Part shown: one piece after another, positions 1 to 64,000 of the stretch
How the letters are laid out: every line of letters begins with the position of its first letter
Position numbering within the stretch: the stretch's first letter is position 1
NCBI RefSeq assembly: GCF_045679555.1
Contig: NC_092087.1
Coordinates: 26,915,367 to 26,979,366 of the forward strand
Direction: 5' to 3'
DNA: 64,000 nt
Source: Salvelinus alpinus
Lineage: Eukaryota > Chordata > Actinopteri > Salmoniformes > Salmonidae
The notes under the pieces: generated by a model
What the model was told of the DNA's origin: nothing
Seen by the model: the letters and a program-made list of their open reading frames with translations, nothing else
Database searches by the model: none
Program-made: the position numbers and the translations under genes

Positions 1-1505
1 TTACATGTGTTTTGGCTGTCAGCTATTGCTAGCCTCCTGCTGATCCCAATCGAGCCTAAAAAAAGTGAGTGCCTGGGTGTGTTCATCTGCTCTGAGAAAT
101 TGGTTAGGGTTTGTTAGTCTGTTCATAGTTGAACAAAGCAAGAGTGCCATCACTGTTCATTTCACAAGCCTGGCATCAGAGTCCGTCTGTCTCCAAGTTT
201 CCCTTGAGCACACACACCCACACATATATATCACACTACTCCTCATTGCTGCTTCACTGTGGAATGTGGTCAACTTAAGAGAAACTCTTAGAAGCTTCTG
301 TTTGATATGAAATGTCATATTTGATCATAAATGACCAGTGTTCTCTAGAAGATGACTGAAGGTTATTATCAGAACTGAGACTGGGAAGCAGAATGTGACA
401 GAAGAGTGAAATAATGGGTTCAAGTAATAATGGGTGGGGGGAGTGATGAAATAACCATATTCAGAGGTTATGAAAGTGAGTGAGAGAGTTGAGCAAAGAT
501 AAAGAGAGGAGAGCATGTGGAGGCTAAGGCTGACAGGGAGAGATGGAAGACCGGCAGAGGGAAAAGATGAGAGTGAGGGAGAGAGAGAGAGAGAGAGAGC
601 AGTCACTCCAGGTCTGGCCTCTAGATGGGGGGTCGTGCTTGGGCCGAGATCACAGCCCTGCTGCCATGGCGATACCTTCACAGGCACAGAGCGGCAGAGA
701 GGAAGCTGCCACAGTGATACACACGCAGCAGGTCACCACAGTGATTCAGGCCTTTATGTTCTACTCTTACTTACCCTAGCACAACTCCAAGGAGTAGCTA
801 CATCGTCACCTCGTGGAGCAGGAACTGAAGATGTGTATACTGTTGTCACTACTGGGGTATGTTCACTTGAAATGTTAAGTAGCTACTGATACCTACTTTC
901 TATTGAGCGCCCTGATAGAACATTTTCCGTGTGGACTGAAAAATTGTTCTCATATTTCTTGAGCCTTTTTTGTACATGTGTAAAAAGGACAGTGCAGAAG
1001 GCCTTTCGTTGACAGAGTGAATTTCAGCAACACAAACTCAGTCACCCCTGATATATCCCCCTCCTCCTCTGACTGTTGAGCACTGGTCCACTCTGATTAG
1101 CATCAGCCTGCTCTGATCATTACCAATCAATTAGACTTCAAACAGGACTCAGCCCACAGATAAACATCTGGAGCCTCTCGGCTAGCTTCTCCGACTAGCT
1201 GCTGCTCCGGTTATAGAAGAAGTTCTTCCAGTTTACTCTCCCCTCAGCTGAGAGAGGGAGACAGCGAGAGGGAGTCAGTCAGAGGGGAATGAGTGAGTGA
1301 AAGAGACAGAGAGGGAGTTGTTGAGATGGAGAGAGCATGAGAGGGGGATAGAGACGAGAGGAGAAAGACAGAGTGCCTGAAGGAGTGAGCGTGTAAATTC
1401 CGATGAAATGCTGGTTCTGCTCTTTTTCTGTATTCTGGTTGTCTGTGTGTGCACGTGTGTGTGTGTGTGTGTTTTGCTGGAGAATGCTGTGTTTTTGTGT
1501 TGCAG
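1..1505 (+). other. cadps: cadps intron (partial)
   Basis: This stretch lies upstream of a confident cadps exon and ends in a polypyrimidine/TTGCAG acceptor, so it is intronic. It holds short GA runs (about 578-600) and a GT run (about 1448-1471). I found no further exon in it, and the open frames here are low complexity. Confidence 0.6.
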
Positions 1506-2557
1506 CAATGGTACACCAGCACCATGAACCTCCTGGGTACGTGGCTAACTGACCGGATTGACCTGCAGCTCCATGTCTACCAGCTCAAGATCCTAATTAG
1601 AGTAGCCAAGGTAAGACAGGCTCAGCAACCAGGGCCTCCCAAACCAATTTGTCATGAATTCAAAGTAATATATATACTGTAGATCGATAGATATTACAAT
1701 CAAGTAGTGTAGAATTCCAACATTTCTCGTTTTAATCTGTGACCCTTATTAAATGAGTTGTGAGCTACCTTCTCTTGGGTTGATATATAAAGCCTAGTAC
1801 TGACAACAATTGGTTCTCTGCCCTGTATTAATATTTCAGTGTGAGCAGTAACAAGTCCTACCAGCATAACATCACGTCACACATTTATTTCTGTTCTCTG
1901 AGAGACTTTCTACCTATACATGCAGTAGTGACTGGTGAGGGCTGATCAGTACATGCATGCATGGGATCTGACCTGACATGCAACATATAGTTTTTAGTGC
2001 CTTCTGTATTGATGATTTAGTACACGTGTCTTTTGGGAAAATGCTACTCATGGGTAATTTGCTAAAGGTCTAAAATATTGTGAACAATTAAGTGTCCTCT
2101 TCTCATTGTGTCCGCTGCATTTTTACTGATATGAAAACACAGGTTAGGTGAATGCATTGTAACACCTGTCTGCTGTCACCTGTCTAATTCTTTAATGATT
2201 CAGATGGAGGAAAGGAGATGAGGAAAGGAGGCCACCCTAGAAAATCGAGATGTACCCAAACATTGCAGTGCATTCCTGGCTTCATGTCCTCTCTTGCCTT
2301 AGCAACTGACGAGAATGCTTCCTCTGTGTGCTAGTCCCAACCCTGACCAGTGTTTTTATTATCTTGGGGGTTTGTTCTTCCAGAAAAAGTACCGTGACTT
2401 CCGGCTGCAGGGCGTCCTGGACTCCACGCTGAACAGTAAGATGTATGACACGGTGAGGAACAGACTGACCCTGGAGGAGGCCACAGCATCGGTGAGGGAA
2501 GGAGGGATGGCGGGTATATCCATGAAGGACAGTGATGAAGACAATGATGATGTCTAG
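1506..2557 (+). CDS. cadps: Calcium-dependent activator protein for secretion 1 (CAPS1), last two coding exons
   Basis: CAPS1 is a cytosolic priming factor that binds SNAREs and PIP2 and readies dense-core and synaptic vesicles for Ca2+-triggered exocytosis. Exon 1506-1610 (105 nt, phase 0, CAG acceptor, GTAAG donor) encodes [16 protein letters not shown] and flanking residues. After a 773-nt intron, exon 2384-2557 (CAG acceptor) encodes [19 protein letters not shown], then [11 protein letters not shown], the acidic tail [10 protein letters not shown] and a TAG stop. This matches the vertebrate CADPS C-terminus. CADPS2 is the alternative paralogue, but the fezf2 and C3orf14 neighbours indicate CADPS. 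The rest of the gene lies to the left of the window. No lesion is visible in either exon. The acidic end looks a little shorter than in mammals, from memory. Confidence 0.93.
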
Positions 2558-3330
2558 ATCAACATCACGGGATGAAGGAGCCATTCGCATCCGTCTTAAC
2601 CTGTGAATCAATGCATGTACTGTACCTACCAACTGTGTTATTTTTCTCTGTCAGATAGAAATACCCACAAAGGAACAAAAATACAAATTAATAACTGAAT
2701 ACAGAAATTAAAATGATATTAGTCATTATAATTATGAAATATATTTCATTGTTTAACTAAAGTGTAGGTGTTTTATGAAAAAAGTTAGCTGAGATTTCTG
2801 GCTCATTCTCCTAAATTCACTCCTGAATGTTTCTAAGCAATATGGAGAACCATGTGTATGTGGTGTTGAGTACAATGATTAGGGGTAATGCTTGGTGTGT
2901 TGAATGCAAACCTGTTGAGGCGCTTTGTTAACGTACTGTGAAAACAGTAATGGTACATCATTGTGAGGAGGAGAGTAGGACCTCCTATTGTTCTTATTCC
3001 TCTCAGAGTGAATGTCTACTGCCTAAAGGGAACCAAACCACAGTCAGACAGACAACCTGTTTGTATCTAGGTTACAATACATTATAAAACGTAGCTATCC
3101 ATCCTCTCTTAACAACATCAATGTAGAATTGACTTTTGTCGACTGAATTCAGGACTACTACAAAAATGTTCCCTCACTGGTAAAACATTTAGCCCCCTTT
3201 TTAAACAATGTCGTTGTTTTTTTTAAATGCAATATTTTCATTGTTTCGTTGTTATATCTTGTGGATGTATTTATTGATCATTGTATGTTTAAAAAATAAT
3301 AATAATTTAAAAATATATATATTTTAGTAA
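2558..3330 (+). other. cadps: cadps 3' UTR / downstream sequence
   Basis: AT-rich sequence after the cadps stop. An ATTAAA variant polyadenylation signal occurs near 2706, and the first canonical AATAAA sites I see are beyond the transposon, near 4541 and 4735. The 3' end of the transcript is therefore undecided. No other gene is seen. Confidence 0.45.
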
Positions 3331-4117
3331 CAGTGAGCTCCAAAAGTATTTGGACAGTGACAAATGTTTTGATGTTTTGGCTCTGTACTCCAGAACTTTG
3401 GATTTTAATTATCCAATGACAGTGAGGTTAAAGTGCAGACTGTCAGCTTTCATTTGAGGGTATTTTCCTCCATATCGTGTGAACCGTTTAGAAATTACAG
3501 TACTTTTTGTATTTTTTACTACTTTAATACACATACAAAAGAAATGGGGGGACTATGTATGTGTATTAAAGTAGTAAAAAATATTTGGTCCCATATTCAT
3601 AGCACGCAATGACTACATCAAGCTTGTGACTACAAATTTATTGGATGCAGTTGTTGTTGGTTTTGGTTGTATTTCAGATAATTTCATTCCCAATAGAAAT
3701 TAATGGTAAATAATGTATTGTATTTTATTGTAAATAAGAATAGAATATGTTTCTAAACACTTCTACATTAATGTGGATTTTACCATGATTATGGATAATC
3801 CTGAATGAATCGTGAATAATGATGAGTGAGAAAGTTAGACACACATAATACCCCCAAGACATGCTATCCTCTCACCATTAGACTAACAGGGGAGGTTAAC
3901 ATTTTGGGGGGGTATGATATTTGTGTGTAACTTTCTCATTTCTCATTTCTCATCATTATTCACGATTCATTCAGGATTAGCCGTAATCATGGTAGCATCC
4001 ACATTAATGTAGAAGTGTTAAGAAACATATTAAGTAATTGTACCATTTCAAATCCAAAGTGCTGGAGTACAGAGCCAAAACAACAACACATTTGTCCCAA
4101 TACTTTAGAGCTCACGG
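3331..4117. mobile_element. Foldback, non-autonomous DNA transposon
   Basis: The left end CAGTGAGCTCCAAAAGTATT and the following 70 bases are matched, inverted and with mismatches, by about 4050-4117, which ends AGAGCTCACGG. Inside are a second long inverted repeat (about 3735-3850 against 3910-4035, around AATGATGAGTGAGAAAGTTA) and a perfect 25-bp pair (3512-3536 against 3557-3581). There is no transposase ORF. TA lies next to both ends, which suggests a Tc1/mariner-type MITE. It sits just downstream of cadps and may be carried in its 3' UTR. Confidence 0.8.
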
Positions 4118-6039
4118 TATAATAGCAGTCAGCACAAAAATATGAAATCACAAAGGGAAAAGAGACTTTCTTCTGTGTCCCCTATACTTCAGCCATTCCA
4201 GGAGATGTTTCCACACTTTTTTATCTGGATTGTGAGAGATGATGTATGCCAGTCTTTTCTCTGCCGCTGATGTTGTTTTCTATATACACACACTGTACAT
4301 TGCCCCGTGTGCAGTTACTGTATGTCCCAGGTATCCTCACAAAAAGTGTTTTTGTTCTCTGTGTAAAGTTACTGCTGGAGTCATTGTGCTTCTGCCTTAT
4401 GGGAGGCTACAAAACTAGTAGCCTGGTCCCAGATCTGTTTGTGCTTTTGCCTTCTCCATTGTCATTGTCAAACCAATTTCCTAAGCAGTTGACAAGAGAG
4501 CAGAAACAGACTGGCACCCAGGCTACAGAACTGGGGCCAACAAAATAAAAATACAACTATCTGTACAAACATACTGCTTTTTCATGTGTCTTTGTTGTTA
4601 TTGTTGTTATCTTGTGAAGTCCTGGAAATTGCAGTGACACTTCAATAGTAACATTACATATAGGAAATGTAACTAATCTGCCCATACAAATGAATGTAAA
4701 GAGTTAATGTAAAGAGTTATGTGGAGAGTTATGTAAATAAAAACATATTCAAACTGATGAGGTTAACAGATTCCCTGAACCTGAATGCACAATACATATT
4801 AAAAAACATATTTTAAAAACCCTGCCCTTGTAACCCCTTGTCTACCCCCCTTCCTGTCACAGTAATGTCCCAAGAAAAGAGTCTGAGATTAGTGTGTTGG
4901 ATTAAAGCATCACTCATCTTCAGAGTTTATATTACAGCCCAGAAGAAGATTGGAAGAATGGCCAAAGATGATATGGACTTTGCCAGATCTCCACCAGATT
5001 AAAATTATTCTGCAAAAAAAAAAGTAATCAGGGCCAAGATGACAGATATCAGTAAAGTCAAGGGGATTAAATTTAATAAAGCCACAAATTAAAAGAAGAT
5101 AGATATTTTTAATTATTTCAGAGAAGAAGGGCAAACAACAAATCCTTCTTAGAAAATTGACAAAAACAAGATTTAGACCCAGTGTTGTGGGAATGAGGTG
5201 ATTCAAAACAAAAAACAAGCAAGTCATGTGTCTTACTCAAGAACAAGCTTTTGGTCTGGATGAAAGGGTGAAAACATATTTTGTCATTGCAGGGAATTGA
5301 GAGTAGAAATTAGTTGTACAAAATATGTCAAATAACTGAATATGGGAAAGGCGTATTATCAGGGAAAATCATCATTTAATAATTGTATGTGTAGAAAAAA
5401 AGAGATGCATTGTTTTCAATGTGACTAATGTGACATTTAGTCTTGTCACAGTCCCTTCTAATGTGTCCTGCGCAACTTGTGACCATCGTAGGGGGGAAAA
5501 GAAGACATGTACGTGTTCCTTGGAGTCTTTTGCACAATCAAAATGTAAAAGGTTATTTCCGATTGAGCAGACCAGTGGCAACCCGTCATTCAGGGCATGT
5601 TATTTTGTTATTTTGGCATTAATACGTGTCCCATTTCAGTTTGCAAACAATGTAAAATAAAAAATCGTTGAGTTAGTAAAGCTGCATACAAACATGGTCT
5701 CTTTTTTGCTTTTTTGAGTAAGGCAGCTCCAAAATGCAGGTGTTTCAGCCTAGCTCGGTGCTTTCTGTAGTTGTGGGGCAGGCAGCGGAAAATACGGAGC
5801 GTACTGTAGGGGTTGGTAATGTTCTCTAGTTGTGCCACAATTGGCTCAGTGTTCTGTCACTCATGGGGACACAACGTCACCGCAAAATCTCGGGTGCTGA
5901 GCTCGGGTGCTGACATTAGAGTTACATTAGGAGTGCCCATCCAAGAAGATTCAAGGTTATTGGCCACAGATAAAATTACGTCAAATCACGTTATATCTAC
6001 CGTAGGTTTGATTGGACTGATTATGTAAACATCATACTT
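4118..6039. other. Intergenic, no gene recognised
   Basis: Mostly AT-rich, non-coding in appearance. It contains AATAAA sites near 4541 and 4735 that could end cadps transcripts, and short open frames without domains or splice structure. I see no RNA gene or well-defined transposon end. Confidence 0.5.
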
Positions 6040-6526
6040 TCAAAATCTTAGCTAGCAAGCTAGACAAGCAGTCATCTTCATGAATCACGTCAAAAATCTA
6101 CTGGAAAATCCTTGTCATATGAAGGCAACATGTGAAGATAAAATGTATCGTTGCTCATCGGCCATTGGACACAAGTTGTGGTCCAAGTCTGGGTTTAAGG
6201 GTTTCTTTTCCAAGCTTAAAAGGATAAACATTCAACACCATGGGCCAGAAAAGGTTGAATACATTGGCCATGCTGTCAATCCAGCATGACTTCAGCGGCA
6301 TTCAAAACAACTGGAAACTCGGAACTGGGAAATCTCAGACTTTATTGAGTTCAAGACAGGTCCAACTGCGAAAATACGTTTTGAACGGTCATCCAACTTG
6401 GAATTCCAAGTCGGGAACTCAGGCCTCTTTCTAGAGCTCTGAGCTGAAGATCACTGACGTCATGATTCGACCTTGTTTTTTTCAGAGTTCTCAGTTGTCT
6501 TGAAAGCACCATAAATCCAGTGAATG

Positions 6527-6893
6527 TGTCACGTTCACTGTCTTCAAACCCCCTGTCATAGATGAGCCAAGGCGCAGCGTGCATGTAATTCCACATTTCT
6601 TTTAATTGTAGTGAAACTTTCACAAAAAGAACAGGTAAACAGAAACAAACGTGACACAACCGTGGCGCACACAAACACACACAGAAAATAAAATAATTAC
6701 CCACAACATTATGTGGGAAAAAGGCTGCCTAAGTATGATTCCCAATCAGAGACAACGATAGACAGCTGCCTCTGATTGGGAACCACACTCGGCCAAAAGC
6801 AAAGAAATAGAAAACATAGAATGCCCACCCAAATCACACGCTGACCTAACCAAATAGAGAAATAAAACGGCTCCCTAAGGTCAGGGCGTGACA
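6527..6893 (-). repeat. 3' LTR of copy A
   Basis: 367 bp, TG…CA, nearly the same length as the 3' LTR of copy B (366 bp). It contains the shared block with GATTCCCAATCAGAGACAAC followed by CAGCTGCCTCTGATTGGGAA, which is itself a short inverted repeat. Confidence 0.85.
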
Positions 6894-6941
6894 GTACCCC
6901 CCCCCCCCCAAAGGTGCGGACTCCGGCCGCAAAACCTGACT

Positions 6942-8008
6942 CTATAGGGAAGGGTCCGGGTGGGCATCTATCCTCGGTGGCGGCTCCGGTTCGGGACGTA
7001 GCCCACGATCCGCACGCTCATCCCTCCGCTTCCGTGGAACCGGACCACAGATCGCCGCCGGAGACTCCGGACCGTGGATCGTTGCCAGAGGAACCGGACC
7101 GTGGATCATCGCCGGAGGCTCTGGATTGGGAACCCCCACTGGAGGCTCTGGACTGCAGACCACCGCTGGAGGCTCTGGACTGCAGATCGTCGCTGGAGGC
7201 TCTGAACTGCAGATCGTCGCTGGAGGCTCCGGACTGCGGACCGTTGCTGGATGCTCCGGACTGGGGACCGTCGCTGGAGGCTCCGGACTGGGGACCGTCG
7301 CTGCAGGCTCCAGACAGGGGACCATCGCTGGAGGATCCGTGCCTTGGATCGTCCCTACAGGCTCCGGGCCATGGATCATCACTGGAGGCTTCGTGCCCTG
7401 GATTTTCACTAAAGGCTCCGGGCCATGGATCATCACTGGAGGCTTCGTGCCATGGATCATCACTGGAGGCTCCGTGCGTGCCATGGATCATCACTGGAGG
7501 CTCCGGGCCATGGATGATCACTGGAGGCTTCGTGCCATGGATCATCACTACAGGCTTCGGGCCATGGATCATCACTGGAGGCTTCGTGCCATGGATCATC
7601 ACTGGAGGCTTTGGACCATGGATCTCATCACTGGAGGCTTCGTACGTGGAGCCGGAACAGGTCTCACCGGACTGAGGAGACGTACTGGCAGCCTGGTGCG
7701 TGGAACTGCCACAGGGCTTACCAGGCTAGGGAGACACACTGGAGGCCTGGCACCTGGAGCCGGAACAGGTCTCACTGGACTGAGAAGACGTACTGGAAGC
7801 CTGGTGCGTGGAGCTGCCACAGGGCTTACCAGGCTGGGGAGACATACTGGAGGCCTGGTGCGTGGAATCGGATACACTGGGCCGTGGAGGCGCACTGGAG
7901 GTATCGAGCGTAGAGCTGGCACAACCCGTCCTGGCTGGATGCCCACTTCCACCCGGCAAATGCGGAGCGCAGGCACAGTGCGCACCGGCCTGTGAATGCT
8001 CACTGGAG
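6942..8008 (-). pseudogene. Proline-rich repeat ORF of LTR copy A, broken
   Basis: Minus-strand frames encode PVRLLSPVRPVPAPRTK-type repeats (about 7980-7600), then PPVMIHGTKPPVMIHGPEP-type repeats (7602-7150), ending RPEPEPPPRIDAHPDPSL-stop at 6942. The last segment aligns with the end of the copy B protein (RPAPEPPPRTDAHPDPPL). Different frames are needed along the length, and the N-terminal part is deleted with the 5' LTR edge, so no full protein can be made. Function is unknown. Confidence 0.75.
7126..7640. repeat. 24/27-bp tandem repeats inside LTR copy A
   Basis: Repeated units around GGAGGCTCCGGACTG and, further right, CCATGGATCATCACTGGAGG. The units are multiples of three, so they keep a repeat protein open in several frames on both strands, which explains the many overlapping ORFs here. 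Confidence 0.85.
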
Positions 8009-8211
8009 ACACAGAGACCCACAACATTAAGTGGGAAAAAGGCTGCCTAAGTATGATTCCCAATCAGAGACAACGATAGACAGCTGCCTCTGATTGGGAA
8101 CCACACTCGGCCAAAAGCAAAGAAATAGAAAACATAGAATGCCCACCCAAATCCCACCCTGACCTAACCAAATAGAGAAATAAAACGTCTCTCTAAGGTC
8201 AGGGCGTGACA
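8009..8211 (-). repeat. Truncated 5' LTR of copy A
   Basis: Closely matches 6700-6893 from ACCCACAACATTA to GGGCGTGACA. The other ~170 bp of the LTR are missing at the inner side, so the internal deletion starts within the LTR. Confidence 0.85.
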
Positions 8212-8383
8212 GAATGCCAGACTTTGATGTCAAAGTTTGATGACAAAATTTGCCCACAAGGACCGCCACGCCACCTTCCTGTTCAAGTAAGCACAGCACA
8301 ACAAGGTGAATCCAAAAATGTATTGTATGCTGCTGCATAAATTATGTAATATGCCAGGAAGATATGTATATTGTAGCTAAGAA

Positions 8384-8421
8384 AGTAATACTAAGTGTAA
8401 TACTAAGTGTAATACTAAGTG
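8384..8421. repeat. 12-bp tandem repeat, three copies
   Basis: GTAATACTAAGT occurs three times in a row. Confidence 0.85.
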
Positions 8422-8739
8422 TCCAGTAAGCTGTTAGTAGCTCATGTGCCTCACCCTAATTATTTGGTCCCTTTCACCCTCATAACTTAGCCTACTGTTC
8501 TGACTTGATGGTGCACATGTTGCCTCTAGCCTGTTTTAGATAAATGTAATCATTGAATATTGTAAGAGCTTTCATTGTCTTCTTATGCCCCTTTTATTTA
8601 TCCTACGGTTCTGATTTGGTGTACAGGGAGAATACTGTAAGAACGGCCCATGTTCTGAATTCTGTCTGAACAAATAGTTAGATGTACTACGTCCGTCCTA
8701 GCACGCTCATCATTCAATCAATCAAATGTAAAATAAATA

Positions 8740-9190
8740 AATCAAATAATAATCAGTGGTTGTAGATGGTGCAACAGGTCAGTACCTCAGGAGTAAATGT
8801 CAGTTGTCTTTTTATAGCCGAGCATTCAGAGGTCGAGACAGCAAGTGTGGTAGAGAGAGAGAGAGTCAAATACAGCAGGTCCGGGACAAGGTAGCACGTC
8901 CGGTGAACAGGTCAGGGTTCCCTAGCCACAGGCAGAACAGTTGAAACTGGAGCAGTAGCACAACCAGGTTGACTGGGGACAGCCAGGAGTCATCAGGCCA
9001 GGTAGTCCTGAGGCATGGTCCCAGGGCTCAGGTCCCCGGGAGGGGAGGGAGAGGGAGAGAGAATTAGAGTGAGCATACTTAAATTCACACAGGACACCAG
9101 ATAAGACAGGAGAATTACACCAGATATAACAGACTGACCCTAGCACCCTGGCACATAGACTATTGCAGCATAGATATTGGAGACTGAGAC
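8740..9190. repeat. Probable interspersed repeat
   Basis: Includes GGTCCGGGACAAGGTAGCAC, a purine-rich tract (9033-9065) and text I associate with a dispersed salmonid repeat. No terminal structure or ORF identified. The assignment rests on memory of similar sequence. Confidence 0.3.
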
Positions 9191-9204
9191 AGGGGTGGGT
9201 CGGG

Positions 9205-10477
9205 GGACATCAAAACTATGAAATGATACATATGGAATCATGTAGTAACCAAAAACGTGTGAAACACATCAAAATATTTTTTATATTTTATATTCTTCAA
9301 AGTAACTACCCTTTGCCGTAATGACAGCTTTTGCTTGGTAAGCAACTCCATTGTATATTTGACCTTGTGTTTTAGGTTGTTGTCCTACTGAAAGGTCAAT
9401 TTGTGTCCCAGTGTCTGATGGAAAGCACACTGAAACAGGTTTCCCCCTAGGATTTTGCCTATGCTTAGCTCTATTCTGTTTCTTTTTCTCCTAAAAATTA
9501 CTCCCTAGTCCTTGCTGATGACAAGCATGTCCATAAAATGATGCAGCCTCCACCATGCTTGAAAATATGAATAGTGGTACTCAGTGATGTGTTGGGTTGG
9601 GTTTGCCCCAAACATTATGCTTTGTATTTGGGACATCAAGTTAATTTCTTTGCCACATTTTTTTGCAGTTTTATTGCAAACAGGATGCATATTTTGGAAT
9701 ATTTTTATTCTGTACCAAGCTTCCTTCTTTTCACTCTATAATTTTGTTTATTATTGTGGAGTAACTACAATGTTGATTATCCATCCTCAATTTTCTCCAA
9801 TCACAACCACTAAACTCTGTAACTGTTTTAAAGTCACCATTGGCCTCATGGTGAAATCCCTGAGCGGTTTCCTTCCTCTCCAGCAACTGAGTTAGGAAGG
9901 ATGCCTGTATCTTTGTATGGACTGGATGTATTAAAACACCATCCAAAGTGTAATTAATAACTTCATCATGCTCAAAGGGATATTCAATGTCTGCTTTTAT
10001 TTTTTCCCCATCTAACAACAGGTGCGATTCTTTGCGAGGCATTGGAAAACCTACCTGGTCTTTGTGGTTGAACCAGTGTTTAAAATTCATAGCTCGACTG
10101 AAGGACCTTACAGATAATTGTATGTGTGTGGTACAGAGATGAGGTAGTCATTAAAAAATTATGTTAAACACTATTATTTTACACAGAGTGAGTCCATGCA
10201 ACTTATTAAACGACTTGTTAAGCACATTTTTACTCCTGAACTTATTTAGGCTTGCCATAACAAAGGGTTTGAATACTTATTGACTCAAGACATTTAAGCT
10301 TTTCGTTTTTTTATTAATTTGTAAAAAATTCTAAAAACATAATTCCACTTTGACGTTATGGGGTATTGTGTTTAGGCCAGAGACACAAAATCTAAATTTA
10401 ATCCATTTTAAATTCAGGCTGTAACACAACAAAATGTGGAAAAAGTCAAGGGGTGTGAATACTTTCTGAATGTACTG
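9205..10477. mobile_element. Chimeric Tc1/mariner-type remnant
   Basis: From about 9330 to the right end (TACTTTCTGAATGTACTG, 10477) the sequence is a diverged copy of the element at 51038-52562, for example CTAGTCCTTGCTGATGACAA and the GTGAAATCCCTGAG block. Its left part is instead a piece of a different element: 9208-9320 matches the family at 63227-63500 (CATATGGAATCATGTAGTAA). No intact transposase. Confidence 0.75.
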
Positions 10478-10611
10478 TAGTGTGTGAAATTTCAAAAATA
10501 TAGCATGCTTTAAATGCTAGGATGTCATACTAATTTCAGCATTTCAACTAGTAGAATTCGCTGCACACTATTGAGAAAAATAATCGTATTTCGAGGCCTA
10601 GGTGTGTCTGG

Positions 10612-11326
10612 CCCAATACAAAATGGACCACTAAACCCTACAACCTATGCACTTGTGGAGATCTGAGAGAATTTGATTGGTATAAGTAATATGGCAAAAA
10701 CTCACCTAATCAAAGGGCAAGATGGAGCTATTTACCATATTAATTATTAACAGATCTCCACAAGTGCATAGGGCGTCGGGTCTAGGGCAGTGGTGGAAAA
10801 AATACCCAACTGTCATACTTAATAGAAATGATTCAAGTAAAAGTAAAAGTCACCCAGTAAAAAAGTCTAAACGTATTTGGTTTAAAATATACTTAAGTAT
10901 CAAAAGTCAAATAAAAAATATGAATAATTTCAAATTCCTTATATTAAGCAAACCAGATGGCACCATTTCTGGAAAGCCAACACTCAGACGGAAAGCCAAC
11001 ACTCAGACATAATTTACAAACGAAGCATGTGTGTTTAGTGTGTCTACCAGATTAGAGGCAGTAGGGATGACCAGGGATGTTTGGTTGATAAGTGCGTGAA
11101 TTGGACTTTTTTCCTGTCCTGCTAAGCATTCAAAATGTAACGAGTACTTTTGGGTGTCAAAGAAAATGTATGGAGTAAGAAGTCCATTATTTTAAAAAGT
11201 ACTCAAAAATATTAATAGTAAAGTAAAGTACAGATACCCACAAAAAAACTAATTGTGTAGTACTTTAAATAATTTTTACTTAAGTACTTTACACAACTGG
11301 TCTAGGGGTCCATTTGGGATTAGGAC
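10612..11326. mobile_element. Small foldback element, split by a hAT MITE
   Basis: The left arm (10612-10664, ending CACTTGTGGAGATCT) pairs with a right arm starting AGATCTCCACAAGTG (10752) that continues past the MITE at 11300 (GGTCCATTTGGGATTAGG). Removing 10788-11299 and one target copy restores a ~52-bp imperfect inverted repeat. No ORF. Confidence 0.75.
10788..11299. mobile_element. hAT-type MITE (512 bp)
   Basis: It starts CAGTGGTGGAAAAA and ends TTTACACAACTG, and is flanked by a perfect 8-bp target duplication GTCTAGGG (10780-10787 and 11300-11307), diagnostic of hAT transposition. The interior is AT-rich with AAGTAAAAGT and TACTTAAGTACTTT motifs and no transposase ORF. Confidence 0.92.
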
Positions 11327-13289
11327 ACTGACAACAGCTGATAATCAGCTGAGGGGACGTGCTGTACCCAAATTAACGAATGGCTGGAATCAACACAATT
11401 GCACATTAGATGATGCATTCTCAGTAAGATGAGCCTACAATTAGTACACAGTGTGCAGTTTAAGTAAGTAGTAGGTAAGCCAGATTTTGGAGATGGTCAT
11501 TGCCTTTAAATTTCAACACTATAACGCTGAACTTCAATGAATCCAGCCCTAAGCTTTATAATCACTAGAACCGTTCAAAAGCTAGAGCCAAATTCAGATG
11601 AAAACAGAAACCACTCTGTTTGTCACAACTGAAGACCGTCACAACCGCTAAATAGTGCACATCGGAGGTTACTCACCAGAAGAGGAGGGCCTTGAGTGGA
11701 GGAGAAGGGCAAGATAAGAGAGAAATTATCTATTATTAAATTCAATTATGCGAGACCCCTGATGATGTGAGGCCCAAGGCAATTGCCTGAGTTGCCTAAT
11801 GGTAAGTCCGCCACTGCTGCTATATAGGCCTATGACTTATCATGAAAGGTAGCTCATGTAGCTAATCCTTATACTGTAATAAGCCATGTGTACAGTTTCA
11901 TTTTAGCCATAGGCTTACACAAACTTATTCTGAGATTCATCCAGCATGTGATAAAACAATTATAAAGTCCATGGGCTTGATTCAGGCTTAGGAAATGTCG
12001 GCCTTTCCTACGCACGCTTTTCCTACACACTTCTTAGTAGTTGGTATTCCAACACAGTCTCACATTCAATTCGCGCATATATGTACAAAATGTATTTCAG
12101 CAGATTTCGTGCGTTTTTGTGCATTTTTGGGCTGGTTTGGGCTGGTTAAATTCGTTTGAAAATACACGAATTTCTGTGCTACTTAATTCGTGCGAAAAGA
12201 CACGAATTTAACCAGTAGGCGACACAAGCCTTTGCAACAACCATATAGACGCGATCATTTATATTTCATTTTTGTTCTTCTTAATGGCTAATTCAACGTC
12301 ATGAATATACAGAAATGTTGTCTTTGTTTAACCATGTTTTAAAATGTGTCGTTGTATGCCTATATGTACTGTTTTAGACTTGCTGAACAGAATTTGAGAA
12401 AAGACGCACATTTACCTGCGACTTAATTCGTGGGAAATATTGTTTTATTAATGCCAATGCTGTTTTCTGTGCTTGATTTCGCTTAATACTTTGGATACTG
12501 GTGCACTTGTAATCAGAACGCCTTTTTGTCATGTAGGCAACCATACACGATTTTCTTCATAACCCATTTCATATTTTGTGGAGCCTAAATTACACCATTT
12601 TCTTCATAATGCATGTATTACATGTTAATGTAAAATAATGAATTATGTTGGCTTACACTTATGGCCTTTCCAAGGCCTTTCCATACCTTAAGGGAACATT
12701 TTAGCACTCGCCATAGGGTTAGTGAGAAACGCCACATTGCAAATGTAAGGTCCCTTACTAGACGTCCTGCAACGTTTCTAAAATTCGCGGACGGCGTCGG
12801 GCCGTGCGCGGGGGAGAGATCTTTCAGGAAGTCATCAAACTAAATCTCTCGGACGTTCGGTTTCCGTTTTATAAAAATAACACATTTTGGTCATTTTTCC
12901 TCAGTCTAGGAAATTCCCACCAGAGGGAAAATAAATAATATTGCAAATGCACAAGCACATTGCAAATGCATGTGGCCTTTTCTCCTAAACGGAAAATATT
13001 TCGAAGACGTAATGGACAGTTGGCCCCGAACAAGATGGCGTCGAGGCCTCAACGCTTTTTGAGTTATGGCCATTTTTCTGGGATTAAAGGTCAAAAAACG
13101 TAAAGTAGGGTGCTAATTTGACCGCTTCACGTCAAAGTACATAAGCATACGGTGTCAGGAAAAAAAGAACCAGCCATTTATCTATCGTAATTTAAGAGAA
13201 ATCGTACATTGACAAATTGGTCATGTTCACAAAAAGGAGTTAAAAAAAAAAAGTTACAGATCCAGTTGCAGTGTGTTCAGACGAACATT

Positions 13290-13725
13290 TTTTAAGTGGG
13301 TCTCGAAGCTCTGCCACTGCATCGCAGTGCTAGCTGCGCCACCAGAGTCTCCGGGTTCGCGCCCAGGCTCTGCCGCAGCCGGCCGCGACCGGGAGGTCCG
13401 TTGGCCTAGCGTCGTCCGGGTTAGGGAGGGTTTGGCCTGTAGGGATATCCTTGTCTCATCGCGCTCCAGCGACTCCTGTGGCGGGCCGGGGGCAGTGCGC
13501 GCTAGCCAAGGGGGCCATGTGCACGGTGTTTCCTCCGACACATTGGTGCGGCTTGCTTCCGGGTTGGAGGCGCTGTGTTAAGAAGCAGTGCGGCTTGGTT
13601 GGGTTGTGCTTCGGAGGACGCGTGGCTTTCGACCTTCGTCTCTCCTGAGCCCATACGGGAGTTGTAGCGATGAGACAAGATAGTAATTACTAGCGATTGG
13701 ATACCACGAAGAAAAGGGGATAAAA
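13290..13725 (+). repeat. tRNA-derived SINE (SlmI-like)
   Basis: A tRNA-like head with GCATCGCAGTGCTAGCTGCG and the B-box-like GGGTTCGCGCCC is followed by the body GGCCTAGCGTCGTCCGGGTT and the tail GATTGGATACCACGAAGAAA. I recognise this as an abundant salmonid tRNA-derived SINE; the family name is from memory. It lies inside the large foldback element, so it inserted later or moves with it. The open frames here are SINE shadows. Confidence 0.85.
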
Positions 13726-13793
13726 GGATGGAGTGAAAAAGTACGGTGCTTAAAGACACACAAAGCCTGAAAGGGCATTGCCATTATCTCCAG

Positions 13794-14552
13794 GCCGTGC
13801 CGAGTTCAACGAGATGCCCCGCTTGACCGTAGCTAGCTCGGTCTGAGTGCAGCGACAGGGACAAGAAGAAGGACCCAAATGACCCTTTGACCTCAATTTC
13901 ATATTTTTTTGCTTTTGGGAGACAGAGAGAGAACCGTTAAGGTTAGAAGCACAATTTGACCTCAGGAACGTTCCTAAGGTCCTCCCGATCTGTGCAAGCC
14001 TAACATTGACCGTGTGGCATTAACCCTTAATAGTTAAACGGTGTTTACATCAAACAGTTTACAATGACATGTCTCCCCATAGGAATACATTTCCTGCTCC
14101 CCTAAATTCAACCTGAAGCCTATGTGGGTTAATAATGCCTTATGAACCTGTCTTCGATGACAATCCATCAGGCCACTATGAGGTCTACCTGTGTCGATTC
14201 TAAAGATTCGATTTTAAATCACCCTAAAAGTGTTTGCCATACCCAACCTGCAGTTTGAGAGAAATAGTGCATTCAACCCTATGTAAATCAGTGAGTTCTT
14301 AACGTATAGACTTAAAACTCAGGATTCTGTAAAAGCCCACTCCAATGAGGATATGTGTTTACTTTCAGCTTCCTGTGCCAACCGGAAGTGCCATAATTGG
14401 TGTCAAAAGGGCTGTTTCGAAGGGTTAAAAAAGTCAAATCTTTCCAAAACTTAATATATGTGAATAGGCAACCTTCATGAACTGTAAATCAGTCATTCAT
14501 CCCATCAGATTTCAAGGAAAAATGTACACACCCACACAGAAAGGATGGAGTG
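13794..14552. repeat. 1.5-kb internal duplication, copy 1
   Basis: Begins CGTGCCGAGTTCAACGAGAT and is repeated at 15294 with small indels. The matched part runs to AAAGGATGGAGTG. Confidence 0.85.
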
Positions 14553-15293
14553 ACACACTGAGGGGCTTAGAGGCAGACAGTGCCTGCAATAGTTACTTTT
14601 GTTTGAACTTTTAAAGAACCGTCAGACCTAGAGTTCTGAAACTTTACAAACCTGTTCTAGAGCTCAGGTCGATTAAGCACGGTGAGTTATGTGGCTCTAG
14701 AAGGTTCTCGGACCGATAAAAAGCCTCGGTGCATTTGCATTGACTTCAATTCATTTTGACCATTACAAAATAGTGACATTTAGAAAAGTCCCAGAGTTGC
14801 AAGACTAGGTGCATTGAAACCGGCTCGGCCCATAGAGACGGACCCCGACATTTCTGTCCGATAGCTCATTCAAGGACCCCGTAGCAAGGCATGGAAAAAA
14901 GTGGAATTTCAGCACCAATTAAGGTTTTGCTCGGGCACCGAATGACCTATCGAGCTGAAACTTGGGATTTGAGGTCGCCTCACATAGGGCTAAACATAAT
15001 GTGAAAACTGGACCCGCAGCTAGAACATAACTACGTATTATTTGTTTTATTATGGTTTAAATGGAAGGCGCTGTGAATTTTGGGCCTGCTCTGAAATATG
15101 TGATAGTTGGCTTCTAAACGAGTTGGAAAAAGTGAGTTTGGAGTCAGATGGTATCAGTTTGGTGTCTGAAAATATCTAATTGGCTGATGGACACTGACTT
15201 GCTAGTTGACTTTTGTGCATTTGCAATATGTTTCAACAGTGAAAAACCACCAAAATAGCATTCTGAAATCACCACTAAAAATGACATCACCAT

Positions 15294-16005
15294 AGCCGTG
15301 CCGAGTTCAACGAGATGCCCCGCTTGACCGTAGCTTGCTCGGTCTGAGCGCAGCGACAGTGACAAGAAGATGACCCTTGACCTACATTTCAAGTCTTTTG
15401 CTTTTGGGAGACAGAGAGAGAACTGTTAAGGTTTAGAAGCACAATTTGACCTCAGGAACGTTCCTAAGGTCTCTGTGCAAGCCTAACATTGACCGTGTGG
15501 CATTAACCCTTAACAGTTAAAAGAAGGTGTTTACATCAAACAGTTTACAATGACATCTCACCCCATAGGAACACATTGCCTGCACCCCTAAATTCAACCT
15601 GAAGCCTATGTGGGTTATGAATGTCTTATAAACCTGTCTTCAATGACAATCCATCAAGCCACTATGAGGTCTACCTGTGTTGATTCTAAGCTTCCTGGAG
15701 CAACCGGAAGTGATCAAATCACCCTAAAAGTGTTTTGCCATACCCAACCAGCAGTTTGTGATATATAGTGCATTCAACCCTGTGTAAATCAGTCAGTTCT
15801 CAGGATTCTGTAAAAGCATACCCCGAACAGGATATGTATTTACTTATAGCTTCCTGTGCCAACCGGAAGTGCCTTAAAATGGGGTCATAGGTGCTGTTTC
15901 GAAGGTTTAAAAAAGTCTGATCTTTCCAAAACTTTAAATGTGTGAATCGGTCAACCTTCATGAACTGTAAATCAGTAATTTCGCTAAACAGATGTCAAAG
16001 AAAAG

Positions 16006-16102
<97 letters not shown>

Positions 16103-16117
16103 CAAGGATGGAGTGAA
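15294..16117. repeat. 1.5-kb internal duplication, copy 2
   Basis: Second copy of the 13794 unit, offset 1500 bp. Near its end the short AC-rich stretch of copy 1 is replaced by a long CA microsatellite. A piece of a further unit end (GGATGGAGTGAAAAAGTA…) occurs at 13727, right after the SINE. Confidence 0.85.
16012..16101. repeat. (CA)n microsatellite
   Basis: About 45 uninterrupted CA units. The long histidine/threonine or cysteine/valine frames over it are artefacts. Confidence 0.97.
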
Positions 16118-16219
16118 AAAGTATGGTGCTTAAAGACACACAGAGCCTTAAATGCTTTTAGGGGGGATCCAGACTTCCATACCCGCTCTGGGAGCGCTAT
16201 ACTACCGCCCCAAATCAAT

Positions 16220-16350
16220 GGGTGCTGGCCTGAGTGATTTATGGAGGTTTTCAAAAAATATTCTGTTTTTTCTTCTGGAAAATATTTTATGTTTTTTCTT
16301 CTCGAGTCAATGGCCTGAGTGATTTATGGAGGTTTTCAAAAAATATTCTA
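16220..16350. repeat. Direct duplication of ~37 bp, ~90-bp spacing
   Basis: GCCTGAGTGATTTATGGAGG followed by TTTTCAAAAAATATTCT occurs at about 16220 and again at about 16312. Confidence 0.85.
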
Positions 16351-17179
16351 AGTCCAAACTTTTCATGCACCTGGTATTTTTTTGGGGTTACCAGGCGTCA
16401 TTTTTCAAAACGGTTGAAATTGCTTTTAGGGGGCATCCAGAGTGTCACATGACCAGATGAGGTAACTATTCTTGTTCTTCTTGTAACTTTCCGGTAGGCT
16501 AGAAGCTTTCCGGTGTTTTGCTGCTCGACACAGGTCGACGCAGGTATTGCACTTGATTTATCGTTATCGTAACCGTAGGTGCAGCCAAGTGGAAATACGA
16601 AAGCTTTCTAGCTATTTCGCACTGACGGTAATTTGAACACAAGAACGTTTCTAGTGAAAAGGTGCTTACACTCAGAGCCATGTATTTACACTCAGCCACC
16701 CTAGCCTTATTACGGGTTAACGTTTTGGTAATTTTGGTTGGCCAACAAAATGTAAGACTACAATGACTGCATACGTTTCCCCAAATGTTATACGAAAAAA
16801 AAATGTTTTGTTATTGATGGACAATGGCAAGGCTGCCATTGTATTTTCAGTTACATTCTGTTCAATAAAAATGGTTTACACGTTTATTTTTTAAGAAATA
16901 CATGGAACTACAACCGAATAAAACACCATTAACCATCATGCATTGCTTACATTCATTCTATCCTGAAAAGTCTGTTCAGAAAAATCGAAAACAGTACATA
17001 TAGGCATAAAACCACAATGTTTTAATAGGGATTAAATAAAGACAATATATATATATAACCTCTTATGGTTAAATGGTTAAAAAAAGACAAAATATCTATA
17101 TATTCATAACGTAAAATAAATAAATACAGGCGATCGCGTCTATGGTTGTTTGCAACGGCTTGTGTATCGCCTACTGGTT

Positions 17180-17265
17180 AAATTCGTGTCTTTTCGCACG
17201 AATTAAGTAGCACAGAAATTCGTGTATTTTCGCACGAATTAAGTAGCACAGAAATTCGTGTATTT
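17180..17265. repeat. ~34-bp tandem duplication in the right TIR
   Basis: CGCACGAATTAAGTAGCACA followed by GAAATTCGTGTATTTT occurs twice in a row. The left TIR has it once, so this arose after the arms diverged. Confidence 0.8.
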
Positions 17266-17372
17266 TCAAACGAATTGAACCACCCCAAAAATGCACAAAA
17301 ACGCACGAAATCTGCTGAAATACATTTTGTACATATATGCGCGAATTGAATGTGAGGCTGGGCTGGGTATTC

Positions 17373-20300
17373 AGACTTACCTTATGCAGGTGCATAAAGA
17401 GCTTCGCAGGCTGATCCCCTTGCGCGCACTGAATACATTTAATTCAACTGCTGAAAACCTCCCACTTCCTGGCCAACAAATGTTCTTGTGGAGTTTTCAT
17501 TCAATACTAAATGCATAATACCAGGTGTATTTCTGTATTTTGAAAGTTATATATCTTGAAAACTTGATTGATATCTCAACAATGGACTAATCAAACAAAT
17601 AACAAAATATAGTTTTGGGGTGGAGTTTTCCTTTAAGATGCTTTTGGGAATTCTGTCCCTGAATATTAGGGATCAATTACAGAAAGCATGTCAATACAGC
17701 ATATTCATCTCCTTTTCAGCACCAATTGGTTGATTTAAAAATACTCTGATCTTATATATTTTCAAAAAAGCAGGTTTAGAGAGCCTTTATGCACAAAATA
17801 TATTGATGAATCAAAAATAAAGTGGTTTGATTCATCCTGAAAGTTGCCATATTCCATTGTTCAATCAATTGTTCAATCAATCAACAGTGTACAATAGGCT
17901 ACATGTCCAAAATTATTGCACAACTTGTAATATTAGCCTAATATGATCAACTATTGCTAGCGATCCTGAGGAACAACCACACAAAGGTGATAGACGAAAA
18001 AAAGGTAAACTAAGGATGTAATGGAATGGTGCAAAATGTAAGGAAACTAGCACTAAAGTCAGTGACAAATGTATGTGGGTATAACTGACAGGGGTTACAG
18101 ACCGTGGCTAATATTTAACATGATGCAAATTGTAAAATAAAAAATACAGTGAAAAGTCCGTGCATATAATTAAAACATTCTAGAAATCATAAATCAACTT
18201 GGTAGGTTTGTTGCTATACTGTCATTTGCGCATGGCTACAGGCTATAGCCTGGGTCTCCACATTTCATCCCAAATTATAAGGCCAGCTTTTCATAATCTT
18301 CTCTGTGGAAAAAGTGAAATGCTGATATGCTTCAGTTTGCTTCCATATGACTGGTTCAACATAAGTCTCCATGGATCATAAGGAACAATCACCTAAAACA
18401 ATTGCTATGTGTATTTACAATCACCTTCTCCAAAACGGATGACTAATTTACCTAGCTCTTATCAATAGTTTTTATCCATTTATAAATGACAGTGCATGGA
18501 GAATGCTGTTATTTCTATCGGATAAAATAAAGCAGATGCTTTTCCCACTTGGAATCGGCAGGTTCACTCGACCTTATTTATGGTTTCCGCACGCGTAAAG
18601 ATGGTGGAATTACAATATATGGGAATTAAGTCAAGGTCCGAATACAGTGTATCTTTAGACACACATCTACCACCGCGTCAATTGCTTTGATCTCCACCCT
18701 CGACGAATAGTGTGAGTGAATAGCATGCTTTTCTCATGCTTAAATTCAAGGTCAGAATAAGCGTAGAGAGAAAAGTGCATAAAATGGGAATTACGTTCCA
18801 TTTACGCGCGCTTAACTCGGGTCGGAATGGTCCTCTCTGATTCCTTTTCATATCAAGTGCTTGGGGATAATTTGAGGAATGAAGACCTGCGGCATTGAGC
18901 AAATGAAAGACTTCTCATCCTTGCATACACTGTGGTTAAACTCAAAACACTATTTCTCCAGATCATTCTTGTCAGGGGGTGTAGGGCACAGTCAGACAAA
19001 CGAGAGAGGCCCTACGCGGTAATGTTCTTCCTGAGACTGCGTTTCTGACCTAATTGTGAGAGCGTAGGCTTTGTTTCTTTAGAGGCCCACCACGTCCGCT
19101 CCCTGATATAGGAATAACCGACAGCAAAGGCCAAAACGTTGTAACTCAGCATCCAATCTAACACGCGAGGACCCTCGGGATATTATACATTTAATCAGTA
19201 CAAATCAGTATATATCCAGCCGCGATGCAACAATTTTGCGAGGGAGAGGACACCCAGACGTATTAATAGGCCTGGAGATTTATGCCGGCACGATCTGAGC
19301 TGCTTTGGTTTTTAAGCTTCAATCAGGTTAGGAAATTGAAATGATAACGGTATCCAAATGAAAGATTCGCAATTGACCATCACAGCAAGAACTGGCCCAA
19401 GTCTCAACACTGGAGCACATGCAGTGGGGTGTCCTCCAATAACAGGGATAGGGATGACTGTTGAGGCGCCCCTATCAAAGCCAGCAGGCTCCCTCAGACA
19501 CTTGACATTTGAGAAGGATAACAACCTTAATAAAAACATTGGACTAACAAATCAATTGATCTTCCCACTATATTTTAAGCAAGCAATGTGTTATATATTC
19601 CAACAAAAATATATTTTCTAGTCTGCTGCAATCAAATGTTTGTTTAGAACAGCTTGTATTTTTAGGGAGGGTGGGCCTATTTTTGTTTGTTGTTTTGAGT
19701 GTCAGAAGTGTTGGAATTGCCTGTTATTTAACAGAGCAGGTAGATGTCAGAGCCGTTTAATAAAGGCCCTGCCAAAGCCTCTTATGTTTTCCTGCCCCTC
19801 CACAACCTTCTTATCTCAGCCTTAAGAAGGGAAAACAACCCAACTGATTAATTTTAGATCTTTTTTCCATGAAAAGAGTAGCTTACAGTTTAAAGCAATC
19901 TCACACAATGTTCAGTCAAGACATCAGGGCAGTGTATTAGAGAGAGATGTTCTTGCGGTCTGATCATACAGTAAGCCCATATGGGGATCAACAGTATCAC
20001 AATCAGGAACTGGGGCTGCCAATTCCACTGTTGTTAGGATTTAACCCCTCGATAGACACATTGTATTTTCCATATCTCTTTTTAGCAAATATTTTGTACA
20101 TATAATAAATAGTATTTCACAATGGTCAGAAGTGTTATAGAGAAACTCTTGAATTGGGATGATGAAAAGAAAAGCTAGTACTAAGAATAAGTAGCCTACT
20201 TTTAAACATACACAATGATGCCCTGAATCCATGACAACCTTCATTGCTCTTCAGAAAATGCATCAAATTCCAATCCTCAACTCATTCCAATACACCTGTC

Positions 20301-20880
20301 CATATAGCCCACAGTCCAGAATGCTAATGCAGAAAATCCCTCATGCAACGCTGCTCTGATGTCCTCTTCTGTGCTGGTGAATGACCTGGGGAGGCCTGGA
20401 CTGACCTGAGTCAGGCTTGGGTATCCTAGGTCTGCATGGCTCTACTGGACTCAGAGCAGGCCCAGAGGGGACTCTCCCTTCAACCTGCTGTCAATCACTT
20501 TAATTTTGGCAGACACATGGGGTCTGTGCAGAGTGGGCGGCAGCCAGCAGGGCAAACCAAGGCCTCTCAGGTGGCCATACATGCTCTGTTCTCTCAGGCT
20601 TCCTCACCATTGTCCTGCTCTGCCATTCAGTCCTCTGCTCTAAGCATCAAAGGCAAGGCTGCCCCGTGCTTTGAAAAGCTATGGGCCATTCATTACTAAC
20701 AGTATGGAGAACCTCCTGCACTTGGATAAGGGGTCAGAAAAATAGATGGATGGGGGGGAGTTGGAGGAGAGTAAAAGTGGCACCAATGACAAATGTCTCA
20801 AAGAGACTGACAATTAAAAAAGGTGGGGGGAGAGAAACGTGCTAAAAGACTGCCTAGAACATTTTATTTAATATAGGACA
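17373..20880. other. Intergenic, no gene recognised
   Basis: Mixed AT-rich sequence between the foldback element and the compound microsatellite. Short ORFs show no domain, no splice context and no family I recognise. No tRNA or other RNA gene seen. Confidence 0.45.
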
Positions 20881-20898
20881 TGCTGAATGTGTGTGCGA

Positions 20899-21112
<214 letters not shown>

Positions 21113-22129
21113 GCTTGTGTTGGTGTTCTGTAGGTGAAGAGAGGCAAACAGACAGAGTGCATGGTGGTTGGGGTTGAGGGGCAGGTGAGGGGCAGGAGAT
21201 CTGACAGGCTAGATGAACTCAGGAGGCCTTCAGGACACAAACACTGGCTGACAAAAAGACTCACTCGGGAATATATTAAAAAAGCAATTTCTGCAGTCCA
21301 TAGCACAGGAACGCTCCATTGCTTTGACAGAAAATGTTTTCCTCTTGGTAGGCATTTTATCAGCAAACTTTTCTCAAGACACTTGATTTTCCTCTGAGCA
21401 CTTTTATATAAAACAACAAAGCAGATATAGAATATGCTTTGATGCGTCTTAAGACATATTTGTGAAGACATCTTGAGACAACTTAAGACAGGTCTGGGAA
21501 AATATATCTCCTAAAGTCTTAAGATGTCTTTAAAAATCTCTGTGTCTCAAAATGTCAGTAGACTTTATTTCTTAACTGACAAAATCTCAAGACAGTGATG
21601 GCTAGTATGCTGATTACATTTTACTTTTCATGAGTTTGAACAGTGGTTGAAAAGAATGTGGCCCATCCCAGCCAATGACCCTTTGGCATGGCCAAATATC
21701 ATACTCAAAATCGAAGTAGTCCTTTGAGATTTAACACGTCATAACCACATGCTGGTCCTGTGATTCTCTGATGTAACACATCTGTAAACATAGCTCTAAT
21801 GAAGCGATGTGCACAAGTTCACTGAACACCAGTGCTTCCCTGTGGTCACACATTCACATTCCATTTCCTCACATTAAGACGGTGGTAGAAGTTGTCATCC
21901 TCTGTGTGACCACTAATGGAGAGTGTGAGGACCACTGTTGGTCGGTCGGTAAGCCTACCAGGAGATTTACAGCCTATGTTGAGCCATTGACGAACTCATT
22001 TGTTGGGCTTTTGAAATAACACTGCCTGATGCTATTTATGATTCTGTCAAAAGTGGTAAGCATAGGCCTAATGGTGAGAGGGGCTCAGGCTAACCAGTCT
22101 GGGATCTTACCTAACTGGAAATGTCTCAT
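21113..22129. other. Intergenic, no gene recognised
   Basis: Contains a cluster of CTTAAGAC / GTCTTAAG and AAGACATCTTGAGACA motifs at 21430-21600 that give local self-complementarity. No coding evidence. Confidence 0.4.
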
Positions 22130-22268
22130 GTCCAGGTTTAGGGTTTAGCCTCAACCCTAACCCTAGCTTCATGTCCATATCCCAGCTCAATCCTAAACCT
22201 AACCCTAACCCTAGATTGGTAATACATTGCATTTACAGATGAAACCCTAATCCTAACCCTAATCCACG
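22130..22268. repeat. Interstitial telomere-like repeat block (left)
   Basis: Contains TTTAGGGTTTAG and then several CCCTAACCCTAG-type runs, mixed with the spacer AGATTGGTAATACATT and TTCATGTCCATATCCCAGCT. The same spacer text returns at 26429-26549. Confidence 0.75.
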
Positions 22269-22672
22269 TGTCAATCTCATTCCACGGAGAGCCGAGTGTC
22301 TGTGGGTTTTCGCTCCTCCCTTGTATTTGATTGATGAATTAAGGTCATTGATTAGTAACTGTCATGAGAATTTTCAATTCCAATGATGATAACAATCACT
22401 ATAGCTTTGACCAATTCCCCCTAGGTTGTAAAGCTAGGGTTAATAAGAATTAGGCAAAGACTCAGATTCTGCAAAAGGTTCGTAGTTTATTCATGAGAGC
22501 TCTAAAAATCATATAATGCGCATAGCCTTTTCTATAACTCCTACAAGCACCTACAAGTCTACAAGCACCTACAAGTCTACAAGCGCATCTGTTCCTCCCT
22601 GGGTGGAGGAACTTTATCTCCTGTCCTTGGTCTCACAGTACCAAAACATGTCTGTTGTCAGTTCCTCTTTAT

Positions 22673-25600
22673 CAAATCAAATCAAATCAAATTTTATTAG
22701 TCACATACACATGGTTAGCAGATGTTAATGCGAGTGTAGCGAAATGCTTGTGCTTCTAGTTCCGACAATGCAGTAATAACCAACAAGTAATCTAACCTAA
22801 CAATTCCACAACTACTACCTTACACACACACACAAGTGTAAAGGGATAAAGAATATGTACATAAAGATATATGAATGAGTGGTGGTACAGAACGGCATGG
22901 CAGATGCAGTAGATGGTATAGAGTACGGTATATACATATGAGATGAGTACTGTAGGGTATGTAAACATAAAGTGGCATAGTTTAAAGTGGCTAGTGGTAC
23001 ATGTATTACATAAAGATGGCAAGATGCAGTAGATGATATAGAGTACAGTATATACATATGAGATGGGTAATGTAGGGTATGTAAACATTATATTAACATT
23101 TAAAGTGGCTAGTGGTACATTTTTACATAATTTCCATCAATTCCCATTTTTAAAGTGGCTGGAGTTGAGTCAGTATGTTGGCAGCGGCCGCTAAATGTTA
23201 GTGGTGGCTGTTTAACAGTCTGATGGCCTTGAGATAGAAGCTGTTTTTCAGTCTCTCGGTCCCTGCTTTGATGCACCTGTACTGACCTCGCCTTCTGGAT
23301 GATAGCGGGGTGAACAGGCAGTGGCTTGGGTGGTTGTTGTCCTTGATGATCTTTATGGCCTTCCTGTGACATCGGGTGGTGTAGGTGTCCTGGAGGGCAG
23401 GTAGTTTGCCCCTGGTGATGCGTTCTGCAGACCTCACTACCCTCTGGAGAGCCTTACGGTTGTGGGCGGAGCAGTTGCCGTACCAGGCGGTGATACAGCC
23501 CGACAGGATGCTCTCGATTGTGCATCTGTAGAAGTTTGTGAGTGCTTTTGGTGACAAGCCGAATTTCTTCAGCCTCCTGAGGTTGAAGAGGCGCTGCTGC
23601 GCCTTCTTCACAACGCTGTCTGTGTGGGTGGACCAATTCAGTTTGTCCGTGATGTGTACACCGAGGAACTTAAAACTTTCCACCTTCTCCACTACTGACC
23701 CGTCGATGTGGATAGGGGGGTGCTCCCTCTGCTGTTTCCTGAAGTCCACAATCATCTCCTTTGTTTTGTTGACGTTGAGTGTGAGGTAATTTTCCTGACA
23801 CCACACTCCGAGGGCCCTCACCTCCTCCCTGTAGGCCGTCTCGTCGTTGTTGGTAATCAAGCCTACCACTGTAGTGTCATCCGCAAACTTGATGATTGAG
23901 TTGGAGGCGTGCATGGCCACGCAGTCGTGGGTGAACAGGGAGTACAGGAGAGGGCTCAGAACGCACCCTTGTGGGGCCCCAGTGTTGAGGATCAGCGGGG
24001 TGGAGATGTTGTTACCTACCCTCACCACCTGGGGGCGGCCCGTCAGGAAGTCCAGGACCCAGTTGCACAGGGCGGGGTCGAGACCCAGGGTCTCGAGCTT
24101 GATGACGAGTTTGGAGGGTACTATGGTGTTAAATGCTGAGCTGTAATCGATGAACAGCATTCTCACATGGGTATTCCTCTTGTCCAGATGGGTTAGGGCA
24201 GTGTGCAGTGTGGTTGCGATTGCGTCGTCTGTGGACCTATTGGGTCGGTAAGCAAATTGGAGTGGGTCTAGGGTGTCCGGTAGGGTGGAGGTGATATGGT
24301 CCTTGACTAGTCTCTCAAAGCACTTCATGATGACGGAAGTGAGTGCTACGGGGCGGTAGTCGTTTAGCTCAGTTACCTTAGCTTTCTTGGGAACAGGAAC
24401 AATGGTGGCCCTCTTGAAGCATGTGGGAACAGCAGACTGGGATAAGGATTGATTGAATATGTCCGTAAACACACCAGCCAGCTGGTCTGCGCATGCTCTG
24501 AGGACGCGGCTGGGAATGCCGTCTGGGCCTGCAGCCTTGCGAGGGTTAACACGTTTAAATGTTTTACTCACCTCGGCTGCAGTGAAGGAGAGCCCGCAGG
24601 TTTTGGTAGGGGGCCGTGTCAGTGGCACTGTATTGTCCTCAAAGCGGGCAAAAAAGTTGTTTAGCCTGTCTGGGAGCAAGACATCCTGGTCCGCGACGGG
24701 GCTGGTTTTCTTTTTGTAATCCGTGATTGACTGTAGACCCTGCCACATACCTCTTGTGTCTGAGCTGTTGAATTGCGACTCGATTTTGTCTCTGTACTGG
24801 GACTTAGCCTGTTTGATTGCCTTGCGGAGAGAATAGCTACACTGTTTGTATTCGGTCATGCTTCCGGTCACCTTGCCCTGGTTAAAAGCAGTGGTTCGCG
24901 CTTTCAGTTTCACGCGAATGCTGCCGTCAATCCACGGTTTCTGGTTTGGGAATGTTTTTATCGTTGCTGTGGGTACGACATCGTCAATGCACTTCCTAAT
25001 GAACTCGCTCACCGAATCAGCATATTCGTCAATATTGTTGTTGGACGCGATGCGGAACATATTCCAATCCGCGTGATCGAAGCAGTCTTGAAGCGTGGAT
25101 TCAGATTGGTCGGACCAGCGTTGAACAGACCTGAGCGCGGGAGCTTGTTGTTTGAGTTTCTGTTTGTAGGCTGGAATCAACAAAATGGAGTCGTGGTCAG
25201 CTTTTCCGAAAGGGGGGCGGGGGAGGGCCTTATATGCGTCGTGGAAATTAGTATAACAATGATCTAGGGTTTTCCCAGCCCTGGTAGCACAATCGATATG
25301 CTGATAGAATTTAGGGAGTTTTGTTTTTAGATTAGCCTTGTTAAAATCCCCAGCTACGATGAATGCAGCCTCAGGGTGTGTGGTTTCCAGTTTACAAAGA
25401 GTCAGATAAAGTTCGTTCAGGGCCATCGATGTGTCTGCTTGGGGGGGAATATATACGGCTGTGATTATGATTGAAGAGAATTCCCTTGGTAGATAATGCG
25501 GTCGACATTTGATTGTGAGGAGTTCTAGATCAGGTGAACAGAATGACTTGAGTTCCTGTGTGTTGTTATGATGATCACACCACTTCTCGTTAATCATAAG

Positions 25601-26155
25601 GCATACCCCCCCGCCCCTCTTCTTACCGGAAAGATGTTTGTTTCTGTCGGCGCGATGCATGAAGAAACCAGCTGGCTGCACCGACTCCATTAGCGTCCCT
25701 TGAGTTAGCCATGTTTCCGTGAAGCAGAGCACGTTGCAATCCCTGATGTCTCTCTGGAATGCTACCCGTGCTCGGATTTCATCAACCTTATTGTCAAGAG
25801 ACTGGACATTGGCGAGTAGTATGCTAGGGAGTGGAGCGCGATGTGCCCGTCTCCGAAGCCTGACCACGAGACCGCCTCGTTTGCCCCTTTTTCGGCGTCG
25901 CACAGGGTCGCCGGCTGGGATCAGATCCATTGTATTGGGTGGAAGGCAAAACACTGGATCCGTTTCGGGAAAGTCATATTCCTGGTAGGAACGATGATGA
26001 GTTGACGTTAATCGTATATTCAGTAGTTCCTCCCGACTGTATGTAATGAAACCTAAGATTACCTGGGGTACCGATGTAAGAAATAACACATAAAAAAACA
26101 AAAAACTGCATATTTTCCAAGGAACGCGAAGCGAGGCGGCCATCTCTTTTCGGCG
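22673..26155 (-). mobile_element. L2-clade LINE (RSg-1-like), near full length
   Basis: The minus-strand element ends in a (TTTGA)n-type tail (ATCAAATCAAATCAAATC at 22671) preceded by a ~500-bp 3' UTR with TATACTG-rich text, which I recognise as the salmonid RSg-1 3' end. Its ORF spans 26143-23198. The 5' end is set near 26155, just upstream of the ATG, by inference only. Two truncated relatives lie at 34338-36085. Confidence 0.88.
23198..26143 (-). CDS. LINE ORF2: AP endonuclease / reverse transcriptase
   Basis: An uninterrupted 981-codon ORF drives target-primed reverse transcription. The start is taken at MAASLRVPWK; an in-frame ATG 28 codons upstream reads through presumed flank. Residues ~10-35 are hydrophobic (FLFFYVLFLTSVPQVILGFI). 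The endonuclease follows: LLANVQSLDNKVDE, CFTETWL, VAGDFN and the ADHDS end motif. Reverse transcriptase motifs are NDYRPVALTSVIMKCFERL, FIDYSSAFNTI, GAPQGCVLSPLLY and the catalytic FADD box (FADDTTVVG). The C-terminus reads SSRRRGQYR…LLNSHH-stop. Length and motifs fit the L2 clade. No frameshift or stop is seen, so the copy is young or recently active. Confidence 0.92.
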   Translation of the reverse strand: MAASLRVPWKICSFLFFYVLFLTSVPQVILGFITYSREELLNIRLTSTHHRSYQEYDFPETDPVFCLPPNTMDLIPAGDPVRRRKRGKRGGLVVRLRRRAHRAPLPSILLANVQSLDNKVDEIRARVAFQRDIRDCNVLCFTETWLTQGTLMESVQPAGFFMHRADRNKHLSGKKRGGGVCLMINEKWCDHHNNTQELKSFCSPDLELLTIKCRPHYLPREFSSIIITAVYIPPQADTSMALNELYLTLCKLETTHPEAAFIVAGDFNKANLKTKLPKFYQHIDCATRAGKTLDHCYTNFHDAYKALPRPPFGKADHDSILLIPAYKQKLKQQAPALRSVQRWSDQSESTLQDCFDHADWNMFRIASNNNIDEYADSVSEFIRKCIDDVVPTATIKTFPNQKPWIDGSIRVKLKARTTAFNQGKVTGSMTEYKQCSYSLRKAIKQAKSQYRDKIESQFNSSDTRGMWQGLQSITDYKKKTSPVADQDVLLPDRLNNFFARFEDNTVPLTRPPTKTCGLSFTAAEVSKTFKRVNPRKAAGPDGIPSRVLRACADQLAGVFTDIFNQSLSQSAVPTCFKRATIVPVPKKAKVTELNDYRPVALTSVIMKCFERLVKDHITSTLPDTLDPLQFAYRPNRSTDDAIATTLHTALTHLDKRNTHVRMLFIDYSSAFNTIVPSKLVIKLETLGLDPALCNWVLDFLTGRPQVVRVGNNISTPLILNTGAPQGCVLSPLLYSLFTHDCVAMHASNSIIKFADDTTVVGLITNNDETAYREEVRALGVWCQENYLTLNVNKTKEMIVDFRKQQREHPPIHIDGSVVEKVESFKFLGVHITDKLNWSTHTDSVVKKAQQRLFNLRRLKKFGLSPKALTNFYRCTIESILSGCITAWYGNCSAHNRKALQRVVRSAERITRGKLPALQDTYTTRCHRKAIKIIKDNNHPSHCLFTPLSSRRRGQYRCIKAGTERLKNSFYLKAIRLLNSHH

Positions 26156-26428
26156 CCGGATACTTATCACACACAAACACAATGTTCCCACTGTCTCACA
26201 ATATTCTAGTATTATGTCTAAACACATTGTCTAAGCTTCTGTAACTATTAGTGTGAAATACTTTAGTCATTACTCTTAATGTCATTCAGATTCTCTTATT
26301 ATTACTTTAAACATATAAATTCCCTTATCAGTAACGAACTCCCCTCACCTGGTTGTCTAGGTCGGAAAGGAAAAAACTAAAATCTGCAGACCCTTGGCCC
26401 TCCGTGGAATAAATTTGACACCCCTGCC

Positions 26429-26549
26429 CTAACCCATACCTTAATACCCTAACCATAGATTGGTAATACATTACACTTACAGCTGAAACCGTAGCTTCCT
26501 GTCCACATCCTAGCTCAACCCTAACCCTAGCCTCAACTGGTTATATATT
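26429..26549. repeat. Interstitial telomere-like repeat block (right)
   Basis: CCCTAACCC, ATACCCTAACC and CAACCCTAACCCTAG with the same spacer as at 22130-22268 (TAGATTGGTAATACATT). The two blocks are about 4.2 kb apart with the LINE between them. Confidence 0.7.
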
Positions 26550-27602
26550 GTACTTTATTCCACACAAGGGTTTAATACCGTTAGCCGGTATCCCGAGATT
26601 TCCCAACCAAGATCCTTGCCATTTCCCAAGAAAAAAAACATATGGGTACCATGGACCAATAATATACCATTTCTATGCCACACTTTTGCAAAAAAGTACA
26701 AAATATGCACGTGGGAAGCTGCATGAAACAGACATATCAACTATCTAGCTTAATCCGTAGCCTACATTAGACTAGTTATCACACCGCTAGCAGCCTATCA
26801 TTTACTCAACATAAAGTCTCCAATAGACTTCATAGGCTACTTGCATGGCTTCTGTAAATTCAATTACTATCTGTAGACTACACACAACCTCAATGCAGTT
26901 TCAGTATAGACAATCTCCATCACACATTCACTAACCTCTAAACTATAGCTGTGTGGCTCAACATATCTGTGGCTGGCTACTCACTGTTAACAAGACGACT
27001 GATTGCTTGGTGACCTTCAGTTATTCATTCATTAGTTGTTTCATTTATTCATTCATTCAATGCACCGTTCCCTTTCCTCTGAATATGAAACAAAGTAGGC
27101 TATGGACTGGCCTCCAAATGTAGATACTTTAACATCTTCTTTACATCTCTCTCCCATCACCCCTACACACACCGTTGTCTGCAAGGTTATTTACATTTGT
27201 GTTAAAAAGGTGTGCTATGTGGCATTACAGCCAAACAGCATAGAGTTAGATTAACAATTTTATATTAATGTGACACAGGTCATCATATTATAATGTTTTA
27301 TCACACCTGGAGGTCACTAGATTGGCACTGGTACAGTAGTTAGATCCAGGAGGGAGATAGAGAAGATAGGGAGGGAGCACCTTCTACGGATGGAGAGGGG
27401 GTGGGGGGTGGGCGGGGGTAGTACAACCCTGGGAGGGAGGAGTTGGGGGGGGTCTCATTATCTTTAGGTTTTTCTTTTCCTCCACCTATCGCAACATAGA
27501 GGGGAAAGGGATGTATGTATGCATAGCTGATTATTATATATTAAATGACAGAAATGCTCATATCTTTGTGTCATTGTACCTAAAAAATGTATTTTCCTTT
27601 TA
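26550..27602. other. Intergenic, no gene recognised
   Basis: AT-rich sequence with a G-rich patch at 27390-27455 (several runs of 3-6 G on +, potential G-quadruplex). No coding evidence. Confidence 0.4.
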
Positions 27603-27677
27603 TTTGCATATAAGCAATGTATAAATGCTGATCATTCTAAGGGGAAAACCCGCCAAAAGCTTGTGTTATTGTAACAT
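27603..27677. repeat. 75-bp host flank, copy 1 (outside the LTR element)
   Basis: Starts TTTGCATATAAGCAATG and ends GTAACAT directly before the 5' LTR. It is repeated with one mismatch at 29827-29901, inside the element just before the 3' LTR. Confidence 0.9.
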
Positions 27678-28007
27678 TGTCACGTTCTGACCATAGTTCT
27701 TTTGTATTTTCTTTGTTTTAGTGTGGTCAGGGCATGAGTTGGGTGGGTAATCTATGTTTTCTATTTCTGTGTTGGTTTTCTGTGTTTGGCCTGATATGGT
27801 TCTCAATCAGAGGCAGCTGTCAATCGTTGTCCCTGATTGGGAACCATATTTATTTTCAGTCTTTGTGTGTCTGCACCAGACAGAACTGTTTCGGATTTCA
27901 CTTTGTTGTTTTGTATTTGAAGTGTTCAGTTTTGTATTTATTAAATAAGATGAACACTAACCACGCTGCGCTTTGGTCCTCTCCTTCCACCGACGAAAAC
28001 CGTTACA
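27678..28007 (+). repeat. 5' LTR of copy B
   Basis: 330 bp. It lacks the 36 bp (TTAGGTAGCCTGTTTTC…) present at 30073-30109 of the 3' LTR. It contains the ATG of the ORF at 27950 and ATTAAATAAG just before it, a possible poly(A) signal. Confidence 0.88.
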
Positions 28008-29797
28008 GAACCACCCACCAAAAAAGGACCAAGCAGCGTGGTAACGGGCAGCAACAGGAGAACCAGCGATATCTGGAGAAATGGACTTGGGAGGAGATTC
28101 TGGACGGCAAGGGACCCTGGGTACAGGCTGGTGAGTATCGCCGCCCCAAAGCTGAGCTGGAGGCAGCGAAAGCGGAGAGGCGGTGGTATGAGGAGGCTGC
28201 ACGAAAGCGCGGCTGGAAGCCAGAGAGGCAGCCCCAAAAATTTCTTGGGGGGGGACACACGGGGAGTGTGGCTAAGCCAGGTAGGAGACCTGAGCCAACT
28301 CCCCGTGCTTACCGTGGAGAGAGAGCGACCGGGCAGGCACCGTGTTATGCAGAGATGCGCACGGTGTCCCCGGTAAGCAGGCATAGCCCGGTGCGGTACA
28401 TAGCAGCACCTCGTATCGGCCGGGCTAGAGTGGGCATCGAGCCAGGTGCCATGAAGCCGGCTCTACGCATCTGGTCTCCAGTGCGTCTCCTCGGGCCGTT
28501 GTACATGGCACCAGCCCTACGCATGGTGTCCCCGGTTTGCCAGCACAGCCCAGTGCGGGCTATTCCACCTCGCCGCACTGGCCTGGCTACGGGGAGCATT
28601 CAGCCAGGTAGGGTTGGGCAGGCTTGGTGCTCGAGACCTGTAGTGCGCCTCCACGGTCCGGTCTTTCCGGTGCCTTCTCCACGCACCAGTCCGCCTGTGG
28701 CAGTCCCTCGCACCAGTCCAGTACCACCAGTGCCAACACCACGCACCAGGCTTCCTGTGCGTCTCCAGAGCCCTGTACGCCCTGTTCCTCCTCCCCGCAC
28801 TCGCCCTGAGGTGCGTGTCCTCAGCCCGGTACCACCAGTGCCGGTACCACGCACCAGGCATCCAGTGCGTCTCCAGGGTCCAGTACTCCCTGTTCCTGCT
28901 CCCCGCACTCGCCCAGAGGTGCGTGTCCCCAGCCCGGTACCACCAGTTCCGGCACCACGCACCAGGCCTACTGTGCGCCTCAGCAGGCCAGAGTCTTCCA
29001 TCTGTCCAGTGCCGCCAGGGTCTCCCGTCTGTCCAGCGCCGCCTGAGCTGCCCGTCTGTCCAGCGCCGCCTGAGCTGTCCGTCTGTCCAGCGCCGCCTGG
29101 GCTGCCCGTCTGTCCAGCGCTGCCTGAGCCGCCCATCTGTCCAGCGCCATCTGAGCCGCACGTCTGTCCAGCGCCATCTGAGCCGTCCGTCTGTCCTGAG
29201 CCGCTAGAGCCGCCCGTCTGTCCTGAGCCGCTAGAGCCGCTTGTCTGTCCTGAGCCGCCAGAGCCGCCCGTCTTTCCTGAGCCGCCAGAGCCGCCCGTCT
29301 GTCCTGAGCCGCCAGAGCCGCCTGCCAGTCAGGAGCCGCCAGAGCCGCCCGCCAGTCAGGAGCCGCCAGAGCCGCCCGCCAGTCAGGAGCCACCAGAGCC
29401 GCCCGCCAGTCAGGTGCTGCCAGAGCCGCCCGCCAGTCAGGAGCTGCCAGAGCCGCCCGCCAGTCAGGAGCTGCCAGAGCCGCCATTCAGTCCGGATCCG
29501 ACATTCAGTCCGGAGCTGCCCTTCAGTCCGGAGCTGCCCCTCAGTCCGGAGCTGCCCCTCAGTCCGGAACTGCCCCTCAGTCCGGAGCTACCCCTCAGTC
29601 CGGAGCTGCCCTTCAGTCGGGAGCTGCCCTTCAGTCCAGTGGGGACATTTAGTAGGGTTGCCAATCCTAGGTCGGTGGCGAGGGTCGCCGTTCCTAGGAG
29701 GCCACGGAAGCGGGTAATGACAATGGTGGAGTGGGGTCCACGTCCAGCGCCAGAGCCTCCACCGCGGACAGATGCCCACCCAGACCCTCCCCTATAG
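27950..29797 (+). CDS. Proline-rich repeat protein of LTR element, 615 aa, function unknown
   Basis: The chosen ATG (MNTNHAALWSS) sits 58 bp before the end of the 5' LTR; a longer in-frame start at 27734 lies further inside the LTR. Residues ~20-110 are charged and likely helical (KWTWEEILDGKGPW, RRPKAELEAAKAERRWYEE). From ~130 there are arginine/proline repeats (PVRLQSPVRPVPPPRTRPE). From ~350 there are acidic proline repeats (CPAPPELPVCPAPPE, then PPEPPASQEPPEPP) and FSPELPLSPELP units. The end is EPPPRTDAHPDPPL-stop. The strong skew to repeat codons and the homologous broken copy at 6.9-8.0 kb mark it as an element protein. It may be a gag-like or structural product, but no known domain is recognised. 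Confidence 0.7.
   Translation: MNTNHAALWSSPSTDENRYRTTHQKRTKQRGNGQQQENQRYLEKWTWEEILDGKGPWVQAGEYRRPKAELEAAKAERRWYEEAARKRGWKPERQPQKFLGGGHTGSVAKPGRRPEPTPRAYRGERATGQAPCYAEMRTVSPVSRHSPVRYIAAPRIGRARVGIEPGAMKPALRIWSPVRLLGPLYMAPALRMVSPVCQHSPVRAIPPRRTGLATGSIQPGRVGQAWCSRPVVRLHGPVFPVPSPRTSPPVAVPRTSPVPPVPTPRTRLPVRLQSPVRPVPPPRTRPEVRVLSPVPPVPVPRTRHPVRLQGPVLPVPAPRTRPEVRVPSPVPPVPAPRTRPTVRLSRPESSICPVPPGSPVCPAPPELPVCPAPPELSVCPAPPGLPVCPALPEPPICPAPSEPHVCPAPSEPSVCPEPLEPPVCPEPLEPLVCPEPPEPPVFPEPPEPPVCPEPPEPPASQEPPEPPASQEPPEPPASQEPPEPPASQVLPEPPASQELPEPPASQELPEPPFSPDPTFSPELPFSPELPLSPELPLSPELPLSPELPLSPELPFSRELPFSPVGTFSRVANPRSVARVAVPRRPRKRVMTMVEWGPRPAPEPPPRTDAHPDPPL
29000..29640. repeat. 27-bp and 18-bp coding tandem repeats
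   Basis: 27-bp units around GAGCCGCCCGTCTGTCC and CCGCCAGTCAGGAGCCGCC, then 18-bp units CAGTCCGGAGCTGCCCCT (about 29488-29640). All are in frame with the 27950 ORF. Confidence 0.88.
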
Positions 29798-29826
29798 GTT
29801 CAGGTTTTGCAGCCGGAGTCCGCACC

Positions 29827-29901
29827 TTTGCATGTAAGCAATGTATAAATGCTGATCATTCTAAGGGGAAAACCCGCCAAAAGCTTGTGTTATTGTAACA
29901 T
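29827..29901. repeat. 75-bp host flank, copy 2 (inside the LTR element)
   Basis: Same sequence as 27603-27677 with one mismatch. The left junction falls in a TTTGCAT microhomology shared with the element interior (GCACCTTTGCAT). Confidence 0.9.
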
Positions 29902-30267
29902 TGTCACGTTCTGACCATAGTTCTTATGTATTTTCTTTGTTTTAGTGTGGTCAGGGCGTGAGTTGGGTGGGTAATCTATGTTTTCTATTTCTGTATTGGT
30001 TTTCTGTGTTTGGCCTGATATGGTTCTCAATCAGAGGCAGCTGTCAATCGTTGTCCCTGATTGGGAACCATATTTAGGTAGCCTGTTTTCTGTTGGGTTT
30101 TGTGGGTGGTTATTTTCAGTCTTTGTGTGTCTGCACCAGACAGAACTGTTTCGGTTTTCACTTTGTTGTTTTGTATTTGAAGTGTTCAGTTTTGTATTTA
30201 TTAAATAAGATGAACACTAACCACGCTGCGCTTTGGTCCTCTCCTTGCACCGACGACAACCGTTACA
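29902..30267 (+). repeat. 3' LTR of copy B
   Basis: 366 bp, starting TGTCACGTTCTGACC and ending ACAACCGTTACA. Confidence 0.88.
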
Positions 30268-30894
30268 AACATTGTATACAGTACAATGGCGGTCGGTGCC
30301 TTTCATGATGAGGGAGTCAGTTTTTTTTTCATGAGCATGGCCTTATTTCTATTACAGCATATTGGATAACTGTCATTCATATTCCATTCACCCAGTTCAG
30401 TGTAACATCCCTATGCCCATCATGAGGTTGCTACAACATAGCCTATGAATGAAAGTTTACAACGTAGGTGCACACAGGTCGAGAGAAGAATTTGACGTGA
30501 CACATGGACAGACAGTGACACATTCAATATCGCCTTACACACTCTTGCCTGCATCTTGGTGATCTAGGGTTAATCGTTAGTCCAACAGTTGCAAACGAGA
30601 GTTTCTATAGGACAAATTCAGGTATGTTTATCTCAGTTCCATTCCGTTTGCTTCTGTTTAAGAAACTTTTTTTATCGGCGGAATGAATACACCCCTGATC
30701 AAGCGTAAACACAGTTCACTTTCATAGCAGCCACGTTGTTTTCCTTCTCACATCTATGCACTCTTCTCCTCTCACCTTTTCCCTTTGTTTGTGGACTTCA
30801 ATGCACAACAAATCATCTGAAAAAACCTTTCCAAGCCAAACCATATCAATACCACTACACACAGCCTACATCACTGTCACCATATTGGCTAAAG

Positions 30895-33260
30895 CAGTGG
30901 TTCCCAAACTTTTTATAGTCCCGTACCCCTTCAATCATTCATCCTCCAGCTACGTACCCCCTCTAGCACCAGGGTCAGCACACTCTCAAATGTTGTTTTT
31001 AGCCATCATTGTGCCACACACACACTATACGATACATTTATTAAATATAAGAATGAGTGTGAGTTTTTGTCACAACCCGGCTCGTGGGAAGTGAGAAAGA
31101 GCTCTTATAGGACCAGGGCACAAATAATACTATCATAATAATCAATAATTTTGTTCTTTATTTAACCATCTTAAATATAAAACCTTATTTGCTCATAAAT
31201 AACTCACCACAGGTTAATGAGAAGGGTGTGCTTGAAAGGATGCACATAACTCTGCAATGTTGGGTTGTATTGGAGAGAGTCTCCGTCTTAAATCATTTTC
31301 CACACAGTCTGTGCCTGTATTTAGTTTTCATGCTAGTGAGAGCCAAGAATCCAGTCTCACATAGTTACATGGTTGCAAAGGGCATCAGTGTCTTAACAGC
31401 GCGATTTGCCAAGGCAGGATACGCTGAGCGCAGCCCAATCCAGAAATCTGGCAGTGGCTTCTGATTAAATTAAATTTTTACAGAACCGCTTCTTGCAATT
31501 TCGATGAGGCTCTCTTGTTCAGATATCGGTAAGTGGACTGGAGGCAGGGCCATAAAGGGATAACAAATCCAGTTGTTTGTGTCATCCGTTCCGGGAAAGT
31601 ACCCAACTCACTCAGGTGCTTTGCTATATCACAATTGACATTGTCCGTAAGCTTGTGTTCATTTGCACACAAAAAAAATCATACAATGAAAGACCTGTGT
31701 GTTGTCCTTGTTAATGCAGACAGAGAAGAGCTCCAACCTCTTAATCATAGCCACAATTTTGTCCCGCACACTGAATATTGTTGCGGAGAGTCCCTGTAAT
31801 CCTAAATTCAGATCATTCATGCGAGAAAAAACATCACCCAGATAGGCCAGTCGTTGGAGTAACTCATCATCATGCAAGCGGTCAGACAAGTGAAAATTAT
31901 GATTAGTAAAGATAACTTTAAGCTCGTCTCTCACTTCAAAACAACGTGTCAATACTTTGCCCAGTGATAACCAGCGCACTTCTGTATCTTGTAAAAGCGT
32001 TACATGGTCGCTGCCCATATCATTGCATAGTGCAGAAAATACACGAGAGTTCAGGGGCCTTGCTTTAGCCTCTCTGGGATAGCGGGACGCTTGCGTCCCA
32101 ACAGCCTGTTAAAATGTAGAGCGCCAGATTTAAAAAAAAATCTATAAAATCAAACTTTATTAAATTACACATATAAGATACCAAATTAAAGCTACACTCG
32201 TTGTGAATCCAGCCAACATGTCAGATTTCAAAAAGGCTTTTCGGCGAAAGCATAAGATGCTATTATCTGATGATAGTACAAAGGCTACACTCTCTTTGTT
32301 GACAACCATGCCGGCGCTACTCAAAACGCAGAAATAAAATATAAAACATGCATTACCTTTGACGAGATTCTTTTGTTGGCACTCCAATATGTCCCATAAA
32401 CATCACAAATGGTCCTTTAGTTCGATTAATTCCGTCCATATATATCCAAAAAAACAGCGTTCAATTTGCGCAAAATCACGACAAAATATCTAAAGAATTA
32501 CCTCTAAACTTTGCCAAAACATTTCAAAGTACTTTTGTAATACAACTTAAGGTATTTGTAAACGTTAATAATCGATCAAATTGAAGACGGGTCAATCTGT
32601 TTTCAATACAGGATATCAACAAACTCTTCAACAGACTTTTCAAGTCTTGCGCAACTCTCAAACATAAACACAAGACGTCACTCCACTTCCTGGTCAATAT
32701 CTTTCTCAGTTTTCAAATGAAAAACCTTAACCTTTTTCCATACAATGGCGACATCCAGTGGAAGCAGTAGGAACTGCGTGGATAGTGATTAGAATTCTGG
32801 TCTGCCCATAATAACCCATTGAACAGACAGGGACTTAAAAATAAAAAAGTTAGTCCTCAGGGTTTTGACTGCTATATAAGTTCTGTTATACTTACAGATA
32901 TGATTCAAACCGTTTTAGAAACTTCAGAGTGTTTTCTATCCAAATCTACTAATAATATGCATCATACTTGCGCCTCTTCAATGGTCCAACGTCTCTGTCT
33001 GTTGTTCAGTGCTTTCCCTGGTAAGGGGGCAGTAGCTCTTCGGCTGCCTCAGATTCACAACTGTCAGTGTCCATGCTAGCTGGGCTAACAACAAATGTAG
33101 AATTACTGATGTTAGCATTGAATGTGCTCGTGGAAGCAGAACAACGTGTGTCGTCGACAGGTGCAGGTGTAGTACTGCTGGTAGTAGCAGTACTACCAGT
33201 AGAGCTGGCATGTGTCTCTATGGACAAGGGCCTTACTTTTTTTTGCCATTTACCCATTTT
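30895..33260 (-). pseudogene. hAT/ZBED-type transposon remnant
   Basis: The left edge CAGTGGTTCCCAAACTTTTT is a hAT-type terminus. Minus-strand translation of 32018-31659 gives LLQDTEVRWLSLGKVLTRCF, LAYLGDVFSRMNDLNLGLQG and KIVAMIKRLELFSVCI, typical of the hAT transposases related to ZBED5-like proteins. The N-terminal part (MGKWQKKVRPLSIETHASS, 33257-33006) is separated from it by an unrelated repeat at about 32068-32965, and large parts of the transposase (zinc-finger end, catalytic core) are missing. No functional product is possible. Confidence 0.8.
32068..32965. repeat. Interspersed repeat inserted in the hAT remnant
   Basis: Starts GCCTCTCTGGGATAGCGGGACGC, with the palindromic GGGACGCTTGCGTCCC core, and runs to about TAATATGCATCA. 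I recognise the text (TCAGATTTCAAAAAGGCTTT, AAACATTTCAAAGTACTTTT) as an abundant salmonid repeat. The class is uncertain. Confidence 0.65.
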
Positions 33261-33956
33261 CGAGCAAATGGAATGAGCAGCAGCTACGTTTGACTACATA
33301 CAGTCCCTTAGTGGAATTCCCGCAAGAGAGTAACGGTTAATGGGATTGGATATTAATTGTTTGACTAGGCTACCTGTATTTGACATTGTGTTGTTATTTC
33401 GCAGAACACTAACACGGAACCCAAACCGGCTGCGCGCGTGCACCATCGTGCGTTATCGTGCATAAATGTATTTTGTCCCCCTACACCAAACGCAATCACG
33501 ACACGCAGGTTAAAATATCAAAACAAACTCTGAACCAATGACATTCATTTGGGGACAGGTCGAAAAGCATTAAACATGTATGGCAATATAGCTAGTTAGC
33601 TTGCACTTGCTAGCTAATTTGTCCTGGGTTATAAACATTGAGTTGTTATATTATATTACCTGAAATGCACAAGGTCTTCTACTCCGACAATTAATCCACA
33701 CATAAAACGGCCGACCGATTCGTTTCTAGTCTTCTCTTCTCCTTCCAGGCTTTTTCATCTTTGAACTTATATGGTGATTGGCATCTACACTTTTACCACG
33801 ACAACCGGCAAAACAGTTCTTCTTTCAATCACCCACGTGGGTATAACCAATGAGGAGATGGCACGTGGGTACCTGCTTCTATAAACCAATGAGGAGATGG
33901 GAGAGGCAGGACTTCCAGCGCGATCTGCGTCAGAAATAGGAATGACTTCTATTTTA

Positions 33957-34085
33957 GCCCTTGGCAACGCAGACGCTCGTTGGCGCGCGCTAGCAGTGTG
34001 GGTGCAATAAATGATTAACATGGATTTCTAAATTTATTTTGCGACGCTCGCGCACGCGATGTGTCCGGTCTGGTCAGCATGTAAC
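33957..34085. repeat. Dispersed repeat, also at 57945-58075
   Basis: Shares AAATTTATTTTGC, ACGC…CGCACGCGA and GTCAGCATGTAA in the same order and orientation with the second site. No ORF. Confidence 0.7.
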
Positions 34086-34267
34086 CTAGCTGCGTTTGCT
34101 AGCTAAGTCAGTGAAACTGAAAGTGAAAAAAAAAAAAAATATCTCTCTCTTGCTTCTCCTTCATTTTTTAAGAAATGTATTTGTTCAAAACTGTTAAACT
34201 ATTGTCTTTCTCTCTGAGTCAACTACTCGCCACATGTTATGCACTGCAGTGCTAGCTAGCTGTGCAT

Positions 34268-34337
34268 AAACCAATAATAGGCCTAAAGGAAATCATAAAG
34301 CGCGGTTGTGTGTGTGAACTTGCAAAGTTATTTTGGA
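34268..34337. repeat. 70-bp direct repeat, copy 1
   Basis: AAACCAATAATAGGCCTAAA… to …GTTATTTTGGA. Repeated at 38343-38412 with a single mismatch (CGCGG against GGCGG). Copy 1 abuts the 5' truncation point of a LINE fragment. Confidence 0.92.
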
Positions 34338-35358
34338 AAACAAATAACCTCACACTCAACGTCAACAAAACAAAGGAGATGATTGTGGACTTCAGGAAAC
34401 AGCAGAGGGAGCACCCCCCTATCCACATCAACGGGACAGTAGTGGAGAGGGTAGTAAGTTTTAAGTTCCTCGGTATACACATCACGGACAAACTGAATTG
34501 GTCCACCAAAAGCACTCACAAACTTTTACAGATGCACAATCGAGAGCATCCTGTCGGGCTGTATCGCCGCCTGGTACGGCAACTGCTCCGCCCACAACCG
34601 TAAGGCTCTCCAGAGGGTAGTGAGGTCTGTACAACGCATCACCGGGGGCAAACTACCTGCCCTCCAGGACACCTACACACCCCGATGTCACAGGAAGGCC
34701 ATAAAGATCATCAAGGACAACAACCACCCGAGCCACTGCCTGTTCACCCCGCTATCATCCAGAAGGCGAGGTCAGTACAGGTGCATCAAAGCAGGGACCG
34801 AGAGACTGAAAAACAGCTTCTATCTCAAGGCCATCAGACTGTTAAACAGCCACCACTAACATTTAGTGGCTGCAGCCAACATACTGACTCAACTCCAGCC
34901 ACTTTAATAATGGGAATTGATGGAAATTTATGTAAAAATGTATCACTAGCCACTTTAAACACTGCCACTTAATATAATGTTTACATACCCTACATTACTC
35001 ATCTCATATGTATATGTATATACTGTACTCTATATCATGTACTGCATCTTGCCATCTTTATGTAATACATGTATCACTAGCCACTTTAAACTATGCCACT
35101 TTATGTTTATATACCCTACATTACTCATCTCTTATGTATATACTGTAATCTATACCATCTACTGCATCTTGCCTATGCCGTTCTGTACCATCACTCATTC
35201 ATATATCTTTATGTACATATTCTTTATCCCTTTACACTTGTGTGTATAAGGTAGTAGTTGTGGAATTGTTAGGTTAGATTACTCGTTGGTTATTACTGCA
35301 TTGTCGGAACTAGAAGCACAAGCATTTCGCTACACTCGCATTAACATCTGCTAACCAT
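34338..35358 (+). mobile_element. 5'-truncated L2/RSg-1-like LINE tail, copy 1
   Basis: Encodes NNLTLNVNKTKEMIVDFRKQ…, then loses about 75 nt between WST and KSTHKLLQ relative to the full copy at 23-26 kb, and ends with the LLNSHH stop (34858) and LINE 3' UTR. It stops at CTAACCATGTG without its TTTGA tail, joined straight to copy 2. Non-functional. Confidence 0.88.
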
Positions 35359-35362
35359 GTGC

Positions 35363-36085
35363 CCTCCCTACACCACCCGATGTCACAGGAAGGCCATAAA
35401 GATCATCAAGGACAACAACCACCCAAGCCACTGCCTGTTCACCCCGCTATCATCCAGAAGGCGAGGTCAGTACAGGTGCATCAAAGCAGGGACCGAGAGA
35501 CTGAAAAACAGCTTCTATCTCAAGGCCTTCAGACTGTTAAACAGCCACCACTAACATTTAGCGGCCGCTGCCAACATACTGACTCAACTCCAGCCACTTT
35601 AATAATGGGAATTGATGGAAATTATGTAAAAATGTACCACTAGCCACTTTAAACAATGCCACTTAATATAATGTTTACATACCCTACATTACTCATCTCA
35701 TATGTATATGTATATACTGTACTCTATATCATCTACTGCATCTTGCCATCTTTATGTAATACATGTATCACTAGCCACTTTAAACTATGCCACTTTGTTT
35801 ACATACCCTACATTACTCATCTCATATGTATATACTGTACTCTATACCATCTACTGCATCTTGCCTATGCCGTTCTGTACCATCACTCATTCATATATCT
35901 TTATGTACATATTCTTTATCCCTTTACACTTGTGTGTATAAGGTAGTAGTTGTGGAATTGTTAGGTTAGATTACTTGTTGGTTATTACTGCATTGTCGGA
36001 ACTAGAAGCACAAGCATTTCGCTACACTCGCATTAACATTTGCTAACCATGTGTATGTGACAAATAAAATTTGATTTGATTTGAT
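35363..36085 (+). mobile_element. 5'-truncated L2/RSg-1-like LINE tail, copy 2
   Basis: Starts in CTACACCACCCGATGTCACA, repeats the C-terminal ORF end (stop near 35554) and the 3' UTR, and finishes with the TGATTTGATTTG tail. A short second tail (GACAAATAACATTTGATTTG) follows at about 36094-36122. Confidence 0.88.
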
Positions 36086-36124
36086 TTGTGTATGTGACAA
36101 ATAACATTTGATTTGATTTGATTT

Positions 36125-36540
36125 TGCTTTCAGTACTAGATTCATTCTCTGACCCTTTGATTGGGCGGACAACATGTCAGCGCATACTGCAAGAGTTCAG
36201 AAGTTGTCATAATTACTGTGTAAGTCTGTGGAAGGGGTTGAGAATCATGAGCCTCCTAGGTTTTGTATTGAAGTCAATATACCCAGAGTAGGACTGAAGC
36301 TAGCTGTCATCCGGCTACACCATAGTGCTATCCTACAGAGTGCTGTTGAGGCTACTGTAAACCTTCATTGCAAAACAGTGTGTTTTAATCAATTATTTGG
36401 TGACGTGAATAGATTTAGTATAGTTTCATCTAAAAATGATAACTTTTTACATTTTTTACAATTATTTTATTTTTTTATATATATTTTTTCCACTGAGGAG
36501 GATGGTCCTCCCTTTCCTCCTCTGAGGAGCCTCCACTGAT
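36125..36540. repeat. Probable MITE-like interspersed repeat
   Basis: Ends TTTTTTCCACTGAGGAGGATGGTCCTCCCTTTCC…GAGCCTCCACTGA, a terminus I associate with a dispersed salmonid repeat. No ORF or clear target duplication. Confidence 0.4.
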
Positions 36541-36984
36541 TCAGTATAGTCTTGAATGTCATGTTGTAAGTTCTAATTCAACAACAAGAATCAAATAAAA
36601 TAACTTGTGCTTGCAGCCTAGAATCAATGTCATATTGTGGTGGTGAATAAAACCAAAATTAACATAGACCTGTTGTTTCCAATCAAAGAAAATGTTGTAA
36701 TTAATGTTGTTTTATTGTACTGGAACGAATGACAACAAACTATAATTTATTGAGTTCAATTAAGAAAAAAAGTTATAATAACATTCTGATTAGGTGAGAA
36801 AATCATACAAGACTTATCAAAAACCTAAAGGATCCAATAGGATTGTTTTATAATATGGGAAAAAACGTAGCCCAATAGGTTTCCAATAGGATTCGCATAG
36901 AGGTGACACAAATTCCTATAGGATTGCGAGCATCTACAGTATAGGATTCAGTAGGAGACATGTTCTCTGGTCACTTGTGGCATC

Positions 36985-37121
36985 ATGGCCAACTCTCAGC
37001 GGCAGGTCGCTCTGGAAACGTCTCTACTTGACTTCCTGCAGAGTCAGCAGGACCAAGGCGTTCTCAACACTTTGCCTCCACTGTTTGTCACCGAAACTAA
37101 TACAAAGAAGTGTGAATGTCT
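36985..37121 (+). CDS. Candidate small first coding exon, unknown gene
   Basis: ATG at 36985 opens MANSQRQVALETSLLDFLQS, then QQDQGVLNTLPPLFVTETNT and KKCEC, with balanced codon use unlike the AT-rich flanks. The frame hits a stop at 37123, but that stop lies inside a strong donor (CT|GTAAGT, 37122), so the sequence would fit an exon. I do not recognise the protein and see no matching acceptor exon before fezf2. It may also be a 46-aa micro-ORF or chance. Confidence 0.3.
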
Positions 37122-37129
37122 GTAAGTTT

Positions 37130-39440
37130 CTGCGTGTGTATAAACTGAAGAGAAAATATAAATGTATTTATTAAGTCAATAGGTTTAACAGCGATTCTGA
37201 ATGCTGTTTATTACTTTTTGCTTCATTTTCTAATTCAAAATCATGGTTTGAGATAAGAGTTTATGATGTACACTATAATTGAATTAGGTTTGGAGTGAAC
37301 CTAGATGCCAAACAGCTAGCAGATGTCATCATACATTTGGCATCATGAGCTTGGGGAGGTGTTTTATTATTGTTGTCATTTTACCACCACCTTACCTTTT
37401 TAATATTGCATTATGCGTATAATTGTGAACTAAGAAGCTGTCTACTTTGAATATGAGTAGACTATATCCGTGATAAACTTTACAGTTACTGATTTTAAAA
37501 ATGTATACATTACATACTGTACATTGAATTATATTAGACTAGGAAAACATGATAGTACAACAAGTCCACCGTTTACTACCAAATATAGTATAGGTCTAGC
37601 GTATCACAGTAATAGATTGGGACACAATAAACAAACAAATGTGTCATGCAAATGCAGCGTCCCGGCCAGCTGCATTGTGTAAGCTACATGTTTGCTTGCC
37701 TGCTTTGGAAAGGAGAGACAAGAGCTAGTCCCCTAAGTCGATTCCCGAGCTAATTGCTGAACGTGTTAATGCCGAGTAGTGGGCCGAGGTTACAGCAATA
37801 GGATCAATGTTTATTGTGTGGACGAGCCGGTAGTGGGCCTGAATAAACTCAAATTAGAGTTACATCATTTACATATGAGTAGAATTAGTGGGACTCGTTT
37901 AAACCCTTCTGCGCTAAAGTTGCAGGTGTGTAACGGGATTTAAGATGTAGCATAATTTCCCTACATATTCAGGTCTTGGTTACATAGGCATACAGACCTT
38001 TTTTTCATCAGTAAAGACAGACTGTTGTGAAAATGTATGGCTTATTTTCGTATATTTTCTACATAAATTTTATTTATGACAATCATATACAAAAAGAGCA
38101 GAGAAACGAACGGAAGTCAGTATCCTAAACACCTGTTTGTCCCTCAGTTTAAACTGTGAAACAAAGTCGACATAAAAGCAGTTTATCTCAGTTCACATTT
38201 TCCACATTCACCCATTAAGAAAGACGATGTCAAGGACATGTAAATTAACTTATCCACACTCGATGTCTTACATTCCTTGTGTTAAGGGGAGAAAACTTTA
38301 GAATGGCATGGTCGACATAATAAACGTCAACAATGCGTTGTCAAACCAATAATAGGCCTAAAGGAAATCATAAAGGGCGGTTGTGTGTGTGAACTTGCAA
38401 AGTTATTTTGGAATCTATTTTTGTAGTCATTTGTTGTGCGTCTCAGGTAAAATCGTCTGCAAACAAATGAATTTAAGCTGGTCCTTATGAAAAAAAGAGG
38501 AGAGGGCATTGGTCATTGTAACAAGCACACAAAACTCTGGATTCCAGCAAACTTTTTATTCTGGTTTAAAAAGAGCTCTTTTTATTTAAAGGTCTACCTC
38601 TGGCCAGGCTAAGTCTTTTCTTCCCCCTTAATCCGTTCTTTTATTTCAGAAAAACACAAAACCAGGTTCCACGCAGTGCTTTAGTAGCTAAAAGTGAAAG
38701 AGCAGTTTTTTTCGGGGCTGAGCTGAGCTCTCTGAATCGCTCTGGAAAATTGGTTCTTCTGAATAGGTGGAGGAAAAACGTTTAATAGGATCCGAGGGAG
38801 GTTTTGCTATTGCAATCTGCTCTTTAAACAGGTGGAAATTGGACCTTCACAATTATACAAATAGTAATAAACCAGCATGGAAAAAAACTATTCCATCTCC
38901 AAGGATTAGCAACTCACAATGAAAAGTTTGTCTGGTCAAACCGGAGGACAATAACGTATTATTGTTAATCAAGTTAAAGAACCTCTGAAGGACTGATAAA
39001 TTGTGAATTTTACGAATTAGAAGCATACAGTACAATCAGAAAATGTGTTCTATGATCTTATTCACTACTTAGCCTAATATTTACAAATATTCCAATTCAA
39101 AACATGGTAGCCTGAAATAAATCGAATACAATGCGAATGCTAGGACTATTTACTAAAAACAGTAGTGTTGTCAACAACAATCAGCAACAAACAAATGATA
39201 CTACCAACAAAAATAATAATAGCCTAATAATAATAATAATAACATGTAGCCTACAAATAATAACAAACACATTGTTCAAATTAACATGATCAAATGGCCC
39301 TCATCTTTTATTTTTTTCGAGAAAGGAATAGACTAAAGCATAGTTATTCGATTAGAGAATGGCTGGTGGTATAAGCAGAGAATTTGAGGATGGAGACATA
39401 AATAATAATCTGTAATAACTGTCATGTATACCACCCCATG
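37130..39440 (+). promoter_or_regulatory. Upstream flank of fezf2, candidate regulatory DNA
   Basis: Apart from the 70-bp repeat at 38343-38412 this 2.3 kb is largely free of recognised repeats. The best candidate for a conserved element is about 37690-37900, with AATTAGAGTTACATCATTTA, CATATGAGTAGAATTAGTGG and AATAGGATCAATGTTTATTG, containing homeodomain-type AATTA cores and Fox-like TGTTTA. No coding structure. Conservation is not tested here. Confidence 0.4.
38343..38412. repeat. 70-bp direct repeat, copy 2
   Basis: Near-identical to 34268-34337. Here it is followed by ATCTATTTTTGTAGTC rather than LINE sequence, so this may be the original locus. Confidence 0.92.
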
Positions 39441-39444
39441 GCAG

Positions 39445-39452
39445 TATATAAG
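39445..39452 (+). promoter_or_regulatory. fezf2: TATA box of fezf2
   Basis: TATATAAG followed by the GC-rich TGGGCGGCGGGAG. It lies about 515 bp upstream of the start codon and about 190 bp before a good splice donor, placing transcription start near 39475. Confidence 0.65.
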
Positions 39453-39474
39453 TGGGCGGCGGGAGAAGGGGCAG

Positions 39475-39640
39475 GGCTGGTGATGGCGTTTCCTTGTCAC
39501 CCTTGATACGAGCTAGTCCATGTGATGTAGCTAAATGCAAGAGACAGTGATCTCGCGCTGATGAAGACGTCCGTTTCCAAAATGTGACAGAGCAGTCACG
39601 CTGCTATCTCCGAATACATCTGTCGTCTCTTTACAAAAAG
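39475..39640 (+). other. fezf2: Probable non-coding exon 1 of fezf2
   Basis: Starts about 25-30 bp after the TATA box and ends at the donor AAAAAG|GTAAAC (39640/39641). The matching acceptor GGAATTCAG|G is at 39905/39906, giving a 265-bp 5' UTR intron. Both sites are inferred from consensus only. Confidence 0.5.
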
Positions 39641-39961
39641 GTAAACTTCAACATTGACTCTGACGCTAAATTTGCTATCAGATTCTCAGAGGTGTTGAAT
39701 AGGAATTAACTCACTGCTTTTTGCCTTTTTCTTTTCCTTAACGAGCTCTGTAATGTTCTGTTAATTTTGTGTGTACTAATGAGCATTAATCTGGTACCCC
39801 TGGACGCTATTGTTCCAGGGATGCCCATTTGAATGCAAATGTCTGAGATTGTAATACCAAGGTCCTTATTAAACTGATGTGCGTCCGGTCTTTTCTGGAA
39901 TTCAGGAGGCGAGGACAGAACGGCTGGTCGGCTGCTGCTCACACCAAGTTCGGTACACAAA

Positions 39962-42437
<2,476 letters not shown>

Positions 42438-42862
42438 TTTTTCCATTGGATTTGGACAGTCTCCTCCACACTTAAATTGACAGGTTATTAAGCCTCGCCA
42501 GCGCAAATTTCTCAATGCATTTTTTTCTCCAATTGTCAGTAAGTGATGAAAACATCAAATACAATTGTTAAAAGAAGGGAAACTATAAAGCATAAAAATT
42601 AAACATTGGGACGACTTGATAGCCCGATGAAAAGCAAATGTGTGTTTTAGGTTTTATTCGATTGAAAAATTATATTAATGAGGATGGGAATTTTGCACTG
42701 TTGCAGCAGTGCAGTAAATCTGACCGTAAATGAATTAATGTTATAAACATTTAGGAAGAAAATTACTATTTACTCAACCCATGGGGAAATTCAGGAGGAC
42801 GTGTTGTTTTTCTTCTATTGCATAACGTGTGAAAATCGAATTGTAAATAATATGAAAATAAA
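42438..42862 (+). other. fezf2: fezf2 3' UTR with poly(A) signal
   Basis: AT-rich UTR. The first AATAAA after the stop is at 42857-42862. Confidence 0.6.
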
Positions 42863-45800
42863 ATGTTATTTAAAAGTGTTTTACCTTGGGCGCATTTTTA
42901 TACATTACAATGTAGGCTACATACAACTAAATTGTAACCTATACGTGGATAAAACGTTTTATACATCAACATAACTTATGCATCAAATTGAATGTTTAAC
43001 AATTTCAACTGTTGCCATTTATTAATAGGAAATAAAAAGTGTATCGGACATGAAATGCTATCGAAAACGTTTACGTTTTTGAGAAAAATATGCCTACTCT
43101 AAATTTATATAGGAGTAGGTTAGTCAATTATCTGAAAAGGCCTATAACATATCAGAACGGAATTGTATTGATATTTCAGCCTTCTTTCAAATCAAGCTAC
43201 ATGTAGCCTATGTCAACCCACCAGTTGCGAAGACAGTGATCCGTCTGATAAGCCTATAGGCCATTTCATCCTCTCAAATATCCAGATGTTTGCTTTTTCA
43301 CAAAAAAAGATTAGCAAGCAGCTGTTTTACTAGCACCAGTGTGTGGGCTAGTCTGGGTTTATACGCCAATAATACATGGCTCCTGTTACTTGGTTGGGAG
43401 AAGTAGGCCTGTGTAGTATCATACACCACTTTAAAATGGTAGCTATAAATTCAGTTTAAGCACTTTTTGCCAGACAAAGTGACAAGTCTGATGATGCTAC
43501 ACTTGACTTCCGTGTAATGGCACAAATGATCAGATATAACATGGACTCTTGAATGCGAATTACATTAATCAGCTAAACGCCCTCGATGGTAGGCTTCCGC
43601 GCATATACGTGTTCATCAGAATATGAATAATAGAGCACTTGGGCCATATCATCCACCTCTGTCCAACTTTAATAAAGGATAAAGTATTCTGCACACGGCT
43701 CCTGGAACAATATTATCCTTGCGGCTAACAGAAAATCTTACGAGAGATGGGCGCGTGCTCACAAATCTCGGTCTACCAATTAGAACGTTTAATAATTATG
43801 CACCATGCCCAGGGACCGGTTAGAAGGCTAATATAACCAGTTGAATGGTCTGTTCACCTCTGGTCCACCCTGGTCCTGCTAGTTCACATAAAAGCTGCTT
43901 CAAAGACCAGAATATACCAACTAGTGTGTTTTTTCCAAAACCATTGTTATATTGTCAGTTAAATTCTATTTCGCTGTTGTCACATCGACCAATACTTTTA
44001 TATAGCCCTAAAGGCTCACATTATTGTTCAACATATAGGCTCTAGGCATAATATTTATATATTTCACACTCTACCCGTATTTGTTGGCGTTGAACATTGT
44101 GCGTAATTTGAACACTCATGTGTAGTGCCAGACACAGATTGTGCGTAATTCCAGTTTAGGCTACGGAATTTTCAATAGAAATTCAAGAAAGCCACGTCAC
44201 ATTGCGTCATAAATGTTATTAAGTGTATGCTTTAATTGTTCTATTAGAAGAATAAAAAATATTCTCAAATGTACTTTCGTTAGGCCTAATTATTCTCATG
44301 TTTTAATTCGTAGCCTACGTAGGATAGACTATAGGCAATTTTTCTATACAAACATTCCAAAGCTTCATCAAATAATACAGTTTAATTGACTACAGTCAAT
44401 GAGTTGCGGGTAGGGGGTTAGCATATGCAGAAAAATATCATAATCAAAATCCAACACAAACAGCTAGAATATCACGGGGTCATTTATGCCCAATTAAACA
44501 ATAGGCAACGCTATCAAGTTGGTATCCCCTCGCACGGACAATCTGGAACATGTCCACACCTACAACCATATTGGGTTGATGGGCCGAATAATCATCACAG
44601 TGTTGCCAATGGTACTTGTTTTTACGTCTTATAACAACAGGTTTGGTTTGTTTTGTATAAACAATCTTTACAACTCAGCCTACATTGAATTTCAGTATCC
44701 ATTCATCCATCTTTGTTAGGGAATAGTCTATAGATGGGAAAATGCGAATGGTGCGAGTTTCTCAAAAGAAATGTTTGTGTGTAGAAACGCGTCAGGGCTA
44801 TGCACAAGAGTGTCCGTCTTGTCCAAAGCCGGAGAAAAGAGTGCTGGAGAGTAAACAACCTAAAGGCAGCAGCGTTGCCCTTTTCTCTGCACATACCTCT
44901 CACGCATCAGAGCAACCAGCTTCGCTTCTAGAAACACGTTAATTGACAACGGAGCTCATTACTGCGTGCACATGTAAAGCAGCGAGAGAGATTACCAACA
45001 CAAGAGCGCATTAATCAACTGTCAACAATTGAGTACATCTACACGACCAGGATCACCCAAAATTGATGCATTTACAAGTCACAAAAGGCTCGGCTGAGAC
45101 AGGAAGAAAAGAAGAGCAAGACTTTTGTTTGGCCAATTCAATTGATTGGGAGATTAACAAGAAAAGCTCTAGCGGTTTTTAAGGGCTGAGAGGAGAGAAA
45201 AGGACCAATTAAGTCCACCAAATGTTAACTACATCAGTTTCCCCCGTTTAGCCCAAATGAAATTCTAATTAAACCAACCCTTACCAACATTTTGGAAAGC
45301 AATTTATTTCGCTGCTGGAGGAGAGCACAGGCTGGTTGCGCCCCTAGTTAGAAGAAGCACTGGCTCTTGACACAAAGAACTCACTAGGCGCATTCTAAAA
45401 TGCCAAGAGGGAAGTTAATGAGCATCGGGCGAAGTCCTTGGATCTATTCCTGGAGAATGGTGTTGAAAAGATGGAATCAGCCAGCCAACTACATGGTGTT
45501 CTGGAAACTTCTTAATAATGTCCAAAAGGGCAGTCAGCAATAATATTGTTGTAGCTGCTCAAAATATGCAGTGTGTACTCGACTCTGGAAAATGATAGGA
45601 TTGTAACATACATGTGTATGTATACATGACACAACGAAGTCATTGGATATTATAAGACATTCTATTGTAAAAAAAATAAAACAAATCTATACAAAATAAT
45701 AATAAAAAACTAAATGTAATCCACATTTGGTTTCAAACACCTCGTTAGGATCTTGGATTTTCTAAATATATTTTTTGTGTGCATTAGCCTAGCATATTAC

Positions 45801-46929
45801 ACCAGCAAATTGGAGTGTGCATTGTGTAGGCCTACACAATAATCACACTATACATTAAATACAAGTAAATCAAATACAATAAAAAAAGGAAAATAAATAC
45901 ACACCATAACATGATGACAGGACTGTGATATTCAAGTGATACAAATTCCTTGACAAAACTAGTTAACACTTTCCCCACCAAATCTAATTAAAATCCTTCT
46001 ATACATTTACACAATGTAAATGTACGCACACGCACACTTCCTTTCTTGGATCCGCCTTGGCTCGTCAAGGACACGGGTGGTAGAAGGTGCTTTGTGGCTT
46101 AGAGGCCTGTGGGTGCTGGGCTTGTAGGAGCCATGTGCCGGCTCTGCCCTACTGGAATCACATCACTGTCTGTCAGCCTCCTTAGATTGACCTCTGCCCA
46201 GGACCAGTCTGTCCGCCTGGCCTCAGAGCCCTGGGCCAAGGAGCTGAAGGAGAGCCTCTGTCCCCTTGTCCACTCCTTTCACCTCTGTCTCTGGGAGGAT
46301 TAGAGAACCCTAAACCCCAAACAATCTGCTCCACATTTCCAGCCTCAGCCTCTCAGTGCACTGACAGCAATGAGATTGGTGTCCATGAGGAATCATGAGT
46401 AAATACTAATGTTGGCCACTGTCAAAAACAATTAAATAGATAAACAATACAGAATTAATAGGCAGAATACAACTGAATATCAACACTTTTCTATAACTAG
46501 ATAAATAAGTGTCTAATACATGAGTATTGTTCTCCATCACACCCTGCCAAGACTGAGCTCTACTTTTGTGGAATTAAATCAGTCTTTCATTGTTGGTCAG
46601 GATCACTAATTCTGGGATGTCCGGTGCTAATCCCTTTGACCTGGTCTGGCCCTGCTGAGAAATGTCCACTACTGCTGTGCTTACCCAGAAGTGCTAATGA
46701 CGTACTACTCCAGAACCATGGCGTCTATTCACACAAATAAGGCCCCTTATAATGAGATCCTACAAGTTGTCAAATTAGGATGAGCATTCTCACCAGTTGG
46801 TTGGCACTGGTAAGAAGATGGAAGGACTGAACACCGGTAAAACTAATTCACTTTATGTGACTTCCATTAACACAATAGAGATTGATCCCAGCAATTAAAA
46901 TGTAATTATTTTTCACAAGATAGAAGATA
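42863..46929. promoter_or_regulatory. Repeat-poor downstream flank of fezf2, candidate enhancers
   Basis: Four kilobases with almost no recognised repeats, unlike the rest of the window. The strongest candidate element is about 44940-45560, dense in homeodomain and Sox-like cores (GCATTAATCAACTGTCAACA, CCAATTCAATTGATTGGGAG, AAATTCTAATTAAACCAACC). A second candidate is 43620-43820 (ATCAGAATATGAATAATAG, TTAGAACGTTTAATAATTAT). No ORF with family resemblance is present. Enhancer function is inferred from gene context and repeat depletion. Confidence 0.4.
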
Positions 46930-48554
46930 CAGTTGAAGTCGGAAGTTTACATACACCTTAGCCAAATACATTTAAACTCAGTTTTTCACAATACCTGACA
47001 TTTAATCCTAGTAAAAAAATCCCTGTTTTAGGTCAGTTAGGATTACCATTACCACTGTCAGAATAATAGTAGAGAGAATGATTTATTTCAGCTTTTATTT
47101 ATTTATTCACATTCCCACTGGGTCAGAAGTTTACATACACTCAATTAGTATTTGGTAGCATTGCCTTTAAATTGTTTAACTTGGGTCAAACACTTCGGGT
47201 AGCCTTCCACAAGCTTCCCACAATAAATTGGGTGAATTTTGGCCCATTCCTCCTGACAGAGCTGGTGTAACTGAGTCAGGTATATTGGCCTCCTTGCTCG
47301 CACATGCTTTTTCAGTTCTGCCGACTAATTTTCTATAGGATCGAGATCAGGGCTTTGTGTTGGCCACTCTAATACCTTGACTTTGTTGTCCTTAAGCCAT
47401 TTTGCCACAGCTATGGAAGTATGCTTGGGGTCATTGTCCATTTGGAAGACCCATTTGCGACCAAGCTTTAACTTCCTGACTGATGTCTTGAGATGTTGCT
47501 TCAATATATCCACATAATTTTCCTTCCTCATGAGACCATCTATTTTGTGAAGTGCACCATTCCCTCCTGCAGCAAAGCACCCCCACAACATGATGCTGCC
47601 ACCCCCCGTGCTTCACGGTTGGGATGGTGTTCTTTGGCTTGCAAGCATCCCCCTTTTTCCTCCAAACATAATGATGGTCATTATGGCCAAACAGTTCTAT
47701 ATTTGTTTCATCAGACCAGAGGATATTTCTCCCAAAAGTACGATCTTTGTCCCCATGTGCAGTTGCAAACCGTAGTCTGGCTTTTTTATGGCGGTTTTGG
47801 AGCAGTGGCTTCTTCCTTGCTGAGCGGCCTTTCAGGTTATGTCGATATAGGACTCGTTTTACTGTGGATATAGATACTTTTGTACCTGTTTTCTCCAGCA
47901 TCTTCACAAGGTCCTTTGCTGTTGTTCTGGGATTGATTTGCACTTTTCGCACCAAAGTACGTTCATCTCTAGGAGACAGAACGCGTCTCCTTCCTCAGCT
48001 GTATGACGGCTGCGTGGTCCCATGGTGTTTATACTTGCGTACTATTGTTTGTACAGATGAACGTGGTACCTTCATGCATTTGGAAATTGCTCCCACGGAT
48101 GAACCAGACTTGTGGAGGTCTACAATTTTTTTTCTGAGGTCTTGGCTGATTTCTTTTAATTTTCCCATGATGTCAAGCAAAGAGGCTCTGCGTTTGAAGG
48201 TAGGCCTTGAAATACATCCACAAGTACACCTCCAATTGACTCAAATGATGTCAATTAGCCTATCAGAAGCTGTTAAAGCCATGACATAATTTTCTGGAAT
48301 TTTCCAAGCTGTTTAAAGGCACAGTCAACTTAGTGTATGTAAACTTCTGACCCACTGGATTTGTGATACAGTGAATTATGTGAAATAATCTGTCTGGAAA
48401 CAATTGTTGGAAAAATGACTTGTGTCATGCAGAAAGTAGATGTCCTAACCGACTTGCAAAAACTATAGTTTGTTAACAAGAAATTTGTGGAGTGGTTGAA
48501 AAACAAGTTTTTATGACTCCAACCTAAGTGTATGTAAACTTCCGACTTCAACTG
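46930..48554 (-). mobile_element. Tc1 element of Sleeping Beauty type, copy 1 (1.63 kb)
   Basis: Ends CAGTTGAAGTCGGAAGTTTA (46930) and the inverted TTCCGACTTCAACTG (48554), with TA on both sides and inner direct repeats (GTCAGAAGTTTACATACACT type) near both ends. It carries a transposase pseudogene on the minus strand. Confidence 0.95.
47150..48168 (-). pseudogene. Tc1 transposase, inactivated
   Basis: DDE/D transposase that cuts and pastes the element. The paired-like DNA-binding domain starts [20 protein letters not shown]; then come RRHN-type residues, the catalytic WSDET and DNDPKHTS motifs, and the third acidic residue in DPIEN. Breaks seen: TGA after GTTQPSY (near 47996), a frameshift in the GGG stretch before [10 protein letters not shown] (near 47600), and TAG right after DPIEN (near 47326). 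The codon after it reads TCG where a Trp is usual. Confidence 0.92.
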
Positions 48555-51037
48555 TATGTGATAAAAATACATATTCTGTATGTCCAAAATGTTGTTCAGG
48601 ACAATCTGTGAATGCATTCTTTCCTCCATAGTATCAATATTGAAAAGGAAAAAAACAACAAAATCCACTCTCTCACAAACTAAGAGACATACCCTCAACT
48701 CAAATACAACTATATGTTACCACTTCACTTACCTCACCGGTAGGCTTGTGGGGAAAAAGCTAAAAACATTAAGCACAATGTAAGTATGTAAGTATGCATT
48801 TGAAAAGGGGAAAAAAACACTGCAGGAGTTCCCAGCAGTACAGCAGAAATTGTCTAATAATAATAAAAAATCCCAGACAAGCTCCAGTATATGAAAGACA
48901 TTTGTGTTTAAGTGCACTACAATTGAAAAAGTATGTGCCGAAAGCTTTCTTTGTAAGGAGTACAGAGAGCCAGTGAAGTGCAGTGAGGTATATGATTATG
49001 TTGACACAAAAAAACCTCGGGTCCATTTAGGAGGAAACACTATACTTAAGCTTGGCCAGTCAATACCGAACAGTGTGGCGCTCCCTTAAGGCCAGTGTTA
49101 CTTCCTTTTAGTGTGCCACATGTAGACTTGTCTTTAATCCACCACAACATGAACAACACAGTCAACTCCTCTCTTAGCCGATACAGTAGGCACAGGCCTG
49201 GCTGGCAGGACATGCACTTAGCCAGAGCTGACATGACATGATCAAAGGAGTGATAAGGAATACTATGGGAGTACATTGTACAGTATGGAGCCCCATGTTA
49301 TTTCAAGAAACAGCATTTTAACGTTGGTTTATTTTTAAATACTGTAGGTCAATTTAAAAAGAAAGTGTACTTTAAAAAATGTGATGTATGTCTTCACTTC
49401 TATCACATAATAACAAAATGTTCTAAAATAATAGAAAAACAAAACAAAATTATGCCAAAATTGTAGTTTTGTTGTGCAGCGCTCACTACACTTGCAGCAC
49501 ATTATTCAATAAAATACAACACGCAATCATCCATTATCCAATCAATTGAAGTCGACAGCTAACCAGTTATTGTGCTTCTCAGGAGGCTCTCAGCATGCTC
49601 TCAATAGACGCCCCAAATCATGTAATCATACGCTTTTAAATGCATATGCTATTAGAGATGGAGAGGGTCACCTCCTAGCCTCCTCTGTCTGCTGCTAATC
49701 CTGTAGCTGAATTTGAGAGGTTGGCTTTAACCCAGGTGTCTGTGGGGTAATGGGGGTCAGGGGACTCAGGGAGGGTTGTCACGGCTGGGACTGGCTGGCA
49801 GGGCCTGGTAACAAGGGCCTGGTCTGCCAGCCGGGGGCGTGACGGGACTGTGGTGTCCGTAGCTAATCCACCTCAGGGCTTTCACCATTAGAATACATCA
49901 TGTGAATCTAGTCATTTGGAAGGGCTCCAGATCGTGCTCTTCAAAATCCTTTTAGATAATTCGCTGCCTGTCCCCCTGCCCTCACTCACCCTCGTTGCCC
50001 CTCCTCAAACCTTCACCCACATCCACCCCTCCCACGACCACCATCCCCCATTAGCCCCCCTTCATGGCGACTGGTGCCTGCCTGACCTCGGGGGCAGGAT
50101 CGGGTCCCATCTGAGGAGCCAGGGCAGCTGCCAACCATGGCCACTTCAACGCAGGCCATCCGGATGATTGCGTTTGTCAAGCCGCCACTCCGCGTCAACC
50201 CAGTGCAGGTTTGATCATCGCAATTAGGCTGGATCAGGGATGCCATCTCTGCCACAGAGAGGGAATGAGAGAAGGAAGAACGAGGGAGGTGGAGGGAGGG
50301 CAGAGGGGTGGTTTGTGCTGGTTTGACAGTCAGAAAGCAGGTGGAAAGGCTCGCTGCGTTTTTGCATCCCGTTTAACAGTGAGACAGACATTTTGTCCCG
50401 TGTACCCTCTCATTATCCACACAGCAGCTCCTTAACACTGTCCCTACGGCCTGTGTCTTACCTGAAAATATCTGAACTGAAGTCTCAATTATGTTGGTGG
50501 AAACAATCTGTAACACTATGACCAATTTGTAACCCCATGAATAGGATCATTTATCATACTGAATATGGTCTACTGTATAATGGTAAAATAACCCAAGAAA
50601 ACACAGACAGACATTCTAACTTTACAAGCAATAACGCTTTCTGATCGGTGATACCAACTACCTAACAAACAGACCCCCCCCCCCCCACAAAAAAATAAAA
50701 TAAATAAACATGTCTTGAGAAACACAGCAGAGTTTATGCAAGGCTAATGGACCTGTAGAAATGAATGGCTCATTTTACACACATTTCTATGGAGTATTAT
50801 GAGCATATGGTAACTGGCTGACCTCAGGCTACCCTTGAATAAAGGGACAATTAAAAAAAGCAATTATCACGAACACAGAAGGTCCTTCTGGAGGCTTTGT
50901 TTAATAAAGACAGCACAATCACATTGTAGCTCAAATATAAAGAGGACTCTTCAATAACTATATAATGGTTTCGAGACATTCCAGAGAACAGCTCAATGGT
51001 TTAGGCTAATATATTTAACCCCCTAATGCACAACATA
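48555..51037. other. Intergenic, mostly unannotated
   Basis: No gene recognised. It contains a hairpin-forming segment at 49778-49843 and a fairly repeat-free stretch 49550-50450. A C(12) run followed by A-rich sequence lies near 50675. Confidence 0.4.
49778..49843. other. 66-nt imperfect hairpin
   Basis: GTCACG pairs with CGTGAC at the ends, and GGCTGGCAG with CTGCCAGCC inside, around a loop containing a GGGCCTGG direct repeat. This could be a structured RNA or chance. There is no similarity call. Confidence 0.35.
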
Positions 51038-52562
51038 CAGTGCCTTCAGAAAGTATTCATACCCCTTGACTTAGTCTACATTTTGTTGTGTTACAGCCAG
51101 AATTCACAAGACCCCATAATGACTAAGTGAAAACATGATTTTGGAAATTTTGGCAAAATTATTTAAAATTAAATACATAAATATATAATTTACATAAGTA
51201 TTCACACCCCTGAGTGAATACATGTTAGAATCACCTTAAGCAGCAATTACAGATGTAGGTCTTTCTGGGTAAGTCTCTAAGGAGCTTTGCACACCGAGAT
51301 TGTACAATATTTGCACATTATTATAAGCTCTGTTAATTTGGTTGTTGATCATTAATTGACAGCCAATTTCAAGTCTTGCCATAGATTTTCATGCCGATTT
51401 AAGTCAAAAACATATCTAGGCCACTAAGGAACATTCACTGTCGTCTTGGTAAGCAACTCCAGATGTATATTTGGCCTTGAGTTTTAGGTTATTGTCCTGC
51501 TGAAAGGAGGATTTGTCTCCCAGTGCCTGTTGGAAAGCAGATAACCAGGTTTTGCGTTAGGATGTTGCCTGTGCTTAGCTCTATTCTGTGTTTTTAATCA
51601 CTAAAAAACTCCCCCTAGTCCTTGCTGATGACAAGCATACCCATAACATGATGCAGCTACCACCATGCTTTAAAATATGAAGAGTGGTACTCAGTGATGT
51701 GTTGTGTTTGATTTGCCCCAAACACAATGCTTTGTATTCAGGACATCAAGTTAATTTCTTTGCCACATTTTTTGCAGTTTTACCTTAGTGCCTTATTGCA
51801 AACAGGGTGCATGTTTTGGAATACTTTTATTCTGTACAGGCTTCCTTTTGTTAATAACTCTGCAATTTCGGGTTTCGGTTACTATTGAGTAACTACAATG
51901 TTGTTGATCCATCCTCAGTTTTCTCCTATCACAGCCATTAAATTCTGTTAGTTTTAAATTCACCATTGTACTCATGGTGAAATCCCTGAGCAGTTTCCTT
52001 CCTCTCTGGCAACTGAGTTAGGAAGGATGCCTATATCCTTGTAGCGGCTGGGTGTATTGATACACCATCCAAAGTGTAATTAATAACTTCACTATGCTCT
52101 TTTTGTACCCATCTGCCAACAGGTGCCCTTCTTTGCGATGCATTGGAAAACCTCCCTGGTCTTTGTAGTTGAATCTGTGATTGAAATTCACTGCTCGACT
52201 GAGGACCTTACACATAATTTCATGTTTGGGGGTACAGAGATGAGGTAGACATTCAAAAATCATGTTAAACACAATTATTGCACACAGAGTAAGTCCATGC
52301 AACTTATGTGACTTGTTAAGTCAATTTTTACTCCTGAACTTATTTAGGCTTGCCATAACAAAGTGGGTGAATACTTATTGACTCAAGGCATTTCAGATTT
52401 TCATTTTTTATTAAATTGTAAACATTTCTAAAAACATAATTTCACTTATGGGGTATGGGGTGTAAGCCAGCGACACAAAATCTCAATTGATTCAATTTTA
52501 AATTCAGGCTAACACAAAATATGGAATAAGTCAAGGGTTGTGAAAACTTTCTGAAGGCACTG
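51038..52562. mobile_element. Tc1/mariner-type TIR element without transposase (1.53 kb)
   Basis: Ends CAGTGCCTTCAGAAAGTATT and the inverted ACTTTCTGAAGGCACTG, flanked by TA. The interior resembles the remnant at 9330-10477. Short minus-strand ORFs show no DDE motifs, so it is non-autonomous or decayed. Confidence 0.85.
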
Positions 52563-53587
52563 TATACTGTGTGATGAAGTGTGGGGGTGGTGGATGGGTT
52601 AATACATGTAAAAATTTTTTTTAGAAATAACTTATACGCTAACATTTTAATGGATAAACATATAGAATTGTTGGGTGTGTATATAGTGTGCAACATTTTA
52701 TTTGTATAGTTTATTATTTGTTAGTCAACTCTACAAAGTTAGGTGTGTGTCAGCTCATGCTTTTTAATGGACTAATAAGCTAAACTATAATGATTTATTA
52801 GGTAAAAAAGTATATTTGCAGTGAATGGAATATATAGATGAAGAATGTGAAAAAAAAAAAAAAGATTGGTTACATATGCACATTGCTTGTTACTACGCCT
52901 AAAAGATATTACACAGTATATGAAAAAAAAGTGCTTTAATGTACACATAAGAAAAGAACATAGCTAGTATACAGACAATACATGCAAATAAATAAGAGCA
53001 AATTTGATTAAATCATTGCTCAGTGACAGATGAAGTGAATGACCTGAATGACCTGAGTCTAACTAACTGAAGGAATTTGCCATTGTTATCCAAATCTATG
53101 GTGCTACCTCCCCCTAGTGGGCAGATATGAACCATGAATTCAAAGACTCCATATTCTGTTTCAAATAAAATTCTGATGGGATGGGATTACCATAAAGTGT
53201 TACAGGCAATACCATCACACTGAAAGTGTGAGCATTGCTTGTAAACATTGCAATCAAGAGCAGCAATTCTGTAGACTGAGGGGTAATAGGCTAAATCTGA
53301 GCTTCACCCTGAGACATCAAAATGGCTGAGCACAAAAAGGAGCTGCAGTGTAAACAATGGAAATCAACATGATGCCTACTCAATAATGTTGGTGCTAAGA
53401 ATACTGTTATTCTCATAGGAAAACAGCCCATATGAGACTAAATATGGCCTATATAAAAAAAGAGCATTTACCTCAGACACTCACAATAACCTCAATATAC
53501 AGTGTAATTGTCAACTGATTTTAGTTTTTCCTTCACTCCATGTTGATCACATAAGATTAAGTCAAAAGCCAGATTGTCCACTTCATG
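52563..53587. other. Intergenic / C3orf14 3' flank
   Basis: AT-rich sequence, with no gene recognised. The 3' UTR of the minus-strand C3orf14 homologue must lie in the right part. Confidence 0.45.
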
Positions 53588-54339
<752 letters not shown>

Positions 54340-54693
54340 CTGACACAACATGGATGACTTCCTTAGCTATGCTTCCATGTGAAAATGAGCTTTAGGCTCT
54401 GCATGTTATTCAAGTAGAGATAAATTGAGCTACCTATACTTTTGTTCTGGATATTCAGCAGGCCAAAGCCACTTATGAAATTTTAAACAAACTCTCAGGG
54501 GGCCAGCTAAAGTTAACTAAAGGGCTTGTTTGACATTGCAGCCGACAGTGCAGGCAACTGCTGACTGACTGACTGACTGATCTACAAATCACCTTGCATC
54601 ACAAATAACTACTTAATATTATTTGTAGATCAGTCACAATTTACCCATGATACATCACAGTTTTAATGCTCTTGAACATGCCATTATCGGCTA

Positions 54694-55756
54694 GCCAGCA
54701 GATCCGATCCGCTTGCTTACAGCTGCACGAGGGTCGGACATCATTCCTGTGTATATTATGATACGAGGAGCCGGTGCGAGATATGGCTCGGAAAACGTAC
54801 CTCAATCATGGGCCAGCATCCCTGTGGAACACTTTCGACGCCTTGCACGGTCTGTTACAACAAGAACATTGAACGACTGCTAGTTTTTCCAGAAAACTTA
54901 TTTTCCTCCTCATGCTAGGTACCAGAAGCCGCAGCAGCCGTTTTGGAATGGCAGTGTCAGATAATCAGCTCTGTTAATGTTCAACATGACGCACCATTCC
55001 ATAATGGCTGCTGTTGCTACTGCTAGCTACCATGAGGACAAACACGTCAGTTGAATTAAAAAGGAGCAGTTGCTCAATCTTCTTGTTGTAACAGTTATGA
55101 TAAATGGGACAATTCGGAGTATACCGCATTTCTCATCCCTGGATTGAGCTATGTTTTAAAAGCAATATCTTGCACCGGTTCTGCGGTGTCTTATTATATA
55201 CTGAGTGTACAAAACATTAGGAACATCTTACTAATATTGAGTTGCACCCCCTTTTGCCCTCAGAACAGCCTCAATTCGTGGAGGCATGGACCGTACAAGG
55301 TGTTGAAAGCATTTCACATGGATGCTGGCCCATGTTGACTCCAATGCTTCCCACAGATGTGTTAAGTTGGCTGGATTTCCTTTGGGTGGTGGACCATTCT
55401 TGATACACACAGGAAACTGTTGAGCGTTAAAGACCCAGCAGCACTGCAGTTCTTGACACACTCAAACCAGTGCATCTGACACCTACTACCATACCCTGTT
55501 CAAAAGGCACAAATATTGTCTTACCCATTCACCCTCTGAATGGCACACATTCACAATCCATATCTCAATTCTCTCAAAGCTTAAAAATGCATTTGCGGTA
55601 TTAACAAGTGACATCAATAAGGGATCATAGCTTTCACCTGGTCAGTCTATATGTAATGGAAAAAGCAGGTGTTCCTAATGTTTTGTGTACTCAGTGTAAA
55701 CAGGAATGCTGTCCGACCATAGTCCAGCTTTAAGCAAGCGGCTCGGATCTGCTGGC
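54694..55756. mobile_element. Foldback element with ~60-bp TIRs, interrupted by a MITE
   Basis: Left arm GCCAGCAGATCCGATCCGCT…GGTCGGACATCATTCCTGT (54694-54754) pairs with the right arm ACAGGAATGCTGTCCGACC…AGCGGCTCGGATCTGCTGGC (about 55699-55756). No ORF. Lies upstream of the located C3orf14 exons. Confidence 0.8.
55200..55696. mobile_element. MITE nested in the foldback element (~0.5 kb)
   Basis: Ends ACTGAGTGTACAAAACATTA and the inverted TAATGTTTTGTGTACTCAGTG-type end, TA-flanked. Tc1/mariner-like, no transposase. Confidence 0.85.
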
Positions 55757-55874
55757 TTTTTTAATCAGCTAGTTAGCATTAGCTACATTTACCATATTAA
55801 GTTTTCGTGCGAAGAGTGAATCGAAGAGAGTGAGATTAGGTGTGAAGATGGTAACAACAAGTAGTAATTCAAAC

Positions 55875-56149
55875 ATGAACTGTATAGCGCCAGGCTGTAG
55901 GAATTGGCTCCAAAAAAAAATCCCTCGGTAAGCTACCATCGGCTGCCCGAGGACCCACAACTTTTGAAGAAGTGGCTCCATGTCCGGAAGAGGAAGGACG
56001 TGTCAGCTTGAGCTAGCAGGATCTGTAGACAGCACTTTGCAGAGGCAGACTTCGCGATGAAGGGCACTTGCGATGCGGCAACCGGGAGTTTCCGAATGGA
56101 AAGGAGTCATAGGCCTATGTTGAAGCCCTCTGCTTGCGCCTCCATTTAA
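55875..56149 (+). pseudogene. THAP-domain gene fragment
   Basis: THAP domains are C2CH zinc-binding DNA-binding modules. Visible: MNCIAPGCRNW (first Cys pair), then in another frame SYHRLPEDPQLLKKWLHVRK, RICRQHF (Cys/His end) and the LKPSACAS tail in place of the usual LKP-x-AVPS. Two breaks: a +1/-1 shift at an A(9) run at 55912-55920, and TGA (56009-56011) before SRICRQHF. It is probably derived from a THAP-type transposon gene or a decayed cellular THAP copy. Confidence 0.7.
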
Positions 56150-56672
56150 AATTGAGGGTTATGTTGTAGGGGTTACCGATCGACCATCATCAACATCGCT
56201 GAAGCAATTGAACGGAGGAGGTTCCGCGAGTCAATGCAATGGAGCCTGAGGTAACGTTAACCGGTCATGACTGTTGTTGACTAGGGTAGCGTTAAACACT
56301 GGACAACATTGTTGCAACTCTAGTTGAAGGTAACTAGCTAACTGCATCGGAAGTGTTTTGTGTAACACCCCCCAGCAAACAACGTTAGCAAGCTACTCAA
56401 CTGCAACACAGTTTCACCGTGTACCCGTTATTAGGTAGTTACTGTAGCTAGCTTCCACCTCAGATAGTCAAGTACTGTAATACATTTTGTTGACAGATTT
56501 GTTATCTCCACCTCATTTAGCTAGACTGAAGTTGACATAGCTAATGTTTGCTGAAAAATAAATGTCCCTGTATTTGCTCTGTGTGTTGACAAAGCATACA
56601 AGACAGGAAGCTTGTTAATGCCAACTAATATATTTGGGTTCAGTTGTCTTAACAAAACATGTTTGTTTTCAG

Positions 56673-56727
56673 GATGACATCTTCATCCCTGAAAAGTTTT
56701 TCATCCTGGAGGAGACTGGAGGCAGAG
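56673..56727 (+). pseudogene. Possible exon of the THAP-related gene
   Basis: Flanked by TTTTCAG and GTACATG. Encodes DDIFIPEKFFILEETGGR. I could not reconcile its phase with the next open segment. Confidence 0.35.
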
Positions 56728-56835
56728 GTACATGCGAATCCATGTTATTTCTAAGGCTATTGTTCATTTCAAGTATATGCAGTGATTCTTGAATATAACT
56801 ATAGCCTAACAGATGCCTTAATTATTTTCTATCAA

Positions 56836-56959
56836 CAGGAAAGAAGGGTTAGTACAGCATGCCAAACAGGAAAGAAGGGTTAGTACAGCATGCCAAACAG
56901 GAAAGAAGGGTTAGTACAGCATGCCAAACAGGAAAGAAGGGTTAGTACAGCATGCAAAA
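56836..56959. repeat. 31-bp tandem repeat, four copies
   Basis: CAGGAAAGAAGGGTTAGTAC plus AGCATGCCAAA, at 56836, 56867, 56898 and 56929. Each unit carries an AACAG|G acceptor-like site. Confidence 0.95.
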
Positions 56960-57421
56960 CTGAACCCTGGGTGCCAGTGTTCCTGTGCTGCGGTGGAGAA
57001 GAGGTCCACCGGGACCATCACTAAAGCGCTCGGGGCCCAGCTAGATAGCACTCACGACCATCAGTATATAACCGAGTCCTGGCCCAATACGCCACAGATG
57101 GAGCTGACGGAGAGTGAGATCAGTGAAGACCATAACTCGCTGTATGAACCTGAGAGCTCAGAATCCCAATCATCACAGTGCGAGCCAAGATATACTATCA
57201 ATCACTTTAGGGGAGGGGGCTGGTGTTCTGAAAGTAGAGAAGGAGCAGGCCATTCAACAGCGAATTCAAAGATACACCCATCTATAAAGGGAATCAGAGT
57301 GGAACTGTTTTCCACAGATTTTTTAAAACCCCTTTCAATGGATGTGCGACCTTGTCCCGGTCCTGCTGTTTCGACTCCCTCTCTCTCAACCTATGAAAAG
57401 CCAACTGACATTTGCTCCTGA
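56921..57421 (+). pseudogene. Downstream exon of THAP-related gene, probable pseudogene
   Basis: 166-codon open frame. NPGCQCSCAAVEKRSTGT resembles the segment following the THAP domain in fish THAP/P-element-like proteins. The rest is acidic, Ser-rich (ELTESEISEDHNSLYEPESS). Because the THAP part upstream is broken, it is treated as part of the same dead gene. Confidence 0.4.
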
Positions 57422-57785
57422 GGTGTTGAACTGTTGCACCCTCTATAACCACTGTGGTTATTATTTTGATGTAAAAAGGTATTTTGTAAAATACATTTCA
57501 TTGATTGTTTGCTGTGCTGAATGCCGTGTATTCACTAACTGTCAGTGATGGGACATATAGTATCTGTAACATACAGATTGGTGTGTGAATTTCATCTGCA
57601 TCTTAACTTCTTAAAGTGGCAATAGAAACAATAACAAAGTGACTCCCTGCTCCTCTTTTGGTAAAATGCTGAGGGATGCGGCTGGAGAAATGTAACCACT
57701 CTCAAATTCATAGGCAGTGCTATAGATGCAAGGACTGACCATCCATGATATCAAAATTGTAATCCTCTTTCTATGATCTGTTTCC

Positions 57786-57828
57786 ACCCTTTGGATAAAG
57801 GCGTCTGCTAAATGGCATATATTATTAA
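57786..57828 (+). repeat. SINE/LINE 3'-end motif
   Basis: CTTTGGATAAAGGCGTCTGC followed by TAAATGGCATATATTATTA is the stem-loop tail found at the 3' end of fish SINEs and L2-type LINEs. The body upstream is not recognised. Confidence 0.6.
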
Positions 57829-57944
57829 AGTCTACTTTGACTCTGCCAACTAGCTGTCCAGTGTAGTTACCATTCCTTTCCAATAGATGGCAGGGAGAGG
57901 CAGAACTTGCAGTGTATTGAGAGTCACAAATATAACAAAGTTAT

Positions 57945-58075
57945 ATTTAAGCGCCTGGCCACGAAGACGTTCACGAGCAGTGTGAGTGCAATGATTGAAT
58001 AACATGCATGTGTAAATTTATTTTGCACCGCTTGCGCATGCGACGCGAACGGTGTAGTCAGCATGTAATTCTCCC
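57945..58075. repeat. Dispersed repeat, also at 33957-34085
   Basis: See shared blocks AAATTTATTTTGC and GTCAGCATGTAA. The minus-strand ORF over it is not a gene. Confidence 0.7.
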
Positions 58076-58233
58076 TTGTGCCCATAGGGTGAACTGGTGA
58101 TAAACTGCCAGCCTTAATGCTCTGCAAACAAAATCATAAGAAAAGTTAGAATGATACCGAAACTAAATCACAATGTATTCATAATGAGCACTCCCCATTA
58201 TTGGTTAGAATGAAATGTCATGAATCATGATGC

Positions 58234-58296
58234 TGGCTGCGATTCCAACTCTGGTCGTCTAATCAAAAGGCAAATGTGTTACCATTGCGCCAAACA
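58234..58296 (-). repeat. tRNA-like fragment (SINE head or tRNA pseudogene)
   Basis: Minus strand reads TTTGGCGCAATGGTAACAC (A-box-like) and, ~35 nt later, CAGAGTTGGAATCGC (B-box-like, with G for the usual C). It does not fold into a full cloverleaf by eye. Confidence 0.4.
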
Positions 58297-59119
58297 GTGC
58301 TGGTGATAAATATGATACTGATTATATATTGAGCACCTACCCACTACGGATAAACGTTAATTTATAATCAAGCAACATTTCACCAATTATTTAACTGGCA
58401 TATCGGCTGCTGACTGGTCGAGTAACCTCTTCTGCCAGGAAGTCCTTCATAAGGATTAGTGACATGTCCAATAAATACATCGCCATCCAGACAGATTGAC
58501 AGGAACCTCTGACTGGATGTAATGCAGCCACCATCGGCTGGGATTTTGTGCTGTATCGCCACCATCCCTCTACAACACATTATTTCATTCTCTGTAATAG
58601 ACTGAGTTACTCTGGAAATCCAGCCATTATTTTTTACAGTTAACGTTAGCTGGCGTTCTAAATCATAGTTTTTCCAATCCCTGTTAACGTCACATGGTTC
58701 TGACTGAGCTAACGTTAGCTAACCTTGACGACACTCTACTAATGGTCAACATTTCCCTAAAATGGTTTAACTGGACAATAGCTCACATTTCTTCGTGTTC
58801 CTTGTTCAGGTCTACTTCTTCAAATGGAGGAGATGCCATTCTGCTAACTTAACTAGAAAGAGATAGACACTTCTGACCTTCTTCTTCGATGAGGTATAAC
58901 GGCGGTTGGCATCCAATATGTTGCATTACCGCCACCTACTAGACTGGAGTACAACTCACTAATCTAACACTACACTCACAAAAAAGGTATATAAATAAAA
59001 TAAAAAATAACATCACCCTACTCCACTATTCAAATCTATTTAGTCATACCTCATGCCAACAACCTGAAAGGATGGGACATCACCACTTAACACACCATGT
59101 AACTCTTCTGATGTCAAGT

Positions 59120-60590
59120 CTTGCACACCCAACTACTTCTCTGCAGCTGCCACCACAACCTCAATTTTCTGCGACTTGCTATCAATGCTAAAAATCCAAT
59201 CTTACTGAAACATATATCACTTGTTGGCCTCTCTCTCTCTGTACTGGTACAGATATACTACTCAAACCACTCCTCTCAGGATCCCTCCCCCTTTGACCCA
59301 TCTTCCTCTACTTTCTTCACTGCTTCAGCATATGACAACTTCTGCACTACTCTAACCCTGGAAACCTCAACCCGCCTATCTCCCACGGGACATTTCTGAC
59401 TCCAAGCTCCATGGGCACCCCTACAATTAACACATACCACTCCTTCTCCCAATGCTATACATTCCTTTGTCTCATGCCCTTCTGCACACTTCTCACACTA
59501 GGAACCTCCCTCCTACACACTGCTGCCACATTCCCATAAGCTTGACACCTGTAACAATGTAGTGTATTCGGTACAAAAGCTTGTACAGGATAACTTATAT
59601 ATCTTAACATCACATTGTCGGGCAGAGACTCAACATCAAAACTCAAAAGAACAGACAATGACTCTTCTGTTTCACCACTCTCGCCACCCTGTCTGCGTCG
59701 CACCAAATGACGAGCATCACAAACACCAGGAATCTTCAGTTGGTCAACTTTTACATTTTCTGCTACCCAAGTAATCGCTCCTTTTCTTGAGAGTGAAATA
59801 ATTCACATTTCTTGACCTCATTTGTTTAATGCCGAGCGCCTTCTCCCTCTGACCAGCAGAAACAAACAATTATCACAAGACCACTTCTGGTTACCCTCAC
59901 CGATTCCACAGTACCCAACTTTGTTTTCACCCACCCTGAAATCACAAATGGATCAGGGTCCACTTTTTCCAAAAAAACTTCACTCCTAATGTCACAGACT
60001 CATCTTTATCCTGACCCTCGGTGCAAGCCTCGGGCTCCGAGAACTTCACCACACCTACCACCTCCAATACTTTGCCCTCATTCGCTTCCATTTCTACTCC
60101 TGTCTTCAGCTCACTCTGCTTACACTTTCTACCATTCTTTTTAACAAACCATCTCCCTTTTATCCACCATTTTTAACTGTCTCAAGCTCACCATCTTCCT
60201 CCCTCTCTCTTTTAGACCTCCTATGCCTCTCTTTTTCCCTCCATTCCTCTTCTGTATTCCAAGTGTACGTCTCCTTATGATAATACTGCACTTCTCCTGA
60301 CACATCTAGTTCTTGCTTTCTCAAGGGATGCCATTTAACCGTCTGTCACAATCTCCGTACAATCAGCACGAACCCCTTGGGATGTAACGTTCAACAGTGC
60401 ATCCCACTTATAATGCAGCTGCTTCGTCTTGATGTTATTCTTTATCAAAAGCTACTACGACACTTTTCAATTTCAAACAAGTGCACCAAAACTCAACAAT
60501 GTATCCACTTCTGACTTTCTTCTCACCATTTCCGCAAGAACATGTATCCATAGGAATGGACCGTAAACCGAGGAAATGACAACGTTGAGT
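59120..60590 (-). pseudogene. Decayed retroelement ORF1 remnant
   Basis: The minus-strand frame 59706-59455 contains YPVQAFVPNTLHCYRCQAYG followed by NVAAVCRRE, a zinc knuckle of the type found in LINE ORF1 proteins, in which the His is Asn (C-x2-C-x4-N-x4-C). Surrounding sequence is stop-ridden. Limits are approximate. Confidence 0.5.
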
Positions 60591-60619
60591 GCGCTGGAGA
60601 ACCCAAAGGCCTATGCTCC

Positions 60620-61475
60620 ACTGCTATTTGTAGATTTTAGATCAGCAGCCACACATCCTCCTCAGTTAGCTCAGACAGATGTCAGTCTTACCCTTTACTA
60701 TCAGGTTGTATCACTCATTTCTGACCAACAGGACAGCAGGTCCGAGTGAATGAGACCCTGTCTGAGCCCAAGGTCATTGAGGTGTCCCCCAAGGCTGAGT
60801 TCACCCATCCTATTCACACTGTATACAAATGAATGTACAAGAATAAACCCTGATAACTATATTGTCCAGATTTCTGATGATTCTGCCATTCTGGGCCTAA
60901 TGTCTAGAAACTGATACTTCTGTCTATAGGTCAGAGATAAAAGTTTCTACAGTGGTGTGATGACTACCACCTCATCCTAAATGTCAAGCAAACGGAGGAT
61001 TTTTTCCCCCACCCCAAATCTGTTGGTGACCACTCATCTGTGGTGGTCCATAATGTGGACGTTACTCAGGCCCAATCTTGCAAATGCTCTAGAGTCCAAC
61101 AGCGACTTAATCTTTTTGCGTAGGTTCAGGGTTTTTGGAGTCAAACAGAAGGTCATGCTCCTATTTGACCAGGCTGTCATAGAGAGCATTCTACTATAAG
61201 GCATTTCAGCCTGGTGTGGCAACTTGTCAGTTACCTTAAAAAGCACAAATCCATCACCTGATCCAGACAGCCATGAAGGTGATGGGTTTGAGGTTTAATA
61301 GCGCCTGTCTGACTGTCTTTGAACAAACAATTATGAGACAGGCCAAGAAAATAATGTCAGACCTCCCATGTACTCCACCCAGTTTTAGCTTCTCCCATCA
61401 GACAGACGCAGTTCCTCAGTGTAAGCACTCATTCATCCCCCTGTCAGTCAAACTCCTAAACAGCAGTATGTAGGG
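60620..61475 (+). pseudogene. Decayed LINE reverse-transcriptase 3' part (Rex1-like)
   Basis: Plus-strand fragments in several frames resemble the RT C-terminal half: LYYQVVSL, QISDDSAILGL (eroded YxDD region), VMTTTS…LNVKQTEDFF, RVQQRLNLFA and the final FIPLSVKLLNSSM-stop. Many stops and shifts. Family assignment to Rex1 is from memory. Confidence 0.55.
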
Positions 61476-61511
61476 GGAGACCATGTGCAATGTGATATAT
61501 ATATATATATA

Positions 61512-63160
61512 CAGTTGAAGTCGGAAGTTTACACACACTTAGGTTGGAGTCATTAAAACTCGCTTTTCAACCACTCCACAAATTTGTTGTTAACAAACTA
61601 GAGTTTTGGCAAGTCAGTTGTGTCATGCACAAAGTAGATGTCCTAAGTAATATTTCCAACAATTGTTTACAGACAGATTATTTCACGTATAACTCACTGT
61701 ATCACAATTACAGTGGGTCAGAAGTTTACATACACTAAAGTGACTGTGNNNNNNNNNNNNNNNNNNNNNNNNNNNNNNNNNNNNNNNNNNNNNNNNNNNN
61801 NNNNNNNNNNNNNNNNNNNNNNNNNNNNNNNNNNNNNNNNNNNNNNNNCCTTTAAACAGCTTGGAAAATTCCAGAAAATTATGTCATGGCTTTAGAAGCT
61901 TCTGATAGGCTAATTGACATCATTTGAGTCAATTGGAGGTGTACATGTGGATGTATTTCAAGGCATACCTTCAAACTCAGTGCCTCTTTGCTTGACATCA
62001 TGAAGGTACCACATTCATCTGTACAAACAATAGTACGCAAGTATAAACACCATGGGATCACGCAGCCGTCATACCGCTGAGGAAGGAGATGCGTTCTGTC
62101 TCCTAGAGATGAACGTACTTTGTTACGAAAAGTGCAAATCAATCCCAGAACAACAGCAAAGGACCGTGTGAATATGCTGGAGGAAACAGGTACAATTAGT
62201 ATCTATATCTACAGTAAAACGAGTCCTATATCGACAAAACCTGAAAGGCCGCTCAGCAAGGAAGAAGCCACTGCTCCAAAACCGCCATAAAAAAGCCAGA
62301 CTACGGTTTGCAACTGCACATGGGGACAAAGCTCGTACTTTTTGGAGAAATATCCTCTGGTCTGATGAAACAAGTATATAACTGTTTGGCCATAATGACC
62401 ATCTTTATGTTTGGAGGAAAAAGGGGGATGCTTGCAAGCCGAAGAACACCATCCCAACTGTGAAGCACGGGGGTGGCAGCATCATGTTGTGGAGTGCTTT
62501 GCTGCAGGAGGGACTGATGCACTTCACAAAATAGATGGCCTCATGAGGAAGGAAATTATGTTGATATATTGAAGCAACATCTCAAGACATCAGTCAGGAA
62601 GTTAAAGCTTGGTCGCAAATGGGTCTTCCAAATGGACAATGACCCCAAGCATACTTCCATAGCTGTGGCAAAATGGCTTAAGGACAACAAAGTCAAGGTA
62701 TTGGAGTGGCCAACACAAAGCCCTGATCTCGATCCTATAGAAAATGAGTCGGCAGAACTGAAAAAGCGTGTGCGAGCAAGGAGGCCAATATACCTGACTC
62801 AGTTACACCATCTCTGTCAGGAGGAATGGGCCAAAATTCACCCAACTTATTGTGGGAAGCTTGTGGAAGGCTAACCAAAACGTTTGACCCAAGTTAAACA
62901 ATTTAAAGGCAATGCTACCAAATACGAATTGAGTGTATGTAAACTTCTTACCCAGGGGGAATGTGATGAAAGAAATAAAAGCTGTAAATAATAAATCATT
63001 CTCTCTAATATTATTCTGACATTTCACATTCTTAAAATAAAGTGGTGATCCTAACTGACCTAAGACAGGGAATTTTTACTAGGATTAAATGTCAGGAATT
63101 GTGAAAAACTGAGTTTAAATGTATTTGGCTAAGGTGTATGTAAACTTCCGACTTCGACTG
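61512..63160 (+). mobile_element. Tc1 element of Sleeping Beauty type, copy 2, with assembly gap
   Basis: Starts CAGTTGAAGTCGGAAGTTTA and ends CTTCCGACTTCGACTG, embedded in a TA-rich microsatellite. The plus-strand transposase is broken: MGK start lost, stops and shifts throughout; 62569-62874 keeps [10 protein letters not shown]…DPIENESAELKKRV…GKLVEG. Non-functional. Confidence 0.93.
61749..61848. other. Assembly gap (100 N)
   Basis: Exactly 100 N between TGACTGTG and CCTTTAAACAGC. In copy 1 of the same element these two strings are contiguous. Confidence 0.99.
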
Positions 63161-63226
63161 TATATATATATATATATATACATATATACATATATATACA
63201 TATATACATACATACATACATATATA
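63161..63226. repeat. TA/CATA microsatellite
   Basis: TATATATA with CATA variants directly after the Tc1 end. A TA run also precedes its left end (61497-61511). Confidence 0.95.
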
Positions 63227-63510
63227 AAGTACCAGTGAAAAGTTTGCACACACCTACTCATTCCAGGGTTTTTCTTTATTTTTGCTATTTTCTACATTGT
63301 AGAATAATAGTGAAGACAGCAAAATATGAAATAACACATATGGAATCATGTAGTAACCAAAAAAGTGTTGAACAAATCAAAATATATTTTATATTTGAGA
63401 TTCTTCAAAGTAGCCGCCCTTTGGCTTGATGACAACTTTGCACACCCTCAGTATTCTCTCAACCAGCTTCATGATGTTGCCACCTGGAATGCATTTCAAT
63501 TAACAGATGT
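63227..63510. mobile_element. Tc1-type element end, truncated
   Basis: Starts TACCAGTGAAAAGTTTGCACACACCTACTC; part (CATATGGAATCATGTAGTAA) is shared with 9208-9320. It breaks off near 63500, before any transposase motif. Confidence 0.7.
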
Positions 63511-63514
63511 GCCT

Positions 63515-63765
63515 TTGTAACAGTGTTGCTTCCGTCTCTCTCCTCACCCCAATCTGGGCTCGAACCAGGGACCCTCTGTACACATCGACAACAGTCACCC
63601 TCGAAGCATCGTTACCCATCGCTCCACAAAAGCCATGGTCCTTGCAGAGCAAGGGAAACAACTACTTAACTACTTCAAGGTCTCAGAGCAAGTGACGTCA
63701 CCGATTGAAACGGTATTAGCACGCACCCCGCTAACTAGCTAGCCATTTCAGACAGGTTACACCTT
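63515..63765 (-). repeat. tRNA-like SINE-type repeat
   Basis: Minus strand has GGAGCGATGGGTAACGATGC (A-box-like) and CCCTGGTTCGAGCCC (B-box) in tRNA-like spacing. Flanking text (CAAGTGACGTCACCGATTGA, GCTAACTAGCTAGCCA) is a repeat I know from salmonids. Limits are approximate. Confidence 0.6.
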
Positions 63766-64000
63766 GTTAAAAGTTAATGTGTGGAATTTCTATCCTTCTT
63801 AATGTGTTTAAGCCAATCAGTTGTGTTGTGACAAGGTATTGGTGGTATACAGAAGATAGCCCTATTTGGTAAAAGGCCAAGTCCGCGTTAATCTAGGATC
63901 AAATTATGTCAAACTGGTTTAGTCATGATAACACTGACATAGTAACATCATGACACCCCTCCAAGTCAAGACCTACAGTACCTCCTCATGTATTCTCCGA
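63766..64000. other. Intergenic, nothing recognised
   Basis: No ORF, repeat or RNA signal identified. Confidence 0.4.

What the first reader, a model, noticed from the sequence alone, without database searches (positions are those of the whole stretch)
27678..30267. LTR retroelement family that carries only a proline-rich repeat protein
Two copies in opposite orientation (6527-8211 minus, 27678-30267 plus) have TG…CA ends, ~366-bp LTRs and perfect 5-bp target duplications (GAATG, AACAT). Copy A has a purine tract before the 3' LTR. Neither has gag, protease, RT or integrase motifs. Copy B keeps a 615-codon ORF whose ATG is inside the 5' LTR; its charged N-terminus and proline repeats match no family I know. 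Conservation of the C-terminal EPPPR-x-DAHPDP-x-L ending in both copies suggests the protein was once under selection. This is the best candidate here for an undescribed element type.
Basis: partly seen in the sequence, partly recalled or inferred. Interest (0 to 1): 0.72.

Follow-up and report, generated by a model that had tools for sequence, protein, structure and literature searches.

The report
Self-priming retroelement with orphan protein
Two insertions in this fish-like genome belong to an abundant retroelement that carries no copying enzymes, appears to start its own reverse transcription from its folded RNA, and encodes one unusual proline-rich protein that selection seems to have preserved.

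Summary
Both insertions are LTR elements with TG...CA ends and perfect 5-bp duplications. Copy B keeps a 615-codon proline-rich ORF; Pfam found no gag, protease, RT or integrase in it or in the relatives scanned. Corrections: B's 5' LTR is 330 bp, having lost 36 bp; B has no purine tract because 75 bp of its own upstream flank is repeated before its 3' LTR.

Relatives at 20 loci of the same genome share the layout or are solo LTRs. New here: the site just after the 5' LTR pairs perfectly with 10 bases inside the LTR, 31-32 bases after a TATA-like box, in 11 of 12 copies; four different sequence pairs stay complementary. With a second LTR-leader duplex this matches the self-priming structure of Tf1/sushi elements. 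The ORF starts inside the LTR, in frame at seven spacings (12 of 13 copies). Between subfamilies changes concentrate at third codon positions (omega 0.16-0.61 in eight chosen pairs); within a subfamily they do not.

Best reading: a non-autonomous, self-primed LTR retroelement whose orphan protein, at the gag position, was selected while pol came in trans. No partner with pol was found; the genome search answered only once.

The parts
27673..27677 (+). 5-bp target site duplication AACAT (left), copy B
   Evidence: sequence
27678..28007 (+). 5' LTR of copy B, 330 bp; lacks 36 bp present in the 3' LTR, including the first 8 bases of the self-primer
   Evidence: LTR alignment
27950..29797 (+). 615-codon proline-rich ORF; ATG lies in R/U5 of the LTR
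   Evidence: in-frame start in 12 of 13 copies
27960..27980 (+). LTR arm of the downstream pretzel-type duplex
28009..28018 (+). primer binding site AACCACCCAC, complementary to GTGGGTGGTT inside the 3' LTR
28025..28042 (+). leader arm of the downstream duplex, pairs with 27960-27980
28070..28249 (+). N-terminal region of the ORF with the WTWEEI motif (charged), approximate limits
   Evidence: alignments
29827..29901 (+). 75-bp repeat of copy B's own 5' flank (27603-27677), standing where other copies have the purine tract
   Evidence: G-rich tract before 11 other 3' LTRs
29902..30267 (+). 3' LTR of copy B, 366 bp, TGTCACG...CGTTACA; TATA-like TATTTAG at 30071, self-primer GTGGGTGGTT at 30102
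30268..30272 (+). 5-bp target site duplication AACAT (right), copy B
   Evidence: sequence
6527..8211 (-). copy A, a different subfamily; deleted from R of the 5' LTR into the ORF; purine tract kept; TSD CATTC
6942..8012 (-). remnant of the proline-rich ORF in copy A, broken, ending EPPPRIDAHPDPSL

Best explanation
This is a high-copy, non-autonomous LTR retroelement. It is transcribed from a TATA-like box in its LTR. The RNA starts about 31 bases later with a 10-base sequence that folds back on the primer binding site just after the LTR and primes reverse transcription, as in Tf1/sushi elements. Reverse transcriptase and integrase come in trans from an autonomous Ty3/gypsy element, probably of Tf1/sushi type, with matching LTR ends. 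Its single ORF starts inside the LTR, where Gag would start, and makes a probably disordered protein (charged N-terminus, basic proline-rich repeats, acidic proline-rich repeats). That protein was kept by selection in the propagating lineages; I infer that it binds and packages the element's own RNA or joins the helper's particles. Copy B itself should now be immobile: it lacks the primer start in its 5' LTR and the purine tract. Shown: LTR/TSD anatomy, no pol family found, covarying primer/PBS, frame-keeping and codon-position pattern. Inferred: the start site, trans mobilisation, the partner's identity and the protein's role.
For: TG...CA LTRs and 5-bp TSDs in copies A and B; perfect 5-bp TSDs at 3 other copies with both outer ends (L015, L022, L023) and 8 solo LTRs. 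No Pfam family in 6 further long family ORFs, in L010 and L009, or in A and B. Internal regions bounded by two LTRs are about 1.3-2.4 kb (1.1 kb in the deleted copy A), too short for pol. Primer/PBS 10 of 10 in 11 of 12 copies, four distinct pairs, cross-pairing only 7-9 of 10 Watson-Crick. TATA-like box exactly 31 bases upstream of GTGGG in 33 of the 36 family LTRs that a box pattern picked out. Downstream duplex: 0 and 1 of 500 shuffles reach the observed energy in L009 and L015, and compensatory outer pairs in L022 (read by eye). ATG-to-PBS spacing 53, 56, 59, 62, 65, 83, 86: same frame in 12 of 13. Between-subfamily omega 0.16-0.61 in 8 chosen pairs, third-position excess, against 21:21:20 within a subfamily; chi-square p 0.003 and 0.022 for two disjoint pairs. 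Tf1/sushi anatomy as described in PMC10085805 passages.
Against: No autonomous partner was found, because the genome search answered only once. The upstream pretzel duplex is weak: 22-86 of 500 shuffles do as well in the 4 copies tested. In that test the downstream duplex of L011 and L022 was matched by 31 and 36 of 500, probably because my cut removed part of the arm. The first covariation count on A1 was spoiled by misplaced columns and a misaligned L022 row. A 10-base complement alone is not significant: 47 of 500 shuffles reach it. Only 2 of 14 internal regions have the ORF open end to end. In the full pair table omega across subfamilies or modules reaches 0.81. N-terminal modules differ between otherwise near-identical copies, so the 'domain' is not one fixed fold. 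The codon-position tests use few independent comparisons. The predicted structure of the N-terminus is poor (pLDDT 59.7, pTM 0.21).
Confidence: 0.72

Rival explanations
1. Deletion derivative: the ORF is a shortened or altered gag left over from an autonomous self-primed element that lost pol; the protein is a Gag variant, not a new protein.
For: The ORF starts where Gag would start, runs through the PBS, and its C-terminus lies close to the 3' end of the element.
Against: No Pfam Gag or zinc-knuckle match in the ORFs scanned, and about a quarter proline with tandem repeats. Pfam may miss divergent gag.
Confidence: 0.25
2. Hitchhiking repeat: the long ORF is an accident of G+C-rich, stop-poor tandem repeats and never had a function; the element is a plain non-coding passenger.
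For: Other frames of the same DNA are also fairly open. Most copies are frameshifted or broken and omega is about 1 within a subfamily.
Against: Third-position excess between subfamilies (tests); U5 length changes keep frame at seven spacings; C-terminal motif at the end of an open frame in 9 of 14 internal regions.
Confidence: 0.1
3. The partner is a Gmr1-type Ty3/gypsy element rather than a Tf1/sushi type.
For: The published rGmr1 LTR end motifs (TGTNANR...CGTNACA) fit this LTR as well as the Sushi motifs (TGTYANR...CNTNACA) do.
Against: In the passages I read, self-priming with the three-duplex structure is described for Tf1/sushi. I saw nothing either way about Gmr1 priming.
Confidence: 0.15
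4. The ORF is a captured host gene or a host-domesticated protein that serves the fish rather than the element.
For: The N-terminal region has no recognised family in Pfam or among solved structures.
Against: The start codon lies in the LTR and the ORF comes with the element in the relatives examined that keep internal DNA; individual copies decay with omega near 1.
Confidence: 0.05

Closest known systems
Tf1/sushi group of Ty3/gypsy retrotransposons (Tf1, sushi-ichi)
   Same: Primer binding site complementary to the presumed start of the RNA; PBS-adjacent sequence pairs with the LTR downstream of the primer; LTR end motifs fit; poly(A)-like signal near the LTR 3' end and T-rich LTR (papers seen as passages and one section).
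   Different: No gag, protease, RT, RNase H, integrase or chromodomain found; a single proline-rich ORF starting inside the LTR.
TRIM and LARD non-autonomous LTR elements (PMC6934838, PMC3532108, PMC6696364: start of abstract in search listings only)
   Same: Non-autonomous LTR elements without pol; depend on a partner.
   Different: TRIMs are described there as small elements with a short internal domain; this one has a 1.3-2.4 kb internal region with a selected ORF, and a self-priming site.
Revolver of Triticeae (abstract and section list of PMC2851119)
   Same: High-copy transposon-like family carrying a single gene unlike known transposon genes.
   Different: A plant element with inverted repeats at its ends and an intron-bearing gene for a 139-residue protein.
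BARE-2 type parasitic LTR elements, and Ty1 whose Gag starts in the LTR (recalled, not from a call)
   Same: Use of another element's proteins (BARE-2); ORF starting inside the 5' LTR (Ty1).
   Different: BARE-2 keeps pol and Ty1 is autonomous; neither is known to me to have this protein.

Membership tests
LTR retroelement | paired LTRs with TG...CA ends and short target duplications | tested here: met
   L009, L020, L025 match at only 4 of 5 and the second L012 copy shows none
LTR retroelement | purine tract next to the 3' LTR | tested here: met
   copy A and 11 other 3' LTRs; copy B has lost it through a flank repeat
Tf1/sushi group | self-primer complementary to the PBS | tested here: met
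   11 of 12 copies 10 of 10, four covarying pairs; that the RNA starts there is inferred
Tf1/sushi group | two further duplexes flanking the PBS (pretzel structure) | tested here: inconclusive
   downstream duplex strong in L009 and L015, weaker in L011 and L022; upstream duplex weak against shuffles
Tf1/sushi group | LTR end motifs TGTYANR...CNTNACA | tested here: met
   TGTCACG...CGTTACA or CGTGACA against the table in PMC3601003; the rGmr1 motif fits as well
Tf1/sushi group | gag-pol with chromodomain integrase and RT placed in the clade | tested here: not met
   no pol domain in the ORFs scanned; so not filed as a member, only as working like one
TRIM | small element with a short internal domain and no long ORF | tested here: not met
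   615-codon ORF in B, 401 codons from the PBS in L019
Non-autonomous LTR element mobilised in trans | autonomous partner with matching LTR and PBS in the same genome | not tested
   The genome search answered only
Gmr1 clade | integrase before RT in pol | not testable with these tools
   no pol in the element; LTR end motif fits

The most novel reading that the evidence does not exclude
The proline-rich repeat protein is a new kind of retroelement structural protein. It sits at the gag position, begins inside the LTR so that its first codons and the self-priming RNA structure are the same bases, and serves a pol-less element that supplies its own RNA-packaging protein while taking enzymes from a self-primed partner. 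Its N-terminal modules are swapped between lineages by recombination.
Probability: 0.3. Interest if true: 0.75.

Novelty: new variant of a known kind. Interest (0 to 1): 0.52.

Why it matters
Non-autonomous LTR elements are usually thought of as non-coding passengers. Here one seems to have kept a protein of its own under selection while discarding the enzymes, and to have kept the self-priming RNA structure through compensatory change. If right, it gives a natural test of which functions an LTR element must supply in cis, and it accounts for an abundant repeat in this genome that could otherwise be annotated as proline-rich 'genes'.

Tried and rejected
Chance or artefact: rejected, because independent copies at other loci share the layout.

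tRNA priming: no TGG-type site follows the LTR in the copies read (by eye; no tRNA comparison was run). The region is explained by LTR complementarity.

Autonomous copy near the fetched loci: reverse transcriptase ORFs exist in some loci, for example L018 (RVT_1; others seen by eye), but none was seen between two LTRs of this family; not linked.

Relatives in other collections: none for the N-terminus in viral contigs, none for the leader pattern in genome contigs or viral contigs; those tools may leave out records near the window's genome. Solved structures: best E 0.31, chance level. Structure prediction was too poor to search with.

Counting pairs on alignment A1 with a structure typed by hand failed because the columns were misplaced; I used a direct count instead.

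Literature: the rows listed by ten searches (lists capped, one search had 715 papers and showed 8) named no description of this family. The library lacks most subscription papers and repeat databases, so that is weak evidence of novelty.

Full report
What is there. Copy B (27678-30267, plus) and copy A (8211-6527, minus) are LTR insertions with TG...CA ends and perfect 5-bp duplications, AACAT and CATTC. B's LTRs differ at 6 of 329 aligned bases, and its 5' LTR lacks 36 bp that the 3' LTR has. A's differ at 4 of 181 aligned bases. B carries a 615-codon ORF from an ATG inside the 5' LTR. Pfam finds nothing in it or in A's C-terminal ORF. In A the frame has 10 internal stops, all in one block of repeats. 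B's 3' end is unusual: 75 bp of its own 5' flank stands between the ORF and the 3' LTR (74 of 75 identical), where other copies have a run of G. The simplest reading is an exchange after insertion, with short homology at TTTG, between this copy and an allele or sister copy (inference). B therefore lacks both the primer start in its 5' LTR and the purine tract, and should be immobile although its ORF is open.

Relatives. The LTR query gave 42 matches, with 6910 first-look candidates of which 40 were scored. I fetched 9.9-kb stretches holding ranks 2 to 21 (20 loci). Ten of these 20 hits have the proline-rich internal DNA and an eleventh (L026) a fragment. Nine have none: seven solo LTRs with perfect 5-bp duplications (L013, L016, L017, L018, L024, L027, L028), one solo LTR in L011 with 4 of 5, and a 3' LTR remnant in L014. 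Six further family elements lie in the same stretches without having been sought (L011 minus, L011 at 8532 with a perfect duplication, L012 start, L013 at 9409, L022 minus, L027 at 1004). So the family is dense; extrapolating from this biased sample gives some 10^4 to 10^5 pieces in the genome, a rough inference. Copies L015, L022 (5' LTR cut to 61 bp) and L023 have perfect duplications; L009, L020 and L025 match at 4 of 5; the second L012 copy shows none. A G-rich tract precedes 11 of the 3' LTRs. Internal regions bounded by two LTRs are about 1.3 to 2.4 kb, 1.1 kb in the deleted copy A. Six long ORFs of relatives gave no Pfam family, nor did L010 and a piece of L009; a piece of L012 gave one match at E 0.61, below its cut-off. 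The N-terminus of the second L012 copy, which holds a stop, was left out.

Priming. Just after the LTR stands AACCACCCAC; its complement GTGGGTGGTT lies inside the 3' LTR. A 10-base match alone is not significant (47 of 500 shuffles reached 10 or more). What counts is covariation. With the primer defined by position (31 bases after a TATA-like box; 32 in the L012 start copy) and the PBS by the LTR end, 11 of 12 copies pair 10 of 10; L023 pairs 8 because its PBS lost a base. Four different pairs occur: GTGGGTGGTT/AACCACCCAC, GTGGGTAGTT/AACTACCCAC, GTGGGATATT/AATATCCCAC and GTGGGTGTTT/AAACACCCAC; the last three are seen in one copy each, and swapping partners drops to 7-9 Watson-Crick pairs. For the L012 start copy the primer was read in its 3' LTR. 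A pattern for the box printed 41 rows; I take 36 as family LTRs and 5 as chance, and GTGGG stands exactly 31 bases after the box in 33 of the 36. A second duplex joins the LTR (ACCACGCTGC...TTGGTCC) to the leader (GGACCAAGCAGCGTGGT): 0 and 1 of 500 shuffles match it in L009 and L015, 31 and 36 in L011 and L022, where my cut removed part of the arm. Its outer pairs change on both sides in L022 (read by eye). A third duplex upstream of the PBS is weak (22 to 86 of 500 in four copies). This is the arrangement described for Tf1/sushi elements: primer/PBS plus two duplexes between PBS-adjacent sequence and the LTR (PMC10085805, passages; PMC6317226, passages). LTR ends TGTCACG...CGTTACA fit the published Sushi motifs and equally those of rGmr1 (PMC3601003, passages and section 12). 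My first pair count on an alignment was spoiled by misplaced columns and is not used.

The protein. The ATG lies in R/U5 and reads through the PBS and the leader arm. From ATG to PBS the spacing is 53, 56, 59, 62, 65, 83 or 86 bases, all in one frame, in 12 of 13 copies; L015, at 64, is out of frame. A start like MNTNHAALWS and an RTKQR stretch recur with variation across subfamilies, followed by a WTWEEI-type motif in most; the second L012 copy and L015 have TTWDEI instead. Composition runs from a charged N-terminus through basic proline-rich repeats (net +15 in 130 residues) to acidic proline-rich repeats (net -26 in 150). N-terminal modules differ between copies whose next 130 codons are nearly identical (L009 and the second L012 copy against B), which suggests module exchange, perhaps during reverse transcription. 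Two of 14 internal regions (B and L019) are open end to end; the C-terminal motif ends an open frame in 9 of 14.

Selection. For 8 between-subfamily pairs that I chose, omega in the N-terminal part is 0.16 to 0.61 and changes fall 178:129:260 over codon positions; the same DNA read in the other two frames gives 0.74 to 1.39 and 0.91 to 3.37. For 7 within-subfamily pairs they fall 21:21:20, omega 0.73 to 1.37. The full table over 110 codons is wider: across subfamilies or modules 0.21 to 0.81, highest for pairs with the second L012 copy; within the B subfamily 0.58 to 1.74 over its 10 pairs. In the next region between-subfamily omega is 0.25 to 0.58 (288:276:443; pairs with L010 there compare a stretch that is barely alignable) and within-subfamily 1.15 to 5.84 (29:30:17). 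The pairs share sequences. Two disjoint pairs give chi-square p 0.003 and 0.022; B against the L012 start copy compared with B-L019 plus L020-L021 gives Fisher p 0.011, with B in both groups. So copies drift after insertion, while the lineages that kept moving conserved the protein.

Mechanism and limits. I take it as a non-autonomous element that works like a Tf1/sushi element in priming and relies on a partner for enzymes. It fails the pol criterion and is not filed as a member. The protein's role (RNA binding or packaging) is inferred from its position and charge only; structure prediction was uninformative. The partner was not found, since genome search did not complete. The rows listed by ten paper searches named no description of the family, which cannot exclude a name in repeat libraries.

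Noticed in passing
window 23198-26227 minus: 1009-residue ORF with endonuclease-like and reverse transcriptase domains (RVT_1 E 7e-33; Exo_endo_phos E 2e-4, just below its cut-off), apparently an uninterrupted non-LTR retrotransposon ORF.
   Followed up: partly
window 47434-47994 minus: Tc1/mariner-type transposase fragment (HTH_Tnp_Tc3_2, E 9e-23).
   Followed up: partly
window 39962-40753 plus: 263-residue ORF without a convincing Pfam family, ending in a possible zinc-finger start (by eye); it may be a host gene exon.
   Followed up: no
window 61749-61848: run of 100 N, an assembly gap.
   Followed up: no
L013:2854-3390 plus: retroviral envelope-like ORF (TLV_coat E 2e-8) some kilobases from a solo LTR of this family.
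   Followed up: no
L010:2674-4120: family copy whose ORF holds a stretch (EAETVKDLMGKLEERVMREVLCW...) not seen in the other copies aligned, possibly a swapped module.
   Followed up: no
L022:1204-3231 and L022:3232-3638 minus: a copy of the main subfamily (TSD ATAGC) inserted in the leader/early ORF of an element of another subfamily, on the opposite strand.
   Followed up: partly
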